Of a stretch of 44,729 nt of DNA, positions 1-44,729 are shown piece after piece. A model generated the notes under the pieces. It did no database searches. It was not told the DNA's origin and worked only from the letters and a program-made list of their open reading frames with translations. The DNA comes from Planctomycetaceae bacterium. Its GTDB lineage: Bacteria > Planctomycetota > Planctomycetia > Pirellulales > Pirellulaceae. The position numbers were made by a program, and so were the translations under genes. The stretch spans positions 1 through 44,729 of the forward strand of contig SYJV01000162.1 in NCBI GenBank assembly GCA_005798335.1, in the 5' to 3' direction. Position 1 is the first letter of the stretch, and the number at the start of each line of letters is the position of its first letter.

Positions 1-19
1 AATTCGATCATTCTTATGT

Positions 20-139
20 CAAAAAAGATGTGGGGTATAACAAGGCTTCCAGCTTGTCAACCTGTAGCGGAGTTTCGCCATTGCTTGCACAAGATATTGA
101 CAAGCTGGAAGCTTATCCCACGTTCGTTGAACGGTATTG
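20..139 (+). repeat. Palindromic interspersed element, copy A (left window end)
   Basis: The stretch has two inverted arms, with AGCTTGTCAA near 51-60 and TTGACAAGCTGGAAGC at 97-112, around a 36-nt loop (61-96). Its reverse complement matches 44572-44691 at 119 of 120 positions by eye. The core also matches the larger palindrome at 9515-9666, whose loop differs from this one at only 2 of 36 bases. The left arm is degraded relative to the 9.5-kb copy (GGGGTATAACAAGGC instead of GGGATAAGC), so only the inner part of the hairpin pairs well. It encodes nothing recognisable. It is likely a REP- or MITE-like non-autonomous element; no transposase is in the window. Confidence 0.85.
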
Positions 140-829
140 GGGTTAAACGACTTACTCGGCGGAATGTGCATTGGCCGGTTGCATCATTCGAAAAACGGTC
201 CCGGATGCTGGTCAAGTATCAGGTCAGCCGCTCAGTGTACTTGGACGGCACCTTCCTGTGCAATCGGACGCGATGGTTGACAATTGACTTCGATGGCTGC
301 GGCGCAAATAAAAAGGTCAATGTACATAGTGTTTTGTACACAAGTTCGATTGTGTCAAACTGCTGGCCAGTCCACGGTTCCAAGGCAGAGCTGAAGCGAG
401 CTATTAATCGGCACAAAGTGCCTACAGTGGATCTTCATTGGCAGCGTATTTGCTGAATTGGTACATTGAATCTTGGACGACCGCGAGCGAGATTTGGGCG
501 TTCTCTGGCGGCAAAGAATTTCTGGGCGAGTTTCTGCGGATGAGAGTTAGTCAATTCGAAAAACGAAACTAGGGTACGTGCACGCAAGCAAATGTTCGCC
601 GTCCTGAACGAAAGTGGGCATGTTCAAAGGAAAGCTGCGGCGCTGATTGTCGGTGGCGTTATGGGACGCGACAACGCGAAGTTGCCCAGCAGACCAGCTT
701 TGGGTTTTGCTTACGGGGGTTTCCTTGCTGGCGCGAACGGATTACCTTGACGCGACGCGAGTTTGATAGATTCAGTGTGCGCGCGGAAATCTCTTGCGTG
801 CGATGGAAATCATTTGAAAGTTTTTCACG
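140..829. other. Gene-free stretch upstream of the first transporter
   Basis: About 690 nt without a recognisable gene. The short open frames here have no family resemblance, no convincing ribosome binding site and no secretion or membrane signature. The stretch separates palindromic copy A from the first peptide transporter and presumably holds that gene's promoter, but I could not pick out a convincing -35/-10 pair. Confidence 0.5.
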
Positions 830-2452
830 ATGAGCAATGCAACCAAAGCGAGACATCCTTCCGGATTGTACGTGTTGTTTTTCACCGAGATGTGGGAACG
901 ATTCGGCTTTTATTTGATGTTGGGCATTCTCTTCTTGTACATGACTGGTGGCTTGCAAGATGGCGGTCTGGGATTTGACAAATCGAAGGCCAACGACATT
1001 TATGGAACTTATATTGCTTTGGTTTACTTGACGCCATTCATTGGAGGATTGTTGGCGGACCGAATTTTTGGATATCGCAAGACGATTATCTTTGGCGGTG
1101 CCTTGATGGGAGCCGGATACTTGACGCTGGCACTGCCCGGCCAAGGTCCTTTCTATCTGGCGTTGGGATTGATCATCGCCGGCAATGGATTTTTCAAGCC
1201 AAACATCTCTACATTGCTGGGCAATCTCTACAACAAGGACGATTTGAAAGAACTCAAAGACAGCGCCTACAATTTTTTCTACATGGGGATCAATATTGGA
1301 GCATTCGTGTGCAATTTCGTCGCCGCGTACATGCGCAACAACTATGGCTGGGGTTGGGCGTTCGGGGCTGCGGGAGTTGGCATGTTCATTGGCTTGGTGA
1401 TCTTCATCCTGAATACTCGGCACGTAAAGGAGGCGGACATCGTCAAACCTCGCAACGCAGAGGATATGCCTACTGGCAAGATCTTTGCGACGATTTTTAT
1501 TCCTGCGATTGTCTTTGCAGTGATTGGTTGTTTTCTGCCCGGGCTGTTTGGTCAGGACAACTTTCTGGGCTCGATGTCGAACGACGCTTTTATTTTTGCG
1601 TGTATCCCGATCGCGTACTACTATCTCAGCTTGTATCTCCAAGCATCAACCGAGGACAAAAAACCGATCGGTGCTCTGCTGTACATTTTCTCCGTCGTCG
1701 TCATTTTCTGGGCCATTTTTCATCAGAACGGAAATGTGCTGACGGACTGGGCTGAGTCCAATACCGCTCGCGAAGCACCCGCGGCCATGGAGAGCATGCT
1801 CAATGAGTTTGGCTTTGCGGAGACCGTCGATGCCAAACCAACGACCAATGCTGAAGGAAAAGAGGAAGTCAACAAATATCTGTTGAATCTCCCCAAAGAC
1901 CAATGGCCTGCTGAAGGAGCCTCGTTGAGCCTGATCAACACAGAACTATTTCAATCGCTCAACCCGCTGTTTGTCGTCGTTTTCACACCGTTGTTGGTCA
2001 CACTGCTGTTGTCATTGAAAGCCAAAGGACGCGAGCCATCGACGCCTGGAAAAATCGCGTTGGGTTTGTTTATCACTGGATTGTCTACGTTGGTGATGAT
2101 CGCGGCCGTAGGTGTCAGTGGCAATGGTGCCGATAAAGTGTCCGCGATGTGGCTGATCACTACTTACGCAGTGATCACGATTGGCGAATTACTGCTCAGC
2201 CCAATGGGGTTGTCGTTGGTCTCCAAGCTCAGCCCAAGTCGCTTGACGGCTCTGATGATGGGCGGATGGTTCCTGTCGACATCGATCGGCAATAAACTGT
2301 CCGGAGTCCTGGGGCACCTGGGCGCCGAGAGTGATGACAAGAGTCACGTCTTCTGGATCAATTTCGGCGGTGCCATGTTTTCGGCGCTGCTGCTGTTCAT
2401 TTTTGTCAAACGCATTCGAGAAGTTGTTCGCGACAAGACCGGGCACGATTGA
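830..2452 (+). CDS. Proton-dependent oligopeptide transporter (POT family, MFS)
   Basis: An inner-membrane major facilitator that imports di- or tripeptides with protons. The POT signature ExxER lies in the first helix (TEMWERFGFY, Glu20, Glu23, Arg24). It is followed by the conserved loop GGLLADRIFGYRKT and by FFKPNISTLLG. Hydrophobic segments recur along the full 540 residues, consistent with 12-14 helices. A polar insert of about 55 residues (roughly 305-360, rich in Glu, Ala and Asn) sits between helices in the C-terminal half. The start ATG lies just before the conserved helix and has only a weak purine stretch (GAAAG) upstream. The gene is followed 63 nt later by a paralogue in the same direction, so the two probably form a transport pair. 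The family is clear; the exact substrate is not. Confidence 0.93.
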   Translation: MSNATKARHPSGLYVLFFTEMWERFGFYLMLGILFLYMTGGLQDGGLGFDKSKANDIYGTYIALVYLTPFIGGLLADRIFGYRKTIIFGGALMGAGYLTLALPGQGPFYLALGLIIAGNGFFKPNISTLLGNLYNKDDLKELKDSAYNFFYMGINIGAFVCNFVAAYMRNNYGWGWAFGAAGVGMFIGLVIFILNTRHVKEADIVKPRNAEDMPTGKIFATIFIPAIVFAVIGCFLPGLFGQDNFLGSMSNDAFIFACIPIAYYYLSLYLQASTEDKKPIGALLYIFSVVVIFWAIFHQNGNVLTDWAESNTAREAPAAMESMLNEFGFAETVDAKPTTNAEGKEEVNKYLLNLPKDQWPAEGASLSLINTELFQSLNPLFVVVFTPLLVTLLLSLKAKGREPSTPGKIALGLFITGLSTLVMIAAVGVSGNGADKVSAMWLITTYAVITIGELLLSPMGLSLVSKLSPSRLTALMMGGWFLSTSIGNKLSGVLGHLGAESDDKSHVFWINFGGAMFSALLLFIFVKRIREVVRDKTGHD

Positions 2453-2515
2453 CCGGCGGTTGCCGATTCGCGGACAGTCTCCATTGAAACACTCACGAAG
2501 AACCGAGTTTAAGAC

Positions 2516-4024
2516 GTGGTTACCCAATCCAATTTGACTGCACAGCAAGCGTCGGAGCTGGAGAAGATCCAGTCATTCACTGGCGAATACCCGCGACAGC
2601 TTTGGCATTTATTCATGATTGAGATGTGGGAGCGATTCTGCTTCTACGGCATGCGCGGCATGTTGACCGTCTTCATGGCCGAGCAATTGCTGCTGTCGGA
2701 CAAAGACGCGAATCTCCAGTACGGTGCGATTCAGGCGTTCATTTACGCATTCACTTTTATCGGCGGTTTATTTGCGGACAAGATTCTCGGTCTGCGAAAA
2801 TCGTTGGTCTGGGGAGCGATCTTGATGATCGCAGGCGGCTTTCTGATCGCCGCTTCGCCCACGAGAATGTTTTACTGGGGAATCTGCTTTTCCATTGTGG
2901 GCACGGGGTTCTTTAAGCCCAACATTTCTTCAATGGTCGGCCAGCTTTACCAGGAGGGAGATCGCCGCCGCGATGCAGGTTTCAGCTTGTTCTATGCCGG
3001 TATCAATTTGGGAGCGACACTCGGCGGGATCGTCATGACTGCGGTAGGCTTGAGTTACTCGTGGAGTTTGGCTTTCGCGCTCGTGGGCGTCGTCATGCTG
3101 ATCAGCTTGCTGACCTTCAGCTTAACCAAACACACTATGGGACCAATTGGTCTATCACCATTGACCAATTCACCGGTGGAATCAAACAGACGAATCTTGG
3201 AGTGGGCGACATACGCCGGTTCGTTGGCGATCATTCCCTTGATATTAGTGCTCGTGAAAAACACCGCGTACACCGACATGGTCATGTACACCGCTGGTCC
3301 ATTGGCACTGCTATATGTCTTCTATGAAATGACCAAGTACGATTGGGCAGCGGTCAAGCGGTTGTGGGCGGCGATTATTTTCATCGTCTTCTCGGTTTTC
3401 TTTTGGGCCTTTTTTGAACAAAGCGGTGGATCGCTGGCACTGTTCGCGCGAAACAATCTGGAGGGCTCTTTGTTGGGCATGAGCATCGACCCCAACGTAG
3501 TCAACAACAGTGCGAACTCAATATTTGTGATTCTGTTCGCAGCCCCGCTGGGTCTAGTTTGGCTGTGGCTAGCGCGCCGAAAGTTGGAACCTGACTCAGT
3601 GGTCAAATTTGGGTTGGGCTTTTTGATACTCGCTGCGGCATTCTACTTGTTCTATGCGACGATTCACTTTGCCAACGCAAACGGAATGACTTCGTTACAT
3701 GTCTTTACTCTGGCGTATTTGGTGATCACCTTCGCCGAACTATGCCTGTCGCCGATCGGTTTGTCGCTGATGACCAAATTATCGCCGCAGCCGATGCAGG
3801 GCCTGATGATGGGCATGTGGTTTTTGGCCAGCGCCTATGGGCAATACGTAGCCGGGTTGTTGGGCGCCGGGATGAGCGTCGCGAACGAAAACGCTAGCGC
3901 GCTTGAAAAATTGACATCCTATACCAACGGATATCAAACTTTGTCAATGTATGCGTTAGTGCTGGGAATTCTATTGATAGTGATTTCTCCTTTGGTACGC
4001 AAGTTAATGGGCAGCGTACGGTAG
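2516..4024 (+). CDS. Second POT-family peptide transporter, GTG start
   Basis: A paralogue of the preceding gene (502 residues). It carries the POT motif IEMWERFCFYG (Glu36, Glu39, Arg40), the loop FIGGLFADKILGLRKS and FFKPNISSMVGQLYQEG. The C-terminal half has the family-typical segment LCLSPIGLSLMTKLSP. It starts at GTG; the next in-frame ATG lies at the ExxER motif and would cut off the N-terminus, so the GTG is preferred. Compared with the first copy it lacks the long polar insert and is 38 residues shorter. The two proteins are clearly diverged, so they are an old duplication and may have different peptide preferences. The substrate is inferred from the family only. Confidence 0.92.
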   Translation: MVTQSNLTAQQASELEKIQSFTGEYPRQLWHLFMIEMWERFCFYGMRGMLTVFMAEQLLLSDKDANLQYGAIQAFIYAFTFIGGLFADKILGLRKSLVWGAILMIAGGFLIAASPTRMFYWGICFSIVGTGFFKPNISSMVGQLYQEGDRRRDAGFSLFYAGINLGATLGGIVMTAVGLSYSWSLAFALVGVVMLISLLTFSLTKHTMGPIGLSPLTNSPVESNRRILEWATYAGSLAIIPLILVLVKNTAYTDMVMYTAGPLALLYVFYEMTKYDWAAVKRLWAAIIFIVFSVFFWAFFEQSGGSLALFARNNLEGSLLGMSIDPNVVNNSANSIFVILFAAPLGLVWLWLARRKLEPDSVVKFGLGFLILAAAFYLFYATIHFANANGMTSLHVFTLAYLVITFAELCLSPIGLSLMTKLSPQPMQGLMMGMWFLASAYGQYVAGLLGAGMSVANENASALEKLTSYTNGYQTLSMYALVLGILLIVISPLVRKLMGSVR

Positions 4025-4048
4025 ACGAACTGCCAGTTGTTCGACCAA

Positions 4049-4833
4049 TTAAGGGTCCAGCATTAATTCGTCCAAAAAGAATTCGTCGAACTCCGGCCAA
4101 TCGTCAACAATTGGTGGAGTGCCAGGCGCTGGCTGGAGAATGCTCTCCTCAATCACAGGGAAATTTGGCCCAACATCAATCTCCAAATGCGAGAAAATGC
4201 CATCGATATCGGTTGAATCCAACCGTTCATCAAACACCGCATCCGCAAACTGCACGGAAATACCGCTGAACGCATCTAGTTTTTTGCCACCCGATGTCAC
4301 GCTGCTTGCGCCAAGCAACGCAGCAGGTTGGTCGTCGTTCAAGATAACGCCAGCAGCGGTGAGAAGTCTGATAACCGCTCCGGTTGCATTGCTCAGTTGG
4401 ACAAAGAAAGACTCATTGCATTGCCTGTAAACTGCACGCTACGCCCCTGAGCGTTCAAGCTTGAGAGCAACAATTGCAACTGTTCGTCGAGTTCTAGCGT
4501 AAAATCACCGTTGACCGTTTCTTTGACCGTTTGGCTGGCCATCGAACCGGCGACGAATTTTACGGTGCCGCCGGTTACTGCCACATAATCGTTGTCGGCA
4601 AGCGTGGCCGGATTGGTCAGTCCGTCCGACGTATTGGCCGTCAATGAAACGTCGGCGTCTGCCAGTTTGTCGATCGAGACCGAAAACACCAAGCTGGCCG
4701 TGCCGCTGTTGGACTCCAGCACCATCGGGTTGTTGATCGAGATTGTGGCCGAGTCGTCATTGGCGATCGTCAGTGTTGCGGCGGGCTGGATCAAACTTAC
4801 ATTGCCATTACCGCTCGGATTGATCAACTGCAT
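4049..4833 (-). pseudogene. Remnant of a Calx-beta repeat surface protein, N-truncated and frameshifted
   Basis: Two minus-strand frames belong together. The first (4833 down to 4393) encodes Calx-beta-type sequence: PAATLTIANDDSATISI, then YVAVTGGTVKF, then LELDEQLQLLLSSLN. The second, in another frame, reads ESFFVQLSNATGA, then GVILNDDQPAALLGA, and ends in an acidic tail FDEFFLDELMLDP. Near 4400-4440 the first frame stops just where the second picks up at the ESFFVQLSN strand. The break therefore looks like an internal deletion joining two repeat units out of frame, not a single-base slip. The 5' end is also cut: the first frame begins mid-domain, directly after the in-frame TAG of the DUF4058 gene. 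Intact Calx-beta proteins are large and extracellular. This one is probably dead, although the 146-residue first part could still be translated from ATG 4833. Confidence 0.72.
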
Positions 4834-4842
4834 ATCCTTGGA

Positions 4843-5595
4843 CTAATTCGAAGTCTCTAGTTCACGGCGCCAGCGTTCGGGGACACCTTCGAAAGCGGCT
4901 TGATAGGTTGCTTCGAAAGGGACCATGACGTGTCCCGGTGGCCGCAAGAATAGCGGCATATCCGGGAGCGATTTTCCAACAGCGAACGGCTCGATGAAGG
5001 CTTGCCGTTCAAGTCCTCCCGTATACGCTACGATGGTGAATGGTTCGTCGGGCGGCAAGACGAACTGCTCCTCCTCACCGATTTCATCCCAAATCGCACC
5101 GTGAATACCTTGAGGATCGCGACTGCTCGGCGGGAAAACGTCAACGATCAGCAGGTGAATGCCTGCCCTGAGCAGTTCGTGCGTTTTATCGACAAACGAT
5201 CGTATCGCGTGGCGACTTGCCTTGTTCCCTGGCGAGACAATTTCGATTATCGCCACGACGTCATCGCCACTTCGATGACGTATCACCACACGACTGCGTT
5301 TGTCAGCGTAAATCTCGATCTCGGATTTCGCCATGAAGCGAGTTCTTGGCAAAGCAGTTGCCAGCCCGCCACCTGTTTGCGAGCGAATTCCATTACCGTC
5401 GTCTTCGTCTGGTAAATGAACATTGCCAAGCGTCAGCACATCCGGCCCCAGCCCGCCAGCAATTTGCTCTGCCATCGCATAGTATTCTCGCGGAAGCAGA
5501 CTGGAATTGAGAGTTCGGCTTATGCACGTAATCCACTCGTGATGAAAATGGTGAAACGTGCCAGCGATAACGCGGGTCCAATCGTGAACTGGCAT
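4843..5595 (-). CDS. DUF4058 family protein
   Basis: A 250-residue protein matching the DUF4058 family by its opening MPVHDWTRVIAGTFHHFHH, the following LLPREYYAMAEQ, the core EIYADKRSRVVIRHR...VVAIIEIVSPGNK, and the end ERWRRELE. This family is frequent in Planctomycetota and Cyanobacteria and has no established function; the IEIVSPGNK stretch recalls nuclease-like folds, which is inference only. The protein has no signal peptide or membrane helix, so it should be cytoplasmic. A good ribosome site (complement of 5602-5607, AAGGAA) lies 6 nt before the ATG. Its stop codon is followed in the same frame by the Calx-beta remnant, so the DUF4058 gene probably replaced the front of that older gene. 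Confidence 0.88.
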   Translation of the reverse strand: MPVHDWTRVIAGTFHHFHHEWITCISRTLNSSLLPREYYAMAEQIAGGLGPDVLTLGNVHLPDEDDGNGIRSQTGGGLATALPRTRFMAKSEIEIYADKRSRVVIRHRSGDDVVAIIEIVSPGNKASRHAIRSFVDKTHELLRAGIHLLIVDVFPPSSRDPQGIHGAIWDEIGEEEQFVLPPDEPFTIVAYTGGLERQAFIEPFAVGKSLPDMPLFLRPPGHVMVPFEATYQAAFEGVPERWRRELETSN

Positions 5596-5706
5596 TTTGA
5601 GTTCCTTCGTGTCAAAACTAGAAAATCAGTATACCACCGACGAAAAAAGTTGTACAACTTTCAAGTTCATGCGGTTGATGCACTACTGCTTCTGAAAATT
5701 TCGTAC

Positions 5707-5766
5707 ATCGATTGGAGTTTCAAAGCGCAACACACTCGACGCCCGAGGCTAGCGCCAACGGCTCAC
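5707..5766. repeat. Half-copy of the palindrome found at 22312-22440
   Basis: The 60 bases match 22381-22440: both begin CATCGATTGG and continue into an arm reading CGACGCCC, G(A/T)GGCTAGCGCCA and CGG(C/T)TCAC. The partner arm that would make a hairpin is not present on the left side, so this is a degraded or half element. It lies between the divergently read ends of the DUF4058 promoter region and the S9 peptidase stop. Confidence 0.75.
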
Positions 5767-5786
5767 TTTCTATCAGCACTATGCGG

Positions 5787-7940
5787 CTACTTGGGTTGGC
5801 AGTATCGGTCGACCCAATCAAAAAATACTCGCGACCAGAGAACGCTGTTTTGGGGTGAGGTTACCCAATGCCCTTCGTTGGGAAAGTAGAGAAAACGACT
5901 GGGAACTCCTTGGACTTGCGCGGCCGTGAACGCTTCCATGCCTTGCGAAAGCGGGACACGAAAGTCCTTTTCACCGTGGATCACCAGCAACGGCGTCTTC
6001 CAGTTGCCTGCAAAGCGATGCGGTGAAAATCGGTCGTAAGCGCTTTGTATTTCGGTGTTCTTCCAGAATGGACCTCCCATGTCCCAATTGACGAAGAACA
6101 ATTCTTCGGTCGAGCCGTACATAGATTCGAGGTTGTAGACGCCGCAATGGGAAATCATTGCGCAAAATCGGTCCGCGTGATTGCCCATCAGCCAATACAC
6201 TGTGTAGCCTCCAAAACTGGCGCCAACTGCCGCGACGCGGCGACGATCGATTGTGGGATCTGCCATCATCGCATCCGTTGACGCTAAAATATCGCGCATG
6301 GCTTGCCCACCCCAGTCACCGCTGATCTGATCGTTCCAGGCCTGGCCAAAACCGGGCAAGCCTCGGCGATTAACGGCTAGTACAACGTAGCCGCGCGCTG
6401 CCATCAAATGAAAATTCCAACGATAGGAAAACCACTGGCCAATCTGACTCTGTGGTCCGCCTTGGCAATAGGTCAGCATTGGCCACTGCCGATCCGACTT
6501 GGCGTCATAACCAGGAGGAAAAACCACCCAGTTATGAACCTGTTTGCCATCGCTCGCTTGAAACCAGCGCTGTTCGATGCGCGGCAGTTCGAGCGACTGA
6601 TAGATCGTGCCATTCTCGTCGGTCAATGTCGTCACTGTACCGGTCGTGGTATCGACCAGCGCCAATTCCACCGGACGCAGCATGTTCTGCTGCGTGACTA
6701 GTAAACTTGTCGTGCCAGGAATAGCGCCGACTAGACCAAAGTCGAATTGGCCGCTGGTCAGTTGTCGCACTCGCCCCGTGTGCGCGTCGACTTCGAATAC
6801 CTGAGTCGTGCCCAGGGTCTCACTCTGAAAGAACAGCTTATTGGAATCATTTCCCCACTCGACATGATGCGCCGACTGCTCCAGTGAGCTGGTCACTTCG
6901 GAAACGCGCTTGGTTGCGCGATCGTACAGCATGACCCGATTGCGGTCCGCTTCGAATCCAGGTCGAGCCATCGAATCGAAAGCGATCGTACGACCGTCGT
7001 TCGAGTACTTTGGTTCGCGATCATAGCCGACCATTCCCGGCGTGATGTTTTCGAGTGGTCCACCGTCGGAGTTGGCCAGATAGATACCGCTGTCGGTGCT
7101 TTCGGCCGAATTGTTAACCAGCTTCAGAGTCAACGCAACTTCGCGTCCGTCGGGTGAAAAATCGAACTGTTCGGCGCCGCCAAACGGTGGTAGCGGGCAA
7201 TCTGTTTTCAGCGACCGCATCAAATCGACCGGCGGCATCAATTTTCCGTCACTACCAAACTTGGCGACGTGGACATGGCTGTACGCGTAGTCGTGCCACG
7301 CGTTCCAATGTCGGTACATCAAGCCATCTATGATGCGCGCGTCGGCTTTGGGAAGATCGGTATACAACTCGTTGACGTTCGAGTCCATTTTCACGTCGAC
7401 GGTAAACGCCAATCGTTGGCCATCGTTTGACACTTTGAGGTTGGATATGCCCTCAGGGATGCTGGTCAACTGCACTGGCTCGCCACCAGCCGGGTTCACC
7501 ATCCACGCTTGGGGAGTTGGTTTCTCGCCGGCAGTTGGACCGATGTAGAGCAATCGTTTTCCCTCGGGCCGCTCGATCCAATTCACCGAGCCCAGCCCCT
7601 TAACTTCAGCGACAAGCACTTTCGCAGAAACACTCAATCGCGCGGTCCCAAAGCCAGCACTAGTCGCGCCGGCAGCGTCTTTTTGCGGACCGAGTTCTGC
7701 GGGCATCTCAACCACCAACAGATCTGATTTCCCTGCGTTGGCCTGGAGGTCATACCTAGTGACAACGTACGCGACGAGCTTGCCATCGGGTGAAATAGCG
7801 GCTTCGCCGATCCTGGAAAGTTTCCACAATAATTCAGGCGTCATGCGCTGGGCCGCTACGCAACGAAACGGCGACAAACTCCCGATAAGCATCACCGCGA
7901 TCAATGCCAAACTTTGTGTGGTTTTCATAGCCATAGTCAT
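5787..7940 (-). CDS. Secreted S9-family prolyl oligopeptidase-type peptidase
   Basis: A 717-residue serine peptidase with an N-terminal signal peptide (hydrophobic core LALIAVMLIGSL), a long beta-propeller region built of PD40/WD40-like units (about 40-440, with repeats such as ISPDGKLVAY, FSPDGREVALT and YSNDGRTIAFDS), and a C-terminal alpha/beta-hydrolase domain. The nucleophile motif is GASFGGY with Ser575. The other triad members are Asp659 in VIHGEKDFRV and His691 in PNEGHWV. This layout fits the dipeptidyl/acylaminoacyl peptidase group. The protein should be exported and cleave short peptides, which the two POT transporters nearby could then import (inference). ATGs at codons 1, 3 and 5 are all possible starts. 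The gene lies 50 nt downstream of the ceramidase-like gene on the same strand, so they may be co-transcribed. Confidence 0.93.
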   Translation of the reverse strand: MTMAMKTTQSLALIAVMLIGSLSPFRCVAAQRMTPELLWKLSRIGEAAISPDGKLVAYVVTRYDLQANAGKSDLLVVEMPAELGPQKDAAGATSAGFGTARLSVSAKVLVAEVKGLGSVNWIERPEGKRLLYIGPTAGEKPTPQAWMVNPAGGEPVQLTSIPEGISNLKVSNDGQRLAFTVDVKMDSNVNELYTDLPKADARIIDGLMYRHWNAWHDYAYSHVHVAKFGSDGKLMPPVDLMRSLKTDCPLPPFGGAEQFDFSPDGREVALTLKLVNNSAESTDSGIYLANSDGGPLENITPGMVGYDREPKYSNDGRTIAFDSMARPGFEADRNRVMLYDRATKRVSEVTSSLEQSAHHVEWGNDSNKLFFQSETLGTTQVFEVDAHTGRVRQLTSGQFDFGLVGAIPGTTSLLVTQQNMLRPVELALVDTTTGTVTTLTDENGTIYQSLELPRIEQRWFQASDGKQVHNWVVFPPGYDAKSDRQWPMLTYCQGGPQSQIGQWFSYRWNFHLMAARGYVVLAVNRRGLPGFGQAWNDQISGDWGGQAMRDILASTDAMMADPTIDRRRVAAVGASFGGYTVYWLMGNHADRFCAMISHCGVYNLESMYGSTEELFFVNWDMGGPFWKNTEIQSAYDRFSPHRFAGNWKTPLLVIHGEKDFRVPLSQGMEAFTAAQVQGVPSRFLYFPNEGHWVTSPQNSVLWSRVFFDWVDRYCQPK

Positions 7941-7990
7941 CTAATTTTTTTCGATGTAATTTTGGGAACGAATCTCTGTCGGCTGTCCAA

Positions 7991-9403
7991 TTATCGAGCA
8001 AGCTGCTGCTTGACGGCGCCGAGGATTTTCTCTTCGAGTCCAGGTGCGAATCGAGTGGGTTGATCGTAGTAGATCATGGCGCTACCCCCTTCGTAACCGC
8101 CTTCGCTGAGTACGCGTTCGCTGGGAATATAGCACGGCGCAGCATTGCTGTAGGCGTTCACCCAAATACTTGCTCGAGGTATTTCACTCTTTAGCCGCTT
8201 GGCATAATCCACGACAACTTCGCCGGCCAAGAATACCATGCAAAGCGAATCGCCAAATTGCCAAGTTTGAATCGGATAGTCGATTTTTGTGCGCAGTTTC
8301 TCACCGCGATCAAGTTTGCTGAGCTGCACTCGAGCATGATAGCCGATTGCGGAATCGAGTTTGGATTTCTGCTCCAGTTCCTGGCGTGACGGTAGTTCGG
8401 CCAAATCCAAATCGATGCGCGAATACTGGACGTTGATTTTACCGGATACGGTTTGCAACGGACCATCGGCTAGGCGTTTTACTTCGCAAGCAATCTCGAG
8501 GCCTTGCTGCGAGGCGATATCGAATCGATCGCCCTGCACACCGAGCAACGGATTCTGGTCAGCGCCACAGCCGATCGACACCATCGCGAGCGACCCGGGA
8601 AAAATCCGTTCGATGTGCTCCTGAGCATATCCGGCCCAATCGCCGCCGATTAGGCTCTCAGACAAAGTCACGCAGTGGCACGCGTAATTGACTAGAATCG
8701 ATCTCGGTTGGCCATTGAGATCACGCACCACTAGCATTGGCAATTCGTGATCGATCGGTCCAGTTGCCGATCTACGGTTCTTGGCAAAGGTGACTTTGCC
8801 TACTCCGAACATCATCGTTGCGGGCTTGCGGTCATCGAGAGCTGCCAGTCCCACTTCCACCAGCTTGTCCGTAAAGAACTGGGTATAGCGGTCGATATGT
8901 GCCTGGTCCGCCGGTGGAATCTGAGCACCAAAAATATTGGGGGCACAGCCGTTGATCATCGGAGCCGTATGCGTGTGCGACGCTGCGATGGCAAGCCGCT
9001 CCTGGCGCAGCTTTGATGACTGGCCGATTCGACGAGCCACCTCATGAGTGATTTCATCCGGAACACCTAGGTTGTCGACGGTGATCAGGACCAACGGCCC
9101 TTCGGTGTCATCTCCGATTGCCAACGCTTTGGCCCAGATGCGCTGTCGAACACCTCTCGACTCTTCCTTGCGAACCAAGAACCCATTCATCCTGACTGGG
9201 TAATCGGGAGTAATGTCCACGCGCGCCGACCCAACTTGATATTGACTCTCCGCGGCCCCAACCGGCAGAGCAACCGCTTGGCAACTTGCCACAATTGCTA
9301 TCACCGAGCACCAGAAGACATCGCGTAGTTGTCCTTCGTCCGCGTGTGTCGTATTGATACTGAAGCTTTGCAAACGTACCGCTCTTAGAATCCAAGCCAG
9401 CAT
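7991..9403 (-). CDS. Secreted neutral/alkaline ceramidase-like hydrolase
   Basis: A 470-residue protein resembling the N-terminal catalytic domain of neutral/alkaline non-lysosomal ceramidases: QVGSARVDITPDYPV at the start, then IAASHTHTAP, VNYACHCVTL, GGDWAGYAQEHIER and IGCGADQNP. The His and Asp residues in these motifs are the expected zinc-binding and active-site positions. The C-terminal immunoglobulin-like domain of full-length ceramidases is missing, as in many planctomycete members annotated only as ceramidase-like. An export signal (VFWCSVIAIVASCQAVALP) is visible, but about 28 residues precede it and there is no clear ribosome site at the ATG, so the true start is uncertain. The natural substrate is not known; ceramide is a family inference. 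Confidence 0.85.
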   Translation of the reverse strand: MLAWILRAVRLQSFSINTTHADEGQLRDVFWCSVIAIVASCQAVALPVGAAESQYQVGSARVDITPDYPVRMNGFLVRKEESRGVRQRIWAKALAIGDDTEGPLVLITVDNLGVPDEITHEVARRIGQSSKLRQERLAIAASHTHTAPMINGCAPNIFGAQIPPADQAHIDRYTQFFTDKLVEVGLAALDDRKPATMMFGVGKVTFAKNRRSATGPIDHELPMLVVRDLNGQPRSILVNYACHCVTLSESLIGGDWAGYAQEHIERIFPGSLAMVSIGCGADQNPLLGVQGDRFDIASQQGLEIACEVKRLADGPLQTVSGKINVQYSRIDLDLAELPSRQELEQKSKLDSAIGYHARVQLSKLDRGEKLRTKIDYPIQTWQFGDSLCMVFLAGEVVVDYAKRLKSEIPRASIWVNAYSNAAPCYIPSERVLSEGGYEGGSAMIYYDQPTRFAPGLEEKILGAVKQQLAR

Positions 9404-9514
9404 AGACGTGCTCGCATTTTAGTTCAGTGAGACTGGGCGAAATAGTACGACTTTACTAGCGAGATTATTGTGTCCGCTGTGGCTCCCAACAAGCATATGA
9501 CCCGCAAGTGGCGT

Positions 9515-9666
9515 GGTCGAAACCTCGTTTAACCCCGTTCAACGAACGTGGGATAAGCTTCCAGCTTGTCAACCTGTCGCGGAGTTGCGCCATTGCTTGC
9601 ACAAGATATTGACAAGCTGGAAGCTTATCCCACGTTCGTTAAACGGGGTTATACGAGGTTTCGACC
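9515..9666. repeat. Long near-perfect palindrome (copy B), 58-bp arms
   Basis: The arms are 9515-9572 and 9609-9666. They are complementary at 56 of 58 positions, and the 36-nt loop is 9573-9608. The inner arm and loop are shared with copies A (20-139) and C (44572-44691). The outer arm (ACCTCGTTTAACCCCG and its complement) extends further than in those copies. The element sits between the divergent starts of the ceramidase-like gene and the haem-porin gene. As RNA it would be a very stable hairpin, but no U-run follows it, so it is not a classical terminator. Confidence 0.92.
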
Positions 9667-10029
9667 GGGCAGCGTTGCAAGAAGCTGCCAAACACTGCCA
9701 GGTGACTTCAATTCACTACCATCCGCAAAATTTACTCAATCGGCATCATCGCTACAGTCGATCAATTCGATAAATCTTATTGCTTTTAATTTCTAGGGAG
9801 GGTGGAACCAGTTGGAATGGTTGCCGCGTTCTACTGCCTCGCGCGATTGCACGTGGGTTATTGGAGCGTTTCCGTTGGGTTCAAGAGAAAAGTGGTATGG
9901 ACTTGCGAAACACATGTACGTGCCGCCTTTTCTGACCGACCGCAGGAATTTTTTCATTTTCATTCAGCGGCTATTCCAGGGGTTTCACTGGCACCATGCT
10001 AAAACCAGTTGCATAAGGGTGGATCAACC
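9667..10029. other. Gene-free leader of the haem-porin gene
   Basis: About 360 nt with no gene that I can support; the short open frames show no domain or signal. The stretch presumably carries the promoter of the following gene. At its very end AAGGGTGG (10014-10021) lies 8 nt before a GTG codon. Confidence 0.45.
10014..10021 (+). promoter_or_regulatory. Ribosome binding site deciding the GTG start at 10030
   Basis: AAGGGTGG is placed 8 nt before GTG 10030. The longer in-frame TTG at 10009 lies upstream of this site and has none of its own. Starting at 10030 also puts the hydrophobic signal segment directly at the N-terminus. Confidence 0.6.
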
Positions 10030-11865
10030 GTGGTCAATTACTACAAATTGTTTTTTCTTTTTGCTTTGGCTTGCGCCCAATCGCAAACTTGCTGGTCTCA
10101 AAATCTCAGCTTGATGCCCAAGCCAGCCGGATACTCGATGGCGCAAGCGCACATGACTGACCAAGTCAATTCCGGCGCTGGCAGTGCTAGCACAACCAAA
10201 TCGGCGGCTCCAAAACAAATTCCACAGCCTGCAACTAACGCTAAGAATGGTGTTTCTCCGCCTGAGGGAAATGGCAAGGCCGGCAACGCAGATGCTGCCC
10301 TGCTCGAGCGTGGCAAAATTGCTTTTCAATCCTCTTGCACCGAATGTCACGAAGCATCACGAAGCATGGAGCAATCGAAGAGCTATGCTCAATGGATGGA
10401 AACGATCCGCAAAATGGCTGCCAAGGAAGATGCACAAATTCGGCCCGCAGATTTTGATGCGATCGCTCGATATTTGACCGCAACTGCAAAGGGTAGTGGC
10501 GCGAACGGTTCGGTGTCGGACAAGGATGACCAGGCGAAGAAAGACGCTGACAAAGATGCGGACAAGAAATTCGATCCTGCCGTTGTCGCGGCTGGTCGCG
10601 CGGCATTCAATTCTTCTTGCTTGAAATGTCATGATGCTGAACGATCGACCAGCAAGTCGAAGAGCTATTCAGAATGGCTGAGCACGGTCAGACGCATGGC
10701 ATCCAAAGATGGCGCGGCAGTGTCTCCGTCGGACTATGTTTCGATAGCAACCTATCTGGCCTCGTTGTCAGGTGGAGCCAGCGGTGAAGGAAGTGGCGAA
10801 TCTAGTGGCTCGGGCGGCGGATGGTCGTTTGGTACCACGGTCTCTACGATCCACCGTAGCGCGAGCGATGAATCATTGGTTGAGAATCCTGGTTTCTTTG
10901 CTGACGTTTGGGTGACAACATCATTTCAATCGGCGGGCCCGTGGAGCGCAACCGTGACCGCTTGCACCAGTTGCCACAGTACCAACAGCGCGATCAGTTC
11001 GTACAGTCTCGAGTTGCTCGAAGGTTCGGCGACGGTCGATCTGCGCAAGCTGTTCACCGAGTGCCAAAATGACTGTGGGCCTCAAGTTTCACTGAAGGCA
11101 GGTAGGTTCCCGGTTCCGTTTGGAGCGTTTTCGTCGATGAGCCACCCGGGAGTTTATCGGGCAGTTACGGTGCCGCTGATGTTCAACATGGGTCGACGCG
11201 TGTTCGCACGGGGAGCTGCACCACCGCGGCAGCCGGTGTTGCCGTTACCGTTTCCTGACGAAGGCATCGATTTCATGTACCGCCAAAAACTGACCAAGGA
11301 CATTTCGTTTGGCCTGGATTTGTACGCAGTAAATGGACTGCAAGGCAACGAGAACAATTTGTTTGAACTCAGTCGAGCCTACTCGGACAACAACGAAGAA
11401 CCTTCCATCGGACTGCGCACTACGTTAGGCGGCGAATTCTTGACGTTCGGTGCATCGCTGCTGCACGGCGGATTACAAGACCAAAGACGGCCGCTGGAAG
11501 ACTATACATTGTGGGGCGCCGATGTGACGGCACAGTTGACTGATCGGTGGCGTGTCTATGCGGAATACGCTCGCCGCAGGCAAGACTCGAATAACTTTCC
11601 TGGGACAGCGGAAGAGACCTCGGGAGTTGTGGCCGAAACCGAATTTCGGTTCTGGACCAAACCTCATCTCAGCATGCTCGTGCGCTACGATACGCTCGAC
11701 CATCGCAGCGAAAACGTCGGCGACGCGTCGATCGAACGATTTACCAGCGGTTTTAATATTGGCATGCCGCGAGGCAGCTTGTTGATGATCAATCACGAAC
11801 ACTGGCAACCCGAAATCGGTCGCGACGTGGACCTCATCGGAGTACGTTGGTCGATTTCGTTGTAG
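10030..11865 (+). CDS. Multihaem c-type cytochrome fused to a porin-like outer-membrane barrel
   Basis: The 611-residue protein opens with a signal peptide (YYKLFFLFALACAQS). Two similar cytochrome modules follow: CTECH at 103-107 with SYAQWMETIRKMA, and CLKCH at 197-201 with SYSEWLSTVRRMA. In each, the Met of the (K/R)MA segment could be the second haem ligand. A charged linker (about 157-185) separates them, and a Gly/Ser linker (about 248-266) leads into a beta-rich half. That half has porin features: LKAGRFPVPFGAFSSMSHPG, many alternating aromatic strands, and a final strand LIGVRWSISL. A third haem motif, CTSCH at 312-316, lies inside the barrel's first strands. Periplasmic haems joined to an outer-membrane barrel in one chain suggest electron passage across the outer membrane (inference). 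An alternative is a porin with haems used for stability or sensing. Confidence 0.8.
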   Translation: MVNYYKLFFLFALACAQSQTCWSQNLSLMPKPAGYSMAQAHMTDQVNSGAGSASTTKSAAPKQIPQPATNAKNGVSPPEGNGKAGNADAALLERGKIAFQSSCTECHEASRSMEQSKSYAQWMETIRKMAAKEDAQIRPADFDAIARYLTATAKGSGANGSVSDKDDQAKKDADKDADKKFDPAVVAAGRAAFNSSCLKCHDAERSTSKSKSYSEWLSTVRRMASKDGAAVSPSDYVSIATYLASLSGGASGEGSGESSGSGGGWSFGTTVSTIHRSASDESLVENPGFFADVWVTTSFQSAGPWSATVTACTSCHSTNSAISSYSLELLEGSATVDLRKLFTECQNDCGPQVSLKAGRFPVPFGAFSSMSHPGVYRAVTVPLMFNMGRRVFARGAAPPRQPVLPLPFPDEGIDFMYRQKLTKDISFGLDLYAVNGLQGNENNLFELSRAYSDNNEEPSIGLRTTLGGEFLTFGASLLHGGLQDQRRPLEDYTLWGADVTAQLTDRWRVYAEYARRRQDSNNFPGTAEETSGVVAETEFRFWTKPHLSMLVRYDTLDHRSENVGDASIERFTSGFNIGMPRGSLLMINHEHWQPEIGRDVDLIGVRWSISL

Positions 11866-12072
11866 GCATGTGGAGTGACTTAATTCACGAGATTGTGTCG
11901 CTGAACTGCGGCCGAACAAACCCCAATTCTCCTTTGCCAAATCACGGACTGCATAGCCAGCTCGTCTCGGAGGTTCATGGCGGTAGTACATTTGAGTCTG
12001 CCCCATGAACTCGTCATGTCGAAAGCAATAGCCGCTCTTGGATTGCGCAAATTCGATTAGTCGTTGATACAC
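11866..12072 (-). pseudogene. Possible fragment of an unidentified protein gene
   Basis: On the minus strand an ATG at 12072 opens a frame reading MYQRLIEFAQSKSGYC, then FRHDEFMGQTQMYYRHEPPRR, then GYAVRDLAKENWGLFGR. The stretch does not overlap another gene here, and its composition is protein-like, unlike the antisense continuation below 11866. I cannot name the family. The simplest reading is the 5' remnant of a gene cut off when the haem-porin region was placed next to it. It may also be chance. Confidence 0.3.
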
Positions 12073-12101
12073 TGGATGTTGAAGCGATAGCGATCACTGT
12101 C

Positions 12102-12581
12102 TTGCTGGTCGTGATTTCGAAACGCCTGGCAATTGATAAGTGTCCCATTGGAGTTCACGGTACGTTGCAAGCTACTTTCCAGCCGCGATTCTCAATTTTG
12201 GCATTCTTTGTCATTACAGCGGCTATCGCATTGCTAGTCCCGTTGATCTTCAAGTATTGGCGGCAGCTCACACAGGAGTTCTCAATCGCGTGGACAGTGG
12301 CTTGGTCGGTGCAATTTGCAGCCGTGGGGGGCAAATTTACGACACATGCGGTGCATGCCGTTGGCTTTTCCAAGATCTGGCCAGCAATGCTGGTGGTATT
12401 CGCATCGCTGGTTTTGAGTTGGTGCATAGGAGAGACCTTACCGATCGACTGGCTGGATTATGTTCAGTTCGAGGAAAGCAAAGACATCTTGATGTTGCCT
12501 TTGATCCCTTTGGCATTTATGGCCTGTACGATTGCGATTCTTGCCGCGTTTACGAATGTGCTTGAAGCGATTCGCCGCTGA
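12102..12581 (+). CDS. Small integral membrane protein of unknown function
   Basis: A short protein with three to four hydrophobic segments: PRFSILAFFVITAAIALLVPLIF, one around WTVAWSVQFAAVGG, one around IWPAMLVVFASLVLSWCIG, and the last at LMLPLIPLAFMACTIAILAAF. The FSI..FF.ITAAIAL stretch resembles a membrane segment common near the start of small planctomycete proteins. The reading frame can begin at TTG 12102, GTG 12111 or TTG 12165; the last has GGAG at 12150-12153, 11 nt upstream, and gives 138 residues. The gene lies in the same direction as the haem-porin gene, 236 nt after it, so a functional link is possible but not shown. No family is recognised. Confidence 0.6.
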   Translation: MLVVISKRLAIDKCPIGVHGTLQATFQPRFSILAFFVITAAIALLVPLIFKYWRQLTQEFSIAWTVAWSVQFAAVGGKFTTHAVHAVGFSKIWPAMLVVFASLVLSWCIGETLPIDWLDYVQFEESKDILMLPLIPLAFMACTIAILAAFTNVLEAIRR

Positions 12582-12834
12582 GTGTTTTGAGCCAGATGTG
12601 CTGGAAAACTACTAAACTGGGGACGCCGCCAGGAAACTGCTTGCTCATTTTGATCTGGAATTGCATTTGGTAGTGCGGAATAGTTTGCATTCTCGTTAGT
12701 TATTGTTAAATTCAAGTTGTACTTTCATTAAACAAGTTCAATTCGCAATTTCTGCAAGGTGATTATCGTGTTTTTCGATTGCCCTGCTTTTTGTTTGGTG
12801 GTTTGTTCCTTATTTAGGTTTTTCCCGTTTGTCT

Positions 12835-12838
12835 GGAG
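12835..12838 (+). promoter_or_regulatory. Ribosome binding site deciding the start of the giant protein
   Basis: GGAG lies 8 nt upstream of ATG 12847. The longer in-frame TTG at 12829 lies before this site, so ATG 12847 is the likely start. The 265 nt between the membrane protein gene and this start is AT-rich and otherwise featureless. Confidence 0.65.
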
Positions 12839-12846
12839 TCTTGTCG

Positions 12847-15800
12847 ATGAGTCGCTTGGAATTTCTTGCGAAAGGTCGCGCGCGCTTGCGCCGACTGAGA
12901 AATGGTGCGTTTTTCAAAAGTGCTCGGCGCAGATTGCTCGGCTTCGAGCGACTAGAGATCCGCAACCTGTTAGCGGTAGTTACGTTCGCTCCATCAGTCG
13001 ATACAACTTTGTACCAAGAGAGTGAACGTGACCTGGCGAACGGGTTGGGCGATTCGATATTCGCTGGAGTAACCGCTGACCGAAACCAAAATCTGCTGCG
13101 GCGTGCGCTGCTGAAGTTTGACGTATCTTCGCAGATACCTGCAGGAGCCACGATTAACTCAGTCACGCTGAGGCTGAATCTGACGAAAACTCCCAATCCG
13201 GTAATCAGCACTTCGATGAGCCTGCATGAAGTGCTGGCCGATTGGGGTGAGGGTACGACCAACGCTGGTGGCCAGGAAGGGACCGGTGAAGACGCTACAG
13301 CAAATTCTGCGACTTGGAAGCATCGGTTCTTTCCAAGTACGAATTGGACGAGCTTGGGAGGTGACTTCAACTCCAAAGTCAGTTCATCGACTTCAGTACT
13401 TGGGCTCGGCAGTTATGAATGGACCGGAGCGGGGTTGGTCACGGACGTGCAGAAGTGGGTGAACACACCGGGCAGTCAGTTCGGTTGGTTACTGAAAGCC
13501 ACTAACGAGACCACCTCCAAGAATGCGAAACGATTTGCGTCCGCGAACAATAACAACCAAGGCAACCGTCCGTTGCTGACAGTTGATTTCACTCCAGTTG
13601 CTGTATCCAACAAGGCACCGACGCTGGACTTGATCGCTAATCCCGCAGCTATTCTAGAAGACGCTGCCGCGCAAACGGTGAATTTAACGGGTATCTCGGC
13701 CGGACCAGGTGAAACACAAACGCTGACCGTCACGGCGGTTTCCAACAACACAGCTCTGATTCCGAATCCGACGGTAAGTTACACCAGTCCAAGTTCGACA
13801 GGCTCGTTGGTTTTCACGCCCGTGGCAAATCAATCGGGTACCGCGACGATCACGGTAACAGTCACAGATAATGGCGGCACTGCCAACGGAGGAGTCGATA
13901 CGCTGGTTCGCTCGTTTACCGTAACCGTGAACCCGGTAAACGATGCCCCGACGCTAGACACAATCGCCAACCCGACAGCGATTTTGGAAGAGGCGAGCAC
14001 TCAGACTGTCAACCTCACAGGCATCTCGGCAGGACCCAGTGAGAACCAAGCGTTATCGGTCACCGCGGTTTCGAACAACACGGCTCTAATCGCCAATCCA
14101 GCGGTCACGTACGTCAGTCCCGGTGCCAGTGGGACGCTCAACTACGCGCCGCTGCCCAATCAGTCGGGTACCGCCGTGATTACGGTGACTGTGGCGGATA
14201 ACGGAGGCACCGCCAACGGCGGCGCGGATACATTTGTCCGCTCATTTACCGTAACAGTGAATGCAGTAAACGACGCTCCCGCACTGGACGCAATCGCTAA
14301 TCCCGCTGCCATTCTCGAAGACGCCGCGGCGCAGACCATTAACCTATCTGGCATCTCGGCCGGTCCAGGTGAAACACAAACGCTGACCATCACAGCAGTG
14401 TCCAACAATCCGGCACTAATTCCGAATCCGACGGTAAATTATACCAGTCCCAGTTCGACAGGCTCGTTGGTTTTTACGCCAGTTGCGAATCAATCGGGTA
14501 CCGCCACGATCACGGTGACCGTCACCGATAATGGCGGCACGGCCAACGGAGGAGTCGAATCGCTGGTTCGCTCGTTTACAGTAACCGTGAACCCGGTGAA
14601 CGATGCTCCAACGCTGGATGCAATCGCCAATCCGTCTGCGACTTTGGAGGATGCGAGCGCTCAAACTGTCAACCTCACGGGCATCTCGGCAGGTCCCAAT
14701 GAGAATCAAACGATAACGGTCTCGGCGGTTTCCAGCAACACGGCTCTGATCGCGAATCCAGTGGTCACGTACGCCAGTCCCGGGGCCAATGGGACGCTAA
14801 ACTACACGCCGATATCCAATCAGTTTGGTACCTCAGTGATTACCGTGACTGTGGCAGATAACGGCGGCACAGCCAATGGCGGCGCGGATACATTCGTCCG
14901 CTCCTTTACGATAACAGTGAACCCGGTCAACGATGCGCCGACGCTGGACGTGATCGCTGACCCTAATCCCATTCTTGAGGACGCCGCCGCACAAACAGTC
15001 AATTTAGCGGGCATATCAGCCGGACCCAACGAAAATCAATCGTTGTCGATTACTGCGGTTTCCAGCAATCCAGCGCTGATTCCAAACCCAACGGTAAATT
15101 TCACTAGTCCTAGCGCAACCGGCACATTGGTCTATACACCCGTTGCGAATCAATCTGGGAGCGCAATTATCACTGTGACCGTTACGGATAATGGAGGCAT
15201 CGCCAATGGCGGCAGCGATTCAACTGTTCGCTCGTTCACGGTAACGGTGAATGCGGTCAACGATGCTCCGACTCTCGATGCGATCGCCAATCCTGCGGCG
15301 ATATTGGAAGACTCTGGAGTACAAACAGTTAATTTAGCGGGGATATCGGCAGGCCCCAATGAGGCTCAAACACTTTCGATTACTGCCGTATCAAACAATC
15401 CGTCATTGATCCCAAATCCGTCGGTATCCTATGTCAGTCCCAACGTTACCGGATCGCTTAGCTATACGCCGGTCGCAAACCAGTTCGGCTCGGCCACGAT
15501 CGTCGTCACCGTAAATGATAACGGAGGAACTGCAAATAATGGCGTTGCTTCGCTGTCGCGAACGTTCACGGTAACTGTCGACCCAGTCAACGACTCACCG
15601 ACTCTCGATGCGATATCCAATCCAGCGCCGATTCTCGAGGACGCGACCGTCCAAACTATTAATCTGGCAGGCATCGGGGCAGGCCCGAATGAGAGCCAAA
15701 CAGTTTCGATTACCGCCAGCTCAAGCAATATCGCCTTAATCGCAAATCCGGCGATTGTTTATACCAGCCCCAATGCTGCCGGAACGCTCTCGTACACTCC

Positions 15801-18800
15801 CGTTGCTAATCAATCTGGAACCGCCATCATAACCGTAACTGCTAAGGATTCTGGCGGTACCAACAATGGTGGCATCGATTCCGTTTCCCGAACCTTTACC
15901 GTCACGGTGAATTCAGTTAACGATGCGCCGACTCTGGATTCGATCGCGGACCCCGCGGCCATCTTGGAGGACGCTAAAGAGCAGACATTGAGCCTCGCCG
16001 GAATCTCCGCGGGGCCAAACGAAACGCAGACGCTGAGTATCAGCGCGGTATCCAGCAATCCAACATTGATTCCCAATCCAACTGTCACGTACGTCAGCCC
16101 CAACGCTACCGGTTCACTGGCCTTTACACCGGTCGCCAATCAATCGGGTGCCGCGACGATTACGGTCACAGTCACCGACAATGGAGGCACAGCGGACAAT
16201 GGCCAAAACACGTTCACTCGAACTTTCGCGGTTACCGTCACTCCCGTGAACGATGCACCGACGTTGGATCTGATCAACAGCCCAGCTCCCATCCTTGAAA
16301 ATTCGGGAACTCAAACAGTCCATCTGTCCGGAATATCCGCTGGTCCCATCGAAGCACAAACACTGTCCGTGACGGCCGTATCCAGCAACCCCGCGCTGAC
16401 CCCAAATCCTATCGTGGCGTATACCAGCCCAAACTCCACCGGTTCGCTCACCTATTCGCCAGTAGCCAATCAAACTGGCACAGCCACAATAACGGTGACC
16501 GTCAGCGACAATGGTGGGACGACTAACGGCGGAGTCAACCAAATTGTTCGCACCTTTGTAGTTACGGTCAGTCTAGTAAATCGCGCTCCGACATTGGACG
16601 CTGTGCCCAACCCGACCGCGATCCTCGAAGACGCTGGCGCGCAGACTGTTTCGCTTACGGGTATCTCCGCGGGTACCAACGAGACACAAACGATCACCGT
16701 GTCCGCAGCGTCCAGCAATCCAACTTTGATTCCTCAACCTACCGTTAATTACACCAGTCCCGGTGCCGTCGGTTCGCTGACCTATACACCGTCAGCCAAT
16801 CAATCAGGATCAGCCGTCATCACGGTAACCGTTCAAGACAATGGCGGGACTGCTGGTGGTGGCATCGACACAGTGACTAGATCGTTCACGGTTTCGGTCG
16901 AGCCCGTGAACGACGCGCCGACTTTGGATGCTATCGCCAATCCGGCGACGGTTCAGGAAGGTGCGGGAGTTCAGACGATTAATCTGAGCGGCATCACCGC
17001 GGGTCCGAACGAGAGCCAAACTCTCGTTATCACCGCTGTCTCCAACAATACGGCGTTAATTCCCAATCCTACAGTAAATTACACCAGCCCAAATGCCAGC
17101 GGCTCGTTGACGTATACGCCAGTGATCAACCAATCCGGGTCGGCGATTGTCACGGTCACGGTCACGGACAATGGCGGCAAAGCCAATGGCGGAGTCGACT
17201 CTTTCGTTCGCACCTTTCGCGTCACTGTAAATGACGTAAATCATGCGCCGACTTTGGATGCGATCCCTAACCCAGCCACGATTCTGGAAGATGCTGGGCT
17301 ACAACTCGTTGGACTGACAGGAATCTCCGCTGGACCCGACGAAGTACAGGCTTTGACGATTTCGGCTCAGTCCAGTAACACCGCTCTGATCCCTCATCCA
17401 ACTGTTGTATACACCAGCCCCGATTCGAAAGGCAATTTGGAGTTTATTCCGGCGGCCAATCAATCCGGCACCGCGGTGATTACGGTGACCCTGCGCGACG
17501 ATGGCGGCACTGCGAACGGTGGAGTTGACTCAATCACTAGGTCGTTTACCGTGACAGTCAATCCGGTCAATGACGCACCGACTCTGGACGCGATCAGCGA
17601 TCCTCCGGCGATTCTCGAAGGCGCCACAACGCAGACCATTCAAATGGCGGGCATCACCGCCGGCCCCAATGAAACTCAGTCGTTGAAAGTCTCGGCTGTT
17701 TCCAGCAACACGGCACTGATTCCCAATCCAGCAGTGATCTATACCAGCGCCAATGCGACCGGTTCGTTGACTTACACACCTGCCGCCGACCAGGCTGGAA
17801 CCGCAGTTATTACTGTAACTGTTCAGGATGACGGAGGTACAGCCAATGGAGGCAACGATTCGTTTACGCGAACTTTTACAGTGACCGTGGAATCGATCAA
17901 CGATGTACCGACTCTGGATGCGATAGCCAATCCGGCAGCGATCCTCGAAGATGCTACGAGCCAGACCGTGAGTTTGACCGGAATTTCGGCTGGTCCTAAC
18001 GAATCGCAAGCATTGTCAATCACGGCCGTGTCGAGCAATCCGAACCTCATATCCAATCCTACCGTCACATACACCAGCCCCAATGCCACGGCGTCGCTGA
18101 AATACGTGCCAGTGCCTAATCAATTTGGCTCGGCAACGATTTCCGTTACGCTCAAGGACGATGGCGGGACATCCAACGGCGGAGTCGACTCGATTACGCG
18201 GTCGTTTACTATTACCGTCAATCCAGTCAATGACGCACCCACGCTCGATGCGATTCCCAATCCGGCCGCAGTGCGTACCGACCAAGGTGTTCAGTCCCTG
18301 AATCTCGCCGGCATATCGGCTGGTCCATTTGAATCACAATCGTTGACCGTCAGCGCCATTTCTAGCAATCCCAGCTTGATTGGCCAGCCGACGATCGACT
18401 ACACGAGCCCCAACGCGAATGGAAAACTCTCGTTCGCTCCGGTCGGTAATCAAGCCGGCAAAGCAACGATTACTGTCACGGTTCAAGATAACGGCGGGAC
18501 CGACAACGGTGGAGCGAACTCGGTGTCGCGCGACTTTGTCGTCGAAGTGATCGTTGTCAATGAACTGCCAACGATCGATGTGATCGCCAATCCTGCTGCG
18601 ATCAACGAGGATTCGGCGAGCCAAAAAATTACGCTCACCGGTATCACTGCTGGCACCGGTGAGTCGCAGCCCATTTTCATCGCTGTGACATCGGACAATC
18701 CGAACGTGATTCCCAATCCAGTTGTTACTTACACCAGTCCGCAGACCACGGGCTCGCTGGCTTACACGCCTGTAGCGAACAAATTTGGGAGCGCAGTGAT

Positions 18801-19962
18801 TACAGTGACAGTGACGGACGGCGGCTTGGACAAGAACTTAGCCACGACGCTGGATAACGCATCTGTCAATCGACAGTTTACTGTCACGGTGAACTCTGTG
18901 AATGACGCTCCGGTGGCTGTCGCCGATGCGTTTCAGTTAACCGAAGATACGCTCGCGGTAATCGATCTGCTGGCCAACGACAGCGATGTTGATTCCGCTT
19001 TCAACACGAGTTCGTTTGAATTCAAGCTGGGCCCGAATCACGGTACTGTATCGGTGACTGCCAACGGAAAAGTAGAGTATCGGCCCGCGCAGGATTACTT
19101 TGGCATCGACGGATTCTCCTACCGTGTAGCCGATGCCCAAGGAGCGTTTTCGGATTGGGCTACGGTTAACTTGGCGATCAATGCGATTCCAGTCGCGGCC
19201 GGTGAACTGCAATACCTCAATGCTGGCGCGCCCACGAATATCAACGTGCTAGCCAACGATCGCGATCCCGATGGCACCGCGCAAGATTTGCAGATCGTGA
19301 TTGTGTCGAATCCCGATCCCAGCGTCGGCCAGTTCGTCGTGACAACCGACAAGTTAGTTCGCTTTACACCAGGTCAAGCGTTTGCCGGCTCAGTTCAATT
19401 GCGGTATCGAGTGCGCGATGCATTGGGAGCCGAATCGCCGGAGGCTATCGCCTCGCTGGGTGTCTTCAATCAGAATCCGAGAATATCCGAAGACGTCAAC
19501 GATTCCGGTCAGATAACTCCACTGGATGTGTTGTTTATCATTAACACTTTGAACGTTGAAGGTGGTCGTCGAATCGCCCCCGGAAGCCACTTAGCGCCTT
19601 TTTATGACGTGAATGCGGATGGATTCGTTTCGCCTTTGGATGCGTTGCTGATCATCAATTTTCTCAACTTGCGACTAATCACCGGTGAAGGTGAATCGCA
19701 GTTGAACCAAACGATTGTGCCATGGCCTGTCGATCATTTCAGGACTGACAGTAGTCTCGGCGACGATCTAGTGTTCGAGGCTGAAGAGAGGAAGCCCGAT
19801 GTACTGGATTCACTGCTTAGTCAGCCTATTCATGTTCTGGTCCAAAGCTCGAATTTGACTGCTACGAGCGCGCCCCGATCGTCCAAGCACGCAGCGAGTG
19901 ACGTTGTCTTCCAAGACATCGATGCCCTGATGGTCGATGCACTGGCGATGGACTGGGATTAG
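12847..19962 (+). CDS. Giant secreted repeat protein with DNRLRE-like head, 16 cadherin/Ig-like repeats and type I dockerin
   Basis: A 2371-residue surface or matrix protein. The basic N-terminus ends in FERLEIRNLLAV (about 33-44), the planctomycete-type LExRxLL extracellular signature. Residues about 46-250 form a beta-sandwich domain like the DNRLRE/disaggregatase-related family (RALLKFDVSS, SVTLRLNLT, VTDVQKWVN). Residues 257-2020 are sixteen tandem units opening APTLDAIANPAAILED and ending SFTVTVNPVND. Two cadherin-like units follow (AVADAFQLTEDTLAVIDLLAND and related). A dockerin lies at about 2215-2277, with paired calcium loops DVNDSGQITPLD and DVNADGFVSPLD. The tail ends DALMVDALAMDWD. 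Likely roles are adhesion or scaffold assembly through a cohesin partner; no cohesin is in this window. The first base pairs of a palindrome overlap its stop codon. Confidence 0.92.
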   Translation: MSRLEFLAKGRARLRRLRNGAFFKSARRRLLGFERLEIRNLLAVVTFAPSVDTTLYQESERDLANGLGDSIFAGVTADRNQNLLRRALLKFDVSSQIPAGATINSVTLRLNLTKTPNPVISTSMSLHEVLADWGEGTTNAGGQEGTGEDATANSATWKHRFFPSTNWTSLGGDFNSKVSSSTSVLGLGSYEWTGAGLVTDVQKWVNTPGSQFGWLLKATNETTSKNAKRFASANNNNQGNRPLLTVDFTPVAVSNKAPTLDLIANPAAILEDAAAQTVNLTGISAGPGETQTLTVTAVSNNTALIPNPTVSYTSPSSTGSLVFTPVANQSGTATITVTVTDNGGTANGGVDTLVRSFTVTVNPVNDAPTLDTIANPTAILEEASTQTVNLTGISAGPSENQALSVTAVSNNTALIANPAVTYVSPGASGTLNYAPLPNQSGTAVITVTVADNGGTANGGADTFVRSFTVTVNAVNDAPALDAIANPAAILEDAAAQTINLSGISAGPGETQTLTITAVSNNPALIPNPTVNYTSPSSTGSLVFTPVANQSGTATITVTVTDNGGTANGGVESLVRSFTVTVNPVNDAPTLDAIANPSATLEDASAQTVNLTGISAGPNENQTITVSAVSSNTALIANPVVTYASPGANGTLNYTPISNQFGTSVITVTVADNGGTANGGADTFVRSFTITVNPVNDAPTLDVIADPNPILEDAAAQTVNLAGISAGPNENQSLSITAVSSNPALIPNPTVNFTSPSATGTLVYTPVANQSGSAIITVTVTDNGGIANGGSDSTVRSFTVTVNAVNDAPTLDAIANPAAILEDSGVQTVNLAGISAGPNEAQTLSITAVSNNPSLIPNPSVSYVSPNVTGSLSYTPVANQFGSATIVVTVNDNGGTANNGVASLSRTFTVTVDPVNDSPTLDAISNPAPILEDATVQTINLAGIGAGPNESQTVSITASSSNIALIANPAIVYTSPNAAGTLSYTPVANQSGTAIITVTAKDSGGTNNGGIDSVSRTFTVTVNSVNDAPTLDSIADPAAILEDAKEQTLSLAGISAGPNETQTLSISAVSSNPTLIPNPTVTYVSPNATGSLAFTPVANQSGAATITVTVTDNGGTADNGQNTFTRTFAVTVTPVNDAPTLDLINSPAPILENSGTQTVHLSGISAGPIEAQTLSVTAVSSNPALTPNPIVAYTSPNSTGSLTYSPVANQTGTATITVTVSDNGGTTNGGVNQIVRTFVVTVSLVNRAPTLDAVPNPTAILEDAGAQTVSLTGISAGTNETQTITVSAASSNPTLIPQPTVNYTSPGAVGSLTYTPSANQSGSAVITVTVQDNGGTAGGGIDTVTRSFTVSVEPVNDAPTLDAIANPATVQEGAGVQTINLSGITAGPNESQTLVITAVSNNTALIPNPTVNYTSPNASGSLTYTPVINQSGSAIVTVTVTDNGGKANGGVDSFVRTFRVTVNDVNHAPTLDAIPNPATILEDAGLQLVGLTGISAGPDEVQALTISAQSSNTALIPHPTVVYTSPDSKGNLEFIPAANQSGTAVITVTLRDDGGTANGGVDSITRSFTVTVNPVNDAPTLDAISDPPAILEGATTQTIQMAGITAGPNETQSLKVSAVSSNTALIPNPAVIYTSANATGSLTYTPAADQAGTAVITVTVQDDGGTANGGNDSFTRTFTVTVESINDVPTLDAIANPAAILEDATSQTVSLTGISAGPNESQALSITAVSSNPNLISNPTVTYTSPNATASLKYVPVPNQFGSATISVTLKDDGGTSNGGVDSITRSFTITVNPVNDAPTLDAIPNPAAVRTDQGVQSLNLAGISAGPFESQSLTVSAISSNPSLIGQPTIDYTSPNANGKLSFAPVGNQAGKATITVTVQDNGGTDNGGANSVSRDFVVEVIVVNELPTIDVIANPAAINEDSASQKITLTGITAGTGESQPIFIAVTSDNPNVIPNPVVTYTSPQTTGSLAYTPVANKFGSAVITVTVTDGGLDKNLATTLDNASVNRQFTVTVNSVNDAPVAVADAFQLTEDTLAVIDLLANDSDVDSAFNTSSFEFKLGPNHGTVSVTANGKVEYRPAQDYFGIDGFSYRVADAQGAFSDWATVNLAINAIPVAAGELQYLNAGAPTNINVLANDRDPDGTAQDLQIVIVSNPDPSVGQFVVTTDKLVRFTPGQAFAGSVQLRYRVRDALGAESPEAIASLGVFNQNPRISEDVNDSGQITPLDVLFIINTLNVEGGRRIAPGSHLAPFYDVNADGFVSPLDALLIINFLNLRLITGEGESQLNQTIVPWPVDHFRTDSSLGDDLVFEAEERKPDVLDSLLSQPIHVLVQSSNLTATSAPRSSKHAASDVVFQDIDALMVDALAMDWD
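13615..18906 (+). repeat. Coding tandem array, fifteen units of exactly 330 bp plus one of 342 bp
   Basis: Units begin at the APTLD codons at 13615, 13945, 14275 and so on every 330 bp to 18565, with no insertion or deletion until the last unit, which is 12 bp longer. Units 1-2 (13615-14274) and 3-4 (14275-14934) are much closer to each other in DNA and protein than to the rest: units 1 and 3 share GPGETQTL and SPSSTGSLVF, while units 2 and 4 share VTY.SPGA.GTLNY and GGADTFVRSF. This marks a recent 660-bp block duplication. The remaining units keep the protein consensus while their codons differ freely. Confidence 0.93.
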
Positions 19963-20062
19963 GCTCTGTTTCTAAACAACCAGATTGTCGACTTTCGCTC
20001 CGCGAAAGCTCTGTCTTTTCCAATCTTTCGCGGAGCGAAAGGCGACTTTAGAAACAAAGCCT
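19961..20062. repeat. Nested palindrome starting inside the stop codon of the giant gene
   Basis: Outer arms are AGGCTCTGTTTCTAAA (19961-19976) and its near-complement (20047-20062); inner arms are 19987-20008 and 20025-20046. Each arm pair has one mismatch. Each inner arm is itself a small hairpin (CTTTCGC-TCC-GCGAAAG and CTTTCGC-GGA-GCGAAAG), so the DNA or RNA can fold either as one long stem or as two short ones. The AG of the TAG stop codon is the element's first two bases. It may act as a transcription end, but no clear U-run follows. Confidence 0.85.
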
Positions 20063-20083
20063 AGTACCCAACGGTCTAGCTTT

Positions 20084-20180
20084 AGGGGTCGCGCGTTCAA
20101 AATTCAATATTGGTGGGGCGGCATTTTGGGCACTGGTGTGTGCTACTCCCGCCAATTTTGAATTCGAACGCGCGACCCCT
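20084..20180. repeat. Second palindrome, GGGGTCGCGCG type
   Basis: The arms AGGGGTCGCGCGTTC... (20084-20113) and ...GAACGCGCGACCCCT (20152-20180) pair with two mismatches and one indel, around a 38-nt loop. It is unrelated in sequence to its neighbour at 19961-20062. The rest of this 300-nt gap, 20181-20264, has no recognised element apart from the start region of the next gene. Confidence 0.85.
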
Positions 20181-20260
20181 GATGCGGACGCCTACTTGAC
20201 TGCAATCCGGTCATGTTTCACAGTAGACCGCGCGGGTTGTGGTAAATTCTCCGGATGATG

Positions 20261-20265
20261 AAGGA
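20261..20265 (+). promoter_or_regulatory. Ribosome binding site favouring the ATG at 20274
   Basis: AAGGA lies 8 nt before ATG 20274. The upstream in-frame ATG at 20265 overlaps this site and would add only three residues. Confidence 0.5.
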
Positions 20266-20273
20266 TGTTCAAC

Positions 20274-21623
20274 ATGTTACGCACAGAGAACTGTCGGCGA
20301 GATTTCGTACGGCTGAGTGGCACGGCATTGCTGGCGGGATCGGTTGGCAGCCGTTTGCTGGCCAATCAATCCCGACGCCCGCGCGTCGCGGCAGTGTTCA
20401 CAGTCTTTCGCTTCCGCAGCCATGCTTATGACATCCTAGAGAATTTCATCAAACCGTATCTCTTTCGCGGTACAAGAGTCGATCCGGGTGTTGATTTGGT
20501 TTCCATGTATGCCGATCAATTCCCGCAAGATGATATGGCACGCGATGTTTCCAAACGATTTAATCTACCGCTATATGATTCCGTCGACGGTGCGTTGTGT
20601 TGTGGCAAGCGGGAAATGGATGTCGATGCAGTGCTGCTGATCGGCGAGCACGGCGATTATCCGTACAACGAGCTTGGCCAGCACATGTACCCGCGCAAGC
20701 AGTTGTTCGACAAAATCGTCGCGGTCATGAAAAAGTCGAATCGGTTCGTGCCGCTGTTCAACGACAAACATTTGTCGTATCGATGGGATTGGGCCAAGGA
20801 GATGTACGATACCGCCAAGAGTTTGGGAATTGCCTTGCAAGCAGGGAGCAGTGTGCCGCTTGCGTCGCGACGGCCAATGCTGGAACTTCCCCCAGGGTGC
20901 GACATTGAAGAGGCAGTTTCAGTTCACGGCGGCGGACTAGAGTCCTATGACTTTCACGCGCTGGAGGTCCTGCAATCGATGGTCGAATCGCGGCGTGGTG
21001 GCGAGACCGGGATCACGCGCGTCGAGCTGCTGGCGGACGAAAAGTTGAAAGCTGCTCAGGCAGCCGCCGATTGGCCGCATGCCTTAATATCCGCCGCGAT
21101 GGAGGCAGAAAAGCAACACGACGAACCTCGCCGCGTACGACCGCGAGTGGGCGTGCATGCTCCTCAGGAGGAGAGCGTGAAGAATCGCAAGAACACGACC
21201 GCGCACGCGATCCGCCTGACGTATAGAGACGGCCTCCGCGCGATTGCAGTGAAAGTCAACAGCAGCAGTGATCGCTGGAATTTCGCGTGCCGACTGAAGA
21301 ACGATCCAATTCCGAAAGCGTGTATGTTCTTCAACGGCCCCTGGGGCAATCGCAATATGTTCAAAGCTTTGTCGCACAGTATTCAGCACATGTTCAAGAC
21401 GGGTACGGCCGCGTACCCGATCGAACGCACGCTGCTGACAACCGGTATCGTCGATGCGGCCATGCACTCGCATCATGCCGGTGGTCAACCAATCGACACA
21501 CCCCAGTTGACGTTTGCTTATGCGCCGCGCGACTTCGGCGCCTTCCGCGAAAACGGTGAGAGTTGGAAAATCCTGACTGGTGAAACCCCCGAACCGATAG
21601 AATTCACACCTGGTGACGCGTGA
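20274..21623 (+). CDS. Tat-type exported protein of unknown function
   Basis: A 449-residue protein whose N-terminus has a twin-arginine-like signal (CRRDFVRLSGTALLAGSVG), suggesting export in folded form. The mature part contains AAVFTVFRFRSHAYDI, DAVLLIGEHGDYPYNELGQ and MYPRKQLFDKIV, followed by FNDKHLSYRWDWAKEM and a His-rich segment AAMHSHHAGG near the C-terminus. The early part looks like a Rossmann-type alpha/beta fold and the conserved Asp/His residues could bind a metal, but I recognise no catalytic motif. Similar Tat-exported proteins are common in planctomycetes and are usually left uncharacterised. The gene overlaps the next one by 4 nt (GTGA), so the two are probably translated together. 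Confidence 0.75.
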   Translation: MLRTENCRRDFVRLSGTALLAGSVGSRLLANQSRRPRVAAVFTVFRFRSHAYDILENFIKPYLFRGTRVDPGVDLVSMYADQFPQDDMARDVSKRFNLPLYDSVDGALCCGKREMDVDAVLLIGEHGDYPYNELGQHMYPRKQLFDKIVAVMKKSNRFVPLFNDKHLSYRWDWAKEMYDTAKSLGIALQAGSSVPLASRRPMLELPPGCDIEEAVSVHGGGLESYDFHALEVLQSMVESRRGGETGITRVELLADEKLKAAQAAADWPHALISAAMEAEKQHDEPRRVRPRVGVHAPQEESVKNRKNTTAHAIRLTYRDGLRAIAVKVNSSSDRWNFACRLKNDPIPKACMFFNGPWGNRNMFKALSHSIQHMFKTGTAAYPIERTLLTTGIVDAAMHSHHAGGQPIDTPQLTFAYAPRDFGAFRENGESWKILTGETPEPIEFTPGDA

Positions 21624-22300
21624 GCAATTTGGAATCTGGGGATGCAATTACCAAGCAACGACAAAAGTTCCAGCGCCAAGTTCGCGCGGCAACCAAGAAA
21701 CTGGTTGCTGGTTCGCATGTGCTAGCTGAGTGGATCGAGCAGTGTGGACCCTGCAAATTGGAAGTTGCCTGGGAGCGAAGTCTGTATGAATCTTTGGTGC
21801 GCGCAATTGCTCACCAACAGTTGCATGGTAAAGCCGCCGAAACGATTCTGGGCAGATTGATCTCAAGTTTTCGCGGTGATGGTTTTCCTACTGCGCGTCA
21901 GCTAGCGCGTGCCGAGACCGAGAAATTGCGAAGTTGCGGATTTTCTGCTGCCAAAGTTCAGGCTATTCAAGGCATTGCCGCTGCAGAATTGCGGGGCAGC
22001 ATTCCGAATCGGGACACCGCCCAGCAGTTATCCGATGCCGAATTAATCGAGAAGTTGACGGAATTGCGGGGCGTTGGACGCTGGACGGTTGAAATGTTGT
22101 TAATCTTCACTCTTGGCCGACTGGACGTGATGCCTGTTGACGATTTTGGCGTCAAGCACGGGTTGCAAGTGCTGCTCAACCTGCCGGACATGCCGACCCG
22201 CCAGGAAATGACGCAGCAATCGGCGGTCTGGGCAGGTCAACGTACGGTCGCTGCCTGGTACCTGTGGCGGCGCGCCGATGTCGCCAAAGTAGCCAAGTGA
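21620..22300 (+). CDS. DNA-3-methyladenine glycosylase II-like (AlkA family, HhH-GPD)
   Basis: A 226-residue base-excision repair enzyme removing alkylated purines. The helix-hairpin-helix is seen at 146-165 (LTELRGVGRWTVEMLLIF), followed by the Gly/Pro-Asp stretch LGRLDVMPVDDFGVKHGL, where Asp174 or Asp175 is the catalytic position. The upstream helices (SLYESLVRAIAHQQLHGKAA) are also typical. It lacks the extra N-terminal domain of E. coli AlkA, as many bacterial members do, and has no iron-sulfur cluster cysteines, which separates it from MutY and Nth. It starts at a GTG overlapping the TGA of the preceding Tat-exported protein. That pairing of an exported protein with a DNA repair enzyme has no evident functional logic. 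Confidence 0.92.
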   Translation: MSNLESGDAITKQRQKFQRQVRAATKKLVAGSHVLAEWIEQCGPCKLEVAWERSLYESLVRAIAHQQLHGKAAETILGRLISSFRGDGFPTARQLARAETEKLRSCGFSAAKVQAIQGIAAAELRGSIPNRDTAQQLSDAELIEKLTELRGVGRWTVEMLLIFTLGRLDVMPVDDFGVKHGLQVLLNLPDMPTRQEMTQQSAVWAGQRTVAAWYLWRRADVAKVAK

Positions 22301-22311
22301 GCTGATAACAA

Positions 22312-22440
22312 GTGAACCGTTGGCGCTAGCCACGGGCGTCGAAGGTGTTGCGCTGCAATGAGCTCAAGCCGTTCCAACACCATCGATTGGCGATTCCCAC
22401 ACAACACCTTCGACGCCCGTGGCTAGCGCCATCGGTTCAC
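22312..22440. repeat. Palindrome with 39-bp arms (GGCGCTAGCC type)
   Basis: The arms 22312-22350 and 22402-22440 pair at 38 of 39 positions around a 51-nt loop, and a TTTTTT run follows immediately (22441-22446). That arrangement could end transcription of the glycosylase gene. A half copy lies at 5707-5766. The remaining 22447-22683 holds nothing recognisable; both neighbouring genes end into this 383-nt gap. Confidence 0.9.
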
Positions 22441-22683
22441 TTTTTTCACCCCAGCATGGAGGTCTGCGACAAAAAAGGGGAAGACAAAAAACTCTTTCGG
22501 CCTTTGAATTCGACGACTCAGCAACAGTCCCAAAATAACTCGCGCGTTTAAGAGTTTGCGCAACGAGAATCTTTTCTTTGTCTGGCAGATTTTTCCAATC
22601 CTGGGACGCTTAAACTCAAAAAGCGAACGCTGCTGAATGCACTAGCGGTCACGAATCGTCAAACCTGGCAGTTGAACGGGACA

Positions 22684-24348
22684 CTATTTCTTTTTGTTCT
22701 TTTTCGGGCGAGCCGTTACGGGTTGGTCATTGACGGGACCAGCCATAGGAGGCGTTTCGAAGAACTTGCCATCATCGATCAAACGTGGGTCGCCAGTTGT
22801 ACGCAGTTCGTTCATTAACTGTGATTCGAGTTGCTGCCGAATGCTTGCATACTTAGCATCAGTTGCGACGTTTTTCATTTGATTGGGATCGGCCTTCAAA
22901 TCGTACAGTTCCTCGCGAGGACGTTTGTCGTACGCGTGATGGAACAGCCATTTCCAGGGTTCGCTGCTGCGCTGCGCGACCAACCAAGCTTTCGCGGGAC
23001 CAGCATCTTCATCTGGTAACGACACGCGAGTATCCTCGGTCAGTTCCTCTGTTGTAGGTGGGTTGGGGCCGTTCAGTCGATAGTGATCTCCCAATGGATA
23101 TCGATCTGGGCGGAAGTTAATTACGTAAAGATAATCGTGCGTGCGAATGGCTCGCTGCGGATAGGGCATGAAATCCGCCCGCGCGTTTTCGACATGGCGT
23201 TCGCGTCCGATGAACACTGCGGTGCGTCTGGGATCTACTTGACCGGCCTTCTCACTCGTGAGAATCTCTACCAGACTGCGGCCGGTCATAGCGGCGGGCG
23301 CGGCGATGCCGGCAACTTCGAGAAACGTTGGGGCTAAGTCGGGCAGTGTAATCAAGTCGTCCACCACGCGATTGCCTTTGGCGCCTGACCAACGAATTGC
23401 CAGCGAGACACTGGAGCCAAAGTCGTACAAGTTGCATTTGCCGTGTGGAAACCCTGGAGCACCATGGTCTCCGCTGACCGCGATCAGCGTTTTGTCCAGC
23501 TCGCCAATTTCTTCCAGGCGCTTCATCAGCAATCCGAGCATCGTATCGTAAGCCTGTACTTCGCCAAAGTAATCCGCTAAGTCTTCGCGGATTTCAGGTA
23601 CGTCGGCCAGGAAGGGTGGCATCTTGCCCTTCAGCAAATCGGGCTCGATGCCCCACAATTTCTTGCCCGAGCCTTTGATCCACTTGCGATGCACGTTGGT
23701 TGGCCCAAACCAAAAACAGAAGGGCTGGTCAGGCTTGCGGTCTTGCAGGAAAGTGTTGAAATTCGCGAGCACCTCGTCGTACAGTTCTCGCTTGGCGGAG
23801 TCGATCGACTTGCCTTCGGCGACCATGCTAGTTACGTTTTCCGAAAACTGATTGAACCGGCCACCTGCTTTTTCATAGGCGTATTTTCCAGCACCAAAGG
23901 GTGCGTCGCCTGGCGTGCCGGGGCTCCAGACTTTGTAGGATTCACCGATGTGGTAGCCGGCATCGCGCAGCATCAGTGGCCACGCGACATTGCTGCCGTC
24001 CCACACCGCACCGCGTAGAATTGCTCCACGCCCAGTGCGCCAAAAGTGCTGGCCGGACAATAACGCACTTCGGCAGGGCGTGCAACTCGGTGCCGATACG
24101 AAGGCTCGTCGAAACAGTACGCCTTCGCCGGCAACACGATCGAAGTTTGGAGTTTTGAGCGCATCGCAAATCGTCCCCGGTCCATCGAGCTTGGCATAGG
24201 CACTGGCGAACCTACCCCAATCATCTGCGAACGCAAATAGAATATTCGGACGATTACCATCTGCAGCGATAGAATCCTGCGCAGCTAAGCCATAACCGAG
24301 TAAGACCAAACAGGCTGCGAACAACTTGAGTGTGAATTGTCGCGACAT
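22684..24348 (-). CDS. Secreted sulfatase, CTPCR active-site variant
   Basis: A 554-residue sulfatase of the alkaline-phosphatase superfamily. A signal peptide (FTLKLFAACLVLLGYGLAAQ) is followed by the metal-binding strand RPNILFAFADDWG (Asp42, Asp43) and by the formylglycine site SAPSCTPCRSALLSG. In that site Cys89 is the residue to be oxidised, and the usual Ser/Ala before Arg is Cys. Further sulfatase motifs are VSGDHGAPGFPHGK and the C-terminal REELYDLKADPNQMKNV. The frame stays open to an upstream ATG at 24399, but ATG 24348 has AGGAG (complement of 24356-24360) 7 nt before it and starts exactly at the signal peptide. The Lys-rich end (KKNKKK) is odd for a secreted enzyme. It lies downstream of another sulfatase in the same direction; the pair probably cleaves sulfate from algal-type polysaccharides (inference). 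Confidence 0.93.
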   Translation of the reverse strand: MSRQFTLKLFAACLVLLGYGLAAQDSIAADGNRPNILFAFADDWGRFASAYAKLDGPGTICDALKTPNFDRVAGEGVLFRRAFVSAPSCTPCRSALLSGQHFWRTGRGAILRGAVWDGSNVAWPLMLRDAGYHIGESYKVWSPGTPGDAPFGAGKYAYEKAGGRFNQFSENVTSMVAEGKSIDSAKRELYDEVLANFNTFLQDRKPDQPFCFWFGPTNVHRKWIKGSGKKLWGIEPDLLKGKMPPFLADVPEIREDLADYFGEVQAYDTMLGLLMKRLEEIGELDKTLIAVSGDHGAPGFPHGKCNLYDFGSSVSLAIRWSGAKGNRVVDDLITLPDLAPTFLEVAGIAAPAAMTGRSLVEILTSEKAGQVDPRRTAVFIGRERHVENARADFMPYPQRAIRTHDYLYVINFRPDRYPLGDHYRLNGPNPPTTEELTEDTRVSLPDEDAGPAKAWLVAQRSSEPWKWLFHHAYDKRPREELYDLKADPNQMKNVATDAKYASIRQQLESQLMNELRTTGDPRLIDDGKFFETPPMAGPVNDQPVTARPKKNKKK

Positions 24349-24355
24349 TCGTAAA

Positions 24356-24360
24356 CTCCT
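24356..24360 (-). promoter_or_regulatory. Ribosome binding site deciding the downstream sulfatase start
   Basis: On the minus strand AGGAG lies 7 nt before ATG 24348. It selects this start over ATG 24399, which would overlap the upstream sulfatase gene by 4 nt and push the signal peptide inward. Confidence 0.7.
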
Positions 24361-24395
24361 TGAAACACAACTGTGGTACTCGGTCACGCAACGAG

Positions 24396-25943
24396 TCATT
24401 CCGGAATAGGGTCAGTTCGACGTACCGTTTTACCTTCCCATATCGCTTGGTCGGTCGAACGGTCGTACGTCAGCACACGACTGGCGCTGCCGGGCGCTGG
24501 CGGACGATCAATCTTAGGCAACCACAACCGATGTTCGGCAATGACGTTGGCCAATTCGGGTTGATCAACCAAGTTGGTCCATTCGTGAGGATCATTCTGC
24601 AGATCGTACAATTCTTCTGAACGATCTGCATAGCGAATGTAACGCCAACGCTCGGAGCGAATCCCGTGATTACCTTCATTGTGCGATGTAATCGCAGGCC
24701 AAGGACGCGGAGCGTTAGCGTCGATCAACTGGGGTTTGAGACTGTGACCTTCGAGATCATTGCGAGCTGGCAAGCCGCAGAGATCGACCAATGTCGGGTA
24801 CATGTCCAGCAGTTCCGCCGGCGACTGGCATCGTCCGCCGCTGGTTACACCCGGCCCAGCGAAAATCAGCGGCACGCGCGTCGCGCGATCCCACAGCGTG
24901 TTCTTGCCGGTGATTCCTTTCTCGCCGAGATGCCAACCGTGATCTCCCCAAACTACGACGATCGTATTGTCGGAGAGTCCGCGTTGCTCGAGCGTATCGA
25001 GAATGCGTCCAATTTGCGCGTCGACGAAACTGGTGCTCGCTAGGTACGAGCGCACCAGGTTTCGCCACTGCTGGTTCTCGCGCACCCATTTCAACCTTGG
25101 CTCGGGCAAGTTCCAGTGGATGTACCAAGAAAAACGAGGCGTATCCTCACGATCATCATCCTTCACCGGAGGCAAAATGCTGTCGTCGTCTGGGTAGAGG
25201 TCGTACCAAGAGCGCGTGATGTAGCACGGGACATGCGGCAAGAAGAATCCCGCAGCCAGAAAGAAAGGTTGATCTGAATCTGAGTTTTTGATTTGGTCGA
25301 TTGCCCAACTTGCGACTTGATAGTCGCCTTTGTCTTCGTCACGGTGCGGGAAGACTCCCCAATCCATTAACGGATTATTTCCCATGGGCGTGGTGCCGAT
25401 CAGTTTCTGATCCGGTTTGACACCAATTCCGCCTGCATTACCCCACACATCAAACTCCGTGGATCGCTGGCGTGGACCGCCCGCACCGCCGTGATAGACT
25501 TTTCCCACGGACATCGTCCGGTAGCCGTGTGCTTTGAAATACTGGGGCAAGGCTACGCGATCTTTCCAGTCGTCCAGTGTTCGAAACCAAGGTGCCAAGC
25601 CATAAATGCCGGTCGTGGTAGGTCGCAAGCTGAGCATCAGGCTAGTGCGCGACGGATTGCACAAAGGAGCTTGGCAATGGGCGTTGAGAAAGACGGTTCC
25701 GCGCGCGCCCAGGCGGTCTAAGTGCGGAGTCTTCGCGAACGGATGTCCTCCGAGCGTTCCGAGCCAATCGTTCTGATCATCGATGGCGATGAACAACACG
25801 TTGGGCTTTTTCTCAGCTCCCACAGTTCGATCGTCAAGGGCAAGCCAACTGGACAGCAGCAGCCAGATGTACAACCAAGCCGACCGACTCGATCTGCCGG
25901 AGAATTGACGACTGAGAGCTCCAAAAGCATATGGATGATTCAT
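24396..25943 (-). CDS. Secreted sulfatase, iduronate-2-sulfatase-like
   Basis: A 515-residue sulfatase with an N-terminal hydrophobic segment (SAWLYIWLLLSSWLAL), the metal-binding strand KPNVLFIAIDDQNDW (Asp55, Asp56), and the canonical formylglycine motif CQAPLCNPSRTSLM (Cys95). The following LRPTTTGIYGL, the SVGKVYHGG segment and VVVWGDHGWHLGEKG match the iduronate-2-sulfatase-like subgroup. It should be exported and hydrolyse sulfate esters of polysaccharides. Formylglycine formation needs an FGE-type or radical SAM maturase, not present in this window. The next sulfatase starts 47 nt downstream on the same strand, pointing to one transcript. The 136-nt gap at 25944-26079 separates it from the divergent bestrophin gene and must hold both promoters. 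Confidence 0.94.
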   Translation of the reverse strand: MNHPYAFGALSRQFSGRSSRSAWLYIWLLLSSWLALDDRTVGAEKKPNVLFIAIDDQNDWLGTLGGHPFAKTPHLDRLGARGTVFLNAHCQAPLCNPSRTSLMLSLRPTTTGIYGLAPWFRTLDDWKDRVALPQYFKAHGYRTMSVGKVYHGGAGGPRQRSTEFDVWGNAGGIGVKPDQKLIGTTPMGNNPLMDWGVFPHRDEDKGDYQVASWAIDQIKNSDSDQPFFLAAGFFLPHVPCYITRSWYDLYPDDDSILPPVKDDDREDTPRFSWYIHWNLPEPRLKWVRENQQWRNLVRSYLASTSFVDAQIGRILDTLEQRGLSDNTIVVVWGDHGWHLGEKGITGKNTLWDRATRVPLIFAGPGVTSGGRCQSPAELLDMYPTLVDLCGLPARNDLEGHSLKPQLIDANAPRPWPAITSHNEGNHGIRSERWRYIRYADRSEELYDLQNDPHEWTNLVDQPELANVIAEHRLWLPKIDRPPAPGSASRVLTYDRSTDQAIWEGKTVRRTDPIPE

Positions 25944-26079
25944 GTCGCGATACTTCTGTTGCCTGGGCCTTGCAAGGTAGGTTTGAGAAAATAATGGATG
26001 GCATAGTATGGATGGAAATAAGACGATACAAAAGTACCGTCCATGGTATCACGAAATTTAACTTAACTAAGGATTCACG

Positions 26080-26925
26080 ATGCCTCTGCGGGACGTGATT
26101 GTTCCATTGATTTCCAGCCGTACGCTTGCGCAAGTGAGCTCCTTGGCTCTGCTTGTGGGTTTGTACTCGTGCCTGCCTTCGTTGAAGGAAGCGTCGCCCT
26201 ATCACAATGTGGGTGATATTCCGAGCGAGTTTCATGCGGCGTTGTCATTGGTCTTGGGGTGGTTGTTAGTCTTTCGCACGAACTCGGCATATGCGAGATG
26301 GTGGGAAGCTCGCACGTTGTGGGGATCGCTGGTCAATGCGATTCGCAATCTATCAATCAAGCTGACATGTTTGGCAAACTTGGCCGAAGACGATGTGCGA
26401 CGGTTGCAAACCAATCTGAATGAGTTTCCCGTGACGTTAAAAAACCATCTACGGCGCCCTGCTTCGGCGGGTCTCGCGTCGCAAGCGGACGGTCAATCGT
26501 CGGACTGGGATCATCGACCTGCACTATTGGTCCAGCAGATCTATGCTTGGATTGGGCAGGCGAAAACTGAGGGCAATATCGACGGCCATGAGTTGCGCGT
26601 ACTGGACGTTGAGTTGGCCAAGTTGCTGGAAATCGTCGGCGGGTGCGAACGCATAGCGCGCACACCGATCGTACGATCGTATCGAGTCTTTGCTAGGCAG
26701 TGCATTCTATTGTTCTTGCTGTCGTTGCCCTGGGGGATTTCCAACGACTTTGGTTGGTGGACGATTCCGCTGACGATCATCACCGCCTATTTTATGCTGG
26801 GCATGGAAATCGTCGCAGAACATGTCGAAGAACCATTCGGATTGGATGAAGACGACTTGGATCTAGATGGACTGTGCCGTACCATTCAGTTGAGCGTCAC
26901 CGAGATCTTTCAAAATCGAAGCTGA
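26080..26925 (+). CDS. Bestrophin-like (UPF0187/YneE type) anion channel
   Basis: A 281-residue membrane protein of the bacterial bestrophin family. The hallmark FRTNSAYARWWEARTLWG is clear, preceded by a helix (AALSLVLGWLLVF) and followed by the cytosolic helical region. Two late hydrophobic segments follow (CILLFLLSLPWGISNDFG and TIPLTIITAYFMLGMEIV). The end EEPFGLDEDDLDLDGLC matches the conserved bestrophin tail. Family members form pentameric channels for chloride, bicarbonate or cations; selectivity cannot be read here. A ribosome site (AAGGAT, 26068-26073) lies 6 nt before the ATG. The gene for a beta-carbonic anhydrase begins only 7 nt after its stop, so bicarbonate handling is a reasonable inference. 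Confidence 0.9.
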   Translation: MPLRDVIVPLISSRTLAQVSSLALLVGLYSCLPSLKEASPYHNVGDIPSEFHAALSLVLGWLLVFRTNSAYARWWEARTLWGSLVNAIRNLSIKLTCLANLAEDDVRRLQTNLNEFPVTLKNHLRRPASAGLASQADGQSSDWDHRPALLVQQIYAWIGQAKTEGNIDGHELRVLDVELAKLLEIVGGCERIARTPIVRSYRVFARQCILLFLLSLPWGISNDFGWWTIPLTIITAYFMLGMEIVAEHVEEPFGLDEDDLDLDGLCRTIQLSVTEIFQNRS

Positions 26926-26932
26926 GCAACCC

Positions 26933-27814
26933 ATGGATATTGTCTATCGTTTTGACCCGTTGCAGCCGCTGGTTCACCATCAAGTTCGGACCAACGAACA
27001 AGCGTTGGAGCGACTTTCACAGGGCAACTGTCGATTTGCCGAGCTGGTCGAGCGAATGCATCAGATCAATGACGGTGCGCAAGCTCCGCCTCCGTTTATC
27101 GTGCCTATCAATCCGGTCAAGTTGGGCGTGCCGGTACTCAGCGGATTGGAGCCAGCCCATGCTCCATTCGCGTTGGTACTGGGGTGCGCGGACGCTCGAG
27201 TGCCTATCGAGCACGTGTTTGATTGTTCTGCCAACGATTTGTTTGTGGTGCGGGTGGCCGGAAATGTGCTGGGATTAGAGTGCCTGGGGAGCGTCGATTA
27301 CGCGGCGTGCAATTTGAACGCGAGCTTGCGCAGTGTCATCGTGCTGGGGCATACTGGCTGTGGTGCGGTGACTGCGGCGGTCGATATTTACAATTCACCT
27401 GCGGACTTTGGCGACATAGCATTCAGTCATGCGGTGCGTTCATTATTGGACCGGATTATGTTAGCGGTTCGCGGGTCCGCCCGGGCACTTAATCGGCACC
27501 TTGGTCCGCAAGCTCAACAGATGCCAGAGTATCGCGAATGGTTGATTACGACAGCGGTCTATATGAACGCTGCGGTGACGGCCTGGGACCTGCAGCGCGA
27601 GGTGAATGCGGTCACAACCCAGCCACTGCCAGTTTCGTTTGGCGTTTACGATATGGGAAAGATGCGAGTCAGTTCGCTGCCCTTGCTTTGCCGCGCGGAC
27701 GTCGATGCGACCAGTGCATTTGCGGCTGCTCCGTCGAGTTCCCAGGATTTTGTGGAAATCGCCGAGCGAATTGCATCCCGCCTGATTGGCGATAGGTCAT
27801 CTGTTCGAATCTAG
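26933..27814 (+). CDS. Beta-class carbonic anhydrase
   Basis: A 293-residue zinc enzyme interconverting CO2 and bicarbonate. The beta-class motifs are intact: LGCADARVP with Cys85, Asp87 and Arg89, and LGHTGCGAV with His140 and Cys143; these give the Cys-His-Cys zinc site and the Asp-Arg dyad. The stretch LFVVRVAGNVLG between them is typical. The protein is longer than common beta-CAs (about 200-230 residues), with an extended N-terminus of about 75 residues and an extra C-terminal region that carries VSFGVYDMGKMRV. There is no signal peptide, so it should be cytoplasmic. It follows the bestrophin gene by 7 nt and precedes sdhC by about 105 nt, which suggests co-expression with a membrane channel for its product. 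Confidence 0.93.
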   Translation: MDIVYRFDPLQPLVHHQVRTNEQALERLSQGNCRFAELVERMHQINDGAQAPPPFIVPINPVKLGVPVLSGLEPAHAPFALVLGCADARVPIEHVFDCSANDLFVVRVAGNVLGLECLGSVDYAACNLNASLRSVIVLGHTGCGAVTAAVDIYNSPADFGDIAFSHAVRSLLDRIMLAVRGSARALNRHLGPQAQQMPEYREWLITTAVYMNAAVTAWDLQREVNAVTTQPLPVSFGVYDMGKMRVSSLPLLCRADVDATSAFAAAPSSSQDFVEIAERIASRLIGDRSSVRI

Positions 27815-27919
27815 TTGGCGAGATTATCTTACGACAGTTCGCCGATTGCGAGCTCTTGGTTACGGCTTCGGTCGAGAGGCCGTTTCTTTCATAAACCTAG
27901 CGATTTCGCACTATTATTC

Positions 27920-28810
27920 ATGAGTGAAAATTCCTCCAGTTTGTTTGGACGCCACGAATTTTTGATCCGTCGGCTGCATTCACTCAGTGGGCTGGTCCCT
28001 GTCGGGGCTTACATGACCGTTCACTTGCTGGTAAATGCCAGCTTGATGGATGGTGCCGGATCGTTCCAACGAAACGTGAACCAAATCCATTCACTCGGCT
28101 CGGCATTGCCTTTGGTCGAATGGCTGTTTATTTTCATCCCCATCATTTTTCATGCGCTCGTCGGTATTTGGATTATTCGTTCGGGGAAATCCAATATCGC
28201 TCGTTATCGATACACGTCCAACTACCGCTACCATTTGCAGCGCTGGACGGGTGTGGTCGCGGTCATATTTATCTTCTTTCATATTTTCCATCTTCACGGT
28301 TGGTTTCACTCGGAGTATTGGCTGAATAAGATCGCGCATCCGATGGGCATGGCCAATTTTCGAGCGTTCAATGCTGCTAGTTCATTGGCACTAGCGTTGC
28401 GAGGATTCACCTGGCCGGTCTTTTACTTGGTCGGCGTTCTCGCGTGTGTCTATCACTTTGCAAACGGTATTTGGACCTTTGGGATCACCTGGGGAATTTG
28501 GATTAGTCCAGCCGCACAGCGTCGCGCGACTTACGCATGTTCGGCGTTTGGTGTGTTTCTGGCCATAGTAGGACTGTCGGCTCTATATGGTGCGTTGATG
28601 GTCGATGTGGACGAAGCGCGACAGATAGAGGATGCCATGTATGAAGCTCGATTGGAGTCGCGTGAAATTTCTCCGACTCCGCACAAGCGCATCGATTCGA
28701 CAATTGTGCAGCTTGCTCCTGAACCGGCGAATCTGCGCGGACCAGTGCAAGCTCCTGCGTCGACGAATCCCGCATCCGACCCGGTTGGAGCGGTAGCGAA
28801 TCCCCATTAG
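27920..28810 (+). CDS. sdhC: Succinate dehydrogenase cytochrome b558 subunit
   Basis: The membrane anchor of complex II, Bacillus-type with about five helices and two b haems. It shows histidines in the expected helices: RRLHSLSGLVPVGAYMTVHLL, IPIIFHALVGIW, VVAVIFIFFHIFHLHG and GVLACVYHFANGIW. The likely start is ATG 27920 (MSENSSSLFGRHEFL), giving 296 residues; the frame runs open another 35 codons upstream, but that stretch is not family-like. The last 65-70 residues after the final helix (DVDEARQIEDAMYEA..., then Pro/Ala-rich) form an unusual hydrophilic tail. sdhA follows after 172 nt that contain a palindromic repeat, which is rare inside an sdh operon. Confidence 0.92.
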   Translation: MSENSSSLFGRHEFLIRRLHSLSGLVPVGAYMTVHLLVNASLMDGAGSFQRNVNQIHSLGSALPLVEWLFIFIPIIFHALVGIWIIRSGKSNIARYRYTSNYRYHLQRWTGVVAVIFIFFHIFHLHGWFHSEYWLNKIAHPMGMANFRAFNAASSLALALRGFTWPVFYLVGVLACVYHFANGIWTFGITWGIWISPAAQRRATYACSAFGVFLAIVGLSALYGALMVDVDEARQIEDAMYEARLESREISPTPHKRIDSTIVQLAPEPANLRGPVQAPASTNPASDPVGAVANPH

Positions 28811-28811
28811 T

Positions 28812-28928
28812 TTAGGCGAGCGGCAGATGAGGATTTACCAAGGTATGAGCGAATACAAGCCCGACGCGCAAGCGAGTGCGTGCCAGGATCGCGGATTGAC
28901 GCACTCGCTTGCGCGCCGGGCTTGTATT
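28812..28928. repeat. Interspersed palindrome with leader, between sdhC and sdhA
   Basis: The arms are 28852-28881 and 28899-28928 (AATACAAGCCCG, then CGCAAGCGAGTGCGT, and complement). They pair at 29 of 30 positions around a 17-nt loop. Before it lies a 32-nt leader (28812-28843, TTAGGCGAGCGGCAGATG...) that recurs with three differences at 44532-44563. The leader follows the sdhC stop directly. The hairpin could reduce read-through or protect part of the mRNA and so set the ratio of the anchor to the catalytic subunits. Confidence 0.88.
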
Positions 28929-28982
28929 AGATTTGCCAGACTGATTCTTGGCTACACGAAACGACAAGGTTGAAAATTGAAG

Positions 28983-30941
28983 ATGGCAGCGCAGCGAGTC
29001 GTAGTCGTGGGTGGTGGATTGGCGGGCCTGTCCGCGACAATGAAACTAGCGGAACTGGGCATCCACGTTGACTTGATCAGTTTGACGCCCGTGAAACGAT
29101 CGCACAGCGTGTGTGCCCAAGGCGGTATCAACAGTTGCAATGACCAGACGCGGCAATTGGGCGATTCTGAATGGTTGCATTTGGATGATACGGTTTACGG
29201 AGGCGACTTTCTCCAACATCAACCGCCGGTCAAGGAGATGGCCGATTGGGGTCAAGAAATCATCGATTTGATGGACCGCCTGGGCGTTACTTTTAATCGC
29301 ACCACGGAAGGCTATATCGATCGACGCAGATTCGGCGGAACCCTGTTCAAACGGACCGCGTTTGCGGGCGCGACGACTGGTCAGCAGTTGCTATATACGC
29401 TGGATGAACAAGTCCGACGTTGGGAAGCAGAGGGCTTGGTTCACAAGTATGAATTTTGGGATTTCCTCGGTCCAGTGGTCGATGATGCTGGTCGCTGCGT
29501 GGGAGCGGTCGCGCAGGATATGGTCTCGATGCAGATCCGCGCGTTTCCAGCCGACGCTACGATGGTAGCCACGGGTGGGTGTGGATTGATCTACGGACGC
29601 TCGACCATGTCGATGTTTTGTACCGGCAGTGCGGCCAGTCGTTGCCTACAAGTAGGTGCCAAATACGCTAACGCAGAATTCATTCAAGTACATCCGACCG
29701 CAATCCCTGGAGCGGACAAGTTGCGACTAATGAGCGAATCGGCGCGTGGCGAAGGGGGACGAGTTTGGGTCCCGAGAACTCCGCAAGACCCACGCGACCC
29801 CAAGAGCATTCCGGAGTCGGAACGGTTTTACTTTCTCGAAGAGCGCTATCCCAAGTACGGTAACCTGGTGCCCAGAGATATCGCTACGCGCGAGATCTTT
29901 AACGTGTGCGTCAGCGAAGGATTGAGCGTCGATGCGTCGAACTTGTGTGTCTACTTGGACTTGACGCATATCGAGCGTGATGAACTGGATCGGAAGCTGA
30001 GCGGCATACTGGAAATCTACGAGAAATTTCAGGGAGTTGATCCGCGCGAAACTCCCATGAAAATTTTCCCAGCGGTCCATTATTCGATGGGCGGCCTGTG
30101 GGCCGATTACGAACGCACCGACAGTGGCGGTTTGAAGCCGGGCGCGCCACGCAATCAAATGACCAATGTGCCTGGTCTGTATGCACTGGGTGAAGCAGAT
30201 TATCAGTATCACGGTGCTAACCGTTTAGGAGCCAATTCACTGCTGAGTTGTATTTTCTCGGGCCTGTTCGCGGCGCCAGGTGTACAGCATTACATTCAAT
30301 CGCAAAAAAAATTGGCTGCAGATCTGCCGGTTTCCGTTTTTGAAGGCGCGGTGGGAGAGCACGAAGAGCGCCACCGAAAACTGCTGGATGGCAGCGGCGG
30401 AGAAAATCCCTATCTGCTGCATCAAGAGTTGGGCAACTGGATGACCCGCGCAGCGACCGTGGTGCGCGAGAATGGCCAGCTCGATGAAGCCTACCAAAAG
30501 GTGTCCGAACTCCATGAACGCTGCCTGAAATGTTCGCTCAGTGACGGCGGTAATTGGACGAACCAAAACGTAGTCTTTACAAAGTCGTTGCAGGATATGT
30601 TCCCGATCGCCAAGGCGATACTCAAAGGGGCGCGCAAGCGCGACGAATGCCGCGGAGCGCATTACAAGCCCGAATTTGCTATGCCCAGCCTGACTGCGAC
30701 AGACGCCGCTCAGCGGCGCCGCGAAGCCGAGAAATGGTGTGATCGCTTTGAGGAAAATAACAAGAAATTTCTGAAGTCGTCCATCGCGACGATGAAAGGC
30801 ATGCACCCTGAAATAAGTTATGAGGATGTGGATACGTCCATCGTGCCACCGCGTCCACGCCTGTATGGATTGGTCGGAGCAGAAATCATCGAGCAAGTTT
30901 GGAAAGAACGAGTCGCCAAGCGGACCAAGGAACACAAATGA
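28983..30941 (+). CDS. sdhA: Succinate dehydrogenase flavoprotein subunit
   Basis: The catalytic subunit oxidising succinate to fumarate. It has the FAD-binding GGGLAGLSATMKLAE, the covalent-FAD histidine in RSHSVCAQGGIN (His41), and the active-site segments FIQVHPTAIPG and SESARGEGGRVWVP. It also has the GGLWADYER and GANRLGANSLLSC stretches typical of the family. Length (652 residues) is normal for the Bacillus/epsilon type. ATG 28983 gives the family-like start MAAQRVVVVGGG; TTG 28977, with AAGG seven nt upstream, is a possible alternative that adds two residues. Its last codons overlap sdhB by 4 nt (ATGA), so the two are translationally coupled. Confidence 0.96.
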   Translation: MAAQRVVVVGGGLAGLSATMKLAELGIHVDLISLTPVKRSHSVCAQGGINSCNDQTRQLGDSEWLHLDDTVYGGDFLQHQPPVKEMADWGQEIIDLMDRLGVTFNRTTEGYIDRRRFGGTLFKRTAFAGATTGQQLLYTLDEQVRRWEAEGLVHKYEFWDFLGPVVDDAGRCVGAVAQDMVSMQIRAFPADATMVATGGCGLIYGRSTMSMFCTGSAASRCLQVGAKYANAEFIQVHPTAIPGADKLRLMSESARGEGGRVWVPRTPQDPRDPKSIPESERFYFLEERYPKYGNLVPRDIATREIFNVCVSEGLSVDASNLCVYLDLTHIERDELDRKLSGILEIYEKFQGVDPRETPMKIFPAVHYSMGGLWADYERTDSGGLKPGAPRNQMTNVPGLYALGEADYQYHGANRLGANSLLSCIFSGLFAAPGVQHYIQSQKKLAADLPVSVFEGAVGEHEERHRKLLDGSGGENPYLLHQELGNWMTRAATVVRENGQLDEAYQKVSELHERCLKCSLSDGGNWTNQNVVFTKSLQDMFPIAKAILKGARKRDECRGAHYKPEFAMPSLTATDAAQRRREAEKWCDRFEENNKKFLKSSIATMKGMHPEISYEDVDTSIVPPRPRLYGLVGAEIIEQVWKERVAKRTKEHK

Positions 30942-31801
30942 GCGAAACAGGGACTTTATCCGAACCCAACATGACTCGTCGACCCGCCAGGATCAATGTT
31001 CGCGTGCTTCGACAAGATGGGCCAAACCAACCGTCGTATTGGGAATGCCATCAAGTGACCTACGAAGCCAACATGAATGTCATCAGCGTGTTGCAGAGAA
31101 TCGCGACTCAAGCGCGCACTGCCGATGGGCAGAACGTCGCGCCCGTGGCTTGGGACTGCGGTTGTTTGGAAGAGGTTTGCGGAGCCTGCACGATGGTCAT
31201 CAATGGTCGCGTGCGTCAGAGCTGTACGGCCCTAGTTGATCGACTGCTCAATGAAGATCCTGCCGAAATCGAATTGCGCCCGATGACCAAATTTCCAGTC
31301 GTCCGAGACTTGGTCGTCGATCGCGCGAGGATGTTTAATTCACTTGAGCGAACAACAGCATGGGTGCCCGTCGACGGTTACTTTGATCGCGGACCAGGTC
31401 CCAAGCAATCTCGGCAAGAACAAGAGCAAAATTATCCATTGAGCCAGTGCATGAGCTGCGGTTGCTGCCTGGAAGCGTGTCCGCAATACAATAAGATCGA
31501 AGTGCAGCGGCGTCCCGGTGAAACCGACAGCGAGTACGAGACTCGGAAAAGATCGGCGTATGCAAAGGAGTTTCTGGGTGCCGCTGCGATCAGCCAAATC
31601 GTCCTATTCAACGCGCACCCGACTGGCAAGAATATTGCCGACGAACGATTGGAGACGTTAACCGGCGAAGGCGGCATTCAAGTCTGCGGTAATGCACAGA
31701 ATTGTGTTTCCGTTTGCCCCAAGGAAATCCCGTTGACCACTTCGATCGCCAAAGCCAGCCGATCGGCAACCATATTTGCTCTGAAGAAATTATTTGACTG
31801 A
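30938..31801 (+). CDS. sdhB: Succinate dehydrogenase iron-sulfur subunit
   Basis: The electron-transfer subunit with three clusters. The 2Fe-2S ligands are Cys76, Cys81, Cys84 and Cys96 (CLEEVCGACTMVINGR...C). The 4Fe-4S and 3Fe-4S ligands lie in CMSCGCCLEACP and CGNAQNCVSVCPKEIP. ATG 30938 is preceded by AAGGA (30926-30930, 7 nt spacing) and overlaps the sdhA stop as ATGA, which makes it the clear start over the longer open frame from 30899. The protein has 287 residues, including an N-terminal extension of about 15 residues. The end of the gene overlaps the next gene by 8 nt. Confidence 0.96.
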   Translation: MSETGTLSEPNMTRRPARINVRVLRQDGPNQPSYWECHQVTYEANMNVISVLQRIATQARTADGQNVAPVAWDCGCLEEVCGACTMVINGRVRQSCTALVDRLLNEDPAEIELRPMTKFPVVRDLVVDRARMFNSLERTTAWVPVDGYFDRGPGPKQSRQEQEQNYPLSQCMSCGCCLEACPQYNKIEVQRRPGETDSEYETRKRSAYAKEFLGAAAISQIVLFNAHPTGKNIADERLETLTGEGGIQVCGNAQNCVSVCPKEIPLTTSIAKASRSATIFALKKLFD

Positions 31802-32819
31802 TAAGAGCCGCTCTCAATCTCTGCGTTCATTGGGGCTGTTGCTCCTAAAGGTCGCTCTGCCGGCTGGGATATTTGCGTATCTGCTGTGGAGCGTGGAGCC
31901 GGCGGACTATCAAACGTTTTTCGAGCAACCGAAGCGCTGGGATCTGATTCTAGTAGCGCAACTGACGTCGCTCGCCGCGGTCGTCCTGGGTTTTGTGCGC
32001 TGGAGGTTGCTGGTGCGAACATTCGAAATCCCTTTTTCGCTGGTTGAAGCCTTGCGATTGGGATTCATCGGTTACTTGTTGAATTTTGTCTCCTTTGGCA
32101 GCGTAGGCGGTGATCTGTTCAAAGCCGTGCTGGTGGCGAAGAACAAACCGCAAAAGCGACCCGAGGCAGTTGCGTCGATCTTGCTAGATCGTGCGCTCGG
32201 ACTGTTGGGGTTGGTCACGCTGGCGCTGGTCAGCCTCACCGTTCTGCCCAGCGAACCGCTGAATGAAGTACTGATTTGGATTCGCAACTCGGCCGCAGTC
32301 CTTTGCGTAATTGCGGCTAGCGGATTGGCGATCGCGATCTATGCGGGCAAGTGGTTTGAGATCTTGCTAGACCAGCTCCGTAGGTTGCCGGTTGTAGGAA
32401 ATGCTTTAGTGCGCATGGCGCGCGCGGTGCGGTTGTTGCGCAACAAGCCATGGATGCTGGGTGCGATGCTAGTGATCGCTTTGACAATTCATGGTTTGCT
32501 GGCGACCAGCGTCTATTTTGTGTCGTGCGGACTCTATCCGAATTGTCCGACGTTTTACGAGCACTTGCTGGTGGTTCCGCCGGGAATGGCCGCGGGGGCG
32601 CTGCCGCTAGCGCCCGGCGGCATCGGATATCAAGAAGCTGCACTGGCGACTTTGTTTAAACAATTGCCTACCTCGCAGCCTGGATTCTCAGGTACGCTCG
32701 TGGCCACGGTTTATCGATTGCTCATGCTAGCTATCGCAGGAATTGGTCTGATGTATTATTGGTTGAGCGACCGCAAAGCGATTAACCTCGATTCACCGGA
32801 GGCAGACCCAGACCTCTAG
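31794..32819 (+). CDS. YbhN/LPG-synthase-TM-like integral membrane protein
   Basis: A 341-residue membrane protein resembling the lysylphosphatidylglycerol synthase transmembrane family (UPF0104, flippase-like). Visible features are a hydrophobic start (LGLLLLKVALPAGIFAYLLWS), the segment GYLLNFVSFGSVGGDLFKAVLVAK with the conserved GGDLF(K/R), then EAVASILLDRALGLLGL, and near the end PGGIGYQEAALATLF. There is no catalytic lysyl-transferase domain, so it probably moves or senses lipids, or serves another membrane role; function is not established. It begins at TTG 31794, inside the end of sdhB, with weak GAAG upstream. The overlap implies co-expression with sdhCAB, though no metabolic link is evident. 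Confidence 0.85.
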   Translation: MTDKSRSQSLRSLGLLLLKVALPAGIFAYLLWSVEPADYQTFFEQPKRWDLILVAQLTSLAAVVLGFVRWRLLVRTFEIPFSLVEALRLGFIGYLLNFVSFGSVGGDLFKAVLVAKNKPQKRPEAVASILLDRALGLLGLVTLALVSLTVLPSEPLNEVLIWIRNSAAVLCVIAASGLAIAIYAGKWFEILLDQLRRLPVVGNALVRMARAVRLLRNKPWMLGAMLVIALTIHGLLATSVYFVSCGLYPNCPTFYEHLLVVPPGMAAGALPLAPGGIGYQEAALATLFKQLPTSQPGFSGTLVATVYRLLMLAIAGIGLMYYWLSDRKAINLDSPEADPDL

Positions 32820-32891
32820 TTGACGCAAGTTTGCCAGTCACGTTAGGCTGGCATTCTTGTGGGATTGGACAAAGTTACACACGATTGAGAC

Positions 32892-32899
32892 AAAGGAAA
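32892..32899 (+). promoter_or_regulatory. Ribosome binding site favouring the ATG at 32907
   Basis: AAAGGAAA lies about 9 nt before ATG 32907 (counted from its GGA) but only 3 nt before ATG 32901. The second ATG is therefore the better start. Confidence 0.5.
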
Positions 32900-32906
32900 C
32901 ATGAGA

Positions 32907-33287
32907 ATGCAATTCACCAATTTGCTACTGTTTGGTCAAGAGGAAGCCGCACTTGCGATGGTTGGAGTTATTCTCTTGTTTGAGCTGGCACTCATTGTTG
33001 CGGTGCTTGCAGGCCTTTGGGCAACATTTGCAAAAGCGGGCAAACCGGGCTGGGCGGCGATTGTCCCCATTTACAACATCATAGTTTTGCTCGAGATTGC
33101 CAAGAGACCGCTTTGGTGGATCGTGTTGTTTATTATTCCCTTTGTGAATTTTATCGCAGCAATCATCGTGTCACTTGATGTGGCAAAGAACTTCGGTAAG
33201 AGTGGCGCATTTGGTGTCGGTTTGGCTTTGCTACCATTCATTTTCTATCCCATTCTGGGTTTTGGCAGCGATCGCTATCAGGGTTAA
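32907..33287 (+). CDS. DUF5684-type small membrane protein
   Basis: A 126-residue protein with three hydrophobic segments. The motif KAGKPGWAAIVPIYNIIVLLEIAKRPLWW and the end ALLPFIFYPILGFGSDRYQG match the DUF5684 family, also seen fused or next to signal peptidase I genes in other bacteria. Function is unknown. It lies 87 nt after the YbhN-like gene in the same direction, and 291 nt without a recognised feature follow before the next gene. Confidence 0.85.
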   Translation: MQFTNLLLFGQEEAALAMVGVILLFELALIVAVLAGLWATFAKAGKPGWAAIVPIYNIIVLLEIAKRPLWWIVLFIIPFVNFIAAIIVSLDVAKNFGKSGAFGVGLALLPFIFYPILGFGSDRYQG

Positions 33288-33578
33288 GAGGCTAGCAATC
33301 AGCAAACGTGAGCGTCCCGCCGTTTAGTTTCTTGTGCTATCCCATGGACGGTATCCCAGTTGTTGCATTTACGTTTGGTAAAGTTTGCGGCATACGTCAA
33401 CTTTGAGGAACAGGAGGATTTTTTCGAATAGGACGAATGTTTCGATTGTAGGACGCCGATACAAGATGCAAGCCAACGTTTAGGCAAAGTGGACCGACTT
33501 TACGGCCACTTCGAATAATGGCAGTCGTCAGAAATTTGAGCTGACTGTCCCTGCGGTATTTGCTAGGAAGGCGTCCTC

Positions 33579-35030
33579 GTGAAACGAAGCATTGTCCTAC
33601 TCTTAGTTGCAATGGGCATTGGGGCTTGGACATGGTGTGAGGCGGGAGCTCAAGAAGGGAACCGCCGCACGACTTATAGCGGAAGAGCGGCACACGCCAG
33701 ACAGGGGGCAGGTCCCAGTTGGCGAAGTTCCGTTCCGTCGCGACTGGCCGCGAATCGAACCACATTGGACTCAGGCGTCGTCGTTGGTGATGAAGTCGTG
33801 GTGGACGAGCATGTTGAAGAAACACACTTGAATGCTGGCGAATACGTTGTCGACGACGCTGCAGTTGGTGAAGTGGAGGCCTACTGCAACAACTGCATAG
33901 CCCCGCGTAGATTTTGCATTTGCTTTCCTGCGCATGGCTGGGTACATGCCGAGTATCTGCAATGGTGGCAACCGGGCATGAACGCTCCGGCACTCGTTAC
34001 CACTAGTACCGTTGGGACAGCGCGTACTGCAGCCGGAGTGCTTGGGCAATCGGCGACATCGGTATTGCTAGGTGGAAATGACGACATACTTGACGGCGCT
34101 CGGTCAGGAGGTCGAATTCGCTTTGGTACTTGGTTCGATGCCTGTCCGGGCTGGGGTATGGAAGGTGAGTATTTCGGGTTCGGCACCGAAAGCGATGATT
34201 TCTTTCGCCAATCGACGGGATCGCCGATTCTCGCGCGACCGTTTTTCAATATGCTCACAGGGGTACAAGATTCCGAATTGGTAGCATTTCCCAACGTTCT
34301 CAGCGGCTCGATTGCGGTGGACGCCGACAGTCGGGTCGATGGCGCCGCGGCACGCTTTCGAAAGAACTTGTGTTGCTGGTCGGGTTGCGGAAATTCGTGG
34401 CTGGACCAGTGCATGAGCGTGCCGACGTCCACGCGCATCGATGGCACGGTGGGCTATCGCTTTTACGAACTGAAAGAATCGCTAGCAATTCGCGAACGGT
34501 TGCAGTCGCTGGACACCGGTTCGCCGGGCAGTTTTGATATCACCGATCGTTTTAATACTCGCAATCAGTTCAACGGCGGTGAATTAGGGGTATTGTGGCA
34601 AGGGCGACGTGGCTTTTGGAGCTTGGATGCATTGATGCGAATCGCGATCGGTGCCAACCACCAGACAGTAACGATTACCGGAAACACGACCTCGGTGGAT
34701 AACGGGACAACCTCGACGTCGACCAGCGGGATTTACTCACAAAGAACTAATATCGGGACTTTTGACCGCGACCAGTTCATCATGATTCCGGAATTTGGAT
34801 TAACGCTCGGATATCAGCTTACCCGCCGATCCCGATTAACAGTTGGATACAGCCTAATCTACTGGAACAACGTAATCCGACCAGGCGATCAAATCGATAC
34901 AGACATTAATCCAAATCTGTTTCCTCCCGAGCAAGACCCATTTACTGGTCCACTCAGACCTCAGTTTCAGTTCGTGGATTCCGATTATTGGTTACAAGGT
35001 TTGAACTTTGGTGCTGAATATCGCTGGTAG
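33579..35030 (+). CDS. BBP7-family outer-membrane beta-barrel protein
   Basis: A 483-residue protein with a signal peptide (KRSIVLLLVAMGIGAWTWCEAGAQ) and a barrel-like body. Typical planctomycete BBP7 (formerly DUF1551) features are WVHAEYLQWWQPGMNAPALVTTS, the LGGNDDILDGARSGGRIRFGTWFD stretch, GMEGEYFGFG, and late strands GLTLGYQLTRRSRLTVGYSLIYWNNV. It ends with DYWLQGLNFGAEYRW, the aromatic last residue expected for an outer-membrane barrel. A Cys-rich patch (CNNCIAPRRFCICFP) before the barrel is unusual and could bind a metal or form disulfides. The GTG start has AGGAAGG (33565-33571) 7-8 nt upstream. A hairpin terminator lies just downstream, so it is a single-gene unit. Confidence 0.9.
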   Translation: MKRSIVLLLVAMGIGAWTWCEAGAQEGNRRTTYSGRAAHARQGAGPSWRSSVPSRLAANRTTLDSGVVVGDEVVVDEHVEETHLNAGEYVVDDAAVGEVEAYCNNCIAPRRFCICFPAHGWVHAEYLQWWQPGMNAPALVTTSTVGTARTAAGVLGQSATSVLLGGNDDILDGARSGGRIRFGTWFDACPGWGMEGEYFGFGTESDDFFRQSTGSPILARPFFNMLTGVQDSELVAFPNVLSGSIAVDADSRVDGAAARFRKNLCCWSGCGNSWLDQCMSVPTSTRIDGTVGYRFYELKESLAIRERLQSLDTGSPGSFDITDRFNTRNQFNGGELGVLWQGRRGFWSLDALMRIAIGANHQTVTITGNTTSVDNGTTSTSTSGIYSQRTNIGTFDRDQFIMIPEFGLTLGYQLTRRSRLTVGYSLIYWNNVIRPGDQIDTDINPNLFPPEQDPFTGPLRPQFQFVDSDYWLQGLNFGAEYRW

Positions 35031-35059
35031 GGAAATCGGCGCAATCTACTGCCAGATCC

Positions 35060-35095
35060 AAGGCTCGACCTTTCTTTGATTGGTCGGGCCTTTTG
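35060..35095 (+). terminator. Rho-independent terminator after the BBP7 gene
   Basis: AAGGCTCGACC and GGTCGGGCCTTTT form a stem of about 11 bp with a short loop, ending in a T-run, 30 nt after the BBP7 stop. Its position also argues against starting the next gene at 35080, inside this hairpin. Confidence 0.8.
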
Positions 35096-35118
35096 TATTG
35101 ATACTCCGTGTTCCAGGG

Positions 35119-35124
35119 AAGGAG
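35119..35124 (+). promoter_or_regulatory. Ribosome binding site deciding the start at 35134
   Basis: AAGGAG lies 9 nt before ATG 35134. This rejects the longer open frame from GTG-like codons inside the upstream terminator. Confidence 0.75.
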
Positions 35125-35133
35125 CAAGCTGCG

Positions 35134-38100
35134 ATGGGTAGCTTTCTTAGTCGACTTTTCAAGCGATTCAGCCATTCGCGACGCCGGACTGTCGCCAAAC
35201 GGCGGTTGAGAATCGAGTCGCTTGAAAATCGACGGCTGATGGTCAATGATCTGGCCACGATTACAGGTACCGTATTTACCGACTTGACCGACAACGGATT
35301 GACCGGTGACGATACCCGGCATTCCGGTGCGACCGTGCGGCTGTACCGCGACGGTGGCAACTCGACCTTCGACAATGGCGGTGCGGATGATACATTGGTA
35401 ACCACCGGCACGACCAATGGCAGCGGTGTTTACACATTTAGCAGCCTTATAGCCGGACGGTACTACGTACAGCAATTGGCGATCTCCGGATTGCTGCAGC
35501 GAACCAGCGAGTCGGTGCAAACGGTGGTAGTATCTGCCGCCGATGCCGCAGGTGACGCGGAGACGACCATCGACACATTTGATGCTACGCCTCAAGTGGT
35601 CGTGGGGAGCACCACGGGAGTTCCAGTTACCTCTTCCTTGGCAGCAACAGAGACAATCGGTGGCGAGCGCGACATGTTCGTCAATTTGACATCGGTCAGC
35701 GGTTCCATTGAGTTGAACGTGGACACATCGACTGCGAATGTCTTGGAGTTCATCGCCAGTACGACGGGAACTGGTTCGCGAATCATTACCTATGATGGTG
35801 CGGACGGTGACGCAACGACGATTAATGGCACGGGATTGGGCGGTCAAGACTTGACCGCCAATGGTGCTGTAGGAATTCGCTTTCGAATCGGTGCGGATCA
35901 GATTAATGGCGACTTAACGATCCGCATCTATTCAGGCGCGGCGAATTTTTCGACCGCGACTGTCTCGATTCCGAACACTGGCGGAACCGCCAGTGAAGAG
36001 GTAGTCGTGCGATTTAGCAATTTCGCGACGGGAGGAGGAGCGGGAGCCACCTTTACGAACGTGGGAGCAATTCAGCTCGAAATCGCTGGCGCCGCGGCAG
36101 TAGATGGTCAACTGGATCTTGTAGCCGCTGTTTCCCCGACCGTCGTCACACTCAACATGGCCAATCTCAATCCTATGTCGCTGGGTAACTTGGTGTGGGC
36201 CGACCGCGACAATGATGGAGCGTTCGATACTGGTGAATCCGGCATCAATGCCGTGACGGTGCAACTGTTTGCCGATACCAACAGTAATGGCACGTACGAT
36301 AGTGGAACGGATATTCTGCAAAACTCGACCACGACGAATTCCAGCGGCATCTACGGATTTAGCAATCTCTTTCCAGGCGACTATATCGTTTTGGTTCCGT
36401 CATCCCAGTTTGCATCCGGTCAAGCCTTGTTTGGGCACGTTACCAGTACCGGCAATAATCCCGCTCCCGATCCCGATACGGATACCAACAATGACGACAA
36501 TGGATCGGCAGTGTCGAGCGACGTGGCGTCGGCCGCTATTACATTGGTTGCCGGCGGCGAGCCCACGTCCGATGGCGATACTGACGCGAACAGCAACTTG
36601 ACTCTCGACCTGGGCTTCGTTCCCCAAATCGATTTGCAGATCAGCAAGACGGATTCGCCGGACCCCGTTGTGGCTGGCAATAATCTGACTTACACACTAG
36701 CGATTACCAACAATGGACCGTTGCCAGCCACGGGAGTTGTGGTGACCGACGTATTGCCGGCAGGCGTAACGTTCGTGTCTGCTACTTCGAATTCGGGCAC
36801 CGTAGTAGAAGCCTCGGGAACCGTTACTGGGAACATCGGTACTCTTGCTGCTGCAGGAACCGCATCGATTACGATCATCGTGACAGTCCCCAGCAGCCGC
36901 ACGACTTCGATATCAAACACAGCAACAATTACGGGCAACGAATTCGATACGAACTCAGCGAACAACACATCCAGTTCGGCAACTGCAGTTTCTCAGCAAA
37001 CCGACTTGCAAATCACCAAGACAGACTCTCCGGACCCAGTAACGTCGGCCGGAACCTTGACGTATACCTTGACGGTCACTAACGCTGGGCCAAGCGATGC
37101 CACAGGGGTCACCGTAACCGACGTATTGCCGTCAGGAGTGACGTTTGTGTCTGCAACCGCCAGCCAAGGTACGGCCACCAACGCATCCGGAACGATTACC
37201 GGTGCATTGGGTAATCTCGCCAGCGGCGGAACAGCAACGATCACGGTTGTGGTCTCGGTGGATTCAGCCACAGTTGGTCCGATTGCCAATACCGCAACAG
37301 TTACTGGCAGCCAGACCGACACGAACACTGGCAACAACTCTGCCACGTCGTCTACCACAGTTACGCGCCAAATAGATTTGGCAATCACCAAGACAGACTC
37401 CATCGATCCAGCAACTCCCGGCGGCCAGCTTACATACACCATTACTGTGACCAATAATGGACCATCGACGGCGACCAACGTTTCGGTAACGGACGTATTG
37501 CCATCGGGGACGACGTTCAGCTCCGCGACGGCCAGTCAAGGAACCGCGACCCATGCCTCAGGCACGGTTACCGGTAGTCTTGGTACCATCAACTCCGGCA
37601 GCAACGCTACGATTACGCTCATCGTAGATGTCAGCTCAAGCGCATCCGGTTCGCTGTCCAATACCAGTACCGTGACCGCGACTGAAACGGAAACGAACTC
37701 CGCCAATAACAGCGCAACACAAGTGACGACGCTCACTCAGCAAGCTGATTTGTCGATTTCAAAAACCGATTCTCCCGATCCCGTTGTTGCGGGACAGACG
37801 ATTACTTATACGCTGACCGTCACCAATAATGGACCATCGGATGCCAGTGGAGTAACCGTCACCGACACGCTTCCCAGTAACGTAACCTTTGTTTCAGCGA
37901 CCGCCAGTCAAGGAACCGCCACAGGGGCTGGCAGCACGGTAACGGGAAACCTGGGCAATCTGGCTGATGGCGCAACAGCGACCATCACGATTACGGGAAC
38001 GGTGGCCGCGACGGCATCGGGGACCTTAACCAATACAGCGACCGTCTCGGCCCCTCAAACCGATCCGGTCAGTGCTAATAATTCGGACTCGGAAGGCACT

Positions 38101-39249
38101 ACGGTTCAGCGTCAAATCGACTTGGCAGTCACCAAGATCGATTCGACTGATCCGATTGTTGCGGGCAATTCCCTTACTTACACGATTACAGTTACCAACA
38201 ACGGGCCGTCACAAGCAACGAATGTCAGCTTGACCGATGTCTTGCCTTCGGGAGTGACTTTCACCAGCGTTTCGTCCAGCCAGGGAACGGCATCAAATGC
38301 CAGTGGAACCGTTACAGCAACTCTCGGTAACTTGAATCCCAGCAGTTCTGCTACCGTGACACTGGTCGTCGGCGTTAATCCAACAACTCGCGGAACACTG
38401 ACCAACACGACTACGGTTACGGCAACGGAAACTGAAACAAATTCCAGCAACAATACCGCGACCGCCTCGACAACGGTCAACGGTACCGTCGACTTGGCAA
38501 TCACCAAAACGGATGCAAGTGATCCTGTAGCCGCAGGCGGATCGTTAACCTATACGATCGTGGTCACGAACAATGGTCCCTCAACGGCAACCAACGTCTC
38601 GGTCAGCGACACGCTTCCGTCCGGATTGACGTTTACGTCGGCGACTTCGACCGTGGGTACCGTGTCCAACGTTGGTAGTGCGATCACCGGCGCGATTGGC
38701 ACTCTTGCTCCGGCAGCCACTGCGACAATCACTGTCGTGGCTGCGGTCAGCAGCAGTGCCACCGGGACGCTGACCAACACCGCCACCGTCACCGCTACCG
38801 AGACCGAGTCCAATTCCGCCAATAACACTGCAACACAGCAGACCACGATTGCCGTGCCAGGTAGCATTTCGGGCGTAGCCTACGTGGATGCCAACCGCAA
38901 CAATACTCGCGACAGTGGCGAAAGCGGAATCTCAGGAGTGTTGATTACGTTGACCGGCTCCAACTTGCTTGGCTCGCAAATCAACACGACACAAACCACC
39001 AATGCCAACGGAGAGTACACCTTCAGCAGCCTGTTGCCAGGCACCTATACTCTGACCGAAACGCAGCCGACCGCCTTCAGTGATGGAGCGGCCAATGTCG
39101 GCTCTGGTGCAGGCGGCACGGCCGGTACTAATACGATCACGCAAGTTGTCTTGCCGAGCGGCACGAATGCGACTGTGTACAATTTCGGTGAAGTCCGCCG
39201 AGCGCTCAGCAAGCGACGATTCTTGGCTTCCTCGACTGGAAACGAGTAA
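35134..39249 (+). CDS. Giant secreted SdrD-B / DUF11 repeat protein
   Basis: A 1371-residue surface protein. The basic N-terminus ends in RIESLENRRLMV (26-37), the same type of LExRxL extracellular signature as in the 12847 gene. It is followed by an SdrD B-like domain (ITGTVFTDLTDNGLTG...VYTFSSLIAGRYYV), a region of about 220 residues without a recognised fold, and a second SdrD-B domain near 349 (LGNLVWADRDNDGAFDTGESG). Six DUF11 repeats occupy 500-1243, and a third SdrD-B domain follows (ISGVAYVDANRNNTRDSGESG). It ends ALSKRRFLASSTGNE; the SKRRFLAS-type end is a recurring tail in planctomycete giant proteins as far as I know. SdrD-B domains bind calcium and stiffen surface stalks, so an adhesive or structural role is likely. 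There is no dockerin here. Confidence 0.92.
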   Translation: MGSFLSRLFKRFSHSRRRTVAKRRLRIESLENRRLMVNDLATITGTVFTDLTDNGLTGDDTRHSGATVRLYRDGGNSTFDNGGADDTLVTTGTTNGSGVYTFSSLIAGRYYVQQLAISGLLQRTSESVQTVVVSAADAAGDAETTIDTFDATPQVVVGSTTGVPVTSSLAATETIGGERDMFVNLTSVSGSIELNVDTSTANVLEFIASTTGTGSRIITYDGADGDATTINGTGLGGQDLTANGAVGIRFRIGADQINGDLTIRIYSGAANFSTATVSIPNTGGTASEEVVVRFSNFATGGGAGATFTNVGAIQLEIAGAAAVDGQLDLVAAVSPTVVTLNMANLNPMSLGNLVWADRDNDGAFDTGESGINAVTVQLFADTNSNGTYDSGTDILQNSTTTNSSGIYGFSNLFPGDYIVLVPSSQFASGQALFGHVTSTGNNPAPDPDTDTNNDDNGSAVSSDVASAAITLVAGGEPTSDGDTDANSNLTLDLGFVPQIDLQISKTDSPDPVVAGNNLTYTLAITNNGPLPATGVVVTDVLPAGVTFVSATSNSGTVVEASGTVTGNIGTLAAAGTASITIIVTVPSSRTTSISNTATITGNEFDTNSANNTSSSATAVSQQTDLQITKTDSPDPVTSAGTLTYTLTVTNAGPSDATGVTVTDVLPSGVTFVSATASQGTATNASGTITGALGNLASGGTATITVVVSVDSATVGPIANTATVTGSQTDTNTGNNSATSSTTVTRQIDLAITKTDSIDPATPGGQLTYTITVTNNGPSTATNVSVTDVLPSGTTFSSATASQGTATHASGTVTGSLGTINSGSNATITLIVDVSSSASGSLSNTSTVTATETETNSANNSATQVTTLTQQADLSISKTDSPDPVVAGQTITYTLTVTNNGPSDASGVTVTDTLPSNVTFVSATASQGTATGAGSTVTGNLGNLADGATATITITGTVAATASGTLTNTATVSAPQTDPVSANNSDSEGTTVQRQIDLAVTKIDSTDPIVAGNSLTYTITVTNNGPSQATNVSLTDVLPSGVTFTSVSSSQGTASNASGTVTATLGNLNPSSSATVTLVVGVNPTTRGTLTNTTTVTATETETNSSNNTATASTTVNGTVDLAITKTDASDPVAAGGSLTYTIVVTNNGPSTATNVSVSDTLPSGLTFTSATSTVGTVSNVGSAITGAIGTLAPAATATITVVAAVSSSATGTLTNTATVTATETESNSANNTATQQTTIAVPGSISGVAYVDANRNNTRDSGESGISGVLITLTGSNLLGSQINTTQTTNANGEYTFSSLLPGTYTLTETQPTAFSDGAANVGSGAGGTAGTNTITQVVLPSGTNATVYNFGEVRRALSKRRFLASSTGNE
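36631..38862 (+). repeat. Coding tandem array, six DUF11 units of exactly 372 bp
   Basis: Units begin at the DL(Q/A)I(S/T)K codons at 36631, 37003, 37375, 37747, 38119 and 38491, each 124 codons long with no length change. Each unit opens SKTDSPDPV, contains VTNNGPS.AT.V.VTDVLPSGVTF and ends in TATVT..ETDTNSANN. Codon use differs among units, so the array is old and kept in length by selection or by unequal exchange in register. Confidence 0.92.
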
Positions 39250-39798
39250 TCAATTGGCTTGACTGTCGTAACAGTGATTCCACAGGAGCTGCCATTCCCA
39301 CCAACATATTTGTGTCAGCGGCTCTCGCCATACCTCGCGCGTACTGAGAGCTTGCTGGCAACAATCCACCAGCGCGCCGGCCACAGTTGTCGGCTGGCAT
39401 AGCAACTGCATTGGCAAGTCGGCCGTTTTCGTGTTGATCGAAGACTCAATGGTGGATGCAAGTTGCTGGTGGACGGGATGCCCGTGGGTGCGCTGGAACC
39501 AATACTTCGCGTTCCAAAAATCCCCTTCCCGCCGATGCATAATGCCGTGCCAAAACGACCCGTCGCTCGACTTGATTTCCTGACTCAATTCGTGCGACTG
39601 GTGGAGGTCGCCAGCGAGCAGCCACAGCCCTGCGGCGCACGGTGCGACCAGCCTATTCCGCTCCAACCAAGTGCGTACCGCGCGGCCCGTGCGTGCGCAG
39701 CATGGCAGGGAGTCCAGCCCAGCCGTAGGCGATTCCAGGATGATGTCAATCAGTTCCACGTCCAATCGACACGAGTTCAGCAAGTCGAATTTTGGCAT
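39250..39798 (-). CDS. Conserved-looking hypothetical protein
   Basis: A 182-residue protein with no signal peptide or membrane segment. The middle has GLWLLAGDLHQSHELSQEI, then GSFWHGIMHRREGDFWNAKYWFQRTHGHPVH, a His/Trp-rich stretch that recalls a planctomycete hypothetical family with the motif FWHGIMHRRE.D..NAKYW. The conserved Trp, His and Arg residues hint at a folded domain, perhaps metal binding, but no function is known to me. It is convergent with the giant SdrD-B/DUF11 gene: the two stop codons are directly adjacent (39247-39249 and 39250-39252), leaving no room for a separate terminator. The 237 nt upstream (39799-40035) show no recognised feature. Confidence 0.75.
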   Translation of the reverse strand: MPKFDLLNSCRLDVELIDIILESPTAGLDSLPCCARTGRAVRTWLERNRLVAPCAAGLWLLAGDLHQSHELSQEIKSSDGSFWHGIMHRREGDFWNAKYWFQRTHGHPVHQQLASTIESSINTKTADLPMQLLCQPTTVAGALVDCCQQALSTREVWREPLTQICWWEWQLLWNHCYDSQAN

Positions 39799-40035
39799 TT
39801 CTCAGGGTGCTTCGGTCTTAAAAAACAGTGCCAACAGCTATCAACTGCTGTGAGTTGTCAATATTGTAGCGATTATTCAGGTTCAACCCAGTTTTGTGGC
39901 AAAGTCTTACCCCACGCCACGGTTGGAAGGAATCAGATTCATGCTAAGATGCTGGTTGAATTGTTGCAACTTCCGATTTGTGAAATGCCGCGAGCGACTG
40001 TCAAAGCTTGGGCACGATTTTAGGTGTGAATTCCA

Positions 40036-41673
40036 ATGACCAATGTTGGCGCTAACGAATCTTCAGCAACTACTTCCGATCCTTCTGATGCTGTCGGTAT
40101 TCAAGAGTCCGCCGCGATCGCTGTGAACTCATCGGCCAGTTCCACGAGTGGCGATTCTGATCCTCGGGTTGTCGTCGGTGAACAGCGGCCGGTTAGCCCC
40201 ATTAGCTTGGAACGAGTGCGGCAATTGCGAGCCACTCAACAAGCTCGCGCGCCGCAGCATCCATCGAAGCGCTCGCATGGTCAATCGCATCCCAGCGGCC
40301 CGAATGCTCCCGGTGACGAAACTGAAGTAAATGCTCAGGGGCCCAACCGCGCTGACAAACGCAACAAACGATCGCCGCGGCCTCCCGTAGTGGATTTTGT
40401 CGAATCGACCGCTTCGAAAGTCGCCATTCCGTCGCGGCGAGCAAAGCTGTCCGACGACCTTGAGATCGAACTGAATCAAGCTCTCGCTGGTGCAGCGGAT
40501 TTGGACAAGATTCTGATCGGCGGTGCCGAAGTTCAAGCAGGCCGCGAGCTGGAGGAAGGCCAACGGGTACAAGCTAAAGTAATTAAGGTCCACGGAGAGA
40601 ATGTGTTCCTGTCGTTGGGAGGTCCCAACGAAGGAGTTGTGTCGATACTCCAGTTCGAGAATCCACCGGAGCCTGGCGCAGCATTCGAAGTAGTCGTGCG
40701 TGGATATTTGCGCGACGAAGGGCTTTACGAAGTCACCGTCCCAGGTAATGCCGTTAACGTCGCGGATTGGGACGACCTGAAGGAAGGTGAAGTCGTCGAA
40801 GCAAAAGTGACCGGGGCGAATGCTGGCGGACTCGAGTGCTTGGTCGGAACCGTGCGTGGATTTATTCCGATCAGCCAGATTGCTGAATATCGCGTAGAAA
40901 GTACCGCCGATTTCCTGGAACAGAAATTTCTGTGCGTAGTAACGGAAGTCAATCCACGTCGTGGCAATCTGGTCCTTTCTCGCCGCGCGGTTTTAGAGCG
41001 AGAACGACAAGAGAAACGCGAACAGCGTTTGGCGGCTCTCGAAGTAGGTGCTGCGGTAGAGGGCATTGTGCGCAAGATTATGGACTTTGGTGCATTTGTC
41101 GACCTCGGTGGACTGGATGGACTGTTGCATATCAGCCAGCTCGCATGGGAACGCGTTGAACATCCTGGCGAGATCTTGCAGGAGGGGCAGAAGATTCAAG
41201 TTCGGGTCGAAAAGATCGATCCGCAAACGGGCAAGATCGGTCTTTCGTATCGGTCGCTGCAAGACCATCCTTGGAAAGACATCGAGCAGAAATTTGCTGT
41301 CGGTTCGCTGGTCAAAGGAACAGTGTCCCGCATCGCTAATTTTGGTGCGTTCGTCAAACTGGCTCCGGGTGTCGAAGGATTGATTCACGTATCTGAATTG
41401 GCCCATTACCGCGTACAGCGAATTACTAACGTTGTGCAAGAAGGCCAAGAAATCGAAGTCAAAATTCTCTCCGTCGAAGAGGAAGCTCAACGAATTAGCT
41501 TGTCACTGAAGGCCGCTCAGCAACCGCCTGCTGTCGAGACGTCCACGGACGATGCTGCCGTGGTGGAGGAACCAGAGGCTCCCGTTGAACTCGCGCTGCC
41601 GAAACATCGAGGACCTCTCAAAGGCGGCACTGGTCGCCCATCCGGCGGCGAACAATTCGGACTCAAGTGGTAG
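40036..41673 (+). CDS. S1 RNA-binding domain protein, ribosomal protein S1-like
   Basis: A 545-residue protein with a disordered Ser/Pro/Arg-rich N-terminus (about 1-170) and four S1 domains at roughly 173-238, 248-318, 335-407 and 420-493. Domains 3 and 4 show the classic FGAFVDLGGLDGLLHISQLAW and FGAFVKLAPGVEGLIHVSELA. The end (LPKHRGPLKGGTG...GEQFGLKW) is basic and Gly-rich. S1-type proteins bind mRNA on the 30S subunit or act in RNA decay; with four domains and a long tail this is a divergent S1 relative, not a standard six-domain S1. The acyl-CoA synthetase gene starts 3 nt after its stop, so the two are in one transcript. There is no obvious shared pathway. Confidence 0.88.
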   Translation: MTNVGANESSATTSDPSDAVGIQESAAIAVNSSASSTSGDSDPRVVVGEQRPVSPISLERVRQLRATQQARAPQHPSKRSHGQSHPSGPNAPGDETEVNAQGPNRADKRNKRSPRPPVVDFVESTASKVAIPSRRAKLSDDLEIELNQALAGAADLDKILIGGAEVQAGRELEEGQRVQAKVIKVHGENVFLSLGGPNEGVVSILQFENPPEPGAAFEVVVRGYLRDEGLYEVTVPGNAVNVADWDDLKEGEVVEAKVTGANAGGLECLVGTVRGFIPISQIAEYRVESTADFLEQKFLCVVTEVNPRRGNLVLSRRAVLERERQEKREQRLAALEVGAAVEGIVRKIMDFGAFVDLGGLDGLLHISQLAWERVEHPGEILQEGQKIQVRVEKIDPQTGKIGLSYRSLQDHPWKDIEQKFAVGSLVKGTVSRIANFGAFVKLAPGVEGLIHVSELAHYRVQRITNVVQEGQEIEVKILSVEEEAQRISLSLKAAQQPPAVETSTDDAAVVEEPEAPVELALPKHRGPLKGGTGRPSGGEQFGLKW

Positions 41674-41676
41674 GTC

Positions 41677-43248
41677 ATGGAGACGCCATTATCGCCCATG
41701 GACTTTGCTCGACGCGCGAGACGACTTTACTCTCATCGCGCAGCAGTTGTCGACGGTGATAGGCGATTTACCTTTCGCGAGTTCTTCGATCGATGCGACC
41801 GTTGGTCAGCAACCTTACAAATGCTGGGGTTGCAACCTGGTGATCGCGTTGCCAGCATTGCTCCAAATACGCACGGACACCTCGAGTTCTTTTATGCTGT
41901 TCCGCAGATCGGCGCGATGGTGGTGCCGATCAATTACCGACTGAGCATCCGTGATTTCGTATATATTCTGAATCATAGTGGGGCGCGAGCCGTTTGTGCG
42001 CATGAATCGTTTCTAGATGACATCGATCGCATCCGCGACCAATTGCCAAGCGTAGAGCATTACGTGGCCTTTTCGGGCGCTCGGCAAGGTTGGTTGGATT
42101 ACGAACACGAGTTGGCGCAGGCGTCGCCCAGTTTTCGAAACGTCGAGCTGAGCGAAACTCAGCCGATCGCCATCAACTACACCAGTGGAACGACGGCCAG
42201 TCCCAAGGGAGTGATGGTTACGCATCGCAATACGGCCATCAATATCATGGGGCACTTGATGCATACTCGCATCACTAGTGCGGACCGATACCTGTGGGTG
42301 CTGCCGATGTTTCATGCCAACGGCTGGACCTTTGTATGGACAATAACTGCGGTGGGTGGTCGGCATGTTTGTTTACCGAAAGCGGACGCGCGTTTGATTT
42401 TTGAAACGATCCGCCGCGAAGAGATTACGTTAATGTGCGCTGCTCCAACGGTGCTGATCGGTCTGGCCAATGCCCCCGAGGAAGTCCGACGAAACGTACC
42501 CAGGGGCGTACGCGTCTACACCGCGGGTGCTTCCCCAGCGGCGGCGACGATCGAACGCATCGAGGGAGAGCTGGGATGGGAGATTATCCATGTGTATGGA
42601 CTTACCGAAGTCTCGCCCATCGTCACGATCAGCGAATCCCTGCCAGAGCATGCTCAGCTCGACCTTGCCAGTCGAGCAAGAATAAAATCTAGGCAAGGTG
42701 TCGAGTACCTTGGCAATGCTGAAGTTCGAGTTGTGGACGAACATGGCCAAGAGGTTCCTCGCGATGGCGCTTCGATGGGCGAGATTATTATTCGCGGAAA
42801 CGCTGTGATGGCTGGTTACTATAACGATCCCGATGCCACTGCCCGCGCGATCCGCGATGGATGGTTTTACAGCGGCGATGCTGCTGTGGTCCATGCGGAT
42901 GGCTACATCGAAATTCGCGATCGCTGGAAAGATGTGATTATCAGCGGTGGCGAGAACATTTCATCGGTGGAAGTCGAGGGAGTCTTACTGCGTCACTCCG
43001 CAGTTCAAGAAGCTGCGGTCGTCGGAATGCCCAACGACAAATGGGGCGAAACTCCGCAAGCATTTGTGGTCACAAAGACTGGGGCCAGCGTTACAGCAAA
43101 CGAACTGCGCAGTTATTGTCGCGATAACCTGGCGCATTTCAAAGTTCCACACGACTTTACATTTATTTCTGAACTGCCCAAGACAGCAACCGGTAAAATT
43201 CAAAAGTTCATCTTGCGCGGCGGGCGAGCCAACATAGCCGCTCAGTAG
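41677..43248 (+). CDS. Acyl-CoA synthetase (AMP-binding, ANL superfamily)
   Basis: A 523-residue adenylating enzyme that activates a carboxylic acid, probably a medium- or long-chain fatty acid, to its CoA thioester. The ATP loop is INYTSGTTASPKGVM. Further motifs are VYGLTEVSPI, GWFYSGDAAVVHADGYIEIRDRWKDVIISGGENIS, and the C-terminal KTATGKIQKFILR with the catalytic lysine. This order is that of the long-chain fatty acyl-CoA ligase group (FadD/AMP-binding DLPs). Start ATG 41677 is 3 nt after the S1-protein stop; ATG 41698 is an alternative. Substrate length is not readable. It is followed after 18 nt by the YkgJ-type gene in the same direction, so the three genes 40036-44514 look like one operon. 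Confidence 0.93.
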   Translation: METPLSPMDFARRARRLYSHRAAVVDGDRRFTFREFFDRCDRWSATLQMLGLQPGDRVASIAPNTHGHLEFFYAVPQIGAMVVPINYRLSIRDFVYILNHSGARAVCAHESFLDDIDRIRDQLPSVEHYVAFSGARQGWLDYEHELAQASPSFRNVELSETQPIAINYTSGTTASPKGVMVTHRNTAINIMGHLMHTRITSADRYLWVLPMFHANGWTFVWTITAVGGRHVCLPKADARLIFETIRREEITLMCAAPTVLIGLANAPEEVRRNVPRGVRVYTAGASPAAATIERIEGELGWEIIHVYGLTEVSPIVTISESLPEHAQLDLASRARIKSRQGVEYLGNAEVRVVDEHGQEVPRDGASMGEIIIRGNAVMAGYYNDPDATARAIRDGWFYSGDAAVVHADGYIEIRDRWKDVIISGGENISSVEVEGVLLRHSAVQEAAVVGMPNDKWGETPQAFVVTKTGASVTANELRSYCRDNLAHFKVPHDFTFISELPKTATGKIQKFILRGGRANIAAQ

Positions 43249-43266
43249 GCTCAAACGGTCAACTCT

Positions 43267-44514
43267 ATGTCGCTTCCCATTGTTGTGTCGAGCAAGCAAG
43301 AAAAATGGGATTGCCATCAATGTGGATTCTGTTGTCGCGGTTCGCTAATTCCGCTGAAGTCGGATGATCTGCAAAGACTGAGCAACCAAAATTGGGAGCA
43401 ACACCCAGAGTACCGAAATGTTCGCATCCTGGTTCGCCACTTCGGCACTGGGGGCGACTACCGCTTGGCGCATCGAGCCGATGGCACCTGTGTTTTCCTT
43501 ACCGGCGAAGGGCGTTGTCACATTCACGAGCGATTTGGTTCGCAAGCGAAACCCACCGTATGCCAAATATTTCCGCTGCAATTAGTTCCTCAGGATCGCG
43601 AGTCCGTTTTGACGATTCGTAGAGCCTGTCCGTCCGCCGCAGCAGACCTTGGCCGTCCTCTGGCCGAACACGCCGCGCTGGTCAAGCAGTTTATTGGCGA
43701 GCATCGCTTGAGTTCAGATCCAATTGCTCCTCCACCCCTGAAGCACGGTGACAGCCGCGACTGGAAAACGATTCGGCGCGTATTGCAGTGCGCTGAGCAA
43801 ATACTGACGGACCAGCGATATCCGCCGGTTCGTCGCGTGGTACATGCACTTCAGTTCGTGAACTTGATCGGGCGCGCCCAAACCAAGCGACTTACGGACC
43901 AGAAACTTTTTGAGTTGGCTCAAACACTAGTGGAAGTGGTTCCAGATGAATCTGAAATCTTCTTCGAGAATCGTCGGCCACCAAGAGCTTACTCACAAAC
44001 CTTGTTCCGTACCGCAGCAATTAACGTAGCCCGGTTGCACCCTCTGTGTGAACATCGTCGAAACTGGTCATCGCGATTTCAGCTCTTTCAAACTGGTTGG
44101 CGAATTCTGCGCGGCAGCGGACAGATGCCAAATTTGGGCCACGTTTTTCCGCAGGCTAGTTTCAAGGATCTGGAATCGGCGCGCGGTGCACTGCAGCCCG
44201 AAGTCTACGTCCCACTGACACGCTACCTTGAAGCAAATGCCACTACGTTTCTATACTCGAGTGCGGATCGGCAGCGCTGGCCACTGCTGGAAAGTGTGCG
44301 CGGGCTGGCGATTCTGTTTCCCATCGGATTGTGGATGCTTAGGTGGCTTTCGTTCGGTAGGCAGCCGACACACCAAGACATGCTCAATATCATTGTCGCA
44401 CTCGATCGCAGCCAAGGCTTCGCACCGTTAAACGGCTCAATTCATCGCTGGCGATTGGCAGCGCTGAGCACTCAATCAGAACTTGAGCGCTTGTCGATTT
44501 GGTATTCCAGCTAA
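43267..44514 (+). CDS. YkgJ-family cysteine-cluster protein
   Basis: A 415-residue protein whose N-terminal part has the YkgJ-type (zinc- or iron-chelating) cysteine cluster: WDCHQCGFCCRGSLIPL (Cys16, Cys19, Cys22, Cys23), then GTCVFLTGEGRCHIHERFG (Cys75, Cys84), VCQIFPLQL (Cys99) and RACPSA (Cys121). The remaining 280 residues are helical-looking, with one hydrophobic stretch (LESVRGLAILFPIGLWMLRWL) that could be a membrane anchor, and they make this much longer than minimal YkgJ proteins. Function is unknown in general; metal or iron-sulfur cluster binding is inferred from the cysteines. The start has no good ribosome site and lies 18 nt after the acyl-CoA synthetase stop. Confidence 0.87.
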   Translation: MSLPIVVSSKQEKWDCHQCGFCCRGSLIPLKSDDLQRLSNQNWEQHPEYRNVRILVRHFGTGGDYRLAHRADGTCVFLTGEGRCHIHERFGSQAKPTVCQIFPLQLVPQDRESVLTIRRACPSAAADLGRPLAEHAALVKQFIGEHRLSSDPIAPPPLKHGDSRDWKTIRRVLQCAEQILTDQRYPPVRRVVHALQFVNLIGRAQTKRLTDQKLFELAQTLVEVVPDESEIFFENRRPPRAYSQTLFRTAAINVARLHPLCEHRRNWSSRFQLFQTGWRILRGSGQMPNLGHVFPQASFKDLESARGALQPEVYVPLTRYLEANATTFLYSSADRQRWPLLESVRGLAILFPIGLWMLRWLSFGRQPTHQDMLNIIVALDRSQGFAPLNGSIHRWRLAALSTQSELERLSIWYSS

Positions 44515-44531
44515 ACTCTTTGGCATTCTGC

Positions 44532-44563
44532 TTAGGCGAGCGGCAGATGGGAGTTTACCAAGG
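44532..44563 (+). repeat. Second copy of the 32-nt leader module
   Basis: It matches 28812-28843 at 29 of 32 positions (TTAGGCGAGCGGCAGATG, then TTTACCAAGG). Here it stands 9 nt before the AATAC at the edge of palindromic copy C, whereas at 28.8 kb it stands 8 nt before the AATAC of an unrelated palindrome. Confidence 0.8.
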
Positions 44564-44571
44564 CCTAGGCG

Positions 44572-44691
44572 CAATACCGTTCAACGAACGTGGGATAAGC
44601 TTCCAGCTTGTCAATATCTTGTGCAAGCAATGGCGAAACTCCGCTACAGGTTGACAAGCTGGAAGCCTTTTTATACCCCACATCTTTTTTG
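44572..44691 (-). repeat. Palindromic interspersed element, copy C (right window end), inverted relative to copy A
   Basis: The reverse complement equals 20-139 at 119 of 120 positions; the one difference is in the TATA(A/C)AAGG segment. It includes the inverted arms around AGCTTGTCAA and TTGACAAGCTGGAAGC and the 36-nt loop. Homology with copy A includes the AAAAAAGATGTGGGG flank and ends at both sides by sequence divergence. The remaining 38 nt to the window end have nothing recognisable. Confidence 0.88.
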
Positions 44692-44729
44692 TTATTGTTT
44701 TGGAGACCCGATATGGGATTGATAGCGTA

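Follow-up and report, generated by a model that had tools for sequence, protein, structure and literature searches.

The gene at positions 10030-11865 (plus strand) of the stretch of planctomycete DNA analysed here (the window, 44,729 nucleotides at full length) raises the question of whether a single protein can unite cytochromes with an outer-membrane barrel that has a haem site of its own, and what such a chain would do. The window's genome comprises 8.46 Mb in 558 contigs; a relative of the same genus (G011) has a gene that is 66-67% identical, on a contig of 13,011 bases.

Architecture of the haem-porin

The gene starts with GTG at 10030 (TTG at 10009 is an alternative in the open frame) and encodes 611 residues, to which homologues were aligned. 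The original prediction had described one chain of this length with two CXXCH modules, a linker and a porin-like part with an internal CTSCH, and all of these elements are confirmed in the sequence. Behind a signal-like start (by eye), the three CXXCH motifs begin at residues 103 (CTECH), 197 (CLKCH) and 312 (CTSCH). Cytochrome c module 1 (10285-10500, residues ~86-157) carries CTECH at 10336-10350 and M129 as its likely distal Met; module 2 (10573-10779, residues ~182-250) carries CLKCH at 10618-10632 and the invariant M223. Module 2 is present in all 12 aligned close sequences, the window's included, and module 1 in six of them. In Pfam, the chain matches Cytochrome_CBB3 (1e-9, two stretches, the best at residues 92-149) and Dehyd-heme_bind (1.9e-8, two stretches, the best at residues 188-254), both above the gathering score; the NCBIfam family SorB is matched at 2.5e-15, below the family cut-off, and neither the Pfam nor the NCBIfam scan revealed a catalytic domain. 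A structural model of module 2, of fair quality (pLDDT 71), has SorB (E 0.55) and quinohaemoprotein amine dehydrogenase (E 1.2) as its best Foldseek matches, both weak.

A Gly/Ser-rich linker (10768-10815) leads from module 2 to the porin-like barrel (10816-11862; residues 263-611, 349 residues), which is related to OprP and Porin_O_P. The barrel haem motif CTSCH (10963-10977, residues 312-316) falls in the hairpin that joins predicted strands 3 and 4; the proposed sixth haem ligand, M387 (codon 11188-11190), belongs to a loop insert that reads PLMFNMG (11173-11193).

Taken alone, the window barrel has only sub-threshold Pfam matches (best TonB_dep_Rec_b-barrel, 0.0012), and a profile of 12 haem-barrel sequences found no match among PDB sequences at E values up to 10. 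The haem barrel is taken to be a porin through its motif-free relatives, which were found with the same profiles and match OprP and Porin_O_P: the profile of 18 motif-free homologues matches OprP (2o4v) at 6.6e-12, and Porin_O_P is matched by 10 of these 18 and, weakly, by two of 18 sequences with the motif (best 9.7e-5). In the alignment of the motif-free relatives with OprP, the C-terminal half is supported with 42.5 bits, the N-terminal part only poorly with 6.2 bits; the placement of CTSCH between strands 3 and 4 comes from this weak N-terminal alignment and from a rough amphipathicity scan, which gave 17 amphipathic segments where a closed OprP-like barrel would have 16 strands. An AlphaFold2 model of the barrel, for which the alignment comprised only the window and L002, reached a mean pLDDT of 30.2, too low for a closed barrel to be read from it.

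Conservation of the barrel motif and of a partner methionine

All 22 carriers, the window included, retain the barrel CXXCH; they come from six planctomycete families and diverge down to 23% identity. The motif is likewise kept in 12 of the 12 aligned close sequences. This set of 22 leaves aside a locus with an N-terminus cut by its contig (L051), the broken copies in G148, the remnants in G005 and G209, and a detached C-terminal piece in G011. Homologues lacking the CTSCH had been named beforehand as an outcome that would speak against the prediction; the opposite was found, and by sequence comparison the conservation of the motif is beyond chance. In alignment A5 (18 carriers), both Cys, the His and M387-G388 are among 24 invariant columns. 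In the joint alignment with the motif-free relatives, M387, within the pattern PLxxxMG of the loop insert, corresponds to Met in every carrier and in none of the 36 motif-free relatives, 31 of which have a gap at this column; the haem His of eight carriers falls in a shifted column of this alignment, and the His itself is present in all carriers. At the sequence level, CXXCH and a candidate distal Met ligand therefore occur together at the barrel site in 22 of 22 carriers. Because the Met tracks the CXXCH in this way, His/Met ligation of the barrel haem is likely.

The barrel CXXCH could instead form a disulfide or a metal site, with haem bound by the N-terminal modules only, as in a Cyc2-like protein. 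The barrel haem is indeed deduced from sequence, and we know of no precedent for haem attachment within a short beta hairpin; yet the His is invariant together with both Cys, the invariant Met follows the motif, and in seven of the 22 carriers the barrel motif is the sole CXXCH of the protein. We regard a disulfide or metal site as unlikely, and the barrel motif as a probable haem site with a Met cap.

The best tree has a branch with all carriers on one side, as do 94% of 200 bootstrap trees. Support for this branch is 96/86 with the trait columns included and 95/43 with these columns removed; the grouping thus stays, and its SH-aLRT value drops from 86 to 43. On this tree, the CXXCH motif and the Met were probably gained together, once. 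Since both are confined to one clade, their pairing counts as about one event and not as many independent ones.

Fused and separate cytochromes

The original prediction had asked whether homologues always have cytochrome and barrel fused; they do not. Two N-terminal modules occur in six of the 22 carriers (the window, L002, L034, L035, L037 and L039), one module in nine (L033, L036, L038, L040, L041, L042, L049, L050 and L053), and none in seven (L052 and L054-L059). The seven module-free carriers and L053 form a single branch (support 100/99). Throughout this branch (eight of eight, L053 included) the product of the gene upstream of the porin has a single CXXCH, in its C-terminal part; seven of these eight proteins have a lipoprotein-like start (by eye) and the eighth (L084) is cut by its contig, and the four that were domain-scanned all have Ig-like or related domains. 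Directly downstream, a separate mono-haem cytochrome ORF follows in six of the seven module-free carriers; in the seventh, the contig ends 142 bases on. These downstream ORFs have their own start codons, located from 36 bases before to 152 bases after the porin end (three overlap it), and lipoprotein-like starts (by eye). The ORFs directly beside the porin in this branch have a single CXXCH each. Searched against 1490 ORFs, the module-2 profile recovers five of the six downstream ORFs at E values from 6e-11 to 0.0034; the remaining one, at E 0.061, is inseparable from the best unrelated match at 0.09. The background away from the porin in seven loci of the branch is one CXXCH motif in open frames per 62,932 bases, or approximately 0.01 per 1300 bases per strand. 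Free cytochromes beside module-free barrels are the pattern expected if fused modules and free cytochromes share one job. In all 14 fused loci examined (L053 apart; four with a short flank on one side), neither strand has a CXXCH ORF closer than 1300 bases to the porin, so that the fused members are without a haem-bearing outer partner nearby. In the separate-gene branch, locus L082 holds, in addition, a five-CXXCH ORF with cytochrome c3-type Pfam matches at 4255-5115 on the minus strand, about 1.8 kb downstream of the haem-porin; thus, not every locus in this branch is mono-haem only.

The 36 motif-free relatives (18 from the phylum sample described below and 18 from further class and family searches) served as a control in which, by the same measure, no haem-motif neighbours were expected. 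A CXXCH ORF lies just downstream in 16 of the 36 and upstream in seven; within this control set, one motif-free group (L063-L067, L069-L074, L076 and L077) has a neighbouring CXXCH ORF in none of its 13 loci. The CXXCH-free OprP-like porins that adjoin CXXCH ORFs come from many planctomycetes (L060-L062 and others, in the wide loci L141-L160). Pairing of OprP-like porins with mono-haem cytochromes thus extends beyond the haem barrel and is probably the older trait, to which the barrel haem was probably added. In L060-L062, both a lipoprotein-type haem domain and a module-2-type cytochrome follow downstream of a barrel without CXXCH, an arrangement that we read as an earlier evolutionary step. 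As a caveat, since cytochromes also neighbour the motif-free porins, the neighbour genes alone are no proof that the barrel haem conducts.

In a second alternative, the protein is a small-solute pore and the barrel haem a redox gate or sensor, its redox state being set by the modules and opening or closing the M387 loop. The barrel does group with OprP-like solute porins, in which the pore-constricting loop sits in an insert after strand 5, and M387 lies in an insert after predicted strand 5, the same place in the OprP loop scheme. Two to three cytochromes would, however, be needless for gating, and the separate-gene branch keeps its haem genes both upstream (eight of eight) and downstream (six of the seven without a fused module); a gate seems improbable. 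An outer-membrane redox enzyme, whose haems would help to oxidise a small substrate such as sulfite or a metal ion and not conduct over long range, is very unlikely: the modules resemble the haem domains of SorB and amine dehydrogenase, but the haem part of those enzymes serves a separate catalytic part and the Pfam and NCBIfam scans gave no catalytic domain in the present chain. The best reading remains a conduit assembled from mono-haem parts, which in the window's family have been fused.

Distribution and broken copies

Among 241 genomes of the window's family, the haem-porin or a remnant of it occurs in at least 15: there are 12 readable copies, of which one is truncated where its contig ends, and three genomes with broken or partial copies; a further 10 of the 25 genomes that matched in the family search did so via the cytochrome part only and are excluded from this count. 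Two genomes of the family (G012 and G106) have a match with a motif-free barrel. In a phylum-wide sample of 392 genomes, the window's included, at least 30 match the barrel profile, 12 in the haem group and 18 motif-free; L051, counted in the haem group without its N-terminus, was placed there by similarity and by its Met. Several searches scored five or eight first-look candidates per genome, and the counts are lower bounds. Broken or reduced copies were seen at L043 and L044 (both G148), L045 (G005) and L047 (G209); they may reflect decay of the gene in some lineages, or assembly errors.

Neighbouring genes in the window's family

For a partner, attention had originally been drawn to the adjacent small ORF at 12102-12581. 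This candidate was rejected: it has no family match at E values up to 1, and apart from the window's own copies there is no match to it among 160 loci. In the close relative G011, the detached C-terminal piece of the porin (L046) ends at 208 and the next called gene begins at 522, 314 bases on, with no counterpart of the small ORF.

A better candidate is the neighbouring gene on the plus strand at 12829-19962, which encodes a surface-type protein of 2377 residues with a DNRLRE domain (12979-13596; NCBIfam score 64.8, cut-off 34), 15 Ig-like/cadherin repeats and a dockerin, and no CXXCH. The DNRLRE domain is rare (zero to six matches per whole genome), and in 10 of 16 genomes searched (G000, G011, G054, G148, G183, G184, G206, G209, G213 and G298) a DNRLRE protein is encoded at a distance of 0.2-2.8 kb from the porin gene or what remains of it, sometimes with another ORF in between; the loci concerned are the window, L032, L034, L036, L040, L041, L042, L044, L046, L047 and L079. 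In G067 and G078, the match is on a contig other than the porin's, and G005, G070, G098 and G200 have no DNRLRE match. The recurrence of so rare a domain gives some support to the DNRLRE protein as a candidate extracellular partner of the haem-porin, and it may anchor the conduit on a surface or polymer.

Several other genes were noted near these loci and in the window's genome. Contig C137 of the window's genome (L139, 9165-10034) encodes another DNRLRE protein, which is short and ends in a tail that by eye is PEP-CTERM-like; no porin was seen near it. Positions 830-4024 of the window hold two tandem, mutually similar genes of multi-pass transporter-like appearance (by eye), and in G098 (L039) the haem-porin stands between two long, mutually similar, efflux-pump-like genes (by eye; 1533-4721 and 8014-11148).

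Proposed mechanism

We consider it fairly probable that the window's haem-porin is a trans-outer-membrane electron conduit, with a CTSCH-bound haem on the barrel capped by M387 and with periplasmic cytochrome modules. The OprP-like barrel would sit in the outer membrane and the N-terminal modules in the periplasm; the third c-type haem would be attached by CTSCH in the hairpin of strands 3 and 4, and M387, in the loop that follows strand 5, would cap it. A periplasmic start of strand 1 would bring the CTSCH hairpin and the M387 loop to the outer side and leave the modules periplasmic. Electrons could travel, in either direction, between a donor or acceptor outside the cell and the tethered haems in the periplasm by way of the barrel haem, through Cyc2-like oxidation or through reduction of an outer acceptor. 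In the distant branch, the same device would be laid out as a gene cluster of a lipoprotein-like one-haem protein, presumably at the cell surface, a haem barrel and a small mono-haem cytochrome.

Such a device may have arisen stepwise, from an OprP-like porin with neighbouring mono-haem cytochromes, through the acquisition of a haem in the barrel, to the fusion of cytochromes with the barrel. The fullest form of the proposal, to which we give an even chance, is that this would be the first outer-membrane barrel with a built-in c-type haem, its His on a surface-side hairpin and its Met on a pore loop, and the core of a stepwise-evolved trans-membrane conduit of mono-haem parts.

Comparison with known systems

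Electron conduits had been characterized in the original prediction as normally made of separate cytochrome and porin subunits; this is too narrow, as the Fe(II) oxidase Cyc2 is described as a fused cytochrome-porin (Keffer 2021, PMC8406198). The fused cytochrome-porin is thus already known as a kind. The haem-porin resembles Cyc2 and Cyt572 in joining an N-terminal c-type cytochrome and an OprO/OprP-like barrel in one chain (PMC8406198, PMC5566968); the combination of N-terminal haem motif and porin that marks Cyc2 is found here as well, with the porin part recognized by remote homology only. It differs in having one or two N-terminal modules in the window's family and a conserved haem motif inside the barrel. 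Cyc2 has its single haem in the N-terminal part and is defined by the motif AXPXFAR[Q/K][T/Y] upstream of CXXCH (Keffer 2021, PMC8406198); this motif is found in none of 12 proteins of the haem-porin family (the window included), each of which has two or three CXXCH motifs, and membership in Cyc2 is ruled out by the missing motif and the haem number. A Cyc2 gene has been reported in one Bythopirellula genome (PMC10732223), as have planctomycete genomes with Cyc2 or porin-cytochrome annotations (PMC10732223, PMC13264449), which may or may not belong to the haem-porin family described here.

Multihaem conduits form the second group for comparison. The separate-gene branch is three-part in a way similar to MtrCAB, PioAB, MtoAB and the Pcc conduits of Geobacter, in which an extracellular cytochrome, a barrel and a periplasmic cytochrome are combined. 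The barrels of these systems are not known to carry a haem of their own. Their cytochromes are decahaem or otherwise multihaem and their barrels larger (PMC8406198), in contrast to the haem-porin parts with one motif each; the multihaem gene beside the porin by which MtrAB, Pcc and PCC4 are recognized was found within 1300 bases in none of the 14 fused loci. The Verrucomicrobia porin-multihaem and PCC4 clusters, reported as putative conduits of planctomycetes or related bacteria (PMC5615132, PMC5566968), were likewise considered and are ruled out by their haem counts (eight haems in the former; four, five and 10 in the latter), with their porins encoded separately.

Individual parts of the chain have relatives with other functions. 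The N-terminal modules are similar in sequence and, weakly, in fold to SorB and quinohaemoprotein amine dehydrogenase, the haem domains of which serve dehydrogenases and not porins. The barrel differs from OprP and Porin_O_P proteins, as seen in the 36 non-haem relatives, in having both the CXXCH and the Met of PLxxxMG. The open-access literature searched yielded no description of an outer-membrane barrel that contains a haem motif; as far as this literature shows, the conserved haem motif of the barrel and the Met that goes with it are new, and so are the layout of mono-haem parts and the series from unfused to fused forms.

In known conduits, the barrel either encloses a multihaem cytochrome that runs through it or is plugged by a single N-terminal haem; a barrel with a conserved haem of its own, if confirmed, would be a third conduit design, and a small one. 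It would also point to electron exchange with the cell exterior in lineages of planctomycetes that would escape searches based on multihaem cytochromes. With haem-free porins beside cytochromes, haem porins beside separate cytochromes, and fused chains all represented, the evolution of such a wire would become directly testable.
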